Assembly (NCBI GenBank): GCA_031285565.1
Contig: JAITVY010000042.1
Span: 62,001 to 126,000, forward strand
Length of the DNA: 64,000 nt
Reading direction: 5' to 3'
Source: Tannerella sp.
GTDB taxonomy: Bacteria > Bacteroidota > Bacteroidia > Bacteroidales > Tannerellaceae
Every line of letters begins with the position of its first letter. Position 1 is the stretch's first letter. Made by a program: the position numbers and the translations under genes. Of this stretch, positions 1-64,000 are shown piece after piece. The notes beneath the pieces are model-generated. The model searched no databases. It was not told where the DNA came from and was given only the letters and a program-made list of their open reading frames with translations.

Positions 1-62
1 TCTTCAAGTTAATTTGATATGCATCGAATTTTCCCACGATCTAATAAGTCAAAAAAACGTTG

Positions 63-70
63 CAAAGGTA
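63..70 (-). promoter_or_regulatory. Probable promoter -7 element for a gene left of the window
   Basis: On the minus strand these bases read TACCTTTG, matching the Bacteroidetes -7 consensus TAnnTTTG. The gene it would serve starts beyond position 1. I see no clear -33 TTTG at the usual distance, so this rests on one element. The rest of 71-289 is AT-rich intergenic DNA downstream of the sulfatase gene and shows no convincing terminator hairpin. Confidence 0.4.
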
Positions 71-289
71 TAATTTTTTTGCACAATCAACGAATATTTT
101 TCTATCTTTTTCTCGAATATATACAATAAACCTCTTATAGAAACAACTAAGATTCACTTATTATCACAGATTAGCCCTCATTCATTATCCGAACATCCTA
201 TATTTTACATAAAAAGTTATTTTGTTCGAGGCAATCATTAGAGTTCCGGCATCATGTCAAAAAGATCTTCTTTAATTCTGTTTTTTAGG

Positions 290-1681
290 CTATTTCTCAT
301 ATTCGAATGGATAAAGTATGCTTGGCTGATGAGCTTTTTCCATCAAAAGATGCAATTTATTTACTATTCCGGGATATTGTACCGCTGCATTTAATTGTTC
401 CGATGGATCCCTGTCTAAATTATATAATTCGAAAGTCGCTTTTTCAGGATCATCCACCTGTAATTTTATCAATTTCCAGTTATTTTTCAGTATAGCCTGT
501 TTCCCTCCCTGCTCATGAAACTCCCAATAGAAATAGTCATGTTCAAGCTGTTCACCCTCTCCTGTTAATGCCGGCAAATATGATATACCGTCAATATCCA
601 CAGGAGTTTGTTCATCAATCAATTCACACATTGTTGGTAAAAAATCCCAGAATGCCGACACATGATAACTTACCGTACCCGGTTTAATCTTTCCGGGCCA
701 ATGAACTATAAATGGCGTTCTGATCCCTCCTTCATATAGTTCTCTTTTATACCCTCTGAATGCTCCATTGCTATGAAAAAAAAACGGATCATGTCCACCT
801 TCAATATGTGTCCCATTATCGGAAGTAAAAATCACAATAGTATTTCCGACAATTCCTCTCGTCTCCAGCAGATCCATAATTTGTTGCACTCCCTGATCCA
901 ACCGGCTTACCATTGCAGCAAACGTCGCACGTGGTTTAGGCTGCGCAGTATATCCTCCTCCCGGAAAAGGTTTCTCTTCAAACATACCATCATATTCATT
1001 CGGCATATCCGGAGGTACAATGATGTCGGCATGAGGAATTGTGGGAGCCAGGTAAAGGAAAAATGGTTTATCTGCATTTTCTTCAATAAAATTCAAAGCT
1101 TTTTCCATTATCAAGTCATGCGAGTAGACCTTTTTATTCAGATTTAGTTTATTTTGATTTTCAAAAAGAAATGGAGGATAATATCGATGCGCATTAGCCT
1201 GCCCTAAATATCCAAAAAAACAATCAAACCCTTGGTTGTTAGGATGTCCTTCCGTACCCGGACCTCCCATCCCCCATTTGCCTATACAAGCCGTCACATA
1301 GTCTTTTCGTTTCATAATTTCCCCGACAGTCAATTCTTCTGAAGCTAAAGGATAATCAAAATGAATTCCTTCGTCATCAAGAACTCCTTTGTTTCCCCTG
1401 ATAAAAGAATGTCCTGTATGTTTTCCGGTCATCAAAGAGCACCGGGAAGGTGCGCTAACCGTACATCCGGAATAATGTTGAGCAAACCGAATACCATTGG
1501 CAGCCAGCCGGTCAATGGCTGGTGTTTTTATAAATTGCTGTCCATAACAACCTAAATCACCAATACCCAAATCATCAGCCATGATATAGATAACGTTAGG
1601 AGTTCTTTCATTTTCTATTTCTTCGGCATAACCCCCTATCATATTTAGAGAAAGGGAACATAATATCATTTTTTTTATCAT
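290..1681 (-). CDS. Serine-type sulfatase, family S1, exported
   Basis: Predicted type I sulfatase of 463 residues that should remove sulfate esters from a glycan in the periplasm. A short hydrophobic leader (residues 1-19) suggests export. The metal-binding ADD motif is at 35-37. The signature S-A-P-S-R lies at 76-80, followed by SLMTG. The residue to be oxidised to formylglycine is therefore Ser76, not Cys, which requires an anaerobic sulfatase-maturating enzyme (anSME); none is encoded in this window. A later SDNG motif supplies further metal ligands. The gene is last in the PUL1 operon, 19 bases after the upstream sulfatase gene. Substrate position cannot be read from the sequence. Confidence 0.9.
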   Translation of the reverse strand: MIKKMILCSLSLNMIGGYAEEIENERTPNVIYIMADDLGIGDLGCYGQQFIKTPAIDRLAANGIRFAQHYSGCTVSAPSRCSLMTGKHTGHSFIRGNKGVLDDEGIHFDYPLASEELTVGEIMKRKDYVTACIGKWGMGGPGTEGHPNNQGFDCFFGYLGQANAHRYYPPFLFENQNKLNLNKKVYSHDLIMEKALNFIEENADKPFFLYLAPTIPHADIIVPPDMPNEYDGMFEEKPFPGGGYTAQPKPRATFAAMVSRLDQGVQQIMDLLETRGIVGNTIVIFTSDNGTHIEGGHDPFFFHSNGAFRGYKRELYEGGIRTPFIVHWPGKIKPGTVSYHVSAFWDFLPTMCELIDEQTPVDIDGISYLPALTGEGEQLEHDYFYWEFHEQGGKQAILKNNWKLIKLQVDDPEKATFELYNLDRDPSEQLNAAVQYPGIVNKLHLLMEKAHQPSILYPFEYEK

Positions 1682-1700
1682 AAAGTCATCAATTAATTAT

Positions 1701-3125
1701 TCACTTTGTTTGAGGCAACAAAGCTTCTATTTCATTCAACCATAAAGTTAGTTTTTGATTCAATCTCTTTTTTATCTCCGGGTGATATTCAACTATATTA
1801 TTCTGTTCCTGTGGATCTTCTTTTAAATTAAATAATTCAAACCGTTCTCCCTTTATCAACTTTCCATATGGCACTTTATGAATTTCTTTGAATCCATCTA
1901 TTTGATAATAATCACCATAACTATGAATCAGTTTATAATCGCCATCTATAATAGCTGAAGAAGGAGTTTTACTATACATTTCTTCATAATGCGGATGATG
2001 AAAAAATATGGTTTCCCGTCCAAACGCCTCACCATTTGTCCATAATGGGACTAAACTCCTTCCATCAATCACATAATTCTCTGGCTTCGATCCTCCAGAT
2101 AGCTCCATAAAAGTAGGATATAAATCAACAATATGAACCGGAACAGAGCATATTTCTCTGGGTGCAATTTCTCCGGGTAAACGCATGATAAGTGGCGAGC
2201 GTATACCTCCTTCATACAAACTGCCTTTAGCTCCTCGTAGCGGACTATGATCCCAATATCTCCCCAATGCTCCATTATCGCCCACAAAAACAACCAGTGT
2301 ATTCTCACGTAACCCCAATGTTTCAAGCTTATCCAACAGTCTTCCCACCGAAGTATCCAGAAATTCAGTCATTGCCAAAAAATCTGCGGTAGGTCTTTCA
2401 TCTGTATTCCCCCAAATGTCCGTACTACGTTTATAACCTAAAGATTCATATTTACGAATCAATGAATCAGGTGCTGCAAGCGGAGAATGGGTTGTGAAAT
2501 GAGAGGCCCAGACAAAAAAAGGACGATCTTTATTGGTCTCCATAAAAGTGCATATTTCATTTGTAATAGCATCAACAGCCTTATAATTATCAGTTGTTTC
2601 ATTAGCATCTCCTGCCCAGTCTATGCCATAACGTTCAAAAAAACGACCTTGCATTTCACTTTTCATGGGTTGAACCGAATAATTGCCTCCTATATGCCAT
2701 TTACCGCTAATTCCGGTTATATAGCCTGCATCTTTCAACATTCGTGTAATGTTATACCATTCAACAGGTATCGCCCGAAGCGGCTCAGGTTCTACCATAT
2801 ATCCATTCGAAAATGGTTTTGCATGAGTGACTGCAGTCATCCGGCTACGACCCGGATATTTCCCTGTGAAAAAAGCCCCCCTTGTAGGCGAACTCTGAGG
2901 CATTACATAAGCACGGGTGAATCTGATCCCTTCACTTGCCAGTTTGTCCAGGTGAGGCGTTTGTACATGTTTATCACCATTGCACCCCAATTGGTTCCAT
3001 CCAAAATCATCTGCTAATATAAATAAAATATTAGGCTGTTTTCCTCTATCCGCTGCTATCACCTGCAATCCTAATACAAATGGGATTGTTCTTAAGATGA
3101 TACGTTTTGCATTTATTTCAACCAT
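1701..3125 (-). CDS. Serine-type sulfatase, family S1, exported
   Basis: Second type I sulfatase of PUL1, 474 residues, and clearly different in sequence from its neighbour, which suggests another regiospecificity. An N-terminal hydrophobic stretch (about residues 9-24) is a likely signal peptide. Metal-binding ADD is at 38-40. The signature S-S-P-T-R is at 78-82, followed by FFTGKYPGR, so the maturation residue is Ser78. A GDNG motif contributes the C-terminal half of the metal site. The start overlaps the 3' end of the GH127 gene by eight bases, which implies translational coupling in one operon. Confidence 0.9.
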   Translation of the reverse strand: MVEINAKRIILRTIPFVLGLQVIAADRGKQPNILFILADDFGWNQLGCNGDKHVQTPHLDKLASEGIRFTRAYVMPQSSPTRGAFFTGKYPGRSRMTAVTHAKPFSNGYMVEPEPLRAIPVEWYNITRMLKDAGYITGISGKWHIGGNYSVQPMKSEMQGRFFERYGIDWAGDANETTDNYKAVDAITNEICTFMETNKDRPFFVWASHFTTHSPLAAPDSLIRKYESLGYKRSTDIWGNTDERPTADFLAMTEFLDTSVGRLLDKLETLGLRENTLVVFVGDNGALGRYWDHSPLRGAKGSLYEGGIRSPLIMRLPGEIAPREICSVPVHIVDLYPTFMELSGGSKPENYVIDGRSLVPLWTNGEAFGRETIFFHHPHYEEMYSKTPSSAIIDGDYKLIHSYGDYYQIDGFKEIHKVPYGKLIKGERFELFNLKEDPQEQNNIVEYHPEIKKRLNQKLTLWLNEIEALLPQTK

Positions 3126-5175
3126 TTGTATTCACTTTTTCAATTAATTCTGTTTCTTCGGTACCTGCTTTTTCACGATCTTCAATCAACAACATGCACA
3201 TGGAAGAAACCCCTCTGTTTTGCCAGCCGAAATAAGGAATCGCCTTAAACACAACGGGATCAGAACCAATAAGGCCTTTTCCTTTCAAAACCATAGCTCC
3301 ACCCAACATATCCGGTTCAAAAACGGAAGTAATGGCATCGTCGGCGCTTAGTTGCATTTGTAATATATCAAACGGATGATCGCATCCCTCCAAACAATAG
3401 AGCAAAGGGCCACGCATAAGTGCAACCCGCCCCTGGTTTGCCTTTATATCAGGATCCGTATAAATTTTCATAACCGGCATTTCAAAAAGAAGTTCTATTT
3501 TGTCATGCCTGTTCCACCGGCGTTGAATACTTAAATAACCATTACGAATGTTATTAGCTTTCTGTTCTTCCCCATTGATAAACAGGCTGAATTCTGGGTT
3601 CTCTGCGTTAGAAAAAGAATAGGTTGATGATATATGATTGCTTCCGGCTACCCGGGAAGGTATACGAAGATGACATTCAAATTCACCTTCGCTACCTATC
3701 TCTATTTCTACTTTTCCATTCCATACATAATCAGATTTCATATTCAGTCGGATCTCATTGCCCGATACCCGGGTTTTTAACGTACTTCCTATATATTGGT
3801 TTACATAAATACCTTTATCGTCTTTTGCATAAATCCAACGACCTACCCCGGTAATAAATCCCGGCAGTTTAGAAGGACAACAGAACAGATAGGTAGTACG
3901 CAGACCATTATGAGGAGTCTCCCTGTTTTTTTCGGAAATATTAATCTTATTAGCATAGAAAAATCTTTTCCCATCATCGCTTATTCCGGCCAATCCTCCG
4001 TTATACAATTCAAGTTCTACCAAATCTGCATATTTTGCATCAGCAGTCAGTAAGTTCAGCCGATGATTCCATTGCCCCTGGGCAATATTAGCACAACATT
4101 CGCTATATGTCGAAAATATCGGCAGATCATCATCTTCTCCATGCTGTTCGGCCGGTACGCCATTTCCGGTACCACCATGAATATACATTTTATGAGTCGT
4201 TACATTTTCCCATAAATGCGAAAGACCTCTTTTCAAACTATCTTCGCCGGTTGCTCTTACGACATCAGTTGCTCCTGAATAAACATATGCCGTACGGACA
4301 CAGTGCCCATAGGCTTTCGATTGTCTATGCAAAGGTTTTGAATTCTCTTCCTGATTCAGATCTACAGGTCGGGTAAATTTGATATACCTTGCTGACCAAT
4401 CAGCTAAATGGAAGTATTTTTCCTCTTTTGTTACTTCATATAGCTTCATTAAACCTATTTCCAGTTGGGGATGATCAGCATATGTTGAAATCTTATCGAA
4501 TGTAAAGACATCACAAATATGATCAGCAAAACGGATCGCTGCATCCAAATACCGGCGTTTGCCTGTCCCCCTGTAATAAGCGACTGCCGATTCGAACAGA
4601 TGTCCTGCACAATACAGCTGACTGTATGCAAACGGCCAGTTATCCGACCGTGAACACCATCTGTTTTCAGGTCCGTATCCAAATTTCAACACATGCGGAT
4701 CATTTCTTGAGGGTGAAGCCGGATGGTCAAAATCCAACGTATATTGCGTATTGATATAGCCACTGGTATCCTGGGCGTCAATTATATCTTCAATAATAGC
4801 ATCACACCGGGCTTCTAGAATTGAATCCGATCCGAAAGAAGCCAGGTATCCGGCAGCCTCCAATAATTTATACACATCTGAATCCGGTGCATTATACAAC
4901 CGGATTTTTCCTTTCTTTTTCCCGGCTGTAATCCGGAAATTATCAATCTTACCTTGTTCTTCAGCTATATCTAATAACAGAGGTAAGGTCACTTGCTGAA
5001 TGGTTTCAATTTTACGGTTCCAGAAAAGGTCATTAACCTGCACTTCATTAAACTCTACGGTTTGTAACATAGAATAAGGATACACACCTTTCTCAGAAGT
5101 GCAGGATAGCAGACCTATACTCAGTAAAAAATAAACCCGGAAAATTATCCGAAAATCAGGCTTATTTATTTTCAT
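3118..5175 (-). CDS. GH127-type beta-L-arabinofuranosidase, lipoprotein
   Basis: Protein of 685 residues of the DUF1680/GH127 family, whose characterised members release beta-L-arabinofuranose. The N-terminus ends in a lipobox (LLSC, Cys25), so it is probably membrane-anchored. GH127 enzymes use a zinc site built from a Glu and three Cys, one of them the nucleophile. Here the equivalents are visible as Glu359 and Cys361 in SECCANI and the Cys432-Cys433 pair in LFCCPSK. The helical barrel comes first and beta-sandwich regions follow. It sits between the GH-D-like lipoprotein gene and the sulfatases in PUL1 and overlaps the next gene by eight bases. A related family such as GH146 is possible. 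Confidence 0.8.
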   Translation of the reverse strand: MKINKPDFRIIFRVYFLLSIGLLSCTSEKGVYPYSMLQTVEFNEVQVNDLFWNRKIETIQQVTLPLLLDIAEEQGKIDNFRITAGKKKGKIRLYNAPDSDVYKLLEAAGYLASFGSDSILEARCDAIIEDIIDAQDTSGYINTQYTLDFDHPASPSRNDPHVLKFGYGPENRWCSRSDNWPFAYSQLYCAGHLFESAVAYYRGTGKRRYLDAAIRFADHICDVFTFDKISTYADHPQLEIGLMKLYEVTKEEKYFHLADWSARYIKFTRPVDLNQEENSKPLHRQSKAYGHCVRTAYVYSGATDVVRATGEDSLKRGLSHLWENVTTHKMYIHGGTGNGVPAEQHGEDDDLPIFSTYSECCANIAQGQWNHRLNLLTADAKYADLVELELYNGGLAGISDDGKRFFYANKINISEKNRETPHNGLRTTYLFCCPSKLPGFITGVGRWIYAKDDKGIYVNQYIGSTLKTRVSGNEIRLNMKSDYVWNGKVEIEIGSEGEFECHLRIPSRVAGSNHISSTYSFSNAENPEFSLFINGEEQKANNIRNGYLSIQRRWNRHDKIELLFEMPVMKIYTDPDIKANQGRVALMRGPLLYCLEGCDHPFDILQMQLSADDAITSVFEPDMLGGAMVLKGKGLIGSDPVVFKAIPYFGWQNRGVSSMCMLLIEDREKAGTEETELIEKVNTNG

Positions 5176-5186
5176 CAGGCTTCGAT

Positions 5187-6803
5187 TTATTCCAATTTCA
5201 GAATCAAACCCGGAGCCGACTGATCATCTTTATCACCGGCTGATGTTCCAATCTTCTCGACCAACGAACCCGGAATAGTCAAGGTATTTCCAGCTATAGT
5301 AACCTCTTTAATTATATCTTCCGACGATTCAGCCAGCAAATCCTGTGCCCAGATATGTTTTACTTTATCAACCGGCTGGTCAAACTCCAGTACCAAAGAA
5401 TCATAATAGCCGAATATACCTATCGGCTGATTCAATTCTTTTATCTGAATTGTTACTTTTGCTAGTGGATAGAACCATTCATCTTCAGGCGATACCCGAC
5501 CTTCGGTTGCAACACATACCGGTCCGTTAGGATAGGCTGTTGCCATTACATAGGGAGCGTCTCCCTTTATTTCGACTTTAGGTAAAGGTATATTGCGTGC
5601 CATCACTGCAGGCGCACTTTGGTATACGGTTTTACCATAGGTTGCTTTGTTCCAGGTTGAATATTCATCATACGGAAAACAATCCACCAGATCATTAGCC
5701 GATGCCGTATAGCTACCTTCACCGGCAGGAAAAGCCGGGGCTATACGCTGCCAACGTCCGAAACGTTCAGGCTCGTTCATACGATTTTGCATATGACGTT
5801 TACCTGCAAGCTGATGATGAAGATCTTTGCCTTTGTAAAGGCGTTCACCATAATTAGGATGGCGTTTACTGGCTACCAGACATCCTAATGCTGCAGCTGC
5901 ATTACAATCATCCTGCACATTTAATGTAGAACAATATACCGGTTTTCCCTGGGTCACTTTCAAGATATCATGCACACGGCGAAGCGTAGTAGCCGACATC
6001 AACACAGGCGAAGCATCATAAGTACGGAAAACATCCGAATTTTGTAATACTCGAAGCGTACTTTCCTTATGCGCACTATCTGTTTCATAAAGAGAAGGAT
6101 AAGATTCCTGTCCGGGGATATCCCAATCCGGATTTAAATTTCCGGCGGGCGTCACATATTCCAGAACCAACTCCGGAAAATACTTTTCTTTTGCCTTATA
6201 TGCATTAAAATTAGTAATGTCTCCCCCATCAATCTTCCAATATTTCACCCCTGCATATTTTGACCACTTTACAAATTGTTCTGCCAGTTCAGCGGTTACT
6301 TCTCCACGCACCCATATACCTAATCCTTTCCATCCGTAACTTTGTATTTCTTCGTTAAAAAGTCGCAAAGCTTCTTCAGGACGGGCATTTCCATATTCCG
6401 GGAAATCCCGGGCATCAATTTGTAATGAAAAAAACGGTTCTGCACCAGGTAAACGTTCGTCCTTTTCTTTTGTCTGCCAGCCATGATCTATCAGAAAAAA
6501 ATAATCGGCCCGTCCCCGCGGCAAATAAGTAGTTACCCAACCATCTTTTTTATTAAACAGATTCTGATAGTTTATTTCTTCGCGGGCGTTGGGGTTATTT
6601 ATCATTTGAATATCCGTTATCTCTCCGCCTCTTTGCTGCCAGTAATTCTGGGCATACCATGTGCACCAATAATTTGGTGCACCGGCTGGTGTAGTTGGGA
6701 CCAGATTGGGGCCTTTTATCGCAGTGTTTGTACATGAAAACATCCCGAACAAAACAATACAAATTAACAACACCTTATCAAAATAAAATTCCTTTTTCAT
6801 CAT
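5187..6803 (-). CDS. Putative clan GH-D (alpha-galactosidase-like) lipoprotein
   Basis: About 538 residues with a lipoprotein signal (GMFSC), so probably anchored at the cell envelope. The middle looks like a TIM barrel of the alpha-galactosidase kind. An IDHGWQ motif resembles the DDGWQ of GH36/GH27, then comes GWKGLGIWVRGE, and then KYWKIDGGD, where the Asp after K-I would be the nucleophile by analogy. The C-terminal part is beta-rich. I do not recognise a named family and the assignment rests on motif resemblance only. Upstream in-frame TTG and ATG codons exist, but the ATG pair at 6803/6800 places the signal peptide at the N-terminus. It lies just after susD and just before the GH127 gene. 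Confidence 0.55.
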   Translation of the reverse strand: MMKKEFYFDKVLLICIVLFGMFSCTNTAIKGPNLVPTTPAGAPNYWCTWYAQNYWQQRGGEITDIQMINNPNAREEINYQNLFNKKDGWVTTYLPRGRADYFFLIDHGWQTKEKDERLPGAEPFFSLQIDARDFPEYGNARPEEALRLFNEEIQSYGWKGLGIWVRGEVTAELAEQFVKWSKYAGVKYWKIDGGDITNFNAYKAKEKYFPELVLEYVTPAGNLNPDWDIPGQESYPSLYETDSAHKESTLRVLQNSDVFRTYDASPVLMSATTLRRVHDILKVTQGKPVYCSTLNVQDDCNAAAALGCLVASKRHPNYGERLYKGKDLHHQLAGKRHMQNRMNEPERFGRWQRIAPAFPAGEGSYTASANDLVDCFPYDEYSTWNKATYGKTVYQSAPAVMARNIPLPKVEIKGDAPYVMATAYPNGPVCVATEGRVSPEDEWFYPLAKVTIQIKELNQPIGIFGYYDSLVLEFDQPVDKVKHIWAQDLLAESSEDIIKEVTIAGNTLTIPGSLVEKIGTSAGDKDDQSAPGLILKLE

Positions 6804-6826
6804 TTTATCTTTTTTATTACACATCA

Positions 6827-8305
6827 TCAATAACCCGGATTTTGTGTCAGATTTTTATTTTTCATCATTTCTTTTGATGGAATCGGGAACAACTGATGAT
6901 GTTGTTGAACATGTTTAGCTCCATCAGGATTACTTCCTCCCATTGTATGAACTACTTCGACCAGCTTATTCCACCTGCAGAGATCAATTTTCCGGTGATA
7001 TTCAAAAGCTAACTCCCATTTCCTTTCATTAATTATGTCTGAAAAGAATTGGTCTTTACTACGGCCTGCAAGTGGTAAAAGATTTGCCCTTTCGCGAATC
7101 GTATTAATCCGGTCGTAAGCCTTCGCTGTAGGACCATTATTCAGTTCATTCTCTGCCTCTGCTTGCATCAGATAGGCATCTGCCAACCGATAGATTAGCA
7201 CATTTATCCCTGAATTTCCTCTGATCATGTTTTCCGGCTTATCTAAAAATTTAGCCACGTAATTAAATATAAAATTAACACGATCATCTCCGTCCAACCA
7301 TTTATACCATATTATACGCGCATCATGCTGATCAAATGTAGTTATAAACTCCGGTGTGGCAGTTAATAGGCCATATCCGGTAAATATACTGCTCAATGCA
7401 GGGTCTGTCGATGTTTCATCTACCCCTCTGGGGCACATTTGGGTAGTACGGTGCTGTCTGAATATATGCTGAACAAAATCCAATTCCCATATTGACTCTT
7501 CGTTATATTCGTGTTCTTCACCCCATAGATCATCATAGCTGTTTAACAATCGGTGCGACGATTGGGAAATAATCTCTTCACAAGTTGATGACACTTTAGC
7601 CCATTCTTTTTCCCATAAATAGAATTTACTTAACAACATTTTAGCCGCCCATCGTGTAGGCCTGCCTTTATAATTATCTGCCGAGTTATCCGGAAGATCG
7701 TTTGCAGATGCTTCCAAATCGCTTATCATATTTTTTCTGATTTCCGAACATGAAGTTCTGGGTAGGCCACTAATAGAATAATTAATGTCGAACCGGTCTA
7801 TATATGGAACATCACCCCACAACGAAGTGAGGTAATAATAATAGAATGCACGATAAAAAAGTCCTTCAGCAACAATCTGCTTCCGGATACTTTCTGTCGT
7901 ATTCTTAGAGTTCATAACCTTATCTATCAAATTATTGGCATCAGCTACACCCCGATAAAAGACTCGCCACAAATCGGGAATGGCTCCCTCAGTAGCTACC
8001 GAGAGGTTATAGACATGGAATGGATACTGTGCTTCACGTCCACCTGTAGGACGGGCAATATCTGTACCGTAATGGAGAAAATAATTCAAATCCCATTGCA
8101 GTCCGTCTATTCCGGGTTGCCCTCCAAATAATTTCGTTACATTATGATAACACCCGATAGCTCCTGCATTGGCTTCGACATCAGATTGATAGAATTGATC
8201 CGGTGAAACAAAACTTTTAGGATCTTCGTCCAGAAAGTCTGTACAGGAAAATAAACTAAGCGAAATTATTATCGCCCCAATATTGATTAATTTTTTCATG
8301 ATCAT
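6827..8305 (-). CDS. SusD/RagB-family glycan-binding lipoprotein (PUL1)
   Basis: A 492-residue SusD homologue that should sit as a lid on the SusC channel at the outer membrane and bind the glycan. The signal peptide ends in a lipobox (LFSC, Cys21). The protein shows the helical TPR-like region with the AEGLFYRAFYYYYL motif typical of RagB/SusD and closes with the usual LTQNPGY. It follows susC by a few bases and is intact, although its susC partner is frameshifted. The start could be either ATG at 8305 or the one two codons later. Confidence 0.93.
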   Translation of the reverse strand: MIMKKLINIGAIIISLSLFSCTDFLDEDPKSFVSPDQFYQSDVEANAGAIGCYHNVTKLFGGQPGIDGLQWDLNYFLHYGTDIARPTGGREAQYPFHVYNLSVATEGAIPDLWRVFYRGVADANNLIDKVMNSKNTTESIRKQIVAEGLFYRAFYYYYLTSLWGDVPYIDRFDINYSISGLPRTSCSEIRKNMISDLEASANDLPDNSADNYKGRPTRWAAKMLLSKFYLWEKEWAKVSSTCEEIISQSSHRLLNSYDDLWGEEHEYNEESIWELDFVQHIFRQHRTTQMCPRGVDETSTDPALSSIFTGYGLLTATPEFITTFDQHDARIIWYKWLDGDDRVNFIFNYVAKFLDKPENMIRGNSGINVLIYRLADAYLMQAEAENELNNGPTAKAYDRINTIRERANLLPLAGRSKDQFFSDIINERKWELAFEYHRKIDLCRWNKLVEVVHTMGGSNPDGAKHVQQHHQLFPIPSKEMMKNKNLTQNPGY

Positions 8306-8311
8306 CTGATT

Positions 8312-10955
8312 TTAAAATTCAACATTAAATCCTATCTGGAAAGAACGATTCTGAGGATATGCCATATCATCCACACCTCGTGCAACTGCATGATTTCCTG
8401 TAACATCCGGATCATACCCCCATTTATAGTTTGTCCAGGTAAACAGATTATTGAATATAACATAAATATTACATTTATTCATCCAGCTTATATCTTTTAC
8501 AGGGAGTGTATATCCAAACTTTAATGTTTTAAATTTCAAATAAGAACCATCCTGTACAGAGGGCGAATAATTCAGATTATTCACATTGATATTATATGGG
8601 AATGCACCGGGAGCCAATACATTTGAGTTCGGATAACTTTCCGACCAGGGTTTACCGTCAAACCTAAACAGGTTGGAACCGAAATCGCCGAAGAAGAAAT
8701 AATTGGATGCCGGATTTAATATGTCATTTCCATAACTCCCCTGAAAAAATAATTCCAGATTGAATTGCTTATACCTTGCATTCGCCCCCAGACCACCAAA
8801 AAAGTCAGCTTCTGCATTTCCCAAGATCGCATAGTCGCCTACTCCATCATATTTACCATTCTCGTTTACATCTACAAATCTTGCCGTGCCCGGACGCGCT
8901 CCCGGCATATAATTCGGATTTGCGTCTATTTCGGCCTGCGATTTCCAGGTACCTTCGTATACGGCCCCTACAAAAACTCCGGCCGGTTTGTCTTTATATA
9001 AACGAACACCCTTTTGTACATCTATATAATCTGCATCGCCAATATCTAACACTTTATTCCGGTTACGTGAGATATTGAAATTCAAATCCAGCCCGAAATC
9101 TTTCTGTTCAATAATGCCTGCATTCACCATTAAATCGAATCCTTTGTTGCCAACTTTTCCAATGTTTTGCAATTGAGTACGGTAACCACTGGTCCAGGGA
9201 ATTTCCACATTCATCAGCAAGTCTTTTGTTTCTTTATAGTAATAATCAAATTCAAAAGATAGCCTGCCATTAAAAAAAGCAGCTTCCAATCCGATATCAA
9301 ATTGGGAGGTAGTTTCCCATTTCAAATCCGGATTCGCAATATTTCCCAGCAAATAGCCTGTATACTTGTTTCCTCCTAACGTAGGTGTTACCACATTCAG
9401 TGATGCCAGTGATTGGTAAGTATTGATAGCCTGATTACCGATCAAGCCGTAGCTTGTACGAAGTTTCAAATTATAAAATATATCCAAATCCTTAATAAAT
9501 TGCTCTTCTCCCAAACGCCAGGCCAACGCAGCAGATGGAAAAAAAGCCCATTTATGGTTCATCGCCAACCGGGACGATCCGTCATAACGAGCTACAAGAG
9601 TTAACAGATATTTATTCATAAGCGAATAGTTCACCCGTCCGAGGTAAGAAAGCATCTGATTCTCTGTGGCATCCGAATCGTAGGTGGCTGTCGATGGATC
9701 TCCCGCCGATAGTTTATTATACTTCATAATATCATTGGAAAAACCTTCTACTTTCGTATAGTTAGAACTTGCACTCTCCTTTTGGATTGTGAATCCTCCC
9801 ATTGCTGTAAAATTGTGTATCTCATTTATATCAAAAGTATAGCTTATGGTATTTTCATTTAAAATACTGAAATAGTCCCTATTATCCAATCGGGCTAAGC
9901 CTCCTTTTTTATTTTCGGCCCGGTTGGGTAAAATGCCCGGTTCGTACCGTTCTGTTTTTTGTGAATGAAAATCTCCACCTACTGTCGAACGAATAACTAA
10001 ATTTTTGATCGGATTAATTTCCACATAAAAGTTAGCTAAAAATCGTTTCGCATATGTATCCGTTTGTAACAGATTATTCATGGCAACCGGATTATTAAAC
10101 AATTCACTATTGATCGGACTTTTATAAGTGTATTCACCATTTTCATCGTAAACAGGAATACAGGTCAATGCAAGCCGGGACCCATTATAAAAATCCACTT
10201 TTGGATTATCGGTATGCAAACTACTAGCATTCACATTAATACCTATCTTTAACCAATCATAGAGTTTTTTATCCAGATTGATACGTGTTTGATATCTGGT
10301 AAACCCCGAACTTTTATAAATACCTTCCTGATTGTAATAATTGGCCGATATAAAATGAAGGAAGTCTTTTGTGCCGCCGGAAATTGATAAATCTATATTG
10401 GTTACAGGAGCAACTCGGGTAATTGCATCCTGCCAGTCCGTATTTTGTACTTTACCCATATCCGGAAAAGGAGTAGGTCCCCCTGTAAATTCAGCATATG
10501 CATTGGCAAATTCCGCCCTTTCATACCCATCCATAAAAGGTAATTTTTTAGGTAGCGCCTGAAATCCCTGATAGAAATTCACTCCAATCTTACTACGCCC
10601 TTCTTTTCCCTTTTTGGTAGTTATCATGATTACACCGTTGGCTCCCCGTGAACCATAAATAGAAGTTGCAGTTGCATCTTTCAATATTTCAATAGACTCA
10701 ATGTCAGATGGATTAATAGAGTTCAAATCTCCTCCCCCTATAAAACCATCAATTACGTAAAGAGGCTCATTATTTGCAGAAATAGAGTTTCCTCCCCGAA
10801 TTCGGATACTTGTCCCCGAACCCGGCGCCCCTCCCATTGAAGAGATCTGTACACCCGCTGCCCGTCCTTGTAAAGCCTTATCAATGCTTGGAACCGGTAA
10901 CCCACTCAGTTCTTCTGTCCCAACTTTGGTTACAGATCCGGTTAAATCGCTTTTT
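8312..10955 (-). pseudogene. SusC-like TonB-dependent transporter, C-terminal part of a frameshifted gene (PUL1)
   Basis: This frame encodes the plug domain and the 22-strand beta-barrel of a SusC transporter. It starts inside the plug and ends in a C-terminal aromatic (NVEF). Read upstream of its first ATG (10837), the frame continues without a stop through SDLTGSVTKVG and a typical plug sequence (KALQGRAAGVQ) back to about 10955. There the N-terminal half, in another frame, ends in GYGVVKKAI and a stop. Adding one A to the A6 run at 10951-10956 would give GYGVVKKSDLTGS, the normal SusC junction. A single-base deletion therefore splits the gene. Sequencing or assembly error in the homopolymer is the main alternative; ribosomal or transcriptional slippage is less likely on such a short run. 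Confidence 0.85.
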
Positions 10956-11619
10956 TGACAACACCATATCCCACAACAACTACTTCCTCCAAACTTTTAG
11001 TATCCTCTATTAATATTATAGATAGATTCGTCTGATTCTTTGTTGAAACGTCCTGAGTAGTATAACCGATATACGAAATTTGTATAATTGCATTATCGTT
11101 AACACTTAAGACAAAATTGCCGTCAATATCAGTGATTACTCCATTAGTAGTTCCCTTTTCGACAATATTGGCGCCAATAATAGGTACACCCATTGCGTCA
11201 ATAACCGTTCCTCTGATTTGACGACCTGTTTGCTGAGTCAATTGCTTTATACTATTCTTCGATAGAATTATATAGTTATTTTCAAATTCGATATTTATTT
11301 GCCTATCATTAAAGGCTTCTTTGAGGTAACCGGAAACTTTACCAGTCTTACTTTTCACACGGATCATTTCATCCACATCCACTTCTCCATTGCTAAAAAC
11401 TACCAGATAATCGGTTTGCTTTTCTATCTGGTCAAAAAATTGCCCAAGGCTAAGCTGGGTTGAGGGCAATTGGATGGTTGCATTCTGTGAATTCCCGTTA
11501 ACAGCTAAAAGCTGAAAAACACATAGGAATAAAAGAAATGTTGAGATTTTCATAATTCGATATAAATTTTTGTTGTTTTTTGTGCACAAGGAATGTGCAT
11601 ACAAAGGATGTCTTTTCAT
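10942..11619 (-). pseudogene. SusC N-terminal part of the frameshifted gene: signal peptide, STN and carboxypeptidase-like domains (PUL1)
   Basis: This 225-residue fragment carries a signal peptide (from Met23, MKISTFLLFL), an STN (secretin/TonB short N-terminal) domain at about 45-120, a carboxypeptidase-regulatory-like domain at about 135-205, and a TonB-box/plug start ending GYGVVKKAI before a premature stop. The STN domain marks the protein as a transducer that signals to FecR. Alone it cannot form a transporter. Residues 1-22 precede a normal signal peptide, so ATG 11553 is a plausible alternative start. The first ATG overlaps a plus-strand promoter element (see the antisense RNA entry). 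The lesion is the A6 tract at 10951-10956, where seven A would restore the frame. Confidence 0.85.
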
Positions 11620-11626
11620 ATCTTTG
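11619..11626 (+). promoter_or_regulatory. Promoter -7 element of candidate antisense RNA 1
   Basis: TATCTTTG on the plus strand is a perfect TAnnTTTG match. It starts on the last base of CAT, the complement of the first susC start codon. An identical octamer occupies the same place in PUL2 (36927) and TAATTTTG does so in PUL3 (52441). A good -33 box is not obvious here. Confidence 0.55.
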
Positions 11627-11631
11627 TAATA

Positions 11632-11712
11632 TAAAAGTAAATACTAAATTAGTTTGATTCTGTGTTTGCTTTGAATTGGACCGGCGGATGTGACAGCATC
11701 TGCCGGTTTTTT
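11632..11712 (+). ncRNA. Candidate DonS-like cis-antisense RNA 1 (PUL1)
   Basis: Predicted RNA of about 80 nt on the strand opposite susC. It begins a few bases after the TATCTTTG element and ends at the T-run of a strong hairpin. It would be antisense to the susC leader and lies in the fecR-susC gap. This matches DonS, a cis-encoded RNA from Bacteroides fragilis that represses its PUL. The ends are estimated, and no expression can be seen from sequence. Two more loci with the same layout occur in this window, which is the strongest support. Confidence 0.55.
11680..11712 (+). terminator. Intrinsic terminator of candidate antisense RNA 1
   Basis: An 11-base-pair stem (ACCGGCGGATG with CATCTGCCGGT, one G-U pair) around a six-base loop, followed by T6 on the plus strand. 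Oriented this way it cannot end the minus-strand fecR or susC messages; it fits a short plus-strand transcript. Confidence 0.75.
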
Positions 11713-12033
11713 CATTTCGGTGTTGTGTTCTTCATGGGCATTTGGGTATTAAGTTAAACATAATATAATTAGTAGTCAGTAGTTAGTAGTTAGTAGTCAA
11801 AATTAATAGAATAACTGAATAATTGATTAACCGAATAAACTGAACGTTTTAAGTAGCTAGGGCTGAAGCTAAACTTGTTTGGATTATGCCGAGTCACGCA
11901 AAACGACTGATGAAATCGAATAATTGAGTCAATTGAATGTATTGAATTAATCATTAACCATTAATCATTATTTTGAACTTTGAACTTGAAACTTTGAACT
12001 TTGAACTTTGCAAACTACTGGTTTGTATATCTA
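11713..12033. repeat. Gene-free stretch with short intergenic repeats
   Basis: No gene is visible. It holds a tract of TAGTAGTCAGTAGTTAG-like units (about 11770-11800), AT-rich TTAA/ATTGA words, and a tandem run of TTTGAAC heptamers near 11970-12008. The leader and ECF-dependent promoter of susC could lie at its susC-proximal side, but I cannot place them. Confidence 0.6.
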
Positions 12034-13005
12034 TCAGCTGAGAGTAATCTTATTAAGGCTTTCATTGCTATCTATTTTAAAATGATGTATTTTCTGTATG
12101 ATTCGCAGGATTTCCATCACCCCGTCACGCTGACGGAACTTCCCGGTATATTCGTATTCGAGAATGCGCGGATTACTTACTGTTATTTCAACATCAAAAT
12201 ATAACTCCAGCTTTTTAATGATATTCCGCATCCGTTCCTTTTTAAAACTATAAAGACCTTCCTTCCAGAGAAGATCATCCAAATCAATACTTTTTTCCAG
12301 CCTGAACATCCCGTTTTCAACGATAAGTTGCTGGTTAGGTTCCAGTATTTGTCCAGAGCTCTCTTTTCCGGTCTGATAAACAATGATAGACCCATTTGTC
12401 AAAGTTGCGCTCAGCATGCCTGCTTTCGGATAATTGCTGACATTGAATTGCGTCCCTAACGCCTTGATCTCAATATCACCTGTTGCAACAATAAACGGTT
12501 TATCTGCATCTTTAGCCACATCAAAAAAACCTTCCCCTACCAGACTAACTTTCCTTTCATTTTCAAACACAGACGGATAGTGCAAGCTCGAACCGGCATT
12601 TAACCAGGCGGTTGAACCGTCAGGAAGTGTAATCCGCGCACGTTGACCGGCTGGGACATAGAGTTCCTGCAAAGAAGACTTCGCCATATCGGAAGAGGAT
12701 ACCGGAATTGATGTAAACATCCGGCCAATCATAAACGCAATAGCTATTAAGGCTGCATAACCCACCATCTTTTTGCCTGTTACCCATAGTTTCTTCCGTT
12801 GCATCTTCTGCTCCATCCGTACATATCTTTCCTTCCCCTGTTTTTCGTCTGCATTAGACGAGACCAAATGAGTAAGACCCTGGATATTCTATATAGCCGC
12901 AAAATCTTCTTTTATCTTTTCATCTGTCTCCCTCTCCCGAAGCAATGCCATACGCTCCGTTTCGGTCAATTCTCCCCCAAAATATCTGATGATGCGTTCG
13001 TCCAT
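12034..13005 (-). pseudogene. FecR-family anti-sigma factor interrupted by an in-frame amber stop (PUL1)
   Basis: FecR proteins hold an ECF sigma factor inactive until the STN domain of the SusC partner signals. From ATG 13005 the frame reads MDERIIRYFGGELTETERM and onward to codon 38, then a TAG at 12889-12891 (codon 39). It continues in the same frame with NIQGLTHLVSSNADEK through a transmembrane segment (KKMVGYAALIAIAFMIGRMF), the FecR domain (LPDGSTAWLNAGSSL) and the C-terminal DUF4974 region to 12034. The break falls in the N-terminal sigma-binding domain. A CAG-to-TAG change would explain it. Restart at a downstream TTG (12867) or ATG (12816) would give a protein without the sigma-binding part. 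Confidence 0.85.
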
Positions 13006-13155
13006 TTCTATTTCCTTTGTATAGTTAACGAACAGGAAGAAAAAATCCCCCAAAAGAAAAAGGAGAAAATAATGATTAATGGTAAATTATTAATGATTAA
13101 TTCAACACCCAACAGATTCAATCAAATCAGTTTAATCTATTAATCAATAACTCAA

Positions 13156-13710
13156 TTATTCAATTATTCGACTAAAGAAAAGTGCCAGCATAGGATAGTA
13201 ATCCTTCAAATCTTCTTTCAGTTTTTTGTAAGCAATAGTCATTTGGTTTTCAATAGTCTTTGACGAAAGTTGCAGCTCTTCCGCAATCTCTTTTAGTTTC
13301 ATACCTTCTATTTTATGCTTAATAAAGATGATCCGGCATTTTTCAGGCAACTTATTAAGGGCGTTTTCAATCCTTTCTTCCAGGTTACTATCCATGAGTA
13401 TATCATCATCCAGGATTTCCAAAGAATCAAACTTCATACGTAGTGTCAGCAAATATTCCGATTGCATATAGTCTACTGATTCCTGGTTAACAATCTTACG
13501 GCGCAAATGGTCGATACACCTGTTCTTTACGGTCGTAAAAACATAGGCAGGCATATTTACCCTGAAGCTCAACGAATCATACTTTTCGTATAGCTCCAGA
13601 AATACATCCTGCACGATATCCTCTGCATCATCATCAGAGATCACATATTCACGGGCAAAACTCTTCATCCGTGAATACCATGATACATAAAAATCTTTGA
13701 ACGTCATCAA
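13156..13710 (-). CDS. ECF-type RNA polymerase sigma factor (PUL1)
   Basis: 184 residues with the two sigma-70 helical regions of the ECF group. Region 2 includes DDDAEDIVQDVFLELYEKYD (about 26-45). Region 4 is at about 115-170, with LPEKCRIIFIKHKIEGMKLKEIAEEL and the helix-turn-helix LSSKTIENQM. It is first in the PUL1 sigma-fecR-susC-susD order and should activate the susC promoter when released. It is intact, whereas the partner anti-sigma gene 150 bases downstream carries a stop codon. A TAnnTTTG element lies 32 bases upstream of its ATG. Confidence 0.93.
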   Translation of the reverse strand: MMTFKDFYVSWYSRMKSFAREYVISDDDAEDIVQDVFLELYEKYDSLSFRVNMPAYVFTTVKNRCIDHLRRKIVNQESVDYMQSEYLLTLRMKFDSLEILDDDILMDSNLEERIENALNKLPEKCRIIFIKHKIEGMKLKEIAEELQLSSKTIENQMTIAYKKLKEDLKDYYPMLALFFSRIIE

Positions 13711-13742
13711 ATGCTCTATACCCCCTCTTTACTTGCTTGTTA

Positions 13743-13750
13743 CAAACATA
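13743..13750 (-). promoter_or_regulatory. Promoter -7 element of the PUL1 sigma gene
   Basis: Minus-strand TATGTTTG fits TAnnTTTG and lies 32 bases before the sigma-factor ATG, in the only gap between that gene and the upstream VWA gene. No clear -33 TTTG was found. Confidence 0.45.
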
Positions 13751-13785
13751 GCAAAAAAGATTGAAAAGAAATGTGCGAACTGGCA

Positions 13786-16700
13786 TTAATTGTTTTTCTT
13801 TCTGACTTTAAATTGCAGTATTTTATCCTTGTCTTTCCGATTTTCGAGTTCTATCGTTTTACGGATATGCTTTTCGTTTGCACGTCCCCAGTTCCTGTAA
13901 AAGTCGATATAGACTTTTGATTTGGATGATGTTTTTGTATCATCATCGGCATAATAGTCTAAAGAAACACTATATTCCCCGTTTACTGCTTCTCTTAATA
14001 CATACATTTCAGGACCATAGCCATCTGTCACGTCAATCGTCAGTTGCCCTCCGATCTCTGTTGAAGAATTACTGTAATAACATTCTTCACCGGTAGGTTC
14101 CATCACATGCAGATCGACATCTGTATTATTCGTATTCCAATTGATAATAATTACAATGTCGGCTTCTTTGATTAATAAATCTTTGTCTTCAAGATAACTT
14201 TCTATCTCTGTTTTGAAATACGACACAAAATTCATGGTTTGTGCTGATAACGATTCTTTGTTTTTCCCGTACGATTTTTCAATATCGTTGATAAATCGTA
14301 AACCCTGTAATGCAGCAATTTCTTTGAAACTACCATAATCACTGTCCCAATCGCAATTAAGGCAGATATAGTAATAGATAAGCGACATCTCTGTATAGTT
14401 TGATTTAGCCAGCGCTTCGGCTGCCGTAAGATAAGCAACTGCTTCATATTGCCGGTTCGCTATTATACGCCTCATCATATAGTAAGCCTGATCGCCTAAT
14501 CCCCATTCGATTGCTTTAATAGCGATATCGCGTAAAGCGATAAAATCGCCGGCATTGCGTTCGATCACCGAACTCATTAGCTTTAATGCATCAGCCTTTC
14601 CATAAGCCGACTTCCGTGCATTAGCCAGCGGCAGGATCTTATCATAGCGCAGGTTCTCATTTTCAAGCGCTTCCTTTTCATTGTCGGATTGCTGCTCAGA
14701 AAAACGCACACGATACGTATACGGGATAAGTTTCACCATAAAAATATCGTCCGGCAGACTGTTGATGTACTCAAAAAAGCGTTCGTCTGCTTCAAAATAA
14801 AGTTCCGTATCCTTTTTCAAGCGCTCCAGCCAGGCAAAGAATTCGTTCTTCCCATCTCCTAACGGAACCGGTTCTTTTTCCAACAATTCTTTCATAATCG
14901 CTGCGACCGTATTTTTCTCCACAAAATATTCTGCATCATCGTCATCTATACCGAAACGTTCGTAATCCCACTGACTTTCGAGCATCAGGAAAGACATCGT
15001 TGCATTCGGTAGCCGGAAGTAGGTGGCATACGATTCGGTAGCCTCTTCGGTCTGAAAACCGAAACTTTCGAGTTGCGACAAAGCCAGTTGACCGTAAATC
15101 CGTTTTGATAAACCGGATTCCAATTGCCTGCCGGCACGTAAATTCAGTTCTTTTGTTTCAATGCCGTTATTAACACGGATATAGATGTTTCCTTTCGGCT
15201 TACCACGCCCGCCGAAGATTAACTTTTGACCATTGTATAATTGAGACGGTTGTCCTGAAATCAGAAAGTCGTTAACACCTTCTACCTTTATTTCTTCTAT
15301 CTGCCAGGGACGGTAGCGAAATGATTTGGCTGTCAAAACGGCTTCTTCTTCGCCGGTTACGGTAAATGAAAATCCACCGGTTTCTTTACTCAGGTAATCG
15401 AGTGTAGCCACGTTTGTGCCGGAAAGCCCTGTCTTATAAGTATGAATACGATCACCCTGATTTATCAGGTTCTTCAATGCGAACATACTGCTTTCGCCCC
15501 AATTGAAATCGGCATCACTCATGACAAACAAGTGTTTGGGCTTGTTCTCTTTAAGCCATGAAGGATTCGAGGCTTCCAGCAAAGCCGATCCCAGATCGGT
15601 AGCCCCTTCCAAAGCCAGTGTATTGGCATATTCCAAAAACCGGCTGACATTGTAGTAATTGTTTTTCTGGTAGCCTTTATTCCACCAAAACGTTTCTATA
15701 TTGAAGCAAACTACCGAAAACCGTTTGATCACATCCTTGTTTTGCGTTAATATTTCTTCCAATAAAGTAAGCCATACATTGAATTTATCCGGTTGCGAAC
15801 TCAACGATACATCCAGCAGAAAAATGGCATCGCCGGGCAGTTGTTCCTGTTTGATTTCCGGAAGCGAAATCCGGTAATTGGCAGCAAAATAATCATTGGT
15901 TTCGTCATTGAGCAGGATTGGTTCAACAGTATTATAGTGGATCGTGTATTCTTTCTTTTTTGGATTGTGAAGCGATACATACAAGCGATCATCCTGTTGA
16001 GTTGTTTCAACGGCAGGCAAAATTTCGGGTTTCATCTCTACAGGTGCATATATATCTGCATCCACTCTGAGCTCTTTTGCTTCTGCCGGCAGCGAAAGGA
16101 TATATTCGCGGAAATCGTTTGCCTCCGTCATATTCAGATCATATCCGATGACAACACGATGCAATTTCCCCCGTGATAAAGGGAAAACACGACAGCTAAA
16201 AAAGTCAGCTCCGGCCCATTCCATTAACGCCGGATCGATACTGGCGCTTACTGTTTCTTCGTAAGCGCGTGCAGCTTTTTGTTTGGAAACAATTCGTGCT
16301 TCTTTTACATCATCCCATTCGCGTGAATCCATGTCCTCAATTTCTTCGGGTGAGAGATCAAAATTTTCCGAATCATATTTAACATAGGGTATTTGTTTGC
16401 CGTAAGGCTTTATCTTTTTTGAATCATCATCAATCAATTTATCGTAGACATCTTCATCATACGTTTCTGAATCCATATATTCCGTTTCCCCGAATGCAAA
16501 ATAATAAGGAGTAGCCCCGGTCGGCAATCGTAATTTGAATGTTCCTTCAAGCCCATCTTTTTTATCATTGAAGAAAAAACAGTCCATTAGTACACGTACC
16601 CTGAAACCATCTACCTGCACAGCCATTTGCGCAGCTTCCAATGGCAGAAAGTCATCTTCCCCGTCGCCTACTTCCAGGCGAATCGAGTTTTCAGGCATAC

Positions 16701-17133
16701 CCGACCGTTTCCATGTTTTCCCTTTTTTATCAGTCTTTTTAATAGCATCAGCACGTACGGTAGAAACTGCACCTGTGACAACGCTCTTTTTTTGCACACC
16801 GTAACCAATCACGACAACTTCTTCTAATAGCATTACATCCTCACGTAATGCGACATTCAGTGTTGTTACATGTGGAGCGATCTGAAATTCCTGCGTCTCA
16901 TATCCGATAAAACTGAATTGCAGAACCGGATTATCGTGTGAAAACGAAAGGCTATATTCACCATCTATGTCAGTTATGAGCCCCACAGTGGTTCCTTTCA
17001 ACTGAATATTTACACCGACTATCGGTTCACCGTCACTGGCGTCTGTAACTTTCCCACGAATGGTTCGTGTGGTTTGTGCCTGTATATGCAATAAAACTGA
17101 TAATAATGTGAGAATAAACAGAAGACGTTTCAT
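13786..17133 (-). CDS. VIT/VWA-domain protein with a SusC-like N-terminus
   Basis: About 1115 residues from ATG 17133, which puts a clean signal peptide first (MKRLLFILTLLSVLLHIQAQ). Next comes a carboxypeptidase-regulatory-like domain (about 24-105), then the TonB-box/plug-start sequence EEVVVIGYGVQKKSVVTGAV found in SusC proteins, but no plug or barrel. The remainder is a vault-inter-alpha-trypsin (VIT)-like region, a VWA domain with the metal-ion motif DVSLS (near residue 440), TPR-like helices, and a beta domain beginning DVDLHVMEPTGEE that resembles DUF2135/YfaP. It is probably an exported adhesion or scaffold protein; the exact role is unknown. The gene ends 75 bases before the PUL1 sigma gene and may be an independent unit. 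An upstream in-frame ATG at 17205 is a less likely start. Confidence 0.8.
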   Translation of the reverse strand: MKRLLFILTLLSVLLHIQAQTTRTIRGKVTDASDGEPIVGVNIQLKGTTVGLITDIDGEYSLSFSHDNPVLQFSFIGYETQEFQIAPHVTTLNVALREDVMLLEEVVVIGYGVQKKSVVTGAVSTVRADAIKKTDKKGKTWKRSGMPENSIRLEVGDGEDDFLPLEAAQMAVQVDGFRVRVLMDCFFFNDKKDGLEGTFKLRLPTGATPYYFAFGETEYMDSETYDEDVYDKLIDDDSKKIKPYGKQIPYVKYDSENFDLSPEEIEDMDSREWDDVKEARIVSKQKAARAYEETVSASIDPALMEWAGADFFSCRVFPLSRGKLHRVVIGYDLNMTEANDFREYILSLPAEAKELRVDADIYAPVEMKPEILPAVETTQQDDRLYVSLHNPKKKEYTIHYNTVEPILLNDETNDYFAANYRISLPEIKQEQLPGDAIFLLDVSLSSQPDKFNVWLTLLEEILTQNKDVIKRFSVVCFNIETFWWNKGYQKNNYYNVSRFLEYANTLALEGATDLGSALLEASNPSWLKENKPKHLFVMSDADFNWGESSMFALKNLINQGDRIHTYKTGLSGTNVATLDYLSKETGGFSFTVTGEEEAVLTAKSFRYRPWQIEEIKVEGVNDFLISGQPSQLYNGQKLIFGGRGKPKGNIYIRVNNGIETKELNLRAGRQLESGLSKRIYGQLALSQLESFGFQTEEATESYATYFRLPNATMSFLMLESQWDYERFGIDDDDAEYFVEKNTVAAIMKELLEKEPVPLGDGKNEFFAWLERLKKDTELYFEADERFFEYINSLPDDIFMVKLIPYTYRVRFSEQQSDNEKEALENENLRYDKILPLANARKSAYGKADALKLMSSVIERNAGDFIALRDIAIKAIEWGLGDQAYYMMRRIIANRQYEAVAYLTAAEALAKSNYTEMSLIYYYICLNCDWDSDYGSFKEIAALQGLRFINDIEKSYGKNKESLSAQTMNFVSYFKTEIESYLEDKDLLIKEADIVIIINWNTNNTDVDLHVMEPTGEECYYSNSSTEIGGQLTIDVTDGYGPEMYVLREAVNGEYSVSLDYYADDDTKTSSKSKVYIDFYRNWGRANEKHIRKTIELENRKDKDKILQFKVRKKNN

Positions 17134-17192
17134 ATATTTTGAATTATTATATTGTTGTTCTAAACAAAAAGTCCATTTATATAAAAAGATGA

Positions 17193-17200
17193 CAAATATA
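17193..17200 (-). promoter_or_regulatory. Possible promoter -7 element of the VIT/VWA gene
   Basis: Minus-strand TATATTTG fits TAnnTTTG, about 60 bases before ATG 17133. It overlaps the extended reading frame from ATG 17205, which supports the shorter start. No -33 box is evident. Confidence 0.4.
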
Positions 17201-17327
17201 GCCATTTTCCATAAACGAGAATAAAAACGTGAACCGTCAGTCGATTTATTGTATTAATTATAAACCGATTAACAAGCCGACAATAAGTAGAATGGAGTCT
17301 TAATTTGTTTAATTGCGAATAGGCTAA

Positions 17328-18311
17328 TCACTGATCAGGAAACGTCATTCGGAATACGGTTTCTTCTCCCGGGCCGGAGTTTACGATAAGTTCACCACCA
17401 TGAAGCTGCATAATGCGCCGGGACAGCGGAAGCCCTATCCCGCTTCCTTCTTTCTTGGTAGAATAGAACGGTATAAAGATATCATCCAACCGGTTTTGCG
17501 GAATACCCTCCCCGTTATCGGTCACTTGTATAAACAAAGAGGTTGCATCTCTTCCTGCCTCAACTCTGATCTGTGGTTCCGGATTATTTGCTGTCGCCTG
17601 CTGAGCGTTGCGAATAAGATTGATCAACGCCAGTGTTATTAAATTCTGGTCAAGCAACACTTCCGCATTCGGTGAAATATAACGAATGTTCCCACTCCCC
17701 TGTTCCGAACTCAATAACCGGGCAAGTTTATCAAACAATGTGCCGATTTCGACTTTCGTCTTAACCGGATCAGGTAAATGTGTTAACCGGTGATATGCAT
17801 TAAGGAAAGTATTTAATTGTTGTGCCTGCTGATTAATGGTTTGCAGTCCGTCAATCATCCCTTCTTTCCCATATTCATCGATATATTTGATCAGGTCGGC
17901 CGACAACGAGGCTATCGGCGTAATGGAGTTCCTGATCTCATGTGTCAACACCCGTATAATACTCTCATAATAAAGCCGTCGCTCTTCGAGTTCAGTCTGA
18001 CTGCCTTCAAATTGCACCATAATCCGGTTCATCTCACGCAACAAGCCACTCAGGAATTTATCATCCCCTTTTTCCGTGAAATGCACATTGAAATCATTAT
18101 TATTGATTGCACTGAAGAATGTTTCCAGCTGGCGGTCTGTTTTCTCCATTCTTCTTACCAGCATAATTGCCAGGGATACAATAGCAAAAATACAGACTAC
18201 TGCAAAAAAAACAGAAGTCCCACTGATCAAAAGCCAGGCGCCTGCAACCGACAATAATACAATTCCTGTTATTCCGCCAACAATGATCCGGTGTAATCGA
18301 CGATTCAGCAT
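17328..18311 (-). CDS. Sensor histidine kinase (NtrY/AtoS-like)
   Basis: 327 residues. Two adjacent transmembrane helices (about 9-30 and 32-52) with almost no periplasmic loop suggest sensing in or near the membrane. A linker follows, then the dimerisation/phosphorylation box LTHEIRNSITPIASLS with His124. The ATPase part has the N-box (LINLIRNAQQA), DNGEGIP, and the GSGIGLPLSRRIMQLHGG lid and G2 region. It lies 18 bases after the response-regulator gene, so the two are one operon. The probable targets are the divergent permease genes, whose promoters share a palindromic operator. Confidence 0.92.
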   Translation of the reverse strand: MLNRRLHRIIVGGITGIVLLSVAGAWLLISGTSVFFAVVCIFAIVSLAIMLVRRMEKTDRQLETFFSAINNNDFNVHFTEKGDDKFLSGLLREMNRIMVQFEGSQTELEERRLYYESIIRVLTHEIRNSITPIASLSADLIKYIDEYGKEGMIDGLQTINQQAQQLNTFLNAYHRLTHLPDPVKTKVEIGTLFDKLARLLSSEQGSGNIRYISPNAEVLLDQNLITLALINLIRNAQQATANNPEPQIRVEAGRDATSLFIQVTDNGEGIPQNRLDDIFIPFYSTKKEGSGIGLPLSRRIMQLHGGELIVNSGPGEETVFRMTFPDQ

Positions 18312-18329
18312 AAACTCTCCTTTTAGCAG

Positions 18330-19157
18330 TTATAAATTGTATTTTTTCAGCTTATTATATAAGGTTTGCCTGCTCACATTTAGTTGATGCGCTGTCAACG
18401 TCAGATTCCCTTTTTTCTCTGCCAGAATTGTTTGGATAAATTGCTTTTCTATATCATCCAATGTTAGGGAAGTTGAAGATGCCTGCCCTGCTTCATCAAA
18501 GATAAAGTCATTCGCAGTTAACTGCATTGCATTATTCAGTAGCATCGCACGTTCAATGCTATGTTCAACAATTGGAATATTTCCAGTGAGTAGTTGGTTT
18601 ACCAGTTTATCCCTTGCATCACGATCCAGAGACGGAAATGGCTTCCCATAAGCCGCAGCATATTTCTTCAGGAAAAAGTCTATTAACTGTCTTATAATAT
18701 TTGCTTCATCAGAAACGGATTGTTCACTCTTATCACCGGTCAATGCTTGTGGTACAGGACCGGTCAATCTTTCCAACCTTTTCTCCCAGGCTGCAACAAC
18801 TGTGGTAACAAGTTTGTCATTATCCCAGGGCTTAACAATAAAATCAGCCGCTCCTTTTTTTAAAGAAGCCACAGCTAATTCGATATCACCAAAAGCCGTG
18901 ATCAGAACTACTTCCGGCGGATTATTGCGTTCACGGATCCTGTCGAGCCAGAAAAGCCCTTCGCCTCCTGTCTGTTTGCCGGTACTGAAATTCATATCAA
19001 GCAATACCACATCTACATCGTCATCACGCAATAATGCAGGAAGCAAAGTAGGGAACTGCACTGTAAGCACGGTTTTGAACTCACGTGCAAGAATCACGCG
19101 AAGCGTCTTCAGTACAGTTTCATTATCGTCTACTATGATGATTTTACCTGTGTGCAT
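18330..19157 (-). CDS. NtrC-like response regulator lacking the AAA+ core
   Basis: 275 residues. The receiver domain (1-120) has acidic pocket Asp10/Asp11, phosphoacceptor Asp54 (VVLLDMNF), Thr87 and Lys109 (IVKPWD). The C-terminus is a Fis-type helix-turn-helix (NLTLTAHQLNVSRQTLYNKL). Between them, residues about 160-205 (TGNIPIVEHSIERAMLL) resemble the lid of an NtrC AAA+ domain (GNIRELQHTIEKA type). The Walker motifs and GAFTGA loop are absent. Family members with a full AAA+ domain are about 450 residues, so roughly 170 residues are missing in frame. It cannot remodel sigma-54 polymerase and should act as a plain DNA-binding activator or repressor. A copy of the operator lies 58 bases upstream of its start. 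Confidence 0.88.
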   Translation of the reverse strand: MHTGKIIIVDDNETVLKTLRVILAREFKTVLTVQFPTLLPALLRDDDVDVVLLDMNFSTGKQTGGEGLFWLDRIRERNNPPEVVLITAFGDIELAVASLKKGAADFIVKPWDNDKLVTTVVAAWEKRLERLTGPVPQALTGDKSEQSVSDEANIIRQLIDFFLKKYAAAYGKPFPSLDRDARDKLVNQLLTGNIPIVEHSIERAMLLNNAMQLTANDFIFDEAGQASSTSLTLDDIEKQFIQTILAEKKGNLTLTAHQLNVSRQTLYNKLKKYNL

Positions 19158-19168
19158 ATCCTTTACTG

Positions 19169-19176
19169 CAAACGTA
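19169..19176 (-). promoter_or_regulatory. Promoter -7 element of the regulator/kinase operon
   Basis: Minus-strand TACGTTTG fits TAnnTTTG. Only 11 bases separate it from the regulator ATG, so the leader would be very short. The operator at 19215-19231 lies 38 bases upstream of it, consistent with autoregulation. Confidence 0.45.
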
Positions 19177-19214
19177 CAATTAAAATGAATATGATGAACA
19201 ATAAATATTAAGAG

Positions 19215-19231
19215 TGTCCAAAATTTAGACA
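19215..19231. promoter_or_regulatory. Operator copy 1 (variant palindrome)
   Basis: TGTCCAAAATTTAGACA differs by one base from the perfect 8+1+8 palindrome TGTCTAAAATTTAGACA found before permeases 1 and 2. It lies between the regulator gene and the permease relic and could control both directions. The response regulator is the likely ligand; this is inferred from position and repetition. Confidence 0.65.
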
Positions 19232-19246
19232 GTTTACATCTTATGT

Positions 19247-19254
19247 TATTTTTG
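19247..19254 (+). promoter_or_regulatory. Promoter -7 element before the permease relic
   Basis: TATTTTTG on the plus strand, followed by TTGGCAGACAG as in the permease 1 and 2 promoters. It is 16 bases from the operator, against about 30 in the other copies. Transcription from here would run antisense through the DUF169 gene. Confidence 0.5.
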
Positions 19255-19300
19255 TTGGCAGACAGACAGGAATTGATTTGGATAAAATCGCAAAAATATC

Positions 19301-19330
19301 ATGAAAAGTATATCATTCAAACTTATAATC
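19301..19330 (+). pseudogene. Relic of a permease N-terminus
   Basis: ATG at 19301 opens MKSISFKLII, matching the MKNISFKLIF start shared by all four downstream permeases. It is preceded by the same kind of operator and promoter. The match ends after about ten codons, exactly where the 3' end of the oppositely oriented DUF169 gene begins. It looks like the remnant of a fifth permease gene removed or replaced by the DUF169 gene. Confidence 0.6.
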
Positions 19331-20084
19331 ACGGATTTTTCACTTTTTCAGACAAATCAGCCATTATACCTTCAAAATTCGCATAGTATGCCTCCAGGCT
19401 CTCACTCCCTTTCAGATGCCTTGGCATCCGTCTCAGGTTGGAAAGTATAGTCGGTATCCACCTGTAAGGTATACCGATGAGTAATGTGTCGGACGGGTAT
19501 AACCGCCGGTCATGCAGTCCGTGAACAATCGCCGGTACGACAAAGTTAACTTCGCCTGTTTTATAGGTGTGGATTAGCAGCCATGCACATCCCATAACCG
19601 GTGTACATACCGATTTGTACATTTCACCTGTTGAATAGGTCATGGCACGCATCACAATTCCCGCTTGTTCGGGTGTTGCGCTAATAACAAGCACATCCGG
19701 CTCATATGTCAATTTATCTATAGGTGAAAACAGCACATAGTTTACGGTGTCTTTCTTCAGTTTCGGTACAAACTGATACAGGTTATTGTTGCATCTTGCT
19801 TCGTCAAACACTTCCAAACGTTCTCCAATTTGTCCGCTTTCAGCAAATGGAGCAAAATCCTCCATACCAACTATCACTTTACCTATACAAGTCTCGTTGT
19901 GCTCCTTTGAGAAGTAAAAACTTCTGTTTTCAGCCTGAGCCGTTTTTAACATTTCACACAACGAAAGCCGTGCATCTTTTTCAAGAGGAGAGATCTCTTC
20001 CGGCCGGAAAAAACTAAACTTAACGCCTACCGGTGGCAAATCGAACCCGATCTCGTTCAATATGGAATAATCATTTGTAATCAT
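19329..20084 (-). CDS. DUF169 family protein
   Basis: 251 residues, cytoplasmic by absence of a signal peptide. The sequence fits DUF169 (PF02596): PPVGVKFSF near the start, a conserved Cys region (CEMLKTAQ, and later SVCTPVMGCAW), GIPYRWIPTILSNL, and scattered conserved Cys. The biochemical role of the family is not established. It lies between the permease relic and permease 1 on the opposite strand, so it interrupts an otherwise typical kinase/regulator-permease cluster. Its own promoter is a good two-element match about 110 bases upstream. Confidence 0.85.
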   Translation of the reverse strand: MITNDYSILNEIGFDLPPVGVKFSFFRPEEISPLEKDARLSLCEMLKTAQAENRSFYFSKEHNETCIGKVIVGMEDFAPFAESGQIGERLEVFDEARCNNNLYQFVPKLKKDTVNYVLFSPIDKLTYEPDVLVISATPEQAGIVMRAMTYSTGEMYKSVCTPVMGCAWLLIHTYKTGEVNFVVPAIVHGLHDRRLYPSDTLLIGIPYRWIPTILSNLRRMPRHLKGSESLEAYYANFEGIMADLSEKVKNP

Positions 20085-20193
20085 AGTAGTTATTTTTTAT
20101 GTGGTTCCTGATTTTCATAATAAAACTCGCACCCATCAAGCAAAACACTCATTCTTACGCGTAAAAAAGCGACTTCACTTGACAGATATGCAA

Positions 20194-20223
20194 CAAAAGT
20201 ACAAAAAAGAAATAGAAATCAAA
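20194..20223 (-). promoter_or_regulatory. Promoter of the DUF169 gene
   Basis: The minus strand shows TTTG (20220-20223), 18 bases, then TACTTTTG (20194-20201). This fits both the -33 and -7 elements of the Bacteroidetes primary promoter. The leader would be about 105 nt. Confidence 0.55.
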
Positions 20224-20277
20224 ACCGGAAAGACTGGCGGTAGTTCACTGTGAAAATTTTAAGTAAAAGACAGGGAA

Positions 20278-20294
20278 TGTCTAAAATTTAGACA
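20278..20294. promoter_or_regulatory. Operator copy 2 (perfect palindrome)
   Basis: TGTCTAAAATTTAGACA, two eight-base arms around one base, upstream of the permease 1 promoter. The same 17 bases occur at 22825. It is the likely binding site of the adjacent Fis-type response regulator. Confidence 0.7.
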
Positions 20295-20323
20295 ATTTAC
20301 ATCCTGTTACTTCAATAGAGCAT

Positions 20324-20331
20324 TATTTTTG
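20324..20331 (+). promoter_or_regulatory. Promoter -7 element of permease 1
   Basis: TATTTTTG fits TAnnTTTG, 29 bases after the operator and 50 bases before the GTG start. No strong -33 element is visible, as expected of an activator-dependent promoter. Confidence 0.55.
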
Positions 20332-20381
20332 TTGGCAGACAGGCATATACTAATTAGCTTTGAGAAAAAGAACAAAGTACA

Positions 20382-22802
20382 GTGAAGAACATATCCTTCA
20401 AACTCATTTTCCGAAGCTGGTGGCGTAATAAAACATTTACCATTATCTCCATTCTCAGCCTTGCTGTGGGTATTGCCTGTACCAACCTGTTGGCTGCCTT
20501 TGTGATACATGAATACAATATAGAGGCCGGGAATCCAAACCGCGACCGGATATATAGCCTGGTGCAGGATTCTCCCTTCCAATCAGGCGATCAAGTATTC
20601 CTTGCCACGGCTGAAACGTCTCAGCAGATGAAGGATCGTTATCCGGAGGTCGAAGATTATCTGTGTCTCACACTGGCAGGTACCAGTCAGGTGACTGTCG
20701 GCGAAACAATCTACGATGGGCTAACTATCCTGCAGGCCAGTGCTTCCCTACCCCGCTTCTTCCCTTACAAGACCCTTACGGGAAATCTGGAAGAGGCGTT
20801 GACAGAGCCTAATAAAGTTGCCCTGACCGAGACGACTGCACGTCAGTTCTTCGGCAACGAAGACCCGATCGGCCAATCTATATACATAGGCTTTTCTCCA
20901 GAAACGGGCATAACACTTCAGGTTGTGGCTGTAATCGCAGCCTACGATCAGTCGGCTCTCAAGTTCGACGCTGTCGCTGCCAGCCGACCGGGCGCCGGCG
21001 GACAGTGCTTCCTGTTGATGAATCAATCGATTGATCCGGAAGCCTTTGCTCTTCGTATGCAGGAAGATGGAATTCGCACCATGCAGTTTAATCTTCGTCA
21101 GAAAGAAGATGGCATTAACACCTTACAGATGGAAAAAGGACGCTATTATCTGTATACGTTGTCTGAAAACTATTTCAAGGCACACCAATATAAGGGTCTG
21201 TATTATCCGCACATCATGAAGCAAAACAAACTGACACTGGATATCGGTTTGTTCGCAGCACTGCTGATCCTGTTGATTGCCTGTTTCAATTATATTAACC
21301 TCAACTTCTCGCGCCTGCTTCAACAGGTACGGATGATACATATCCAGCAATTGATGGGCGCCTCCCGCATGGATATCAACAAGCAATTGTTTTTTGACAT
21401 CTTCTTTACCGTACTTGCCGGCTTTATACTTTCGCTACTTATCATGTATGACCTGATACCGGTTTTCAACTCGATATTATCCGGACAAATGAAAGCATCT
21501 TTCATCTTTAGCGGGCAGGTAATGCCTGTATTGATCGGATTGATCCTTATCCTTTCCATCCTGCCGGCCATCTATGTGAGCCGTAAGATGTCCGTCCTTT
21601 CCCGGCAACACTATCTGGATCTGACCGGCGGGAAAAAGAAACAAGGGCTCATCACCACCCTGTCCATTATCCAATTTGCAATATCCATCGCTTTAATCGT
21701 TGCCACGTTGACGGTCAACAATCAGATCGGTTTGATCCGCCAGGGAGGAGAAGCCTATCGCGGACTGATTGAGATCGAAGATTTAAGCGGAGGCAACAAG
21801 CAAGAGAAACCGTTCATCGAAGAACTGCGCTCTCATCCTGAATTAGGGGAGATAAACACTGCTGCGATGCCAATGTTTAACTACGCTGTCCGGCAGATAG
21901 TCATCACTAATCCTGATGGTAGCGAACACTATCTAACGCTGGTGCAACTCTTCTGGGATACCGACTTCTTGTCTACTTTCCATATCGGGCTGCAACAAGG
22001 TTTACAGCCTAAAGAAGCGCTGGAACGTTTTGCCCGTCCGGTTTACATCAATCAACGTTTTGCTGATATATTCGTCAGTAAAGAAGAAAATCCGATCGGG
22101 AAGCCGGTAAAGAGCTTTGATATCGAGTATGATTCCAATAATAAGGAAGATGGTTCCAAAGAAAACCCAATCACCACTATTGCCGGAGTCGTTGATAACT
22201 TTTTTATCGGTTCGCTGGAACAAGAGGTATCCCCCACAATTATCCATGTGAATTATGACGTAGGCAAGTACAATGTGGCTTATTTCCGGTTAGATGCCAA
22301 TCATCCGGATCGGCTGAACCAGGTCAAGCAAATTTGGGAAAACCATCATCCCGGGCAACTATTCACTTACAAACATGTCTATGACGGCTTCATCGACATG
22401 AATCAAAAAGCGTTCGGATTGGCAGAATTGTTACTCATGTACTCGCTAATCAGTATTTTCCTTACCTGCTTCGGGCTTTTCGGGATCGCATTGTATGCAG
22501 CCGAACAACGCACGAAAGAGATTGGTATCCGGAAGGTGAACGGAGCTACAATCTGGCAAATCGTTACCTTACTCAATAAACAGTTCCTTATATGGATTGG
22601 TATAGCCTTCTTTATCACGGTTCCGGTAATCTGGCTCCTTCTGAACCAATGGTTACAAGGATTTGTATATCGTACAGAAATATCTGTAAGTGCATTCCTC
22701 CTGGCTTTATTTATAGTAACCGGCATCGCTTTGTTAACCGTAAGTTGGCATAGTTACAAAGCGGCATCCCATAACCCGATCAAAGCATTACGTAATGAGT
22801 AG
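20382..22802 (+). CDS. FtsX/MacB-type ABC transporter permease 1
   Basis: 806 residues starting at GTG. It has an N-terminal transmembrane helix (about 18-42), a first MacB-like periplasmic domain, three helices at about 285-400, another helix near 430, a second periplasmic domain, and three C-terminal helices ending near 790. This is a duplicated FtsX layout. Landmarks are MKNISFKLIFRSWW at the start and EQRTKEIGIRKVNGA before the last helices. Such permeases work with an ATPase of the MacB/LolD type to move or signal across the envelope; no ATPase, membrane-fusion or TolC gene is in this window. It has its own operator and promoter. Outside the first ~48 codons it is the most divergent of the four paralogues. 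Confidence 0.9.
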   Translation: MKNISFKLIFRSWWRNKTFTIISILSLAVGIACTNLLAAFVIHEYNIEAGNPNRDRIYSLVQDSPFQSGDQVFLATAETSQQMKDRYPEVEDYLCLTLAGTSQVTVGETIYDGLTILQASASLPRFFPYKTLTGNLEEALTEPNKVALTETTARQFFGNEDPIGQSIYIGFSPETGITLQVVAVIAAYDQSALKFDAVAASRPGAGGQCFLLMNQSIDPEAFALRMQEDGIRTMQFNLRQKEDGINTLQMEKGRYYLYTLSENYFKAHQYKGLYYPHIMKQNKLTLDIGLFAALLILLIACFNYINLNFSRLLQQVRMIHIQQLMGASRMDINKQLFFDIFFTVLAGFILSLLIMYDLIPVFNSILSGQMKASFIFSGQVMPVLIGLILILSILPAIYVSRKMSVLSRQHYLDLTGGKKKQGLITTLSIIQFAISIALIVATLTVNNQIGLIRQGGEAYRGLIEIEDLSGGNKQEKPFIEELRSHPELGEINTAAMPMFNYAVRQIVITNPDGSEHYLTLVQLFWDTDFLSTFHIGLQQGLQPKEALERFARPVYINQRFADIFVSKEENPIGKPVKSFDIEYDSNNKEDGSKENPITTIAGVVDNFFIGSLEQEVSPTIIHVNYDVGKYNVAYFRLDANHPDRLNQVKQIWENHHPGQLFTYKHVYDGFIDMNQKAFGLAELLLMYSLISIFLTCFGLFGIALYAAEQRTKEIGIRKVNGATIWQIVTLLNKQFLIWIGIAFFITVPVIWLLLNQWLQGFVYRTEISVSAFLLALFIVTGIALLTVSWHSYKAASHNPIKALRNE

Positions 22803-22824
22803 ACAATTGATGGAATATCATTGC

Positions 22825-22841
22825 TGTCTAAAATTTAGACA
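22825..22841. promoter_or_regulatory. Operator copy 3 (perfect palindrome)
   Basis: Identical 17-base palindrome to copy 2, 22 bases after the end of permease 1 and upstream of the promoter serving permeases 2-4. Confidence 0.7.
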
Positions 22842-22870
22842 ATTTACATCTTGTTACTTCAATAGAGCAT

Positions 22871-22878
22871 TATTTTTG
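22871..22878 (+). promoter_or_regulatory. Promoter -7 element of permeases 2-4
   Basis: TATTTTTG in the same setting as at 20324. Permeases 3 and 4 follow with gaps of 29 and 61 bases that contain no operator, so this promoter probably serves all three. Confidence 0.55.
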
Positions 22879-22928
22879 TTGGCAGACAGGCATATACTAA
22901 TTAGCTTTGAGGAAAAGAACAAAGCACA

Positions 22929-25301
22929 GTGAAGAACATATCCTTCAAACTCATTTTCCGAAGCTGGTGGCGTAATAAAACATTTACCATTATCTCCATT
23001 CTCAGCCTTGCTGTGGGTATTGCCTGTACCAACCTGCTGGCTGCCTTTGTGATACATGAATACAATATAGAGGCGAATAATCCAAACAAGGATCGGATTG
23101 TAGTGACTAAACGGACTTTTATGGATAACGGGATAGAGAACTATGCGATTCATCCCACGGCTATATCCCAGTTGTTCAGCCATATCCCAGAATTAGAGAG
23201 CGTATGTACGGTTAAATATTGCTTCACAGTATCTCATTGTATAGTTGGAGGGAATTACTTTTCCGACTTTAATGTACTCGATGTAGATAGCACTTTCTTC
23301 CGTTTTTTTCCTCAAAAAGTAGTCAGGGGAAGCATAGAAGATGCCATGATCGGACCGGATCGGATCGTCCTTACCGAATCTTTTGCCAAACGCCTGTTCG
23401 GACGAAGTGATCCTATCGGACAAACCCTGCAAATAAACTTCAGGCCTATGCCTCGTATAATAAAACAGGAAGGGTTAGTTACTTTTACCGTTTCGGCAGT
23501 TGTCAAAGACGATTATCAGGCAGCAAATCGTTTTGATGCACTGTTTATGGCTCAGCCAAACGCGGCAACCACTTATTTCATGTTGAAGGATAATATTTCG
23601 ATTTCCAATCTGCAAGCTAAAACACAGGATTTAGTCCTTAATTCATCTTCCAGACAGGGCGGAGCACTCAAATATACTTTTCTGAGTATACAGGATGCTT
23701 GTCTTGGTCAGGCGACAGGCTTAACCATACTCGTGAAGAATCCCAACCGTAATCTGCTGTGGATTGCCCTCTTTTCCGCAATCCTGATATTGTTTATCGC
23801 CTGCTTCAACTATGTCAACCTAAGCTTTTCGCGCGTTTTCAAACAATTATATTCCCTGCACATACAGAAGCTGATGGGATCCAATCCCCGACAGTTGAGC
23901 ATACAACTGTTTACCGATACTTTTATGACCGTTGGCCTCAGTTTCCTATTTGCCCAAATGATTCAATTTGATTTGTTGGGTGTGATGAATCGCATCATGT
24001 CTGTCCAGGTACCTGCATCATTCCTGTACAGCAGTCAGGTGCTGCCGATTACCTTCGGCTTTATAGTGCTATTGGGCTGTATTCCGGCCTTATATATTAG
24101 CCGACGTTTACCGGAAATGTCGATTTCCGCCTATAACAACTTTTATCGGGGAAAGGCAAGGCAACGAATCATATCGACTCTAGGTGTGCTGCAGTTTGCT
24201 ATTTCGTTTATACTGATCATCGGAAGCCTTACCTTGCGGCAACAATTATCTCTTCTATATGATAAGACGGAAAACTATAAGGATATTTATACCTTTACAA
24301 TTGGAGGTGAGGGTGCTTACACGACACTTATGCGTCCGCTGAAGGAGCGTATCATCACGATTCCGGGAGTGCAAGCCGCGACAGTAACCCGTCAAAGCTT
24401 TCCATTCGAGGTAAGAATGGATAATGGGAGTTATATTGAATATTGCACTGTGGACAATGGAGATGAAGATATGATGGAGGTTATGAACCACAAATTATTA
24501 AAAGGACTACCCTGGAAAGAGGCTTTAGCACAATTTCCTAATCCGGTCTACCTGAATCGTACCTGGGCGGAAATCTTATTTCCTGACGGAGAAATTCCGA
24601 TCGGTCATTTTATAAAGGAATATGAACCGAAATTGGGAGAACATCTTTACTTCAGAGATACCGACCACGTGATAGCCGGTGTGGTAGAGGATTATTATTG
24701 GACCCATGTAACAAATAACCTCGAAGCACCTATCGGTAAAGGGATCATTAGTTATACAAAGAATGACTATTATCTGACCGTACGTATTGACCCGGAGTTT
24801 GCCTCTTCTGCCATTCAACAGATATATACCGAATGGTATAAACTTCATCCGGCAGAGTACCTCGAGCATGAGAATTCGCATGATAAAGTACTGATTAATA
24901 ACAAGAAGCTATTTGAATTGTCTGATTTATTACTGATGTATTCTATTATCAGCATCCTGTTGACCTGTTTCGGACTATTCGGTATATCTCTTTATGCGAT
25001 CGAGCAACGGACAAAAGAGATCGGTATACGCAAAGTGAACGGCTCTACTGCCCGGCAGATCATGCTGTTACTTAATCGCCAGTTTATCGGTTGGATCGGG
25101 ATGGCCTTTGTGATTGCTACTCCTGTTGCCTGGTGGCTGCTCAGCCAATGGATGCAGAATTTCGTTTACCGTGCCGGCTTCAATGCCTGGACATATATTC
25201 TGTCGGTACTTATTGTAGTTGGTATAACATTGTTTACGGTAAGTTGGCACAGCTACATGGCGGCGTCGGGGAATCCGGTAAAAGCGTTGAGGGACGAGTA
25301 A
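22929..25301 (+). CDS. FtsX/MacB-type ABC transporter permease 2
   Basis: 790 residues from GTG, same duplicated FtsX layout as its neighbours, with the EQRTKEIGIRKVNGS segment before the last helices. The first ~48 codons are almost identical in DNA to permease 1. The rest is much closer to permeases 3 and 4 (for example FNYVNLSFSRVFKQLYSLH and YNNFYRGKARQRIISTL). So its front end comes from one lineage and its body from another, a mosaic best explained by gene conversion. It is first in a three-gene unit. Confidence 0.9.
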   Translation: MKNISFKLIFRSWWRNKTFTIISILSLAVGIACTNLLAAFVIHEYNIEANNPNKDRIVVTKRTFMDNGIENYAIHPTAISQLFSHIPELESVCTVKYCFTVSHCIVGGNYFSDFNVLDVDSTFFRFFPQKVVRGSIEDAMIGPDRIVLTESFAKRLFGRSDPIGQTLQINFRPMPRIIKQEGLVTFTVSAVVKDDYQAANRFDALFMAQPNAATTYFMLKDNISISNLQAKTQDLVLNSSSRQGGALKYTFLSIQDACLGQATGLTILVKNPNRNLLWIALFSAILILFIACFNYVNLSFSRVFKQLYSLHIQKLMGSNPRQLSIQLFTDTFMTVGLSFLFAQMIQFDLLGVMNRIMSVQVPASFLYSSQVLPITFGFIVLLGCIPALYISRRLPEMSISAYNNFYRGKARQRIISTLGVLQFAISFILIIGSLTLRQQLSLLYDKTENYKDIYTFTIGGEGAYTTLMRPLKERIITIPGVQAATVTRQSFPFEVRMDNGSYIEYCTVDNGDEDMMEVMNHKLLKGLPWKEALAQFPNPVYLNRTWAEILFPDGEIPIGHFIKEYEPKLGEHLYFRDTDHVIAGVVEDYYWTHVTNNLEAPIGKGIISYTKNDYYLTVRIDPEFASSAIQQIYTEWYKLHPAEYLEHENSHDKVLINNKKLFELSDLLLMYSIISILLTCFGLFGISLYAIEQRTKEIGIRKVNGSTARQIMLLLNRQFIGWIGMAFVIATPVAWWLLSQWMQNFVYRAGFNAWTYILSVLIVVGITLFTVSWHSYMAASGNPVKALRDE

Positions 25302-25330
25302 ATTAATCAATTAGAAAAAACAGAACGATC

Positions 25331-27670
25331 ATGAAGAACATATCCTTCAAACTCATTTTCCGAAGCTGGTGGCATAATAAAACATTTACTATTATCTCCA
25401 TCCTCAGCCTTGCTGTTGGTATAGCTTGCACCAATCTGCTGGCAGCATTTGTTATTCATGAGTACAATATTGAGCCGGATAATCCCAACAAGGACAAAAT
25501 AATAGTGACTAAACAAACTATTGTAGATAAAGGACTGAACTTTTTTATTGTATCATCCGAAATTACTCCTCAACTGTCCTATCAGGTTCCGGAATTGGAT
25601 AAGGCATGCATTGTCCATGATTATGACAATATCACCTATTGCAAAGCCGGTGAAAACTTCTTCACAGATATCAAGGTAATAGAGTCGGATAGTTCTTTTT
25701 TCCAATTCTTTCCTCAAAAGGCAGTAATGGGAAGCCTTGAAAATGCTATGGCTGGGCCGGATCGGGTCGTCCTGACAGAATCCTTTTCCAAACGGTTATT
25801 CGGGCGAAATGATCCGATAGGACAAACAATCCAATTACAATTCGGGATAAGCGAATCCATGAGTAAAGTAGGATTATTTACTTTTACCGTTTCCGCTGTT
25901 GTAAAAAACAACAATCATCAGGCTGCATTCAATTTTGATGCTTTGTTTTTTGACAAACCAACTAACGGTGCAAATTTTTTCCTGTTGAAGGATAATATTT
26001 CTATTTCCAATGTACAGGCTAAAACAACGGATTTAATTATTAAAAATCATAATGACATAGAGTCTAAATACGAATTCTTCAGCATCCGGGAAGCCTGCCT
26101 TGATCAGGTAGCAGGGTCATCACTCCTAAAGAAAACGAACACTAATTTACTACTCATTGCGCTCTTTTCTGCTATCCTTATATTGGCCATTGCCTGTTTC
26201 AATTACATTAACCTGAGTTTCTCCCGTGTATTTAAGCAACTATATTCAATTCATGTGCAAAAACTAATGGGAGCGGGAAGCAGACAGTTAAGCATGCAGT
26301 TGTTTGCCGATACGTTTATGACAGTATGTTTAGGCTTTTTGATTGCACAACTGATACAATTTGACTTGCTGTCGGTTATGAACCGTATCATGTCTGTCCG
26401 GGTTCCGGGTTCTTTTCTGTATAGTAACCAGGTATTGCCGGTTACGTTCGGGCTTATTCTTCTGTTAGCATGTATCCCGGCATTGTATATGAGCCGGCGC
26501 TTGCCTGAAATGTCAATTTCCATGTATAATAACTTCTATCGCGGAAAAGCAAGGCGATGGATCATCACTTCACTGGCCGTTACGCAATTTGTTATTTCGT
26601 TTGTCCTGATCATCGGGAGTTTTTCCGTAAGACGGCAGGTTTCATTACTATACGATAAAGTAGAAAACTATAAGAACGTTTATACCTTTTCAGTGGGAGA
26701 TTACGAGACATCCATGCTTCCGCTTAAAGAACGTATCGCCCATCTTCCGGGTATACAAGCTGTGACTTTAGATAATGGTTTTGATTATTGGCCTTTAAGC
26801 AATTCGCCATACGAGCCTTATAGCTCTGAGGATGGAGACGAAGAAATAATGGAAGTGATGGGATATAAATTATTACAAGGGTTACCTTGGAAAGAAGCAT
26901 TGGCAGAATACCCACATCCTGTTTATCTGAATCGTACCTGGGCTCAAAACCTGTTCCCGGATGGAAATATTCCTATTGGTCATCTTATAAATGAATATGA
27001 ACCCAGGTTAAAAGACCGTCCTCCTTTCGGGAATGATCACGTGATTGCCGGAGTAGTGGAAGACTATTTTAAACTCTATGCATCTAATAGTCTTGAAACT
27101 CCAGTCAATAAGAGTATCATCAGTTACACAAGGGATGGAATTAACTTAAAAGTCCGCATCGATCCCGGAAATACTACAGCTATCCAACAAATATACGAAG
27201 AATGGAATAAACTTTTTCCAGGAAAATACCTCGAACATGAAAGTTTGTATGCAAATGTTTTAGGTAATAACAACAAACTATTTGAGTTATCCGACTTGTT
27301 AATGATGTATTCCATTATCAGTATACTGCTTACCTGTTTCGGATTATTTGGTATGTCCCTTTATGCTATCGAGCAACGAACAAAAGAGATCGGAATACGT
27401 AAAGTAAACGGTTCATCCATCTGGCAGATTATGATACAGCTTAATTGTCAGTTTATTATCTGGATTGGAATAGCCTATGTGATTGCTGTTCCTGTTATCT
27501 GGCTGATGATTAACCAATGGATGGAAAGCTTCGTTTACCGTGCAAAGTTTAGTCTCTGGACATATTCCCTGTCGTTGTTTATTGTAATAGTCATAACGTT
27601 GTTAACCGTAAGTTGGCACAGTTACCGGGCTGCATCCGGTAATCCGGTTCATGCATTGAAAGACGAATAA
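25331..27670 (+). CDS. FtsX/MacB-type ABC transporter permease 3
   Basis: 779 residues from ATG, 29 bases after permease 2. It has the same helix and periplasmic-domain order and the EQRTKEIGIRKVNGS motif. It lacks its own operator and promoter. The periplasmic domains vary most among paralogues while the helices and N-terminus are conserved, which suggests different periplasmic ligands or partners sharing one ATPase. Confidence 0.9.
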   Translation: MKNISFKLIFRSWWHNKTFTIISILSLAVGIACTNLLAAFVIHEYNIEPDNPNKDKIIVTKQTIVDKGLNFFIVSSEITPQLSYQVPELDKACIVHDYDNITYCKAGENFFTDIKVIESDSSFFQFFPQKAVMGSLENAMAGPDRVVLTESFSKRLFGRNDPIGQTIQLQFGISESMSKVGLFTFTVSAVVKNNNHQAAFNFDALFFDKPTNGANFFLLKDNISISNVQAKTTDLIIKNHNDIESKYEFFSIREACLDQVAGSSLLKKTNTNLLLIALFSAILILAIACFNYINLSFSRVFKQLYSIHVQKLMGAGSRQLSMQLFADTFMTVCLGFLIAQLIQFDLLSVMNRIMSVRVPGSFLYSNQVLPVTFGLILLLACIPALYMSRRLPEMSISMYNNFYRGKARRWIITSLAVTQFVISFVLIIGSFSVRRQVSLLYDKVENYKNVYTFSVGDYETSMLPLKERIAHLPGIQAVTLDNGFDYWPLSNSPYEPYSSEDGDEEIMEVMGYKLLQGLPWKEALAEYPHPVYLNRTWAQNLFPDGNIPIGHLINEYEPRLKDRPPFGNDHVIAGVVEDYFKLYASNSLETPVNKSIISYTRDGINLKVRIDPGNTTAIQQIYEEWNKLFPGKYLEHESLYANVLGNNNKLFELSDLLMMYSIISILLTCFGLFGMSLYAIEQRTKEIGIRKVNGSSIWQIMIQLNCQFIIWIGIAYVIAVPVIWLMINQWMESFVYRAKFSLWTYSLSLFIVIVITLLTVSWHSYRAASGNPVHALKDE

Positions 27671-27731
27671 ATGAATCAATAAGAGATCAGCACTAAAAGT
27701 TAAAACAACCACTTGAAAAAACATAAATATC

Positions 27732-30092
27732 ATGAGGAACATTTCATTCAAGCTTATCTTCCGTAGTTGGTGGCGTAATAAAACATTTACCATTATCTCC
27801 ATCCTCAGCCTTGCGGTTGGCATTGCCTGTACCAATCTGTTAACCGCCTTTGTAATCCATGAGTACAATATAGAGGCAGAAAATCCCAATAAGGATAAGA
27901 TGGTAGTTGCCAAAATGACTATTGCAAATGATGGGATGAATACTTATCATATGATGAGACCTGAATATATTTCCGAATTAACCAATGCAGTTCCTGAACT
28001 GGATAAATTATGCAGGGTTCTTCCTTATGAATTTACGATCTATTGTCAGGTCGGAGAGAACAAGTTCAGTGATTTTAATGTAGTAGAGGCCGATAGTACT
28101 TTTCTCCAATTCTTTCCGCAAAAGGTAGTAATGGGAAACCTGGATGACCTTCTGATTGGACCGGACCGGATCATCCTGACTGAATCTTTTGCCAAACGGC
28201 TATTCGGACGTGGCGATCCGATAGGACAAACAGTCCGGATACAGTTTGGAATGGATTATTCCAGTGGAAGTGAAGAGACATATAAGCCTTTTACTGTTTC
28301 CGCAGTTGTAAAAGATGACCATCAGACAGCATTTAGTTTTGATGCTTTGTACTATGCGAAACCAACCAGGGGACTCAATTTTTTTCTGCTAAAAGATAAC
28401 ATCTCTATTCCTGATCTACAGGCAAAAGCAGACAGTTTAATTATCAACAGGAATGGGATGGATTTTCTATTTACTTTACATAGTATCCGGGATGCCTGTT
28501 TTGACTCGGGATCACTTCCACCTCCACCGCTTAAGAAACCGAACATTGATTTATTACTTATTGCTCTTTTTTCTGCCATCCTGATATTGGCTATCGCCAG
28601 TTTCAACTATATTAACCTGAGTTTTTCCCGGGTTTTCAAACAATTGTATTCTATTCATGTACAGAAACTGATGGGAGCCGGAAGCCGTCAGTTAAGTATA
28701 CAATTGTTTGCCGATACATTTATGACCGTTGGATTAGGGTTTCTGATCGCACAGTTGATACAATTTGATTTAATGGGAGTAATGAATCGCATTATGTCTG
28801 TCCGGGTTCCCATCTCTTTTTTATATAGTAGCCAGATGTTGCCGGCTACATCTGTTCTTATACTACTTTTGGCTTGTATCCCCGCTTTATATATGAGTCG
28901 GCGTTTGCCGGAATTGTCGATTTCGGTCTACAACAATTTTTACCGGGGAAAAGCAAGACAGCGGATCATCGCTTCGCTGGCTGTCGTACAGTTTATTATT
29001 TCGTTTGTCCTGATTATCGGCACATTTACCGTAAGACAACAGATATCGCTTCTATACGATAAGATAGAAAATTATAAGGATATCTATAGTTTTTCAGTTG
29101 GAGATTACCAAACCTCCATGCTTCCGCTCAAAGAACACATCGCTCATCTTCCGGGCATACAAGCCATAACATTAGGCTCTCCTCTTTTTGATGACACGGG
29201 TATGCTCGGTGAAATCAAAGACGGGATATATGAAACGTATACCTTTGAGGAAGGAGACGAAGCAATCATGGAAACGATGAGATATACCCTGTTACAGGGG
29301 TTACCATGGGAAGAGGCAATCAAACAGTATGCGCATCCGGTCTATCTTAACCGTGCATGGGCTCAATATTTGTTTCCGGATGAAAGTCTTCCTGTCGGTA
29401 AACTTTTGAAGGAATGTGAACCTCGATTAACAGAAGAGTATGTTCCTGTCGGAAATGACCACATCATTGCCGGAGTTGTTGAAAACTATTTTAGTCCCAA
29501 CAAAGAGAATACCCTTGAAACGCCTATTGCCAAAGGAGTAATTAGCTATACCAGGGATGGTATTTGTTTAAAAGTCCGCATCGATCCCGGGAATACTACA
29601 GTTATCAGGCAAATCTATGATGAGTGGGATAAACTTCATCCGGGAGGGTATCTTGAACACGAGAGCATGTACGATAAAGTGCTAAGCAACAACAAGCAAC
29701 TTTTTGAGTTGTCCGGCATATTAATGATGTATTCCATTATCAGTATCCTGCTTATCTGTTTCGGGCTATTCGGTATATCTCTTTATGCTATCGAGCAACG
29801 AACAAAAGAGGTCGGAATCCGGAAAGTGAATGGGTCATCCACCTTGCAGATCATGATGACACTTAACCGTCAGTTTATCGGTTGGATTGGAATAGCCTAC
29901 GTGATTGCTGTTCCTGTTGCTTGGTTATTGCTTAACCAATGGATGCAAAGTTTTACTTACCAGGCTGATTTAAACATCTGGTCATATATCCTTTCATTGC
30001 TTATTGTGGTAGGTATTACCCTACTGACTGTAAGCTGGCATAGCTATAAGGCTGCAACCGGCAATCCGGTAAATGCGTTGAGGGATGAGTAA
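27732..30092 (+). CDS. FtsX/MacB-type ABC transporter permease 4
   Basis: 786 residues from ATG, last of the array. The start region (AAATATCATGAGGAACATT) resembles the relic at 19301 more than the others do. The motif before the last helices reads EQRTKEVGIRKVNGS. Closest to permease 3 throughout. The gene converges with the metallophosphoesterase gene, with a large hairpin between them. Confidence 0.9.
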   Translation: MRNISFKLIFRSWWRNKTFTIISILSLAVGIACTNLLTAFVIHEYNIEAENPNKDKMVVAKMTIANDGMNTYHMMRPEYISELTNAVPELDKLCRVLPYEFTIYCQVGENKFSDFNVVEADSTFLQFFPQKVVMGNLDDLLIGPDRIILTESFAKRLFGRGDPIGQTVRIQFGMDYSSGSEETYKPFTVSAVVKDDHQTAFSFDALYYAKPTRGLNFFLLKDNISIPDLQAKADSLIINRNGMDFLFTLHSIRDACFDSGSLPPPPLKKPNIDLLLIALFSAILILAIASFNYINLSFSRVFKQLYSIHVQKLMGAGSRQLSIQLFADTFMTVGLGFLIAQLIQFDLMGVMNRIMSVRVPISFLYSSQMLPATSVLILLLACIPALYMSRRLPELSISVYNNFYRGKARQRIIASLAVVQFIISFVLIIGTFTVRQQISLLYDKIENYKDIYSFSVGDYQTSMLPLKEHIAHLPGIQAITLGSPLFDDTGMLGEIKDGIYETYTFEEGDEAIMETMRYTLLQGLPWEEAIKQYAHPVYLNRAWAQYLFPDESLPVGKLLKECEPRLTEEYVPVGNDHIIAGVVENYFSPNKENTLETPIAKGVISYTRDGICLKVRIDPGNTTVIRQIYDEWDKLHPGGYLEHESMYDKVLSNNKQLFELSGILMMYSIISILLICFGLFGISLYAIEQRTKEVGIRKVNGSSTLQIMMTLNRQFIGWIGIAYVIAVPVAWLLLNQWMQSFTYQADLNIWSYILSLLIVVGITLLTVSWHSYKAATGNPVNALRDE

Positions 30093-30097
30093 AGAAA

Positions 30098-30149
30098 TTG
30101 TTAATGCGTTAATTTGTTTAACCGTTTAAACGGATTAACGCATTAACAA
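30098..30149. terminator. Bidirectional terminator-like hairpin between convergent genes
   Basis: Sixteen-base perfect arms, TTGTTAATGCGTTAAT and its complement, enclose a 20-base centre that contains the palindrome CCGTTTAAACGG. It lies between convergent permease 4 and the metallophosphoesterase gene. It lacks a long T-run, so it may act as a 3'-end stabiliser as well as a terminator. Confidence 0.65.
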
Positions 30150-30163
30150 ATGAAGAAAGGATC

Positions 30164-31237
30164 TTATTCCATCACAATATCAAACTGATCATACGGTTCC
30201 GTACGATGTGCCAGATGTTTGGTTGACGGCGAGATACCGAACAAGGGCGAATAGGTTTTTACCTTGATGGTCTTTCCATCCGGCATAAACTCCAATATAC
30301 GAAGCCAGCCATCGCCTCCATTCCCTTCCCAGCCACCGCCAAGAATCTGCACATTAAACATCATCTGGTGAACATTCTTTCCGGCAGTGTTCTTATCTAC
30401 CCGGTAAGCTACCGATTCATCAAAACCACCCGGGTTTCCGGTATGACCACAGATTACCATGTAAATATTGCCGGACGGTTCGACTAATTTCTTCCAGACG
30501 GCTTCGCCCCAGTTGTGTGGCGCAATTGCATAGCGCTCATTATCTGTGCGTTCGGCCGTGCGTTGACGCAGGAAAGAATGGGTCATAAAGATCACCTTGT
30601 GATCTTTGTACTGCTCGCTGGCAGCTAATTCTTTCGCCCAGTTGAGTACTTCGTCCCGCGGGGCAAACTCGGAAGTAATGACTAAGAGTTTCCCCCAATT
30701 CGGTTCAATAAATTCAAACGCTGCATTTTCTAATGATTCTACTCCACTCCTGTTCGGGTATACACTTATGCAGATATCACGCCATGCCGTATTTCGTTCA
30801 AACGGGAAATATTCGGGGAAGTGAGTCTTCCCATTTTCCGAGCTCCGGTACCCATATTCATGATTACCGGTTGAAATGATGTAAGGCACTTTGTTATCTA
30901 AACGCTCAAAAGCGCGCGAACCGGCTTCCCACATTTCCCTACTGGTCTGGTTCAACATCTTACGGTTGCGAACGATATTCTCATTCTGTTCGACAATATC
31001 GCCCGTACACAGTACTGCTTTTACATTCAGGTTATCTATATTGTCGGCAATCCAGGCCGTACAGATTTCAAACAGCGGCTGGTTGATATCATACTTGGTA
31101 TATCCTTGCGGATCACCCAGCAGGATCATTGAAAACGAATTCGGATCTGCCAGATGCTGTTGATCCGCCCTGTGCTGGGCCGAAATGAGACAAGATAGAC
31201 TCAGCAGCCAGCCGATAATAAATAAGATTTTATTCAT
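30164..31237 (-). CDS. Exported calcineurin-like metallophosphoesterase
   Basis: 357 residues with a signal peptide (about 1-20, ending CLISAQ). Metal-binding motifs appear in order: GDPQ (Asp42, with Gln where most families have His), CTGD (Asp80), GNHE (124-127), MTHS and CGHTGN. It should hydrolyse a phosphoester in the periplasm; the substrate is unknown. It follows PUL2 susD after a 150-base repeat-rich gap, so it may be read as part of PUL2 or separately. A link to phosphorylated glycans is only a guess from position. Confidence 0.85.
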   Translation of the reverse strand: MNKILFIIGWLLSLSCLISAQHRADQQHLADPNSFSMILLGDPQGYTKYDINQPLFEICTAWIADNIDNLNVKAVLCTGDIVEQNENIVRNRKMLNQTSREMWEAGSRAFERLDNKVPYIISTGNHEYGYRSSENGKTHFPEYFPFERNTAWRDICISVYPNRSGVESLENAAFEFIEPNWGKLLVITSEFAPRDEVLNWAKELAASEQYKDHKVIFMTHSFLRQRTAERTDNERYAIAPHNWGEAVWKKLVEPSGNIYMVICGHTGNPGGFDESVAYRVDKNTAGKNVHQMMFNVQILGGGWEGNGGDGWLRILEFMPDGKTIKVKTYSPLFGISPSTKHLAHRTEPYDQFDIVME

Positions 31238-31255
31238 GATGTATATTAATATTTT

Positions 31256-31364
31256 AGTAGTTAAAGAGTCAAGGAGTTATCAGTCGCTTTGCTCCTTAGT
31301 AGTCAAGTAGAAAATATAATATTGCGGCTACTTAACTCCTTGACTTCTTACTCCTTTGACTCCT
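31256..31364. repeat. Dispersed intergenic repeat, copy 1
   Basis: Imperfect inverted arms built from AGTAGTTAAAGAGTCAAGGAG-like words flank a core, GTTATCAGTCGCTTTGCTCC (31276-31295). Related cores occur at 54720 and, inverted, at 54793. It does not code for protein and resembles small intergenic elements seen in Bacteroidales. Confidence 0.6.
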
Positions 31365-31389
31365 GCATGAGGCGTACATAGCCTCATGC
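31365..31389 (-). promoter_or_regulatory. 3' hairpin directly after PUL2 susD
   Basis: Perfect nine-base stem GCATGAGGC/GCCTCATGC with a seven-base loop, starting on the base after the susD stop codon. No T-run follows on the minus strand, so it is more likely an mRNA 3'-end stabiliser or processing site than an intrinsic terminator. Confidence 0.5.
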
Positions 31390-33282
31390 TTAATCCTGCC
31401 AACCCGGATTTTGTGTAAGACTTGAGTTCATCTCCCTTTCCTTAGCAGGGATTGGCCATACTTTAACATGTTCACCAACGCTGAGGTGTTTGTATGTAGT
31501 TTCACCCCAAATCTGCATCATTCCATTCGAATTGAGTGCGCCTACCTGCCCGGAAGAATGGTCTTTAAACTTCCGGTCGTACCAGGTGTCCCAACGAAGT
31601 TCGTTGAAGTACATCACATCCTCACCGCCAAGTTCAGCATAAAACTCTCTTCGGATACGCTGGCGCATATCATCCTGTCCACTGACGGCAGTCGCAGGAT
31701 AAGCTGCATCGTTGAGAAGCACATGACCGACCCGTTTTCTTACCATATTCACAAAGGTAACAGCCTCATTTGTCCTGCCAAGTTCATTCAAACATTCAGC
31801 CCGCCGGAGGAGAACCTCGGCATAACGGCAAAGGATGATATCCTCAGAGTAAACCCAGCGGGTTGTACATTCGTCTCCCTCGGGAACATATTTCCTCCAC
31901 AAATAATAGAATTTAGAATTCGTATCGGTACGGACATCATAAGGTTCGCCTGCATCCAGAATGTAGGGCCAGCGAAGCGTCCATGTATAATTTCCTATTC
32001 CGGCTTCATTACCATAATAAGTGGAGTAAGGAGTGATGATTGACTGCATAAGACGCGGATCACGATCTTCGTATGCTTTACGAATCCGGGCTTCATTGCC
32101 CTGATCTATATAGTGGCTCATATCAGCGCCATAAGCAACCATATTGTCATAAAGCGCCTTGTAATTAGAGGTTGCTTCATTGGTTCCCCATTGCCCATTA
32201 CCGGACTGGAGGCCATCACGAAGGAAGAAAGCGACTCTGCCCTGTGGGCTCATGGAATGCCATCCCGGGCAATATTTTTCCCAATCAAATTCGGAACCAT
32301 CCGTACATTCATACATCTCTACGAAAGCCGGGCTCGGGATATAATTATTCCAGGCGGAACCTCCGGTCACACGGCTACCATAGTTTATCGCCCTCGGGTT
32401 GCCCATATTAGTAGTTTCGACACATTGTACGGAGAAAATCATCTCATCACACTGTTCATTAGCAGGTTTGAAAAGCTGAAAGAAATCATCGTTTCCTGTA
32501 GCGCCGTTACTTGGGCTGTAAAGCGTATACCCCAGACCTTCTATTGCTTCAAAATCAGAAAGAGCCTTGGTGTAATCGCCCAGGAATTGATATGCCTGCC
32601 CCCTGAATGCGTAAGCAGCTCCTTTTGTGATACGGCCATAGCTACTGCTTCCTTTCGCATATTTGCCGGGAAGATTGGGTTCATTGATGCAATCCGTTAG
32701 ATCTGTGATTATCTGATTCCACACCTCGGTTTCTGTAGAACGGGGTTTGTTTGCCTCCGAACTCTCTACATTTTCAGTATAAATAGGAACACCCCTCCAA
32801 AGCACATTCATGTGGAAGTAAGCCCAGGCACGCAGGAATTTACTTTCGGATTTAAGCTGGGCTTTCTCATCGTCTCCCATATCAGGAACTTTATCAATAT
32901 TGTTGATGACGTCGTTAGCTCTGTATACCATTGTATAATAGAATTTATACTGATCTGCGACACTACCTGTAGAAGGAGTACAAGAGCCTGAAGCAACAAA
33001 GCAATTGCCCCTCCAGTTCATATCGAGATCCATAACAGACGAGTTTGCATCAAACACAAGTCCCCTGGCATTATCAAAGTTCTTAGAGTATTTATTATAG
33101 AGTCCATTGTATACACCCATTGCTGCTGCACGAGCTAAAACAGAGCTTTCCCATACATTCGCACTTGAAAATTTATCGCTTGGTGATGTGTCGAGCAAAT
33201 CGCTGTCACATCCGGTAAAACCAAACAACATCGCCGACATAGCCAGAATGGTTGTTATTTTTTTGAATATATTATGTTTCAT
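31390..33282 (-). CDS. SusD/RagB-family glycan-binding lipoprotein (PUL2)
   Basis: 630 residues, longer than the other SusDs here (488-552). A lipobox (FTGC, Cys25) predicts an outer-membrane lipoprotein. The SusD helical region includes SESKFLRAWAYFHMNVLW, and the protein ends LTQNPGWQD. It follows its susC with a 51-base gap that contains a perfect palindrome. It should act as the glycan-capturing lid of the SusC channel; the substrate is not predictable from the sequence. Confidence 0.94.
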   Translation of the reverse strand: MKHNIFKKITTILAMSAMLFGFTGCDSDLLDTSPSDKFSSANVWESSVLARAAAMGVYNGLYNKYSKNFDNARGLVFDANSSVMDLDMNWRGNCFVASGSCTPSTGSVADQYKFYYTMVYRANDVINNIDKVPDMGDDEKAQLKSESKFLRAWAYFHMNVLWRGVPIYTENVESSEANKPRSTETEVWNQIITDLTDCINEPNLPGKYAKGSSSYGRITKGAAYAFRGQAYQFLGDYTKALSDFEAIEGLGYTLYSPSNGATGNDDFFQLFKPANEQCDEMIFSVQCVETTNMGNPRAINYGSRVTGGSAWNNYIPSPAFVEMYECTDGSEFDWEKYCPGWHSMSPQGRVAFFLRDGLQSGNGQWGTNEATSNYKALYDNMVAYGADMSHYIDQGNEARIRKAYEDRDPRLMQSIITPYSTYYGNEAGIGNYTWTLRWPYILDAGEPYDVRTDTNSKFYYLWRKYVPEGDECTTRWVYSEDIILCRYAEVLLRRAECLNELGRTNEAVTFVNMVRKRVGHVLLNDAAYPATAVSGQDDMRQRIRREFYAELGGEDVMYFNELRWDTWYDRKFKDHSSGQVGALNSNGMMQIWGETTYKHLSVGEHVKVWPIPAKEREMNSSLTQNPGWQD

Positions 33283-33297
33283 ATGTTTATTGGTTAG

Positions 33298-33317
33298 AGA
33301 CGCAGTGCACTGCGTCT
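33298..33317. repeat. Perfect 20-base palindrome between susC and susD (PUL2)
   Basis: AGACGCAGTGCACTGCGTCT is its own complement and lies 15 bases upstream of susD. As RNA it would form a stable hairpin and could alter the SusC:SusD ratio by partial termination, pausing or mRNA processing. It could also be a protein-binding site. Confidence 0.6.
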
Positions 33318-33333
33318 GTACTTAATTAGATTT

Positions 33334-36300
33334 TTAAAATGTCACATTAACACCGAATGCATACTGGCGCATGGTCGAGTAACCAATCATGGTGCGCATT
33401 TCAGGATCCTGCCCTGAGAATCCGGTGATTGCAAAAAGATTCTCTCCCGTAGCATAAACACGTAGCTTTTCTACATAGAATTTCTTGGAAATCACTTTAG
33501 GAAGAGTGTATCCCACTGTCAGGTTTCTAAGTTTAATAAAATCACCTTTCTCTAAATGTAGGGATGAATTTGTCGAACTCTGAGCGCCTGAAACATTCAC
33601 CAGGCGAGGCTGTTTGGAAGTGAGATTTGTTCTGGGATCCATAGGATTCTCCGGATCATAGAAGTAGTGATTATTTGCCACATTATCAGGAATGGCATAA
33701 CCGTAGACAGTCTCACTGGAGTTTCTGGATGTAGAATAGTAATAAATACTAAATCCTGCAGACCCGCCCCAGCTCATGGAGAAGTCAAAATCTTTCCAGT
33801 ATGCAGAGGCTTGAAGACCGAAATTATATTTAGGAGTAGTTGAAGTCCCCTGGAATTCTGAGTCGTATGAATTACCATAGATACCATCTCCATTCGCATC
33901 CGCATAAATATATTCGCCATACCAGAGTGCATTTTTTGCAACCGTATTGTATGGCTGGAAAGTATAGCCTGCAGCCTGCATAGCCTGCAACCATTCCATA
34001 TCTTTTTCCGTACGGATCATACCGTCTTTAGGACCGCCGTTAATATTAACCGAACCATCCGCATTGAAACCGGAACCACTCCCCTTGTAAACATTGGGAA
34101 GATAAAACTCATTGATCTGACGGCCTTCAATAATCCTGGCTCTGCCACTATTATCACTGGTAGAGACATCTCCGATATTAGTCGAATATTCTGTGTGGTC
34201 AGCGTTCCAACCTCTTTCTAACTCACCTTTGTATTTGCTGACAAAATTCTTATTGAAAGAGAATTGTCCCCTGACAGAATAACTGAAATCTTTACCGATA
34301 TTGTCTCTCCATCCGAGTTCGAATTCAATACCCCTGTTAGTCACTTCTGCGATATTCTCCCTGGGCGCTTCTGCTGTACCCATTGCCATATACATATCAG
34401 GCCTGTAGAGTATTCCGGTAGTCAATTTGTTGTATGCATCAATATTACCGGTCAGTTTATTGTCCAGGAATCCGAAATCAAAACCAATGTTGGCAACTGC
34501 TGTTTCTTCCCAGGTAAGCATTGAGTTGGCAATAGATGTGATAGCGATACCACTTGTCAGCGCCTGGCCTGTAGAATAGTTGGCTGCCGAATAGACAGAC
34601 TGCCATTCATAGTTATCGATCGCATTATTACCCAGTTTACCCCAGGAAGCGCGAAGCTTCAGGTTCGTTAACCATGGCGTTGAGTTGAGCCAGGATTCTT
34701 CATTCATACGCCAGCCAGCCGAAAATGAAGGGAAAGTCCCCCAACGTTCATCAGGTGCAAACCGCGAAGATCCATCACGACGTAAGTTAAATTCGAACAG
34801 GTATTTACTCTTAAAAGCATAGTTCACACGTCCGAAGTATGAACGGGCTGCATATTCAGTTCCATAACCTGTTGTAGAATAAGGCGTAGTAGCAGCATTA
34901 AGATCATTAATACCTGCATCTGTAAGCCCCAGCTTACTTACATCAGTTTCCCTGTATCTATACTTCTGTTCCTCATAACCAATCATAGCCGACACATCAT
35001 GAAAGCCGAAAGACTGGTTGTAATTAAGCAAATGGTTCAACTTGGTAGTATTCGCCCTGGTGTAATACATATACGAATAAAGGGTCGACGGATCAGCAGC
35101 TCCTGTTGAATAAGCGCCTTTAGAGAAACTGTACTTCCCGATAGAAGTATCTACGGTCTTTTTCTCACGGCGAAGGTCATTGTAATAGAAGTCGAAATTA
35201 TAGGTAAAATATTTCAGAAACTTAGCCTGTGCATACCAGTCGGTATAGATCTGTGTATATTTATCATGCCCGTCCACTAATGCCAAATCCCAAAGAGGGT
35301 TATGCGATTGAGGATCATCTTCCGGTCCTTCCGGAGCGCCATATTTTCCATCATAGAACGGATATGTACAAGGAAGCATCTTCTGTGTATTAATTGTATT
35401 GAAGAAATCATCCTGACTTGAACTGCTGACATCCTGGTCGGTTACGTTTCCCCAGGTACGAGTACCCACCCTCAACCAACTGGTAACATCCGAATACAAA
35501 TTCACACGCGCCATGTATCTGGAATAGCCTGTTTTTTTAATCACACCGGGGTTATCAATATAGGACAAGCTCATGGAATAGCCGGTCCTGGTATCCTTAC
35601 CATCGATAGAAACCGTATGCTTCTGCATCAATTGGTTGCTATATATTTCATCCCACCAGTCGGTATTCGGATAAGCCACATAGTTCGGGTAGCCTGAAGC
35701 TGCAATACCGTTCGGATTGGCATTGGCTGCTTTCCATGTATCAATAGAACTTTGCGAGAACATATCAGAGTTACCCAGATTGCGTGCAGACTCGTTCATC
35801 AATTCCATATACTGGACATAGTCGGAAATCGTATGTATCGTCTTAAAAGGTTCATTATAGGAGACTGTTCCATCGTAAGTTATGTTGATTTTTCCATCCG
35901 TACCATTCTTTGTGGTGATAAGTATAACTCCATTGGCTCCCCTGTTTCCATAGATCGCACAAGAAGCGGCATCTTTAAGGATAGAAACACTGGCGATATC
36001 GGATGGGTTCACCATACTGACACTCTGCTCCATGCCGTCGACAAGAATAAGGGGACCGGAAGAGTTTAATGTCCCGACACCGCGGATATTGTAAGAAAAA
36101 CTCTCCGCATTAGGCGCTCCTGAATTTTGCATAATCTGAAGACCGGGAGAAGCGCCGTTAAGAATCTGGGAAGCATCTGTTATCGCTCTTGACGACACGT
36201 TTTCAAAGTTAACCGTAGATACAGATCCGGTCAGGTTGACTTTCTTTTGCGTACTATAACCAACCACCACCACTTCGTCCAATGCTTGCGTATCTTCTTT

Positions 36301-36927
36301 TAACTGTATGGACAAGGATGTACGGTTACCTATGCTGACTTCCTGTGCAAGATATCCGATATATGAAACTTGCAGGACAGCATTATCGCTTACGTTTAAC
36401 GAGAAATTCCCGTCAATATCCGTAATTGCGCCATTGGTTGTTCCTTTTTCAATTACATTCGCCCCGATTATCGGTTCGTTATTATTATCTAAGACTACTC
36501 CATTTATACTTTTTTTCTGTTGAGAAGTCATTCCGGTTTCCATACCTTTTGCCGGATCATCTTCTGCCGAATTGATCAGAATCAGATTATTCTCTATAAT
36601 TTCGTAACCTACATTCTCTTTCTCAAACAGTCGATTCAAGATTGTTTCAACCGGCTGATCTTTTACACGTACGGAAACTTTCCTGTCTAAATTAATTTTC
36701 CCGCTTTCATAAATAAACCGAAATTCAGACTGGCTTTCAATCTGAAAAAGTACTTCTTTTATCGACCGGTTCCGGATATCTAAAGATAACTTTGTTTGTT
36801 GGGAATAGACATTGGCCGAAATATGTATAGAAAAGAGAATCAGGGCAAACGTTGTCAATCTCATAACAGATAAAATCTTTTTAAGGACCGGAGCTGATTC
36901 CGGTCTTGATATATAAAAAATTTGCAT
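33334..36927 (-). CDS. SusC-family TonB-dependent transporter with STN domain (PUL2)
   Basis: 1197 residues. After an N-terminal extension comes a signal peptide (from Met22, MRLTTFALIL). Next are an STN domain (about 47-115, LSLDIRNRSIKEVLFQIESQ), a carboxypeptidase-regulatory-like domain (about 140-215), the plug (from VVVGYSTQKKVNLTGSVST) and a beta-barrel ending VNVTF. The STN domain indicates signalling to the FecR encoded upstream. The reading frame is intact. ATG 36927 overlaps a plus-strand promoter element, and ATG 36864 directly precedes the signal peptide, so the shorter start is a real possibility. Confidence 0.94.
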   Translation of the reverse strand: MQIFYISRPESAPVLKKILSVMRLTTFALILFSIHISANVYSQQTKLSLDIRNRSIKEVLFQIESQSEFRFIYESGKINLDRKVSVRVKDQPVETILNRLFEKENVGYEIIENNLILINSAEDDPAKGMETGMTSQQKKSINGVVLDNNNEPIIGANVIEKGTTNGAITDIDGNFSLNVSDNAVLQVSYIGYLAQEVSIGNRTSLSIQLKEDTQALDEVVVVGYSTQKKVNLTGSVSTVNFENVSSRAITDASQILNGASPGLQIMQNSGAPNAESFSYNIRGVGTLNSSGPLILVDGMEQSVSMVNPSDIASVSILKDAASCAIYGNRGANGVILITTKNGTDGKINITYDGTVSYNEPFKTIHTISDYVQYMELMNESARNLGNSDMFSQSSIDTWKAANANPNGIAASGYPNYVAYPNTDWWDEIYSNQLMQKHTVSIDGKDTRTGYSMSLSYIDNPGVIKKTGYSRYMARVNLYSDVTSWLRVGTRTWGNVTDQDVSSSSQDDFFNTINTQKMLPCTYPFYDGKYGAPEGPEDDPQSHNPLWDLALVDGHDKYTQIYTDWYAQAKFLKYFTYNFDFYYNDLRREKKTVDTSIGKYSFSKGAYSTGAADPSTLYSYMYYTRANTTKLNHLLNYNQSFGFHDVSAMIGYEEQKYRYRETDVSKLGLTDAGINDLNAATTPYSTTGYGTEYAARSYFGRVNYAFKSKYLFEFNLRRDGSSRFAPDERWGTFPSFSAGWRMNEESWLNSTPWLTNLKLRASWGKLGNNAIDNYEWQSVYSAANYSTGQALTSGIAITSIANSMLTWEETAVANIGFDFGFLDNKLTGNIDAYNKLTTGILYRPDMYMAMGTAEAPRENIAEVTNRGIEFELGWRDNIGKDFSYSVRGQFSFNKNFVSKYKGELERGWNADHTEYSTNIGDVSTSDNSGRARIIEGRQINEFYLPNVYKGSGSGFNADGSVNINGGPKDGMIRTEKDMEWLQAMQAAGYTFQPYNTVAKNALWYGEYIYADANGDGIYGNSYDSEFQGTSTTPKYNFGLQASAYWKDFDFSMSWGGSAGFSIYYYSTSRNSSETVYGYAIPDNVANNHYFYDPENPMDPRTNLTSKQPRLVNVSGAQSSTNSSLHLEKGDFIKLRNLTVGYTLPKVISKKFYVEKLRVYATGENLFAITGFSGQDPEMRTMIGYSTMRQYAFGVNVTF

Positions 36928-36934
36928 ATCTTTG
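36927..36934 (+). promoter_or_regulatory. Promoter -7 element of candidate antisense RNA 2
   Basis: TATCTTTG, identical to the PUL1 element and in the same position over the first susC ATG. CTTG lies 18 bases upstream as a possible -33 element. Confidence 0.6.
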
Positions 36935-36939
36935 TTTAT

Positions 36940-37025
36940 TATTTGTTAGTTAACAATTGTGCTTCTAGACACTTGATTAATTATCAAAAATGATGACGGG
37001 AAGTGGTGCAACATTTCCCGTTTTC
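36940..37025 (+). ncRNA. Candidate DonS-like cis-antisense RNA 2 (PUL2)
   Basis: Predicted RNA of about 85 nt opposite the susC leader, in the fecR-susC gap, from just after TATCTTTG to a hairpin with T-run. It has the same layout and length class as the PUL1 and PUL3 candidates. Ends are estimated. Confidence 0.58.
36996..37024 (+). terminator. Intrinsic terminator of candidate antisense RNA 2
   Basis: Stem ACGGGAAGTG with CATTTCCCGT (ten pairs, one G-U), six-base loop, then a run of four T followed by C. The T-run is on the plus strand, opposite to susC and fecR. Confidence 0.65.
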
Positions 37026-37063
37026 GTGTTATCCATACTATTTTATTTATTTCATAGGCAATC

Positions 37064-38044
37064 TTATTTAGAGGTTATGTATATATGTTTTCCTTTGATA
37101 TGATAATCTATATGGCTTAAACGGCTTAATGCATCAAGTACATCTACGATTGATTCTTCTTTTATCACTCCGTTGTAGCGGAGGTTTTCGCCTAATTCTT
37201 TCTGAACGGAAATATCTACATTATACCATCGCTCCAGATGTTTACAAACATCACTCAATGACATATCATTCATATACAACTTGTTTTCCAACCAGCCATA
37301 TGCGTGTGACAAAATGCCTTCCGACAGTTTTAATTGATTCGTTTCTTTATCATAAACCGCCATTTCACCGGCGTTCATCTGTAATGTCCGGCCTGTATGA
37401 TTTAATTCGATACAGCCCTCTACGAGCGATGCCTGTATAATCTGGTCACCGGCATAAGCATATAAATTAAAAGAAGTTCCCAATACTGTTACTTCCAGAT
37501 CATTTTCCAGCTTTATGACAAAAGGCTCTTTACTTTTGGATATATCAAAAAAACCTTCTCCCTGAAAACTAACTTCTCTGACTTTCTTTCTGGGGTTGTA
37601 TGCGTAGGTAATATCCGAGCCTGAGTTCAACCTGACAACCGACCCATCGGGCAATGTTATTTCCGAGCGATTACCATAATCGGTAGCCATACTGACCAAT
37701 GTCTCTGGTTTTCCATTCAAAACACCCAAAAAGGATAACATCAATATGATAAATATAGTAGCTGCAACACCGGATATGGTATATGAAAAATTTTTCAATC
37801 GCCGACGGAATTTTTCTTTTTCCTGATGTATATGATGAATCTTATCCCATGCTTTTCCGGTATCAAACGCCTCTTTCTCCATATAATATTTAGATTCGTC
37901 CCATATTCTTTTATATTGTTTGAATAAAATGCTGTTTGACTCATTTTCATCCAGCCATCCAATCAATACAGGGTCTGTTATTTCTTCCTGTTCCTGTAAG
38001 AAATAACCGATAATATGGTCATTTATATCTTTCTGTTCTCTCAT
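37064..38044 (-). CDS. FecR-family anti-sigma factor (PUL2)
   Basis: 326 residues. A cytoplasmic N-terminal sigma-binding part (1-85) is followed by one transmembrane helix (about 88-110). The periplasmic FecR domain has ITLPDGSVVRLNSGSDI and VSFQGEGFFDI, and a DUF4974 domain follows (about 255-326). It should hold the upstream ECF sigma until SusC's STN domain binds its C-terminus. It is intact, unlike its PUL1 counterpart. It follows the sigma gene after 61 bases. Confidence 0.94.
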   Translation of the reverse strand: MREQKDINDHIIGYFLQEQEEITDPVLIGWLDENESNSILFKQYKRIWDESKYYMEKEAFDTGKAWDKIHHIHQEKEKFRRRLKNFSYTISGVAATIFIILMLSFLGVLNGKPETLVSMATDYGNRSEITLPDGSVVRLNSGSDITYAYNPRKKVREVSFQGEGFFDISKSKEPFVIKLENDLEVTVLGTSFNLYAYAGDQIIQASLVEGCIELNHTGRTLQMNAGEMAVYDKETNQLKLSEGILSHAYGWLENKLYMNDMSLSDVCKHLERWYNVDISVQKELGENLRYNGVIKEESIVDVLDALSRLSHIDYHIKGKHIYITSK

Positions 38045-38105
38045 AAGATTTCTGTATTAGTATGACACCGTAAAACGAAAAAGGTCCTATCCTCAAAAGA
38101 GAAAA

Positions 38106-38663
38106 TTATATACCTTTTCTTTCAAGACAAGCCTTAAGACTTTGTAAAGAACTCCAAATCTGATTCTTAATAGTCTTTATAGCAATGGATAATTTTTCTG
38201 CAATTTCTTTTTGTTTTAAACCCTCTATCCGGTGAAGGAGCAAGACTTCCCTGCTTCGCGGTGGAAGACGATCAATACAATCGTAGAGCGCTATCCGGAA
38301 TTCATCGGATTCGAATTGATCTTCTTCCGTGTAAGCTGCAATGTGCTCATGATACTCTGACAGTTCCTGATGTTTTTTTGTATTACGTATATGATTTAAG
38401 GTTAGATTCCGGGCCATTTTATAGAGATAGCCCGAAACATTTACTGTAATTTCTATTTTATTCCGGTGATTCCATAAGTTCATGAATAATTCCTGCACAA
38501 TATCTTCCGTCTCTTCTTTATCCGGCAACAAACGATATACATACCGGCATAAACGGGTATAATAACGAACAAATAAGTTGTTATAACTGACATAGTCGTT
38601 GTGTTTGATCGCAATAATTAGTTTTTCATCAGTAATAGGTATACCGGACATTTCTCCTCTCAT
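38106..38663 (-). CDS. ECF-type RNA polymerase sigma factor (PUL2)
   Basis: 185 residues with region 2 (EETEDIVQELFMNLWNHR, about 50-67) and region 4 (LPPRSREVLLLHRIEGLKQ followed by the helix-turn-helix KEIAEKLSIAIKTIKNQIW). It belongs to the Bacteroidetes ECF group linked to SusC/FecR. It is first in PUL2. A TAnnTTTG element lies 26 bases upstream of the ATG. ATG at codon 5 is an alternative start. Confidence 0.94.
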   Translation of the reverse strand: MRGEMSGIPITDEKLIIAIKHNDYVSYNNLFVRYYTRLCRYVYRLLPDKEETEDIVQELFMNLWNHRNKIEITVNVSGYLYKMARNLTLNHIRNTKKHQELSEYHEHIAAYTEEDQFESDEFRIALYDCIDRLPPRSREVLLLHRIEGLKQKEIAEKLSIAIKTIKNQIWSSLQSLKACLERKGI

Positions 38664-38689
38664 AAAATCATTTACATTACCTCTGAAAA

Positions 38690-38697
38690 CAAAACTA
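38690..38697 (-). promoter_or_regulatory. Promoter -7 element of the PUL2 sigma gene
   Basis: Minus-strand TAGTTTTG fits TAnnTTTG, 26 bases before the sigma ATG, in the divergent gap shared with the DUF3244 gene. No equally clear element was found for the plus-strand gene. Confidence 0.45.
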
Positions 38698-38896
38698 ATT
38701 AAAATTTTTCTAAACCAAGAAATCTACCCGTTAAATTATGAATTGATTTGAAAGAGAGGATTAACCAAGCCCCTAATCTTTTCTGCAGAATTCAGACAGA
38801 ATTGAAAACTGATTTTATTATGATAAATTAAAAAATATTTCGTTTATTTGCATTTGCCAATTTTTCCAACATATTAACAATAAAAAAACTAATTCC

Positions 38897-39259
38897 ATGA
38901 GAGTAAAATCTTATTTTTTATTAGCTGTATCACTTTGCTGTATGCTGCCCTTTATGGCACACGGAGCCGATTTATATGAAGAAAACCCTCCGCCACCAGG
39001 CCCCAGAGTCAGATCTATGCCTATCTCACCTATTACGATTAACGCCGAATCAGGCATGCTTACACTCCAATTTATGAGCGATTTAGGTGAAGTATATGTA
39101 ATATTACAGCCGGCAGCTAAAAAAACAAACTATTTCCAGTCGGTTAACACTTCCATACAAGATCAGGCCGTCTTCGCCGTGCCTGCCGGAATTTACACCC
39201 TGATAATCACTGACGCTTTTGGAAATGTGATTCAACAGGAAAATATCATAATCACGTAA
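38897..39259 (+). CDS. Small exported DUF3244 protein
   Basis: 120 residues with a signal peptide ending near AHGA (about residue 24). The mature part is a single beta-sandwich-like domain resembling DUF3244 (PF11589), with ITINAESGMLTLQF and the closing GIYTLIITDAFGNVI. No catalytic motif is visible. It is followed after 16 bases by a TPR protein gene, and the two are probably one operon, divergent from the PUL2 sigma gene. Function is unknown; the fold resembles secretion or adhesion modules. Confidence 0.82.
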   Translation: MRVKSYFLLAVSLCCMLPFMAHGADLYEENPPPPGPRVRSMPISPITINAESGMLTLQFMSDLGEVYVILQPAAKKTNYFQSVNTSIQDQAVFAVPAGIYTLIITDAFGNVIQQENIIIT

Positions 39260-39275
39260 TAATTAATCAGGACCA

Positions 39276-40970
39276 ATGACTCGACCCCGAATATTTACAA
39301 TCTTATGTGCAGGGATTCTTCTATGGACAACCTGCACTACAGATACCGATAAAAACAGTCTCTTATCCGAGGCGATAAACACAGTCGATAACAATCCAAA
39401 GGAAGCTCTGGAACTACTGGAAAGTATTTCACCGGAGTTACTTGATTACGATAAGGATCAGCATATGGAGTTTGTGACTACACTGACACAAGCACGGTAT
39501 ATGGACTATCAGGATATTACGGTTGATTCATTGATACTGGATGCTCAACGCTATTTTGCCACGAGCCGGAACTATGAAATGGCGGCGCGCGCCAGTTTTT
39601 ATGCAGCTATGTATTGGTACGAGGGGGAGGCCATAGACAAAGCTGTGGAATACTGGCAGGCCGCCTTCTCTTTTGCCGAAAAAGCAGGCAATAATCTGTT
39701 TACGGCAAAAAGCGCGTATTGGTTAGGAAGAACTTATTTTATTCAGGAGCAATGGGAGAATTCTATGACCTATTGTCAAAAAGCTTTGATGCTATATAGC
39801 GATCTACCAGATGCCGAACATTATAAACTTTACATAACTGAGATGCTGGGACAAGTCCATCGAAGAGTACAAAACCAAGAACAAGCATACCAGTATTTTG
39901 ATGATGGATTAAAAGCGGCTAAAAACCAAACCAATACAAAGTACGAGTCCCGTTTCCTAAGAAATATAGGACTTATTCATCGCGATAAGGGAGAATACCA
40001 ACAAGCAAAAGAATATTTTGATCTGGTACTTTCAAAACAACCCGAACCGGAAGATAGAATGCGATTCTATTTAAGCTATGCTATATTGTACCGGGCCATG
40101 AATCTTCCCGATTCAGCCCTCCATTATTTAAACACAATTGAAAATCAAGTCCAGGAAATTACCTATCCCAATACGCGTAGGGATATTTATAAAGAGTTGG
40201 TTACATATCATAAAGCCAACAAAGGGGATGGAGATAAAATAGCACGTTATTCGCAGTTAGCCCATAATGAAGATTTACGCATCAAAAAGAGCCAAAGCGA
40301 GAAAAAAATAAACGCAATCAATCAGCAGCTTGAGCAATTAAAACAGAAAAAACAGACAGAGGGTAAAAAGTACCGCCGGATATTTGATTATGGATTGATT
40401 GCCATATGTTTGCTAATATCCCTATTGATTATCATTGAAGTTTATAAGCGTGGGTTAAAAGAGAAATATATAGAAATAAAAGACAGTTATAAGATAATTC
40501 TGGATAGTTACAGAAAAGAAAAAAAGAAATATAGCAACAGTCGCAACATACAGTTTTATCAGGCAGTAGACCTGTTACGTTTATCGATAGATGGTTTGGA
40601 TATCATTTCCAATATCTCCGAAGATCTCTATCAGAAAAAACTGGCACACACCGGTTCTCCGGTCTGGGAGCAGCAACTTATACTTCGCGAAAAGTTTTGC
40701 ACCCAGCTTGCCGGAAATGCAAAGACAAAATTGGAAAAGTTGCATAATGGCGATATCGCTTTATCTAAACTTACACCAGAAGATTTGCCATTTCTACAGT
40801 TGGTCCGGATGAAATATCCGGATGAAAAAGTCAGCCGATGGCTGGGCTATAAAGATAGTACGCCGGAGGCTGTGAAGCTTCACAAAGAACAAATCCGCCG
40901 GATACTTATCGAAGCCGGAATGACAGATGAGAACATAGAGGATTTATTACCGAAGAGAGCAGTAGGTTAA
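39276..40970 (+). CDS. TPR-repeat membrane protein, putative regulator
   Basis: 564 residues. The N-terminal hydrophobic segment (1-20, ending TTC) is a signal or anchor, but the lipobox is not canonical. Residues about 30-330 are tetratricopeptide repeats (for example AEKAGNNLFTAKSAYWLGR and GEYQQAKEYFDLVL). A charged coiled-coil segment (335-362) leads to a transmembrane helix (about 369-389). The C-terminal ~150 residues are cytoplasmic and helical (LPFLQLVRMKYPDEKVSRWL, then HKEQIRRILIEAG) and may bind DNA or a partner, but no standard motif is clear. This layout suggests a periplasmic TPR sensor. It pairs with the DUF3244 gene. Confidence 0.75.
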   Translation: MTRPRIFTILCAGILLWTTCTTDTDKNSLLSEAINTVDNNPKEALELLESISPELLDYDKDQHMEFVTTLTQARYMDYQDITVDSLILDAQRYFATSRNYEMAARASFYAAMYWYEGEAIDKAVEYWQAAFSFAEKAGNNLFTAKSAYWLGRTYFIQEQWENSMTYCQKALMLYSDLPDAEHYKLYITEMLGQVHRRVQNQEQAYQYFDDGLKAAKNQTNTKYESRFLRNIGLIHRDKGEYQQAKEYFDLVLSKQPEPEDRMRFYLSYAILYRAMNLPDSALHYLNTIENQVQEITYPNTRRDIYKELVTYHKANKGDGDKIARYSQLAHNEDLRIKKSQSEKKINAINQQLEQLKQKKQTEGKKYRRIFDYGLIAICLLISLLIIIEVYKRGLKEKYIEIKDSYKIILDSYRKEKKKYSNSRNIQFYQAVDLLRLSIDGLDIISNISEDLYQKKLAHTGSPVWEQQLILREKFCTQLAGNAKTKLEKLHNGDIALSKLTPEDLPFLQLVRMKYPDEKVSRWLGYKDSTPEAVKLHKEQIRRILIEAGMTDENIEDLLPKRAVG

Positions 40971-41086
40971 AACGCACCTTATTCTCCTAAAAAACAACAT
41001 CCGGAAAAACAACCTCCATCGTTCGGTACTATCTTCGTTTTATAACTATTCAAGCGAATCAGTAGTTAAAATAGTGTCAGATTTAC

Positions 41087-41128
41087 TATCAAAACGATAT
41101 TGACAATACGGTCAATATCGTTTTGATA
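41087..41128. terminator. Bidirectional terminator-like hairpin
   Basis: Perfect 18-base stem (TATCAAAACGATATTGAC and its complement) with a six-base loop, placed between the convergent TPR and GH51 genes. Runs of four A and four T in the arms give weak termination signals in both directions. Confidence 0.7.
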
Positions 41129-41149
41129 AACATACTTCATCCAAACTAC

Positions 41150-42763
41150 TTAATCAACAGAAGCCTTTTTATATTGAACAAGGGTAAAACCGCAAGGGGG
41201 AATTATAACTGTTGAATTCAGGTGTTTCTTTGACAGGGATATAGACTGGGGCGTAATGTTTGCCCTGTTCTGCTCTGTATTGGCAGCATTGATGTTATCG
41301 CTTTCTAAAGTCCATCTTTTTAGCGGAATATATCCTTCGGGAAGAACTAATTTCACTTTATGGCTCGTTTCATGGGAACGGTTGATCAATGCAATATTAA
41401 TTATACCATCAGCGATCATCACGGCCGTTCCGTCAACATAAGGTAGTACAACCTCATCCTGCGATAGGTGTTCATCCATATTGCCTTCTATTACCAGTTT
41501 GTGAAGTGGAACAGTAGCTGTTGCACCTTTTATATCAATATTCATTTTTTTTCCTATCATGTATTTCCTGTAAAAATCAAAAACGTAATAGATCGTACTT
41601 CTGTAAGCATCATCTTCTCCAACCGAGCGGATCAGGCCGTGCCCATTTACAGGGAATATATAATTTGCCATACCGACATATTTACATTGTCGGACAAATA
41701 CATTCAGCATCCCGGCTATAGTAACGATATCGAATTGCCGTCTGTCATCGTTTCTTGTAAATGCATATTTCCCATTACTAAAAACTTCGTGCCTGCAATT
41801 CCATTCGTCGACACTTAGCCGCACCGGATTATCTGTTCTTCCAAACCGGCGGTTTACCTCATCCAAAAGAAGTGCATTTTTTGATATCTGCATTTCAGCC
41901 CTTATTGGGGAGAAAAGCGTATAGAAAGGTTCCTGAATAACACCATCTTTCATCCTTGCACCCATATAATAGTGTGCTGCCAGAAAGTCAATCAGGTCTC
42001 CGTTTTTCTCCAGTACCGTTTTATTCCAATCATATACATGCCCCACTCCTAAAAGGCTCAATTCAGGGTATAATGATTTGATCGTGGATGCCCATGTATA
42101 TAGTTTTCCCGCATAGAACTCCGCCGTTTCTGCTTTGTGTATCCCATACGAACCGTAATTTTCATTGCCAATGCACCAATATTTCACATTGTAAGGTTCT
42201 GCGCGCCCATTGGCTACCCGTTGCATTCCGAAAGCCGTCTCTGCTGTACCATTCACATATTCAATCCAATTCAACGCATCGCCCAACGACCCGGCATAGT
42301 CCGGATGGTTACTCATATTGAAGTTAATATAAGGTTCCGTTCCAATCTTTTGGCACCATTGAAGGAATTCATCCGTTCCGAAAAGATTGTTATCATATCC
42401 TCCCCAGCGAATGCAATTGATCACCGGTCGTTCCTCTTTTGGTCCAATGCCGTTTTCCCAATCGTATTCATGAATATAGGTTCCGGCAGGCCATCGAACC
42501 ACAGGCATCCGAAGGGATTTCAGGAGTTCAAAGACTGCGGGATTTTCTTCATTCTTGTCGTTGAGCAGACCTCCGTATATGACTTTATCATTACAATCTT
42601 CCAGCATTTGACCATAAATCATCGGATCTATGGAAACCGGATGATCCGGTATTTCAATGGACACCGTTGTTGTTTGTCCGGCAATCTTTTTATCAGAAGC
42701 AAAACCAGAACAGATGTATAAAGACAAACAGAGACATATATATATAATCTTGGTTGTTTTCAT
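41150..42763 (-). CDS. GH51 alpha-L-arabinofuranosidase
   Basis: 537 residues with a signal peptide (about 1-22). It has the GH51 TIM barrel with acid/base Glu201 in CIGNENYG and nucleophile Glu320 in SVDEWN, then the C-terminal beta domain. It should release terminal alpha-L-arabinofuranose in the periplasm. Strongly conserved features include RWPAGTYIHEYDW and GTDEFLQWCQKIGTEPYINF. It is a tandem paralogue of the next gene upstream, from which it is separated by nine bases, and is last in the PUL3 operon. Confidence 0.88.
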   Translation of the reverse strand: MKTTKIIYICLCLSLYICSGFASDKKIAGQTTTVSIEIPDHPVSIDPMIYGQMLEDCNDKVIYGGLLNDKNEENPAVFELLKSLRMPVVRWPAGTYIHEYDWENGIGPKEERPVINCIRWGGYDNNLFGTDEFLQWCQKIGTEPYINFNMSNHPDYAGSLGDALNWIEYVNGTAETAFGMQRVANGRAEPYNVKYWCIGNENYGSYGIHKAETAEFYAGKLYTWASTIKSLYPELSLLGVGHVYDWNKTVLEKNGDLIDFLAAHYYMGARMKDGVIQEPFYTLFSPIRAEMQISKNALLLDEVNRRFGRTDNPVRLSVDEWNCRHEVFSNGKYAFTRNDDRRQFDIVTIAGMLNVFVRQCKYVGMANYIFPVNGHGLIRSVGEDDAYRSTIYYVFDFYRKYMIGKKMNIDIKGATATVPLHKLVIEGNMDEHLSQDEVVLPYVDGTAVMIADGIINIALINRSHETSHKVKLVLPEGYIPLKRWTLESDNINAANTEQNRANITPQSISLSKKHLNSTVIIPPCGFTLVQYKKASVD

Positions 42764-42772
42764 GTTGCACAG

Positions 42773-44359
42773 TTATTTTACTTTTTCATACCGGATCAGT
42801 GTAAACTCACATGGGGATAAGACAATCGTTGAATTTGACTGTTTTCCGGATAGATTCATTCTCTGAGGGACAATCGTCTCCCTGTTTTCCGCCAAATTTG
42901 TCGCATTGATATCCGGGTGTTCAATTTTCCATATGGTAACAAGTTTATAATTGTCCGGCGCTTTTATGCGGATTTTCTGATTTTGGAGATGTGAACGGTT
43001 TATCAATGCGACATGTATTACCCCCTCATCCATCATAGTTGCCGAACCGTCTATATAAGTCAATGTTATATCGCCCATATTCAACTCTTTACTGACATCT
43101 CCTTCAACGGCCAGCTTATTGACAGGAAGAGTAATGGCCGCCCCTTTAATATCCAGATTCAACTTTCTGCCGGTCATATATTTCCGGTATAATTCAAAAA
43201 CATAATAATTGGGAGTTTTATAAGCGTCCTTTTCACCTACAGTCTGTATCAGTCCATGTCCGTTCACAGGAAAGATATAATTGGCCATTCCAACATAAGG
43301 GCTTTGCCGAATAAAGACATTCAACATTCCGGCTATGGTCACCACATCAAACTGCCTTCGGGCATCATTTCGTGTAAAAAGAAACTTATCGCCGTCAAAT
43401 ATGGAATGTCGGCAATTCCATTCGTCAATGCTGAATCGTATAGGCCGGTCTATACGTTCGAAATATTTATTGGTTTCATCTAGTAGTCTGGCATTCTTCT
43501 GGATATGAGCCTCCACTTTTGCAGGCGAAAACAAAGTATATTCAGGATTTTGCAATTTCTCACCGTTCATTCTTGCTGTCATATAAAAATGTTTAGTAAG
43601 AAAATCAATTAATTCTCCGTTTTTTCTAAGAACCGTATCATTCCAATGGTATGTATGACCTACACCTAACAATTGTAAACCAGGATATTGAAAACGAATG
43701 GCGCTGGCCCAGCGATAAAGTCTGTCGGCATATTCTCCCGCAGTTTCTGCGCAATGTCTCCCCCATGGTCCGTAGTTCTCATTTCCAATTCCCCAGTATT
43801 TTACCTGATAAGGAGCTTCATGCCCGTTGAGCGCCCGTTTTTTTCCAAAAGTAGTCTTCACAGAACCATTTACATATTCAATCCAACTTAAAGCATCCCC
43901 CAGTGATGCACCGTACACAGGATCATTCCCCATATTAAAATTGATATATGGTTCTGTACCAATCTTCTCACACCATTGTAAAAATTCATCCGTACCAAAC
44001 TGATGGGTTTCTATACCTTTCCATGCAAATTCTTCAACAACAGGCCTTTCTTCTTTCGGACCAATCCCTTTCTTCCAGTCATATTCATGTACATAAGTTC
44101 CTCCCGGCCATCGCATTACCGGCATATCAAGCGCTTTTAGTAATTCGTATACTCGGGGATTTTCTGTTCCGTCTTCATTTATCAGTCCGCCATAAATGAT
44201 TTTGTCATTACAATCCTCCAGCATTTGACCATAAATCATTGGATCGATGAGAACCGGATTATCCGGAATTTCTATTGATACGGTTGTTGTCTGTCCGAAA
44301 AGAACAGGTAAGGATAAAAAATATAACAGACAGAAATGTAATAGTTTATTCTTTTTCAT
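42773..44359 (-). CDS. GH51 alpha-L-arabinofuranosidase (tandem paralogue)
   Basis: 528 residues with a signal peptide (about 1-22, ending LFG). Acid/base Glu194 is in GIGNENYG and nucleophile Glu313 in SIDEWN. It is very similar to the adjacent GH51 over its whole length (RWPGGTYVHEYDW, GTDEFLQWCEKIGTEPYINF), so the pair arose by duplication. Two copies could divide linkage or chain-length preference. It lies 112 bases after the MFS gene; that gap contains TTAA-rich repeats and no certain promoter. Confidence 0.88.
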   Translation of the reverse strand: MKKNKLLHFCLLYFLSLPVLFGQTTTVSIEIPDNPVLIDPMIYGQMLEDCNDKIIYGGLINEDGTENPRVYELLKALDMPVMRWPGGTYVHEYDWKKGIGPKEERPVVEEFAWKGIETHQFGTDEFLQWCEKIGTEPYINFNMGNDPVYGASLGDALSWIEYVNGSVKTTFGKKRALNGHEAPYQVKYWGIGNENYGPWGRHCAETAGEYADRLYRWASAIRFQYPGLQLLGVGHTYHWNDTVLRKNGELIDFLTKHFYMTARMNGEKLQNPEYTLFSPAKVEAHIQKNARLLDETNKYFERIDRPIRFSIDEWNCRHSIFDGDKFLFTRNDARRQFDVVTIAGMLNVFIRQSPYVGMANYIFPVNGHGLIQTVGEKDAYKTPNYYVFELYRKYMTGRKLNLDIKGAAITLPVNKLAVEGDVSKELNMGDITLTYIDGSATMMDEGVIHVALINRSHLQNQKIRIKAPDNYKLVTIWKIEHPDINATNLAENRETIVPQRMNLSGKQSNSTIVLSPCEFTLIRYEKVK

Positions 44360-44471
44360 ACAATAATATTTTATTTTTTTACACTAACGTCGCATGGAAC
44401 GCACATATCAAGTGATTAACGGTTAGTGATAAGCAGTTAATTAACAATTAACCACTAGTTTACATGCTTCG

Positions 44472-45758
44472 TTATTTATTAAAATCCCTGATAATCCCTA
44501 ATTTGCCAACTAAAAGTTGTACGCAAAGGAGACTAATCAGGTAAGCAATACCGATATATATAAATACAGGTAAATAAGAGTGCATTCCTACTGTTGCACC
44601 TATCATTTTCTGGGAGATCACACTGGTTATTCCTCCTAAAGTACCTCCTAAACCGGTAATGGTGGCCTGTACCTTTTTGGGGTATATCTCTGACGGTATG
44701 GTTATATTAGCCCACAATCCGTGAGCCAGCATAACACCTGATATGCAGGCGATTGCCAACACAATAGATGAACCGGCAAACAAGATATAACAAAGCACCG
44801 GGATAGCAAGAGAAGACACCACCATGACGGTTTTACGCGCTTTATTCAACGACCAGGCATAATTATTTATCAGATAGCGGGGAAGCACTCCGCCCAATAT
44901 CGTTCCTATTCCCATTGCCGTATAAGGTAGCCAGGCGGTCACGCCCAACTCCGACAAAGACAAGCCTTGCACATCCTGTAAATATTTAGGAATCCAGAAC
45001 AACAGAAAATAGGTAACCGGATCAATAAAGATACGTGCAGAGAAACACCCCCAGGTTTCTTTTCTCGTTAAAAGTTGTTTCAGTTTAACCGGAGTCTTAT
45101 CCGGCTGCTCTTTTTGCAGACTGGCATCTTCATCCTGAAGAATATACGCTTTTTCTTCTTCTGTTATTCGGGGATGATCTTTAGGTAAATGATAATACTT
45201 TAGCCAGAAGAACAGCCAGATAAAACCTAAAAGACCCGTAACAATAAACGCAATTCTCCACCCGAAGTACAAAGCAAGAAAAGAGACGATAGGTACAGCC
45301 AATGCAGCTCCTATAGCTGTTCCTGCATTAAAAATACCTATTGCCAACGCTCTTTCTTTCAAAGGAAACCATTCCGTGGATGCTTTTACCCCACCAGGAA
45401 AATTACCAGATTCAGTGATCCCCAGAAAAAAACGAACGATAGAAAACTGTGTGATAGAACCGGCAAAAGCGTGTAACATGCTCACCAACGACCAACTTCC
45501 GGCAAAAACGGCCAATCCTTTTCTTGTTCCGATTTTATCGATAATGCTACCGCTTACAGCATACATCAACGTATAACTGAAAACAAATATAGCTGTTATA
45601 TCGGCATAATCGGCATCCGACCAGTTGAACTCAGATTGGATTGTTGTGGCCAGAATAGCAAAGGAATTACGATCCAAGCAATTAAGCCCTGAAACCAAAC
45701 AGAGCAAAAGCGCTATCTTCCAACGAACCGTTTTGCCTGCAGATAGATTTTGTTTCAT
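44472..45758 (-). CDS. MFS transporter, anion:cation symporter (ACS)-like
   Basis: 428 residues with 12 predicted transmembrane helices in two halves joined by a charged loop at about 195-225. Family landmarks are LDRNSFAILATTIQSEFNW near the start, the motif after helix 2 (IIDKIGTRKG), and FFLGITESGNFPGGVKASTE. ACS members import sugar acids or other organic anions with protons. It begins seven bases after the FAD oxidoreductase gene, so the two are coupled and may deliver and oxidise or reduce the same small molecule. The exact substrate is unknown. Confidence 0.85.
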   Translation of the reverse strand: MKQNLSAGKTVRWKIALLLCLVSGLNCLDRNSFAILATTIQSEFNWSDADYADITAIFVFSYTLMYAVSGSIIDKIGTRKGLAVFAGSWSLVSMLHAFAGSITQFSIVRFFLGITESGNFPGGVKASTEWFPLKERALAIGIFNAGTAIGAALAVPIVSFLALYFGWRIAFIVTGLLGFIWLFFWLKYYHLPKDHPRITEEEKAYILQDEDASLQKEQPDKTPVKLKQLLTRKETWGCFSARIFIDPVTYFLLFWIPKYLQDVQGLSLSELGVTAWLPYTAMGIGTILGGVLPRYLINNYAWSLNKARKTVMVVSSLAIPVLCYILFAGSSIVLAIACISGVMLAHGLWANITIPSEIYPKKVQATITGLGGTLGGITSVISQKMIGATVGMHSYLPVFIYIGIAYLISLLCVQLLVGKLGIIRDFNK

Positions 45759-45765
45759 ATCATTA

Positions 45766-47244
45766 TTATTTTAAAAACGGATTATAGTGAGAAGCTTTCT
45801 CTCCGCTTCCGTTCACCCGCTTTAATATAAGGTTTTCATCCACATCCTCTTTCAAATCTTCATTCAGCAGGAATTGTCCATTCTTTACTAAAACTTCCCT
45901 TAATTCACCGACATTTATTTCCCGTGTAGAAGAGCTATTTTTAACCAGTAAAGCTGCTGCCGTACCGGCCCCTTCGCCCATTGCCATACAGGTAGCCATT
46001 ACCCGTATAGAGCCAAATGCAGTGTGAGTAGCTGAGATCGTTTTTCCGGCCACTAACAGATTATCTATTCCTTCAGGGAGCATACAGCGATAAGGAATCT
46101 CATATACCGCCTTGCCCGAACCGGTAAATATCTGTTGTTGACCATGAGGGGGATGAATATCAATAGCAAATGTACCGCACGCAACGCCATCCTTGAACGA
46201 TGCTCCCTGCAGGATATCTTCCTGTGTTAACGTATAATCGCCTTTGATATGGCGGGATTCGCGTGTACCAACTTGTACAGCAGTGTCGATAATATAAGAG
46301 CCGGCAAATCCTCCTATCCGTTTTTTCAGAAATTCATGAACCTGTAAAACTTGTTTTCGAAGACTTATCTCTGCTTTCGTTAAATCCCCGGCATTAGTTG
46401 CATCCATATTTTGCAGGCGTGTCGTATTTACAGAGAACTGGTTATTTGGTAGTTCATACATTAAAATACGTGGAGCTACTTCACGGTCTAATTCTCCATC
46501 CGCAATGGCTTTGTTGACCAACATATTAAGGCCTAAAAAAGCAATTGCTCTCTGACTATCAATTTCTTTATCCGTTGGATTATCCTTTAAAATATCCCGG
46601 TTAGCTTTCATCCATGCACGCAGCTCCGTATTATCTACATTTCCCACCCTGAAATAAAGGGTAGCCGGTTGCATCGCACCATCATCTTCGCGCCCTTTAC
46701 TGAAAGGGAGATCTGCAAAGGCTACTATATCTGCATCGCCCGAACAATCAATTACATGTTGCGGACAAATGGCCTGCCGACCGGATTTATTCTCGATAAT
46801 AACCGTTTCAATCCTTCCATTATTCACCTGCACTCCGGTTACCAACGTGTGGAATAACATTCCAACACCGGCCTCTTCCAACATTTCCAAAAGTACAACC
46901 TTACTCCTTTCAGGGTCAAACGGTGTCATTGAGGCATTATCAAATGTAAGGTCTGTCACATGTCCTATGGAAGCTCCTGCTTCAATCATCCGTTGAACCA
47001 TTTCTTCCGTTATCCCTTTAATAATTTGCCGCCCATTTATATCGTGAAACGTAAATATAGGATTCACCATTGAGGTGGTCAGGTTGCCGCCCGGAAAACC
47101 ATACCTTTCTACCAACATAGTATCAGCACCATTTCTGGCAGCTGCGATAGCGGCTCCCAGCCCGGCAGGTCCGGCGCCTACAACCAATACTTCCGGTCTT
47201 GCTACTACCGAAAGTTTCTTTTGTATTTCTGTGATATATTCCAT
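45766..47244 (-). CDS. FAD-dependent oxidoreductase (PUL3)
   Basis: 492 residues, no signal peptide. The FAD-binding Rossmann motif is VLVVGAGPAGLGAAIAAARNG (about 19-39), followed by VERYGFPGGNL. It belongs to the FAD_oxidored family (PF12831): the central CSGDADIVAFA and C-terminal LLVAGKTISATH and MGEGAGTAAAL segments are typical. It is homologous to the oxidoreductase in PUL4 (58538-59986) but lacks that protein's export signal. The reaction is unknown; its place between susD and the MFS gene suggests work on an imported monosaccharide or acid. Confidence 0.85.
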   Translation of the reverse strand: MEYITEIQKKLSVVARPEVLVVGAGPAGLGAAIAAARNGADTMLVERYGFPGGNLTTSMVNPIFTFHDINGRQIIKGITEEMVQRMIEAGASIGHVTDLTFDNASMTPFDPERSKVVLLEMLEEAGVGMLFHTLVTGVQVNNGRIETVIIENKSGRQAICPQHVIDCSGDADIVAFADLPFSKGREDDGAMQPATLYFRVGNVDNTELRAWMKANRDILKDNPTDKEIDSQRAIAFLGLNMLVNKAIADGELDREVAPRILMYELPNNQFSVNTTRLQNMDATNAGDLTKAEISLRKQVLQVHEFLKKRIGGFAGSYIIDTAVQVGTRESRHIKGDYTLTQEDILQGASFKDGVACGTFAIDIHPPHGQQQIFTGSGKAVYEIPYRCMLPEGIDNLLVAGKTISATHTAFGSIRVMATCMAMGEGAGTAAALLVKNSSSTREINVGELREVLVKNGQFLLNEDLKEDVDENLILKRVNGSGEKASHYNPFLK

Positions 47245-47267
47245 TCTAACAATACTTTAAGAAGGCA

Positions 47268-47288
47268 TAGTAGGATATTCTCCTACTA
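47268..47288 (-). promoter_or_regulatory. Leader hairpin before the PUL3 FAD oxidoreductase
   Basis: Perfect eight-base stem (TAGTAGGA/TCCTACTA) with a five-base loop in the 151-base gap after susD, 24 bases upstream of the next ATG. It may be a processing site or partial terminator inside the operon. There is no T-run. Confidence 0.4.
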
Positions 47289-47395
47289 CACCTGTTTAAT
47301 TTATAAATGATTTTATATGAATTAATGAAATTATGCTGCTTAATCTTTACTTCCCGTATTTTATATATCAAGATAAAATAAGGAGATCAACAACA

Positions 47396-49054
47396 TCAAT
47401 AACCGGGATTTTGTACCAGATTGGGATTAGCCTGACGTTCCGATGCCGGAATAGGTGACAGATAATCACGCTTAGGATCGAAGAAACGTACGCCCAGTTT
47501 TGTCCCGAACAGATCTTTCTCTACAAAATTTGCATAATCAGGATTTCCATACTCATCGATATGAGGAGCAATCGTCGGATATCCGTTAGGAATCCGGCCA
47601 TAACACACTCCATTCATTAAACGGTCTGCAATATGCCAACGACGAATATCAAATAACCGTAGTCCTTCTCCTGCCAATTCGTATTTGCGTTCTTTACGAA
47701 TTACCGACCGAAGTTCCAGTTGAGTTTTACCCAAAGTTATTTCAGGCATTTCTGCTCTTCTTCTCACTTTATTTATGGCCTCGTAAATTGTTTCATCCAA
47801 TTGGTTTGCTTCAATCTTCGCTTCTGCAAACATTAAAAGGATATCTGCATAACGGAATGCAATTGCATTAATGGATGAAGCGCCATCAGTACGATATTCA
47901 AGCGAATCACTATACTTTCTCCAACAATACCCGGAAAAACTGGCATATGCATGAGTTGCATCCAGATTATCAATACGTACAGCCGGCGATTGGTTATAAT
48001 CCCAGCATTTAACACTATCTTTATGTGTTTCAAACTGATAGCCAAAAAACATGCTTCCCGGTAAAACTACCGTATGATGAAGTCGCGGATCCCGGTTCTT
48101 CCAGGGATTTTCCGGTTCATACAACGGGGACTTGTCTATGGATAAACCATCTATACATTCGTAAGAGTCCACCAGTGCCTGTACCGGCATTTTATTTGAG
48201 TACCCCCCTGCCAGCCTGGACTTCATACGGCTCGGCATTCCTTGGCTTTTATCATCCTGGTTATATTGAATAGCCCAAATGATTTCTTTAGATGTTTTTC
48301 CTTTCAGCATGGTTATATCCCCATAGCCTGGTTCCAAAATATATTCAGAACCTTCCAGTTCCATAATCTTTTCACATGCTACAATAGCATCTTGCCAACG
48401 TTCATTATATAGGGCGGTCCGCGCCTTCACTGCCCACGCAAAGCCCTTTGTCAACGCCATTGTGTTTGGTTCGTTGGCCTGTTGCAAATATGGTACGGCA
48501 TCATCACATTCCTTTATAATAAAATCAACAATCTTTTCCACCGGATCCCTACTCACATATGCTTCATCTAAAGACAGTGTATGATCGATCAATGGGACAT
48601 CTCCAAAGACAGACGTGAGAAGCAGATAACAATAAGCACGTAAAACTTTTGCTTCTGCCCTATATTTTTCAATTTTATCAGCAGATACATTATCACTGGC
48701 CCGTTCTATATTTTCTAATATAAAATTACTCCGATTGATACTTTTATATATATTTACCCAAAGATCCCTTAACTGCCAGGCTGTGGGATCATGATACATC
48801 ACTTCGGGCTTTAGATCCCTGTCTGCCGAAATATCGGAACCGGTATCATAATAAAGAATAAAAGGTATCTGATCATTAAATAAATAAAAAGCCGAATGTA
48901 TCCCAACAATGGCCATACGAATTTCATTTTCATTTCGAAGAAATGTTTCTGTCGAAGGATAATTCAGCGGATATTTCTCCAACGTATCCTCACAGGAAGC
49001 AAACAGTAAGCACAACACGATCATGAATACATATGATATATTTTTTGTTCTCAT
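47396..49054 (-). CDS. SusD/RagB-family glycan-binding lipoprotein (PUL3)
   Basis: 552 residues. A lipobox (FASC, Cys21) marks an outer-membrane lipoprotein. The helical scaffold includes AEAKVLRAYCYLLLTSVFGD and the protein ends LVQNPGY. It lies 21 bases after its susC. With two GH51 enzymes in the same operon, an arabinofuranose-containing glycan is the likely ligand; this is inference from neighbours. Confidence 0.94.
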   Translation of the reverse strand: MRTKNISYVFMIVLCLLFASCEDTLEKYPLNYPSTETFLRNENEIRMAIVGIHSAFYLFNDQIPFILYYDTGSDISADRDLKPEVMYHDPTAWQLRDLWVNIYKSINRSNFILENIERASDNVSADKIEKYRAEAKVLRAYCYLLLTSVFGDVPLIDHTLSLDEAYVSRDPVEKIVDFIIKECDDAVPYLQQANEPNTMALTKGFAWAVKARTALYNERWQDAIVACEKIMELEGSEYILEPGYGDITMLKGKTSKEIIWAIQYNQDDKSQGMPSRMKSRLAGGYSNKMPVQALVDSYECIDGLSIDKSPLYEPENPWKNRDPRLHHTVVLPGSMFFGYQFETHKDSVKCWDYNQSPAVRIDNLDATHAYASFSGYCWRKYSDSLEYRTDGASSINAIAFRYADILLMFAEAKIEANQLDETIYEAINKVRRRAEMPEITLGKTQLELRSVIRKERKYELAGEGLRLFDIRRWHIADRLMNGVCYGRIPNGYPTIAPHIDEYGNPDYANFVEKDLFGTKLGVRFFDPKRDYLSPIPASERQANPNLVQNPGY

Positions 49055-49075
49055 AGGATTATCTGTCTATAATGA

Positions 49076-52000
49076 TTAAAATCTGATATCAACTCCAAAA
49101 CTGATCACTTTTACCTGTGGATAATAGGCTCCACTTGAAGCCGGAGAAACCTCAGGGTCCCACCCATCCCAGAAATTAGTGAAAGTCAATAGGTTTTCAC
49201 CCGAAACATAAAAGCGTAAATGTTCCATTAACGCCTTTCTTGAAACGGATACCGGTACTTTATAACCTAACTGAATATTTTTCACCCTCAGATAAGCCGC
49301 ACTTTTCATATAAAAATCGGAATCCTGGTAGTTATTTGCAGAATCATAGAAGTACAATCTGGGAAAAGCGGCATTTACATTCTGGTTTTCTTCTGTCCAG
49401 CGATTTTTGTGAATGTCAAAGGCCGTACTTCCTGACCAGAACGGATACATGGCCATTTGTGATAAATAACCATCTACCTTTCCAACTCCCTGAAGCAGAA
49501 TATTCAAATCAAAACCCTTATATCGCCCGGCAAAATTGAATCCGAAAGTGTAGCGCGGAATTGTGGAGCCTAATACTTCCCGATCATCTGCATTCACTAT
49601 ATCATCGTCATTCAGGTTTTCATATCTTAAATCGCCCGGAGCCAGCGTACGCCCCTGGCGTACCCATTTATAAGAGCCATCACTGTTGAAATCATTACCA
49701 GATAGGATTCCCAGGCATTTCCGCATATATAATGAATTAATAGCATACCCTTCACGATTGGTTATCAGCCCGGTACCGTTAATACCTTTCAAATCCGTGA
49801 TTTCATTTTTTACATCCGACAAATTAAAGGATACATCAAAATCAAAATCTCCGATCTTGTCGGTATACATAATATTAAAATCGTATCCTTTATTTTCAAC
49901 AACACCTGCATTTTGGTATGTGGGCTCCAATCCCATTGTGCGGGGAATATCCAGAAGCATCAGGATATCATCTGTCTTCTTATGAAACCAATCGAAGGTA
50001 ATATTCAATTTATTCCATAGATTTACGTCCAAACCTATATTGGTCATCGTTGTTGTTTCCCAGGTAATATTCGGATTATTCATAGTTAAAACCGCCGCAC
50101 CATCTATCAGCTTATCATCCGATATATACTTGGTACCCATATCGATATTGGATGAAAAGGGATAATCGCTCCCTATGTTTTGATTCCCTAATGTTCCCCA
50201 TGATCCTCTGACTTTAAGATTAGAAACATGTTCTCTTAAACTGTCCCAGAATGATTCTTCTGACAATCTCCAACCTGCAGAGAAAGAAGGAAAAGCGCCC
50301 CATTTTTTACCTTTTGCAAACTTAGAAGAGCCATCATACCGGATATTTGCTTCCAACAGGTATTTGCTTTTATAATCATAATTAATCCTTCCGAACCAGG
50401 AAACGAGCACATTTTCGCCTGCCCACCCGTCATTTCTCATATTTTCAACAGAACCGGATTGCAACACAGAATAATCAGGGAAAGGAAAGTCGTCCCTGAA
50501 TGCATTAAACCCCGAATAGTAATTGGATTCATACTGGAATCCGGCCAACGCAGAGATTGTATGCTGGTTAATCATTTTGTGATAATTTGCGGTTGTTCTT
50601 GACTGTAAATATCTATTATAAGTAGACTCTTCTGTTAAATTTGACTTACTGGGAAGTTGAGAAAAAATACTTCCATCGGGATTATAGGTAGTTACTTGCT
50701 GTACAAAGCTCCTTGATAAAGGATAAGAAATAGAAGGAGAAAAGGCGGTTTGCATCCAGAAATCCTCATACGGTTCCCACTTAAATGAGATATTTCCTGT
50801 GACAGGAGTCGATTTTTCGTTTGTAAACCCTCCATTATAGATACTCGCGACAGGATTTTCGCCATTTTGTCCTTCTGCATAATCTCCATTGGCATAACGC
50901 GTAGCCTGAACAGCCGGCAGTTTATTCATCAGGAAAAAGATATATCCAATCCCTGATGAATTTCCCGAATTACTATCATATTTAGCAACGGAATTCCGGT
51001 TAGAATTATAAAGAAATAAGTCTAAAGAGGATGAGAAATTCTTCGTAAAAACAAAGTCTGTATTCAACCGTATGGAAATACGTTCAAAATCAACATTGTC
51101 TATAATTCCATTTTGTTTCAAATACCCTAAAGAGGCCAATACTTTTAGTTTTTCTGTTCCTCCGGTTAATGTTAAACTATGATTTTGCTGAAATCCGTTT
51201 CCTTTTAAAATTTCTTTTTGCCAGTCTGTATCCGGATAATGATCCCTGTCACCGGGTCCTTTTTCAGTCCAGTCTCTAATCTGCTCTTCTGTATAAACAA
51301 CTCCGGCACCAGCATTAATTTTTGATTCATTTAAAAGATGTATATGATCAAGTGCATTTAATTTATTCGGTAGATTTGTGGCACTTTGTTGGGCAACATA
51401 TCCGCTATATGAAATACTAAATTTCCCTTCGGCAGCTCGTTTAGTCGTAATTAGAATAACACCATTGGCTGCTTTTGAACCATAGATAGAGGAAGATGCA
51501 GCATCTTTTAAAACGGAGATCGATTCGATAGTGGAAACATCTATATTATTGATTCCCATCTCAAGGCCATCAACAAGTACTAATGGATTAGAGTTGTTTA
51601 AAGTACCAATCCCCCTGATCTTTATATCCCCGGCATCCAATCCCGGCTGCCCGGACCGTTGCATAACAGTCACGCCGGGAGCCGCTCCTTGTAAAGCCAG
51701 GGAAGTCTGTCCGACCTGACGTTTGGTCAGAGTTTCACTACTTACAGACGCAACCGAACCGGTCAGATTTACACGTTTTTGTGTGCCATATCCTACAACC
51801 ACAACTTCTTCAAGCATTTTGGAATCTTCAATAAGTATAATCATAAAACTGTGTTGATTCCTCACCAGCATTTCCTGTGCAACATATCCGATATACGATA
51901 TTTGTAATACGGCTTTTTCATCAACATTTAGAGCGAATTTTCCATCAATATCAGTAATTACACCATTTGTTGTACCTTTTTCAATCACATTTGCCCCTAT

Positions 52001-52441
52001 TACAGGTTCACCTTGTCCATCTACAACCGTACCGGATATCTGTTTCTTACTTTGTTGACTAATATCCGGTAAACCTGACTTGTTCATCAGTATAATCTGA
52101 CGATCAACTACCCGGTATTGAATATTTGTATTCTTAAATAAATCATTCAACACCTGATTTACCGATTGCTTGTTTGCTTTAATACTGACAAGCTTATCTA
52201 TATCTAATGTGTTATCCAGAATCAGAAAAGAAAATTCCGTTTCCTGCTCTATCTTATCCAACACTTCTTCAATCGGTTTATTTGTAAATGAAAAAGAGAG
52301 GGCGGTATTTTGCGACCAGGTTTTTTCTGCATTGATTTGGAAAACAACAATGAGCAATAAAAAAAGACTAATTCTCATTATCCGACAAATTTTAATGAAA
52401 TAAAATGGGGTAGCAACCCCGAATAATTCCCATATTTTCAT
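49076..52441 (-). CDS. SusC-family TonB-dependent transporter with STN domain (PUL3)
   Basis: 1121 residues. After a 21-residue extension comes the signal peptide (from Met22, MRISLFLLLI). Next are an STN domain (about 47-115, FTNKPIEEVLDKIEQETEF), a carboxypeptidase-regulatory-like domain (about 135-210), the plug (from VVVGYGTQKRVNLTGSVAS) and a barrel ending VDIRF. It pairs with the SusD downstream and signals to the FecR upstream. The first ATG overlaps a plus-strand TAATTTTG element, as in PUL1 and PUL2, and a GGGG/CCCC hairpin lies between the two possible starts. Confidence 0.94.
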   Translation of the reverse strand: MKIWELFGVATPFYFIKICRIMRISLFLLLIVVFQINAEKTWSQNTALSFSFTNKPIEEVLDKIEQETEFSFLILDNTLDIDKLVSIKANKQSVNQVLNDLFKNTNIQYRVVDRQIILMNKSGLPDISQQSKKQISGTVVDGQGEPVIGANVIEKGTTNGVITDIDGKFALNVDEKAVLQISYIGYVAQEMLVRNQHSFMIILIEDSKMLEEVVVVGYGTQKRVNLTGSVASVSSETLTKRQVGQTSLALQGAAPGVTVMQRSGQPGLDAGDIKIRGIGTLNNSNPLVLVDGLEMGINNIDVSTIESISVLKDAASSSIYGSKAANGVILITTKRAAEGKFSISYSGYVAQQSATNLPNKLNALDHIHLLNESKINAGAGVVYTEEQIRDWTEKGPGDRDHYPDTDWQKEILKGNGFQQNHSLTLTGGTEKLKVLASLGYLKQNGIIDNVDFERISIRLNTDFVFTKNFSSSLDLFLYNSNRNSVAKYDSNSGNSSGIGYIFFLMNKLPAVQATRYANGDYAEGQNGENPVASIYNGGFTNEKSTPVTGNISFKWEPYEDFWMQTAFSPSISYPLSRSFVQQVTTYNPDGSIFSQLPSKSNLTEESTYNRYLQSRTTANYHKMINQHTISALAGFQYESNYYSGFNAFRDDFPFPDYSVLQSGSVENMRNDGWAGENVLVSWFGRINYDYKSKYLLEANIRYDGSSKFAKGKKWGAFPSFSAGWRLSEESFWDSLREHVSNLKVRGSWGTLGNQNIGSDYPFSSNIDMGTKYISDDKLIDGAAVLTMNNPNITWETTTMTNIGLDVNLWNKLNITFDWFHKKTDDILMLLDIPRTMGLEPTYQNAGVVENKGYDFNIMYTDKIGDFDFDVSFNLSDVKNEITDLKGINGTGLITNREGYAINSLYMRKCLGILSGNDFNSDGSYKWVRQGRTLAPGDLRYENLNDDDIVNADDREVLGSTIPRYTFGFNFAGRYKGFDLNILLQGVGKVDGYLSQMAMYPFWSGSTAFDIHKNRWTEENQNVNAAFPRLYFYDSANNYQDSDFYMKSAAYLRVKNIQLGYKVPVSVSRKALMEHLRFYVSGENLLTFTNFWDGWDPEVSPASSGAYYPQVKVISFGVDIRF

Positions 52442-52448
52442 AATTTTG
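52441..52448 (+). promoter_or_regulatory. Promoter -7 element of candidate antisense RNA 3
   Basis: TAATTTTG fits TAnnTTTG and starts on the last base of the CAT that complements the first susC ATG, exactly as in PUL1 and PUL2. No clear -33 box. Confidence 0.5.
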
Positions 52449-52453
52449 CATTG

Positions 52454-52549
52454 AATTTAATTTTTACAATTCTTTGTGAACAAATTATTCGTTCCAAAGT
52501 GATTAAGTTCTCCTGACAAGAGTAAGCGGCCACTTGCTCTTGTCTTTTT
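52454..52549 (+). ncRNA. Candidate DonS-like cis-antisense RNA 3 (PUL3)
   Basis: Predicted RNA of about 95 nt opposite the susC leader, ending at a strong hairpin with T5. Third occurrence of the same layout in this window. Ends are estimated and expression is untested. Confidence 0.55.
52515..52549 (+). terminator. Intrinsic terminator of candidate antisense RNA 3
   Basis: Twelve-base stem GACAAGAGTAAG with CTTGCTCTTGTC (one G-U pair), six-base loop, then T5 on the plus strand. It is the best-formed terminator of the three. Confidence 0.75.
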
Positions 52550-52602
52550 GGTATCAGATTGATTATTTTGTCATAGGCTTCTCATTTTAAGGTTTATATT
52601 CA

Positions 52603-53637
52603 CTATTTTTTCTTCAACCAGACTTCGATCCGTTGTTTGGTTAATGTAGAATCATTGTTTTTCACAGGAGCACTGATTTTCCATTCAATAGGCGCAGCTA
52701 TTTCCAGATAAGAGAATATTTGCTGAATAGTCTCATCGGTAAATGTAACACGCGATAAATACCGTCCGGACTGATTATATTCGTCATGCAAAATGATATC
52801 TACATTATAGCGTTTGCTTAGCTGGTCAAACACTTCATTTAAAGGCGCATTCCGGAAAATAATCTTACCGTCTTTCCAGGCCAGTTTTTCATATAGGTTT
52901 ACCTCTTCAATAGTTATTTCTTTCGTTTTACTGTCGATTGATATCTTTTCCCCTGGATTTACTTCCTGCAACTGATCCCCGTAAGACACTGCTACTTTAC
53001 CTTCAGCTAAAACGGCTTCTACTAGCTCCCCCCCCGCATTTACATTAAACCGGGTTCCATAAGCCATTATTTTCGTCCCGGATGTGGTTTTCACATAAAA
53101 AGGATGTTCTTTGTCGGATTGTACCTCAAAATACCCTTCTCCTTCCAGTTCAACTTCCCGTGCCTTTCCGTTAAAATGAACCGGATAACGTAGCATTGCA
53201 TTGGAGTTTAGCCAAACCTTTGATTTATCCGGCAATTCAAACCGGGAAATCAATCCGGGAGCAGATACAACTTCTGCATAAACGATCTCCTCTGGCGTTT
53301 TATGAAAAGCCAGATAACCAAAAGTTAAAGTTGTAATTAATAGTGGAATTGTTAATATAGCAGCTGCACGGGATAAAAACCGAATCAATTGTTTTCGTTT
53401 TCCGGTTTTCTTTATAACATCACGGAGTTCCCTGTATCCGGCATGGATATCATACGATTCCATTTCATGTATCTTTCTGCTTATTTTCAAAGCTTCCCTT
53501 ACAGCATCCAATTCACCCGCCATCTCCGGGGAGCCGGCTATTAACTCCTCGACCTGTGATTTTTCAATTTCACTTGCCAGGCCTGCTGCGTACCTGAAAA
53601 ACAGGATTTCCCGATCTATATGGTGTTCTTCTTGCAT
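52603..53637 (-). CDS. FecR-family anti-sigma factor (PUL3)
   Basis: 344 residues. It has an N-terminal sigma-binding part (1-85), a transmembrane helix (about 88-110), a FecR domain (FELPDKSKVWLNSNAMLRYP, VELEGEGYFEVQ) and a C-terminal DUF4974 domain with a short extra tail rich in Lys. It should regulate the divergent ECF sigma gene. The gap to that gene (about 220 bases) must hold both promoters. Reading frame intact. Confidence 0.94.
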   Translation of the reverse strand: MQEEHHIDREILFFRYAAGLASEIEKSQVEELIAGSPEMAGELDAVREALKISRKIHEMESYDIHAGYRELRDVIKKTGKRKQLIRFLSRAAAILTIPLLITTLTFGYLAFHKTPEEIVYAEVVSAPGLISRFELPDKSKVWLNSNAMLRYPVHFNGKAREVELEGEGYFEVQSDKEHPFYVKTTSGTKIMAYGTRFNVNAGGELVEAVLAEGKVAVSYGDQLQEVNPGEKISIDSKTKEITIEEVNLYEKLAWKDGKIIFRNAPLNEVFDQLSKRYNVDIILHDEYNQSGRYLSRVTFTDETIQQIFSYLEIAAPIEWKISAPVKNNDSTLTKQRIEVWLKKK

Positions 53638-53844
53638 TTCTTATTAACGGTTATATTTATAGGACAATCCTAAAATAAAAAAGTGCCACCAATCTGACAT
53701 TTTTTTTCTTTTTTCTAAATTTACCTTTAAGAACCGGAGAATTTAATGGCAGACTCCTAAGGAGCAAATCGACTGACAACTCACAACCAGAAATATATAA
53801 ACAAAAACTATAGGAATTTTATCGCTGTTATCAAAATCAATCTG

Positions 53845-53852
53845 TATTTTTG
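53845..53852 (+). promoter_or_regulatory. Promoter -7 element of the PUL3 sigma gene
   Basis: TATTTTTG fits TAnnTTTG. Only six bases separate it from ATG 53859, so the transcript could be leaderless or nearly so. It overlaps an in-frame TTG (53850) sometimes taken as the start. Confidence 0.5.
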
Positions 53853-53858
53853 TCTGAA

Positions 53859-54449
53859 ATGCAAGAACAACCACCTGGGACAGAGCCTGAGTATCTACTT
53901 TGGAAAACGGTAGTTAACGATGATGAAAAAGCCTTTCAAAAACTATTTGAGCTTTTTTATCCGGCACTTTGTATATATGCTAAAAAGTATATCGAAGAAC
54001 GCAGCATACGGGAAGATATAGTTCAGGACATGTTTGTTTATTTATGGGAAGACCGGAAAAAGCTATCGATTACTACATCCCTGCGTAATTATTTAATGGT
54101 AGCCGTGCGTAACCGCTGTTTTAACTACTTACATAAAGAAGGCATTATAAGACAATACCAGGAATCAATTTCCTCTGACTATGCAGAACCCCAGGATGAA
54201 GAAATGTATCTGTTAAGCGAGTTATATGACCTATTGGATAAGACATTAGCTAAACTACCTGAAACCTATCGTCTGGTATTTGAGATGCATCGCATGCAAG
54301 GGAAAGATTACAACGAAATTGCAGAAACACTTAATATCTCTGTCCGAACGGCAAAACGCTACAAAAGTCAGGTAATCGATATTCTCCAAAAAGAACTCAA
54401 AGATTACCTGCCTCTCATAGTATTGATGTATCCTCATATGTTTAATTAA
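53859..54449 (+). CDS. ECF-type RNA polymerase sigma factor (PUL3)
   Basis: 196 residues from ATG 53859. Region 2 (EERSIREDIVQDMFVYLWED, about 46-65) and region 4 (LPETYRLVFEMHRMQGKDYNEI and the helix-turn-helix LNISVRTAKRYKSQ) are clear. Unlike PUL1 and PUL2, this sigma gene is transcribed away from its fecR and susC. That separates sigma expression from the operon it controls. An in-frame TTG three codons upstream lies inside the promoter element and is an unlikely start. Confidence 0.93.
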   Translation: MQEQPPGTEPEYLLWKTVVNDDEKAFQKLFELFYPALCIYAKKYIEERSIREDIVQDMFVYLWEDRKKLSITTSLRNYLMVAVRNRCFNYLHKEGIIRQYQESISSDYAEPQDEEMYLLSELYDLLDKTLAKLPETYRLVFEMHRMQGKDYNEIAETLNISVRTAKRYKSQVIDILQKELKDYLPLIVLMYPHMFN

Positions 54450-54455
54450 CGGACA

Positions 54456-54479
54456 GGCTACTTTTTATTAAAAATAACC
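54456..54479. terminator. Weak bidirectional terminator between convergent genes
   Basis: GGCTACTTTTTATTAAAAATAACC forms an AT-rich stem with T-runs on either strand, between the converging sigma gene and the small-protein gene. The stem has mismatches, so confidence is moderate. Confidence 0.45.
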
Positions 54480-54498
54480 TTAAATGAATGCCTGCATA

Positions 54499-54672
54499 TT
54501 AACCGGGCTGTTCATCTTCGTCATCATCATAAAGATTATTTAACTCCAGCGTGAGACTTTCATGTTCTTTTCTGTATGCTTCGAGCACTTCCTCAGAAAT
54601 ATTAAGCGGAGCCTGGTCTAATCTCTTACGGGCAATTTCAACTTCTTTTTCTAATTCTTCTCGTCTACTCAT
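54499..54672 (-). CDS. Small charged helical protein, unknown function
   Basis: 57 residues from ATG 54672 (an in-frame GTG lies three codons upstream). It is entirely hydrophilic and probably two helices: MSRREELEKEVEIARKRLDQ, then a loop with APLNISEEV, then AYRKEHESLTLELNNL, with an acidic tail DDDEDEQ. The length and helix-loop-helix pattern faintly recall Spo0E-type phosphatases, but the SxxxD signature is missing, so I do not assign that function. It lies downstream of sucCD, separated by a repeat element. Confidence 0.7.
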   Translation of the reverse strand: MSRREELEKEVEIARKRLDQAPLNISEEVLEAYRKEHESLTLELNNLYDDDEDEQPG

Positions 54673-54706
54673 ATCAATCACGGTTTTATAATTATTTATG
54701 CCTATC

Positions 54707-54833
54707 AGTAGTTAAAGAAGTTATCACTCGCTACGCTCGTTTGTAGTCAAGGAGTTAAGAATAATACAAATGCATCTCTATTTAACTACGAAGTTGCGAA
54801 GCAACTGATAACTACTTGACTACTTTGACTACT
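54707..54833. repeat. Dispersed intergenic repeat, copies 2 and 3 in inverted arrangement
   Basis: AGTAGTTAAAGAAGTTATCA at the left is matched in inverse by TGATAACTACTTGACTACT at the right. Cores GTTATCACTCGCTACGCTCG (54720-54739) and, on the minus strand, GTTATCAGTTGCTTCGCAAC (54793-54812) relate to the core at 31276. The element could fold into one long RNA hairpin after sucD. Confidence 0.6.
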
Positions 54834-54899
54834 AATTCGCATTATGTATAAAACACCTATTTTCATGAAAAGGTTTGAAGAACCTATGTTTTAATGTAG

Positions 54900-55757
54900 T
54901 TAACTCAACAGATCCGGAATCTGTGAGGGTTTTCCGGCAACGGGTATTCCGGCTGCTTCAAAAGCTGCGATTTTTTCGGCAGCTGTTCCTGAGCCACTTG
55001 AAATAATGGCGCCCGCATGCCCCATCTGTTTGCCGGGAGGCGCTGCCCGTCCTGCAATAAAGGCTGCGACAGGCTTACTCACATGTTCTTTGATGTAAGC
55101 AGCAGCTTTTTCTTCAGCATCCCCGCCAATCTCGCCAATGATAACAATAGAATCCGTATCATCATCGTCCTGGAACATCTCGAGTAAGTCCTGATAGTAT
55201 AATCCTACGACCGGATCGCCTCCAACCCCAACCGCAGTTGATTGTCCCATGCCTTTAGCTGTCAGGTTGTATACAACTTCATAGGTAAGCGTACCACTCC
55301 GGCTAATAATACCAGTAGTTCCCTGCCTGAATATATGCGGCGGCATAATCCCTACCAGGCTTTTTTCGGGAGAAATAATTCCAGGACAGTTGGGACCAAT
55401 CAGCCGGGCGCCTTTCTTCCGGATATAATTGTAAGCAGCAATAACATCCAGTGTAGGAATGCCTTCCGTTATACATATAATCAACTGTATTCCGGCATCG
55501 GCAGCTTCCATCATGGCGTCTTTGGCAAACCTGGCCGGTACAAAAATAATAGAAGTATTTGCACTTGTTTGCCCAACTGCATCGTGAACCGTATTGAAAA
55601 CCGGAATTCCGTTTACTTCGGAACCTCCTTTTCCGGGCGAAGTTCCGGCAACAACATCCGTACCGTAGGCTTTCATTTTTGCGGCATGAAATCCACCATC
55701 ACGTCCGGTAATGCCTTGCACTACCAATTTCGTTTTTTTATTAATTAAGATACTCAT
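54900..55757 (-). CDS. sucD: Succinate-CoA ligase, alpha subunit
   Basis: 285 residues from ATG 55757. It has an N-terminal CoA-binding Rossmann domain ([14 protein letters not shown]) and a ligase domain with the phosphorylated histidine His247 in MGHAGAII. With SucC it converts succinyl-CoA and succinate with nucleotide phosphorylation, a cytoplasmic step in central metabolism. ATG 55757 is preferred over an upstream TTG because GGAGG lies about nine bases before it. It follows sucC by 20 bases, one operon. It is a housekeeping pair inside a PUL-rich region. Confidence 0.95.
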
Positions 55758-55765
55758 AACAAAAT

Positions 55766-55770
55766 CCTCC
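55766..55770 (-). promoter_or_regulatory. Shine-Dalgarno site of sucD
   Basis: Minus-strand GGAGG about nine bases before ATG 55757. Such sites are uncommon in this phylum, and it decides between the ATG and the upstream TTG. Confidence 0.6.
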
Positions 55771-55777
55771 AATGGTA

Positions 55778-56926
55778 TTAATACTTGGTTCCCAACTTTT
55801 CATAATTCACCGCAATTTCCGTAGCCCCATCCATTGTTCCTGCTACTTGAAATTCAGAATCCCGAAGTAAAGCAAGGCCTTCTTTTTCGTTGGTTCCCGT
55901 CAAACGGATAACAACCGGGATTTTCGTATCAATTTGCTTAAAAGCTTCAATCAGTCCTTTAGCCACATCATCACAACGGGTAATTCCGCCAAAGATATTA
56001 ATCAATACAACTTTTACCCTGGAGTCATCCAGCAACAAATGCATGGCATCAATCACTTTCGTTGGGTTTGAGCTCCCGCCGATATCGAGAAAATTAGCCG
56101 GAGTTCCCCCATAGAGTTCTATCATATCCATGGTCGCCATTGCCAGTCCGGCTCCATTGACCATACAGCCAATATTCCCATCCAGACTTACATAACTGAA
56201 TCCTTTACTTTTTGCCAATGCTTCTTTTTTTTCTTCTTCCGTAGGCTCAAATAAAGCCCTGATGTCCGACTGGCGATATGCGGCATTGTCATCGAATGTC
56301 ATCTTTGCATCAATCGCCATCAGGTCGCCTTTTTGGGTAAGTACAAGCGGATTAATTTCAGCAAGGGAAGCATCGGTTTCAATAAACAATGTATACAGCT
56401 TCCGGATAATTTCGGAAGCCTGCGTTACTAATTTTAAATCATCAAACAGTGTGAAGGCAGCCCTTCTTGCCAGAAAATCGGGTATCCCAATAGAAGAATC
56501 GATTACAAAACGGGAAATACGTTCCGGCGTTTTGCGGGCAACCTCTTCAATATCCATTCCTCCTTCACTACTCAACATCAAAAGTACGGATTTTGTATTC
56601 CTGTCAATAACCAGACTCATGTAATATTCAGATGCAATATCGATTGCTTCCCCTACTAAAATCCGGTCGACTGTAAAATCCTTGATTTTCATCCCGAGAA
56701 TTTCCCCGGCATATTTTTCAACATCATTTCTGTCCCGGGCAATTTTAACGCCCCCGGCTTTTCCCCTTCCTCCGGTCAACACCTGTGCTTTAATTACCAC
56801 CTTCGGCAGGCCAAGCTGATCGTATGCATCCAATGCTTCTGCAATGCTATGACAAAGTATACTTTTATCAACCGGTATCTCACTACGCTTAAATAATTCT
56901 TTTGCTTGATATTCGTGTATTTTCAT
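55778..56926 (-). CDS. sucC: Succinate-CoA ligase (ADP-forming), beta subunit
   Basis: 382 residues from ATG 56926 ([15 protein letters not shown]). It has an ATP-grasp domain with the nucleotide loop [14 protein letters not shown] near residue 50, metal-binding regions ([11 protein letters not shown]) and a C-terminal CoA-ligase domain ([15 protein letters not shown]). It forms a complex with SucD. The start is fixed by a strong purine-rich site, AAAGGAGGGGG, directly upstream; the frame extends further upstream to a less likely start at 56977. Confidence 0.95.
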
Positions 56927-56928
56927 GC

Positions 56929-56938
56929 CCCCTCCTTT
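56929..56938 (-). promoter_or_regulatory. Strong Shine-Dalgarno site of sucC
   Basis: The minus strand reads AAAGGAGGGGGC just before ATG 56926. A site this strong is unusual for Bacteroidales and suggests high translation of this central-metabolism gene. Confidence 0.6.
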
Positions 56939-57047
56939 ATAATGGTTTATGGTAATAAAACAAGAAAAGGAGGGCAAGTGTTCATGAAAACATGCCTTAA
57001 ATAAGGTATTTACAAAAAAAAACGAATGCTTTCAGAAATAATTTATT

Positions 57048-58541
57048 TCATTCTACAGATAGTTGAATGACTATTGATCTACAAAAAGGCGGAGGATTAA
57101 TACACATGCCTGAAATTTTTCCATTTAGCCACTTATTTTTCCATGGATCATAGCATTTTACCTTTTTATATTTTGAGTCACCAAATTTTATTTCTGCTTC
57201 ATTTATTATTGACGGATTTTTCTTTTCAATCAATTCGGAAACCATATCGCTCTTACTGTCCCTGCACCAAAGAATTGTTTTATTATTTCCACGTAATCCA
57301 TATATACGTAATTGAGGATGATTTATCGTAAAAGGCACAAAATTTTCTTCTATAGGATTAATCTCTTTTATTGCTTCCGCAAATCTGTCAAAATGATACC
57401 ATAAGTCATGCTCCTGCACATATACATCCCAATACCAACAATGTCCGGGGCCTGCAGCACCGGCAAAGAACGGAGCAAACAACATGTCATGCAAAATAAT
57501 GCCTTCCTTATCAAAATCATGAAGTTCTGACCTACCGGTATACCTTGCCTGAGCTACACCTATTTCTGCTAATAAAACCGGACGATTGGGGCTAAATGCC
57601 AATACTTCCTGAATGGCATTTGAACAAGTAATATCCATCGGTCCACATATTACATTCCACGAGTGTTCGGGTAAATGATAACGGTGAACCTGCGATAATT
57701 CATTGCCCTCCATCGTTAAGTATTCCTTGAATTCAGCACGTTGGCCTTCTTTTTCAAAACTACCAAAACTTTGCAAAGACAAATGATTGGGAAATAGTTC
57801 TTTTTGCTTTTTCAACATCGTTTGGTTCCATTTCCTGATCGTATCTTCTTTTACATCATCAATACTATTTACCTCATTCCAGAGTTCAACGCCAAATACA
57901 TAGGGATTATCCCGGTAGCGGGAGGCAAAGAATTCCATGCGTTTCACAAACAATTCAAGCCCCTCCTCCATGCTGAAATATTCTTCCATTGTATCACATA
58001 CACCCCCATTACTTTTTTTGTAAATAGGTTTATCATAGGTCTTTCCCCTAACCCCATGACTTGGTGTTTCACCTTCTAATTTACGAAAATGTTCAAAACA
58101 TAATTTCACATAGATACCGTATTTTTCTGCCGTTTCCATAACGTGATCCATTCGCCGTGCAATATGTTCATCATATATTCCGGCTTTTATTTCGGGTTCG
58201 AAAAAAGCAGCGCTCAACCAAATACGGATAAAATTCCCCCTGTTCTTTGATAAATTCCTCAGTTGGGTATCAATTTCCGAAAGCGTTTTACCCTCATCAT
58301 CACTGTCCCAGGAAAAAGGAGGCCAGCAAAAATTCAATCCAATTGGAATGTATGGCCTCCCATCCGTAAGTTCAAGGTATTTATTATCCCTGGCACATAC
58401 CCTCACAAATGCCTTTTTACTACATGCCTCATTGATCGACAATGTACTCCCCTGCATAGAGAATGGTATCATTGACAATACTGCTGACTTCCCTATAATA
58501 CGTAATGCCGTACGTCTCGATATATACTTATTTGTATTCAT
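57048..58541 (-). CDS. GH5-like (clan GH-A) glycoside hydrolase, exported
   Basis: 497 residues from ATG 58541. The N-terminus has a twin-arginine-like segment (YISRRTALRIIGKSAVLSM). The TIM barrel follows (IPIGLNFCWPPFSW, FIRIWLS), with acid/base Glu223 in ELWNEVN and nucleophile Glu326 in VLLAEIGVA, then a small C-terminal beta domain. The substrate is not predictable. The start is set by a four-base ATGA overlap with the FAD oxidoreductase gene, so the two are translationally coupled. It is the last gene of PUL4 seen here. Confidence 0.8.
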   Translation of the reverse strand: MNTNKYISRRTALRIIGKSAVLSMIPFSMQGSTLSINEACSKKAFVRVCARDNKYLELTDGRPYIPIGLNFCWPPFSWDSDDEGKTLSEIDTQLRNLSKNRGNFIRIWLSAAFFEPEIKAGIYDEHIARRMDHVMETAEKYGIYVKLCFEHFRKLEGETPSHGVRGKTYDKPIYKKSNGGVCDTMEEYFSMEEGLELFVKRMEFFASRYRDNPYVFGVELWNEVNSIDDVKEDTIRKWNQTMLKKQKELFPNHLSLQSFGSFEKEGQRAEFKEYLTMEGNELSQVHRYHLPEHSWNVICGPMDITCSNAIQEVLAFSPNRPVLLAEIGVAQARYTGRSELHDFDKEGIILHDMLFAPFFAGAAGPGHCWYWDVYVQEHDLWYHFDRFAEAIKEINPIEENFVPFTINHPQLRIYGLRGNNKTILWCRDSKSDMVSELIEKKNPSIINEAEIKFGDSKYKKVKCYDPWKNKWLNGKISGMCINPPPFCRSIVIQLSVE

Positions 58542-59986
58542 TTTACTTTCCAGACTTTTGTTTCGAGAATCGTCTTTGCTTCTTCCCATTTAACTTTATA
58601 AGGCGCGACCTTTTTCCGGGCTGCCAAAGCTGCCACAACTCCTGCACCTTCCCCCAGTCCTACGGAGTTTCCTGTAACCCTATAACTGGCATGTGCAATG
58701 AAATCGCCACTGATACAACGTCCTGCCATCATCAGATTATCAACATCTTTAGCGATAAGCGCCCGTAATGGTATATCATATGGTAGTGTCCTGAATCCTC
58801 CATGGGAAATCTTTTCTTTTTGATCCGTATCTTTATCCGAAGCATGAATATCTACACCGAATGTTGCCCTTGTTACAGCATCTTCATGCCTGGCTCCGTT
58901 TATTAAATCTTCCCTTTTTACCTTATAACGCCCATGTATCCGGCGCCCTTCGCGAATACCTATTTCTTCAGCCGAGGCTACAATCCGCATATCATTCCAT
59001 CTTCCCCCTAACTTATTCAGTCCGTCGACAATGTGGAAAACTTCTTTTCGCGCCCTGATGGTTGCTTTAGTCATGGCCTTTGTATCATATGGTTTTATCT
59101 CATATTCATGATTCACCATTACAAGCACCAGATTCTTCCAAACCTGAAAAAGGGTGGGCATGGCATAGGAAGGCTCAATCCCCGCCTTATGGATTTCCGC
59201 CAGAAAATGTTCTGTCTGCTCAACATGTCCGTCATAGTTTCTTCCTGAGTAAAAAGAGATACAATCACCTATTTTATCTGCATCTTCCACAATAGCTAAA
59301 GCATTAAAAGTTAAAGGCTGGCAAGGACACTCTGTTCCTCCGTCTTTTCCTATTTCCCACTCACATCCACTATAATAGCCTAAATCTCCATCACCGGTAG
59401 CATCTATAAAAACCGGAGCGCTCCATGCTTTTCTTCCCGCTTTTGATTCCGTAATAATTGCACTAATATTCTTACCCTCTTTGTATGCTGCGACTATTTG
59501 GGTGAAATATAAGACATCTACATTTGCTTCTGCACACTTTTCTTCAAGTACATATTTCATTTGATCAGGCTCATATACAAAATCCTTAGGGTTTGTTCCT
59601 CTTCTTGCATTCCGCGCATCCAAAGCCGCAATCAATTCTTTATTAAAACCAGGTTTGTCAAAATCGAAAATCCAGGATAATAAGCCTGCAGTCCATATAC
59701 CTCCGAGACAACCATTCTTTTCAATGAGCAGTGTTTTTGCCCCACTCCTTGCCGAACTAATAGCTGCAGAAACACCTGCAGGCCCTCCTCCACATATGAT
59801 GACATCAAATTCCCTGTTGACATCGAAAGAGCGCGCCGGCTCCCTGAAAGATCCATTCCGAAGATTCTCATGTGAATCGTTAATCCCGGATATCGTATTG
59901 GGGAATAATATTGTACTTGCACCACATGCCAGCCCGGTTTTTAAAAATGTACGCCGGCTATTTATATTTAATTCTTTCTTATTCAT
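58538..59986 (-). CDS. FAD-dependent oxidoreductase with Tat-like signal (PUL4)
   Basis: 482 residues. The N-terminal SRRTFLKTGLACGAS is a twin-arginine-type signal, so it may act in the periplasm. The FAD motif VIICGGGPAGVSAAISSARSG follows (about 60-80), with IEKNGCLGG after it. FAD_oxidored family features continue (FIDATGDGDLGYYSG, LMMAGRCISGDF, GLGEGAGVVAAL). It is homologous to the PUL3 enzyme, which has no export signal. It overlaps the GH5-like gene by four bases and follows susD after 94 bases. The reaction is unknown; oxidation of a sugar or acid next to the hydrolase is an inference. Confidence 0.85.
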   Translation of the reverse strand: MNKKELNINSRRTFLKTGLACGASTILFPNTISGINDSHENLRNGSFREPARSFDVNREFDVIICGGGPAGVSAAISSARSGAKTLLIEKNGCLGGIWTAGLLSWIFDFDKPGFNKELIAALDARNARRGTNPKDFVYEPDQMKYVLEEKCAEANVDVLYFTQIVAAYKEGKNISAIITESKAGRKAWSAPVFIDATGDGDLGYYSGCEWEIGKDGGTECPCQPLTFNALAIVEDADKIGDCISFYSGRNYDGHVEQTEHFLAEIHKAGIEPSYAMPTLFQVWKNLVLVMVNHEYEIKPYDTKAMTKATIRARKEVFHIVDGLNKLGGRWNDMRIVASAEEIGIREGRRIHGRYKVKREDLINGARHEDAVTRATFGVDIHASDKDTDQKEKISHGGFRTLPYDIPLRALIAKDVDNLMMAGRCISGDFIAHASYRVTGNSVGLGEGAGVVAALAARKKVAPYKVKWEEAKTILETKVWKVK

Positions 59987-60080
59987 CGTTCTAATATTTT
60001 TTTAAATGAATGAGAGTGCCCCACAAGCTCCTTTTAAGGATTTGTAAGACTTCTGACACACCCTCATTATATATTAAAGT

Positions 60081-61547
60081 TTAATAGCCCGGATTCTGAT
60101 CTTTTATCGGATCCAATTCCTTATTATAATTAAATTCTTTGACTGGGATAGGCCACAGATAAGTTTTTTCTGCAATATCTTTACCTTTATATTGTTTAAT
60201 AACTTCTGTTGCTTTGCCTGTCCGTTTGAGTTCTAACCAACGCTTCCCTTCGTACTGGAATTCGTAGCCGCGCTCTTTAATAATCAAATCAAGAAAAGTC
60301 TCCTTTGAATAATTATTCCATTTAAAATCGACATCAGACACCAATAAAGGATCTTTCCCATAAGCACGGCGGTGCACCTGGTTCAGCATTTCCATGGCTT
60401 CGGATGTCGGACCATTGTTTACTTCGTTCGAAGCTTCGGCATAAATCAACAGAACATCAGCATATCTATACCAAGGCTGATCATTGCCGGCACCAACCCA
60501 GCCCAGCGACTGAGGATCTATAAATTTTTTGGTAAGATTCGTATAGTCTCCCATACCGATACTCCAATAATACCACAAACCTTTGCGTAAATCCTGATCA
60601 TCCCATGAAGTAAAATATAAATCGTTGTTATACCCGATTAAACCATATGCGCCACCTCCCTTACCCAAATAACCTGTGCCGGGATGATTCAACAAGTAAG
60701 CCAACAAATTCCCCTGGTCAGAAACAATGTTAGTGAACTTCAGATAAAAGATTTCTTCGGAAGTGGTAATAACATCAGCACCAAATATTTTCTGAAAGTC
60801 ATCACCCGACCGAACGGGTACCAGTGTAAATTTGTTTGATTGTATGATCTCTAGCGCTTTGCCCTGGCTTTTAGCATACTCTTTCAGTTGCAGATAGACA
60901 TCGGCCAACATGGTTTTTGCACTCCATTTTGTCGGTTTACCAATAAGCGATTGGCTTTCGGGCAATTTTTGTTCCGCAAAAAGAAGGTCATTGATGATTA
61001 AGTTGTAGACTTCCGATTCAGGGCTTTTACCAACACTCACTATATCCATATTTTCATCTGTCCGCAAAGGAATGGCTCCCCAATTCCGTACGATATGAAA
61101 GTATGCAAATGCACGTAGGAAACGTGCCTCAGCAACAAATTTATCAATTTCTTCTTTTGTCAGGGCATTTGCTTCCGGAATATTTTTGATCGCTATATTT
61201 GCATTACGGATAGCAATATAAAATTCTTCCCACATACCAGCAACACGGCTGATATTCACATTATCAAGCCCCTGGAATTCGTTCAACACACTATAACTAC
61301 CCCGCCCGTATGCATAATCAACATGGGCATCAAGAACGCCTATATAAACCCCTACTCCACTTGAGTTTGTACTGCGTAGATTGGTGTAGATTGAGTTTAC
61401 TGCGGCTTCGGCTTCTGCCGGAGTGTTATAGAAAGTTTCGACAGCAATTGATTTTGGATTTTCTTCAAGCAGATCACTGCAAGCGCAGATAATCGATCCT
61501 AAAGACAAGATAATCAAGTAAGACATCAGATACTGTATATTTTTCAT
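60081..61547 (-). CDS. SusD/RagB-family glycan-binding lipoprotein (PUL4)
   Basis: 488 residues. The signal region contains CAC at 21-23, with Cys23 the likely lipidated residue. The helical region includes AEARFLRAFAYFHIVRNWG and the protein ends DQNPGY. It follows its susC by 35 bases. Ligand unknown; the neighbours are an exported FAD oxidoreductase and a GH5-like hydrolase. Confidence 0.94.
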   Translation of the reverse strand: MKNIQYLMSYLIILSLGSIICACSDLLEENPKSIAVETFYNTPAEAEAAVNSIYTNLRSTNSSGVGVYIGVLDAHVDYAYGRGSYSVLNEFQGLDNVNISRVAGMWEEFYIAIRNANIAIKNIPEANALTKEEIDKFVAEARFLRAFAYFHIVRNWGAIPLRTDENMDIVSVGKSPESEVYNLIINDLLFAEQKLPESQSLIGKPTKWSAKTMLADVYLQLKEYAKSQGKALEIIQSNKFTLVPVRSGDDFQKIFGADVITTSEEIFYLKFTNIVSDQGNLLAYLLNHPGTGYLGKGGGAYGLIGYNNDLYFTSWDDQDLRKGLWYYWSIGMGDYTNLTKKFIDPQSLGWVGAGNDQPWYRYADVLLIYAEASNEVNNGPTSEAMEMLNQVHRRAYGKDPLLVSDVDFKWNNYSKETFLDLIIKERGYEFQYEGKRWLELKRTGKATEVIKQYKGKDIAEKTYLWPIPVKEFNYNKELDPIKDQNPGY

Positions 61548-61582
61548 AACTGTAAATATTAAAAGTGATTATAAACATAAAA

Positions 61583-64000
61583 TCAGAATTTCATCCTTAA
61601 CCCGAATGTAACGGATTTGCTTGTTGGATACGAATAATAATCATAACCCTGGTTGACAGAGTTTGCACCTCCAAGCGAATTTATCTCAGGATCCCACCAG
61701 TTGTAGTTTGTAAACGTGAGCAAATTTTGTCCACTTACATAAAATTGCATTGACTGAAACCAATTTACTTTGACCTGTTTTGCAAATAAGGTATATGCCA
61801 ACTGGATATTTTTCAGACGCAAATAGGATCCATCTTGTATGAACCGGTCGGAAACTTTTACACTTGTATTTTTACTCACAAGCGGATATTTTGCATTCGC
61901 ATTCGTTGGACTCCAATTGTCAAGATAAACTTCGCGCGGCATATTCAATCCATAAGCATAGTCGACGGTATTGCCTATGGAGCTGATATTAAAGATATCG
62001 TTTCCTTGTGACCCCTGAAGGAAAAATGACAATTCGAAATTCTTGTAATTCATAATTGAATTTAAACCATAGATGAAATCAGGATTCGGATTGCCAATAT
62101 AGGTTTTATCGTTGACTGTTATTGCAGAATCATCGTCCAGATCTTTATATTTAATTGCACCTAAATCGGTATATCCGTCTTCGAGATATCCCCAAAACTG
62201 TCCGATGGACTGTCCTTCCCTGAGGATATTACTGTAATCGGTTATTGCCGTTATATCAAAGTACCCGCCCAATATGTCATCGCCACCATAAAGTTTTTCA
62301 ACTTTATTCCTGTTAAATGAAACATTGGCATTAATTTCCCACGAAAAGTCCCCGGTAAAAGGCCTCCCATTAATTCCCAGTTCGAACCCCCTGTTAGAAA
62401 CTTCACCGACATTCTGGATCGTACTGGTATAACCATAAGTTGGAGGCAGTGGTACAGTATTAAGTAAATCTTTGGTGTTTTTTATATAATAATCCACAAT
62501 AAACTCCAGCCTGTTATTGAACAATCCAAGATCTAATCCAATCCCTTTTTGATCGGTAGTTTCCCATTTCAGATTTCCGGGTTTTTGTACAGAAGGAGCA
62601 TAAGCATTATACAATTCATTGGAAAAGACGGTTTTTGAAGCGACAAGTTGTTCCATCGTGGCATACGCCCCGATCGCCTGACTACCGGTAATACCCCAGC
62701 TTAACCTTAACTTAAGGTTGGATATTTTCGGGATATTTTTTAAGAATTCTTCATTACTGACTCTCCAGGCTAAAGCGCCTGATGGGAAATATCCCCACTT
62801 GTTCCCTTCACTGAATTTTGAAGAGCCATCAGCCCGAAAACTTACTGTTAACAAATATCTGTCATTATAATTATAGTTAACCCTCGACAGATATGATAAC
62901 AGCACCGATTTTGAATAAGAACTTGTCGGTATTCCTGCATTTGAGGCCGATAACAAATCATACGTTTCTATAACATCACTGATAAAACCACTTCCCCCGG
63001 AACCGGTTGATTTACTTGTGAAATCCTGATAAGTAAAACCTGCTAACGCGGAAAAATGATGAACATCATTCCATGTTTTACTAAACGTGGCTGTATTTTC
63101 ATTGAGTAAACTTACAAATTGTCCCGTACCAATGTATGCATTTCCCGATGATCCGTACTGTTTTGTTGTAGAATAAGAATCAGACCTGCTGTCAGTATTC
63201 TCAATACCTCCTAAAATCTTAAAAATCAGCTCTGGTATAGGTTTATATAAAATTGCGATATTCGAAAGTATACGGTTTTCATTATTTTCGCTTTTTGTCT
63301 CGTTCACTAAATTCACAGGGTTGCGCAGATTGCTCGAAAGAAACGGATAAGCGGTGAGAAGAACCCGGTAGGAACCATCATCATTATAAGGCGTAAGGGT
63401 AGGAGGAGCGGAAAGTATGGCTCCGATCAAACTACCTCCCCGGTTACCTCCACTTGAGTTCTTATTTTTCTGATCAACTTTCGAGGCTATCAATGACATT
63501 TCGACAGAAAGATGCTCATTCAGGTTATGCTTGATATTCGATCGTAATGAATATCTTTTGTATGCACTCCCCTTGATAATCCCTTGTTGATCATACAAAC
63601 TAAGCGAAGTTGAAAATTTGGTTTTATCAGTGCCTCCGGTTATTCCGATGGAGGTGTTTAGCATCGGTGCATTTGTGAATAATTCATCCTGCCAGTCAAA
63701 TCCTTTTCCGATTTTCTTTATGTCATCTTCCGAAAAATATTCTCCAAGCTTATCGTTCGTACGTTGCATGTTATAAAACTCAGCATATTCAGCCGCATTC
63801 ATAAGATCAATCTTCTTGCTAAGCGTTTGATTACTCAGGCTTAACTCGAAATCAATTTGTGTTTTTCCTGTTTTTCCGGCCTTTGTTGTAATCATGACTA
63901 CTCCATTGGCACCTCTCGATCCATATATAGCTGTAGCAGAAGCATCTTTTAATACTTCAACGCTCTCAATATCCGAATTGTTGACAGCGGCAATAGAACT
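61583..64000 (-). CDS. SusC-family TonB-dependent transporter, partial (PUL4)
   Basis: Only the C-terminal part is in the window. The frame is open to the right edge, and above the internal Met at 63895 it still reads plug sequence (VLKDASATAIYGSRGANGVV). The barrel ends LRMKF. Whether it has an STN domain, and whether a sigma/FecR pair or another regulator controls PUL4, lies beyond 64000. Confidence 0.94.
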   Translation of the reverse strand, partial: SSIAAVNNSDIESVEVLKDASATAIYGSRGANGVVMITTKAGKTGKTQIDFELSLSNQTLSKKIDLMNAAEYAEFYNMQRTNDKLGEYFSEDDIKKIGKGFDWQDELFTNAPMLNTSIGITGGTDKTKFSTSLSLYDQQGIIKGSAYKRYSLRSNIKHNLNEHLSVEMSLIASKVDQKNKNSSGGNRGGSLIGAILSAPPTLTPYNDDGSYRVLLTAYPFLSSNLRNPVNLVNETKSENNENRILSNIAILYKPIPELIFKILGGIENTDSRSDSYSTTKQYGSSGNAYIGTGQFVSLLNENTATFSKTWNDVHHFSALAGFTYQDFTSKSTGSGGSGFISDVIETYDLLSASNAGIPTSSYSKSVLLSYLSRVNYNYNDRYLLTVSFRADGSSKFSEGNKWGYFPSGALAWRVSNEEFLKNIPKISNLKLRLSWGITGSQAIGAYATMEQLVASKTVFSNELYNAYAPSVQKPGNLKWETTDQKGIGLDLGLFNNRLEFIVDYYIKNTKDLLNTVPLPPTYGYTSTIQNVGEVSNRGFELGINGRPFTGDFSWEINANVSFNRNKVEKLYGGDDILGGYFDITAITDYSNILREGQSIGQFWGYLEDGYTDLGAIKYKDLDDDSAITVNDKTYIGNPNPDFIYGLNSIMNYKNFELSFFLQGSQGNDIFNISSIGNTVDYAYGLNMPREVYLDNWSPTNANAKYPLVSKNTSVKVSDRFIQDGSYLRLKNIQLAYTLFAKQVKVNWFQSMQFYVSGQNLLTFTNYNWWDPEINSLGGANSVNQGYDYYSYPTSKSVTFGLRMKF

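Follow-up and report, generated by a model that had tools for sequence, protein, structure and literature searches.

Opposite the start of a fecR-linked susC gene, does the other DNA strand carry a gene of its own, and if so, is its product part of how the operon is controlled? The window, a stretch of 64,000 nucleotides from the Tannerella sp. assembly GCA_031285565.1, contains a PUL (PUL1) whose ECF sigma factor, fecR, susC, SusD and GH127-type genes all lie on the minus strand. Which glycans Bacteroidota feed on depends on their PULs, and ECF-type PUL control is only partly explained; according to the available text of PMC11501099, a PUL24 anti-sigma mutant of B. thetaiotaomicron retains strong carbon-source control, tied at least partly to the regulator BT4338. 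The sequence between fecR and susC of PUL1 very probably holds a short RNA gene on the plus strand, opposite the susC start. We consider it probable that its product is a cis-antisense RNA of the DonS type, some 80 nt long, whose gene lies within the susC leader and which restrains the PUL. The features of the locus are as follows.

13156..13710, minus strand: ECF sigma factor gene, an open frame.
12034..13005, minus strand: fecR (anti-sigma), interrupted in frame by TAG at 12889-12891.
11733..11764, minus strand: candidate ECF-type susC promoter of putative function, GCCCATG with an upstream GTTTAAC-like stretch.
11680..11713, plus strand: intrinsic terminator hairpin with T-run, from terminator scan, fold and direct reading.
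11634..11672, plus strand: 5' hairpin, from the fold, with a core stem common to several paralogues.
11631..11713, plus strand: predicted antisense RNA of about 80 nt, its 5' end placed from the box and its 3' end from the terminator.
11619..11626, plus strand: sigma-ABfr-like -7 box of the antisense RNA, TATCTTTG, read directly and lying on the susC start codon.
10942..11619, minus strand: 5' part of susC, with the first ATG at 11617-11619 and a carboxypeptidase-like domain.
8312..10837, minus strand: 3' part of susC (plug and beta-barrel), in a frame that differs from that of the 5' part.
6827-8305, minus strand: SusD.
3118-5175, minus strand: GH127-type enzyme.

The preliminary description of this DNA had reported a plus-strand TATCTTTG element over the first susC ATG, and the element is read there at 11619-11626; it shares a T with the CAT at 11617-11619, where the longest minus-strand susC frame has its ATG. 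Judged by its predicted product, this ATG is a credible start, since an N-terminal extension of the RIM kind is common to many fecR-linked paralogues, where it stands directly before the hydrophobic signal stretch. The 11-pair hairpin with six Ts that had been noted 53 bases past the box is likewise present on the plus strand: arms ACCGGCGGATG (11680-11690) and CATCTGCCGGT (11697-11707), with one G-T among their pairs, enclose the six-base loop TGACAG (11691-11696), and the Ts comprise the last base of the stem and five more, to 11712. A terminator scan of 11000-12500 lists this hairpin among three sites (0.9 expected) and gives it 14 pairs with its extension. The core stem of the 5' hairpin is formed by GTAAATAC (11637-11644) and GTGTTTGC (11662-11669). 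Folded as RNA, positions 11632-11714 form both hairpins at -37.2 kcal/mol (z -7.2), and the window RNA matches the covariance model introduced below with an E-value of 1.2e-13, the window sequence itself being one of the 12 in that model. The predicted antisense promoter has a positioned -7 box and no -33 box, and no TTTG-like -33 element is prominent in the genome-wide logo. No Rfam family reaches its gathering score in the window; matches to DnaX, mir-2002 and MPMV at 11500-11800 fall far under the cut-offs and were dismissed as weak chance matches. A sigma-70 promoter scan was discarded as uninformative for Bacteroidota.

The same arrangement recurs across the host genome, a draft of 5.0 Mb in 118 contigs that is about 83% complete. 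It contains 52 FecR_C matches, of which 43 were taken as FecR loci and nine were set aside (eight in SusC-size frames of 877-1190 aa and one beside an already counted FecR); leaving out L033, at a contig end, and L041, with no next ORF, gives 41 gaps between fecR and the next ORF. On the susC sense strand the box reads CAAANNTATG, and a relaxed form allows T at the first C. The strict box is locked onto an in-frame ATG in 26 of the 41 gaps, as compared with a mean of 0.875 gaps and a maximum of five in 200 shuffles of the gap set, none of the 41 gaps on their other strand, and none of 227 control ORFs. With the relaxed box the lock is found in 31/41 gaps versus 3/225 control ORFs, and ten of the 41 gaps lack even this form. 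Once three gaps shorter than 40 nt are excluded, 29 of the remaining 38 carry a terminator on the antisense strand versus three on the sense strand, and such antisense terminators appear in 2.0% of 760 shuffles. Upstream of 225 control ORFs there are five antisense and 13 sense terminators, and box and antisense terminator together occur at none of them. In 27 loci, the median distance between the ATG and the start of the terminator stem is 63 nt. The pattern of box and terminator at fecR-susC gaps is not due to chance.

Beyond the terminator lies a second recurrent element. The heptamer GCCTATG is present in 27 of the 41 gaps, on the sense strand only (0.3 expected), with a weakly conserved TTAAC-like stretch upstream. 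It lies a median of 27 nt past the terminator stem (20 loci; 20-34 nt in all but one, at 182). GCCCATG at 11733-11739 of the window is a one-base variant, at a distance from the terminator within the range of the paralogues. From its position and recurrence, GCCTATG is a candidate for the susC promoter used by the PUL ECF sigma factor. PMC12596196 proposes a non-canonical -30/-10 motif with TGTT near -10 for SigW-1 (PUL59) and SigH-1, the SigW-1 motif being described there as not significant. That motif is unlike GCCTATG, which counts against GCCTATG as a general ECF promoter, and GCCTATG does not occur in the available text of that paper. Prediction of ECF promoters is termed challenging in the accessible part of PMC3878776. 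In the same part of the window, at 11759-11800, stands a low-complexity repeat of the TAGTAGTCAGTAGTTAGTAG type, of which some thirty similar short stretches are found elsewhere in the genome.

The predicted RNA also has a fold that belongs to one strand. Among the own-genome paralogues, the folded set comprised the 27 of the 31 relaxed-lock loci with a detected terminator, the RNA of PUL1 included. The 5' part has z < -2 in 25 of the 27 as antisense RNA and in none as sense RNA, with median z-scores of -2.97 and -0.73, respectively, and the antisense form is the more stable in 26. In 42 loci elsewhere with lock and terminator, drawn from the named loci, P. vulgatus and the Bacteroidia part of the fetched loci, the median z is -2.27 for the antisense and -0.40 for the sense form; stability favours the antisense form in 38 of these loci, and z < -2 is reached by 29 antisense versus six sense forms. 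This asymmetry goes with G-U pairs, which become A-C in the sense RNA: in 18 sequences, the antisense RNA is paired at all 142 stem cells, while the sense RNA would have A-C mismatches at 35 of them. Covariation was counted in a 12-sequence alignment; these sequences, like the 18, were chosen for a consensus-like stem. Nine of its 19 pairs have changed on both sides, as against a shuffled mean of 2.8 and none of 500 shuffles reaching nine, and sliding the alignment destroys the pairing. The terminator stem accounts for eight of the nine covarying pairs and the 5' stem for the ninth; the other variable pairs of the 5' stem have changed on one side only. RNAalifold, given a first 10-sequence alignment in which the 5' stems were misaligned, recovered the terminator only, and the covariance model was built on 12 rows because the 18-sequence alignment proved by eye to be misregistered in six. 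A loose search for the stem consensus, passed by 25 of the 27 loci, was dropped as evidence, as its null passes 107 of 270 shuffles; weight is therefore placed on fold energies, covariation counts and model matches outside the training set.

This fold bears on whether an RNA product does the work at all. Antisense transcription might itself act through promoter collision and leave the RNA as a by-product; with the antisense box on the susC start codon, facing the presumed susC promoter, collision is built into the locus. A strand-specific, covarying fold would be needless if the product were idle, and we regard an account by collision alone as unlikely.

It could also be that the locus is a relic: no RNA would be produced, and the decayed PUL would have retained box and terminator by chance. 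The preliminary description had called both fecR and susC broken, and so they are in this assembly: an in-frame TAG (12889-12891) interrupts fecR, and a T-run near 10951-10956 is where susC passes from one frame to another. Together with the variant GCCCATG, these lesions speak for decay. Against it, the box, both stems and their spacing are intact; GCCCATG is also carried by locus L022, which weakens its reading as a promoter lesion; and the breaks in fecR and susC may be sequencing errors, given the fragmented draft assembly. A relic in this sense seems improbable, to much the same degree as collision alone. Taken at face value in this one assembly, a fecR interrupted by a stop codon and a frame-broken susC mean that the operon on which the antisense RNA may now be acting is damaged, and the RNA may have outlived its target, as the broken pair would fit. 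According to the available text of PMC11501099, PUL transcription in B. thetaiotaomicron goes up when the PUL24 anti-sigma gene carries nonsense mutations; should the same effect apply here, the ECF promoter would be freed and the antisense RNA would be the brake left on it.

A further alternative is a trans-acting RNA family, whose paralogues would cross-regulate PUL leaders through similar stems. The 5' stem sequence is indeed common to several paralogues. Their loops and flanks differ, and a search of the host genome with the 12-sequence model gave little sign of dispersal: with 150 of 3423 candidates scored, it matched 16 places at E < 0.1, of which 15 lie in fecR-susC gaps (seven training sequences and eight outside the training set) and one, at C6:111544, away from such gaps, so that no free-standing copy is evident. 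Two further places at E 0.1-1 are a stray match and one on the opposite strand of a true place. Regulation in trans is rather less probable than either of the foregoing accounts. The covariance model is specific, but it is too narrow to find most members alone.

The lock itself might be a special context for SusC translation starts and not a promoter, since CAAANNTATG sits exactly on start codons. Start codons in Bacteroidota favour A-rich upstream sequence, which we counted for this reading. Among the 30 best SusC genes, scored with the relaxed box, 16 of the 20 fecR-linked genes are locked (counted by hand), and the ten without fecR have neither lock (0/10) nor antisense terminator (0/10). 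The lock thus belongs to the ECF/FecR type of PUL and not to a general start context. With a further zero at the 227 other ORFs, and with the lock travelling together with the antisense terminator, a pair seen at none of the 225 controls, a translation context is very unlikely. Weakest of all is a structured leader of the susC mRNA in place of an antisense RNA: the presumed leader contains the same DNA and inverted repeats fold on either strand, but 35 of 142 stem cells turn from G-U to A-C in the sense RNA, none of 27 sense forms has z < -2, and it is on the antisense strand that the hairpin is followed by T-runs (29/38 versus 3/38), which leaves this reading scarcely tenable.

The cis-antisense reading is also supported by its spread. 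In four orthologous regions of the same genus (G016, G001, G008 and G024), the sequence is 74-78% identical over the match, the box is kept and no terminator stem departs by more than one letter. A model search of 147 other genomes of the phylum, with 30 candidates scored per listed genome and stricter filters, found six places in five genomes at E 0.01 among the candidates scored. Four of the six (L306, L307, L308 and L310) lie between fecR-like and susC-like ORFs and on the opposite strand, three of them abutting FecR_C matches and L308 judged by eye; L309 and L311 are not between such ORFs.

The remaining counts, like that of the SusC genes, used the relaxed box. In P. vulgatus ATCC 8482, where 22 of 29 FecR_C matches were examined, the lock is present at eight of the 22 loci, all in gaps of at least 144 nt, and seven of the eight have a detected terminator (tallied row by row). 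The named-locus set contributed 79 loci, one of 80 having ended too early. In its 53 gaps of at least 80 nt, the lock occurs in 30, an antisense terminator in 37, a sense terminator in five, and lock with antisense terminator in 22; in its 26 short gaps there is one lock and no terminator. Restricted to the 27 long gaps that record titles place outside Bacteroidales, the set has ten locks, 16 antisense versus four sense terminators, and both lock and antisense terminator in five. Among best-scoring loci taken from four named genomes, lock and lock with terminator are found, respectively, in 5/9 and 4/9 (Sphingobacterium), 8/9 and 5/9 (Sinomicrobium), 4/9 and 3/9 (Echinicola), and 1/2 and 1/2 (Winogradskyella). 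Best-scoring loci from further genomes of the same class give 7/12 and 3/12, and those from other classes 0/17 for both. By these sequence criteria the design is present in Phocaeicola, Parabacteroides, Sphingobacterium, Sinomicrobium, Echinicola and Winogradskyella, with per-locus evidence that is thinner outside Bacteroidales. As a separate observation, the fecR-susC gaps of P. vulgatus (L200-L221) and of the named loci fall into two classes, long ones often with the antisense design and short ones (<80 nt) almost without it. The recurrence of this folded design at most fecR-linked susC genes here, and at some across the class, suggests a widespread brake on carbohydrate use.

RNAs of the DonS type are already known in Bacteroides. 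DonS itself, from Bacteroides fragilis (Cao 2016, as cited in PMC7366714 and PMC10994844) and hence from a different genus than the Tannerella host, is divergent from susC and antisense to its 5' region, and the predicted RNA has the same placement, its overlap with the mRNA resting on the presumed upstream promoter. According to the available text of PMC7366714, DonS is one of a family of cis-antisense RNAs of 78-128 nt, divergent to susC and with a negative effect, and ten more DonS-type loci, five of them validated by northern blot, are present in B. thetaiotaomicron; the length of about 80 nt predicted here from box and terminator falls within that range. The identification of this locus as DonS-type, already offered in the preliminary description, is supported by the agreement of location, orientation, predicted size, promoter-like box, terminator, strand-specific fold and covariation. 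Its accompanying statement that such RNAs repress their PUL stands in part: the prototype does so (PMC7366714, PMC10994844), but among 32 PUL-associated antisense RNAs of B. thetaiotaomicron the correlation is both negative and positive, as given in the accessible part of PMC10994844. Because some of these antisense-PUL pairs correlate positively, repression is not universal.

FopS and GibS of B. thetaiotaomicron, as presented in the available text of PMC11697453, are small RNAs with a terminator hairpin, as here. FopS acts at susC start regions, and four of 14 members are antisense by location. It differs from the RNA of the window in having a single-stranded 5' part and in acting in trans with RbpB, whereas the latter is predicted to act in cis and to have a stable 5' hairpin in place of a single-stranded 5' seed. 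The part of PMC9723704 available to us mentions 15 PULs in B. fragilis and names no flavobacterial RNA of this kind. The start-codon lock, the strand-specific fold and the class-wide spread are the additions made here; in the literature consulted we found no text on these three, and Cao 2016 may describe some of them.

Several features suggest how a DonS-type RNA at this locus could act. Firstly, a housekeeping sigma factor would make the antisense RNA while FecR holds the ECF sigma factor. Because the terminator stops it slightly before the presumed susC promoter, the RNA would be complementary to the susC leader along its whole length, and its pairing with the leader could block translation of leaky PUL mRNA or lead to its decay. 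The second feature is the strand asymmetry of the fold: the complement of the 5' hairpin in the leader folds differently, and the leader can therefore remain accessible to ribosomes in the absence of the RNA. Finally, once freed, the ECF sigma factor would drive head-on transcription through the antisense promoter, turning the RNA off and sharpening the switch. In a broader form of this proposal, a folded antisense RNA of fixed geometry—the box placed over the start codon of susC, a pair of hairpins and an end just short of the ECF promoter—would be a third component of the ECF-sigma/FecR/SusC module across Bacteroidia, combining a 5' fold specific to the antisense strand, an open leader and mutually exclusive opposed promoters; we hold the chances of this generalisation to be evenly balanced. 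A recognisable fixed design would let sequence predict which PULs carry such a brake, and it is easily tested, as the promoter box allows a one-base change that leaves the susC codons as they are.

Repeat tracts were observed within susC genes of this type and near the next PUL. In same-genus PUL1-type susC genes, G tracts share one position, in the stretch that links the carboxypeptidase-like domain to the plug: near 969 in L046 (nine Gs), 2207 in L047 (six), 923 in L049 (seven) and 921 in L053 (15). Across 30 further same-genus loci, none of 29 distinct poly-G tracts of at least nine had the SusC GYG motif just downstream. In L047, L049 and L053, though not in L046, the reading frame changes at the tract, as in phase-variable genes. 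Within the window itself, a run of eight Cs at 53028 (G8 on the minus strand) lies some 160 bases away from the FecR_C match that belongs to the next PUL and may fall inside the fecR of that PUL.
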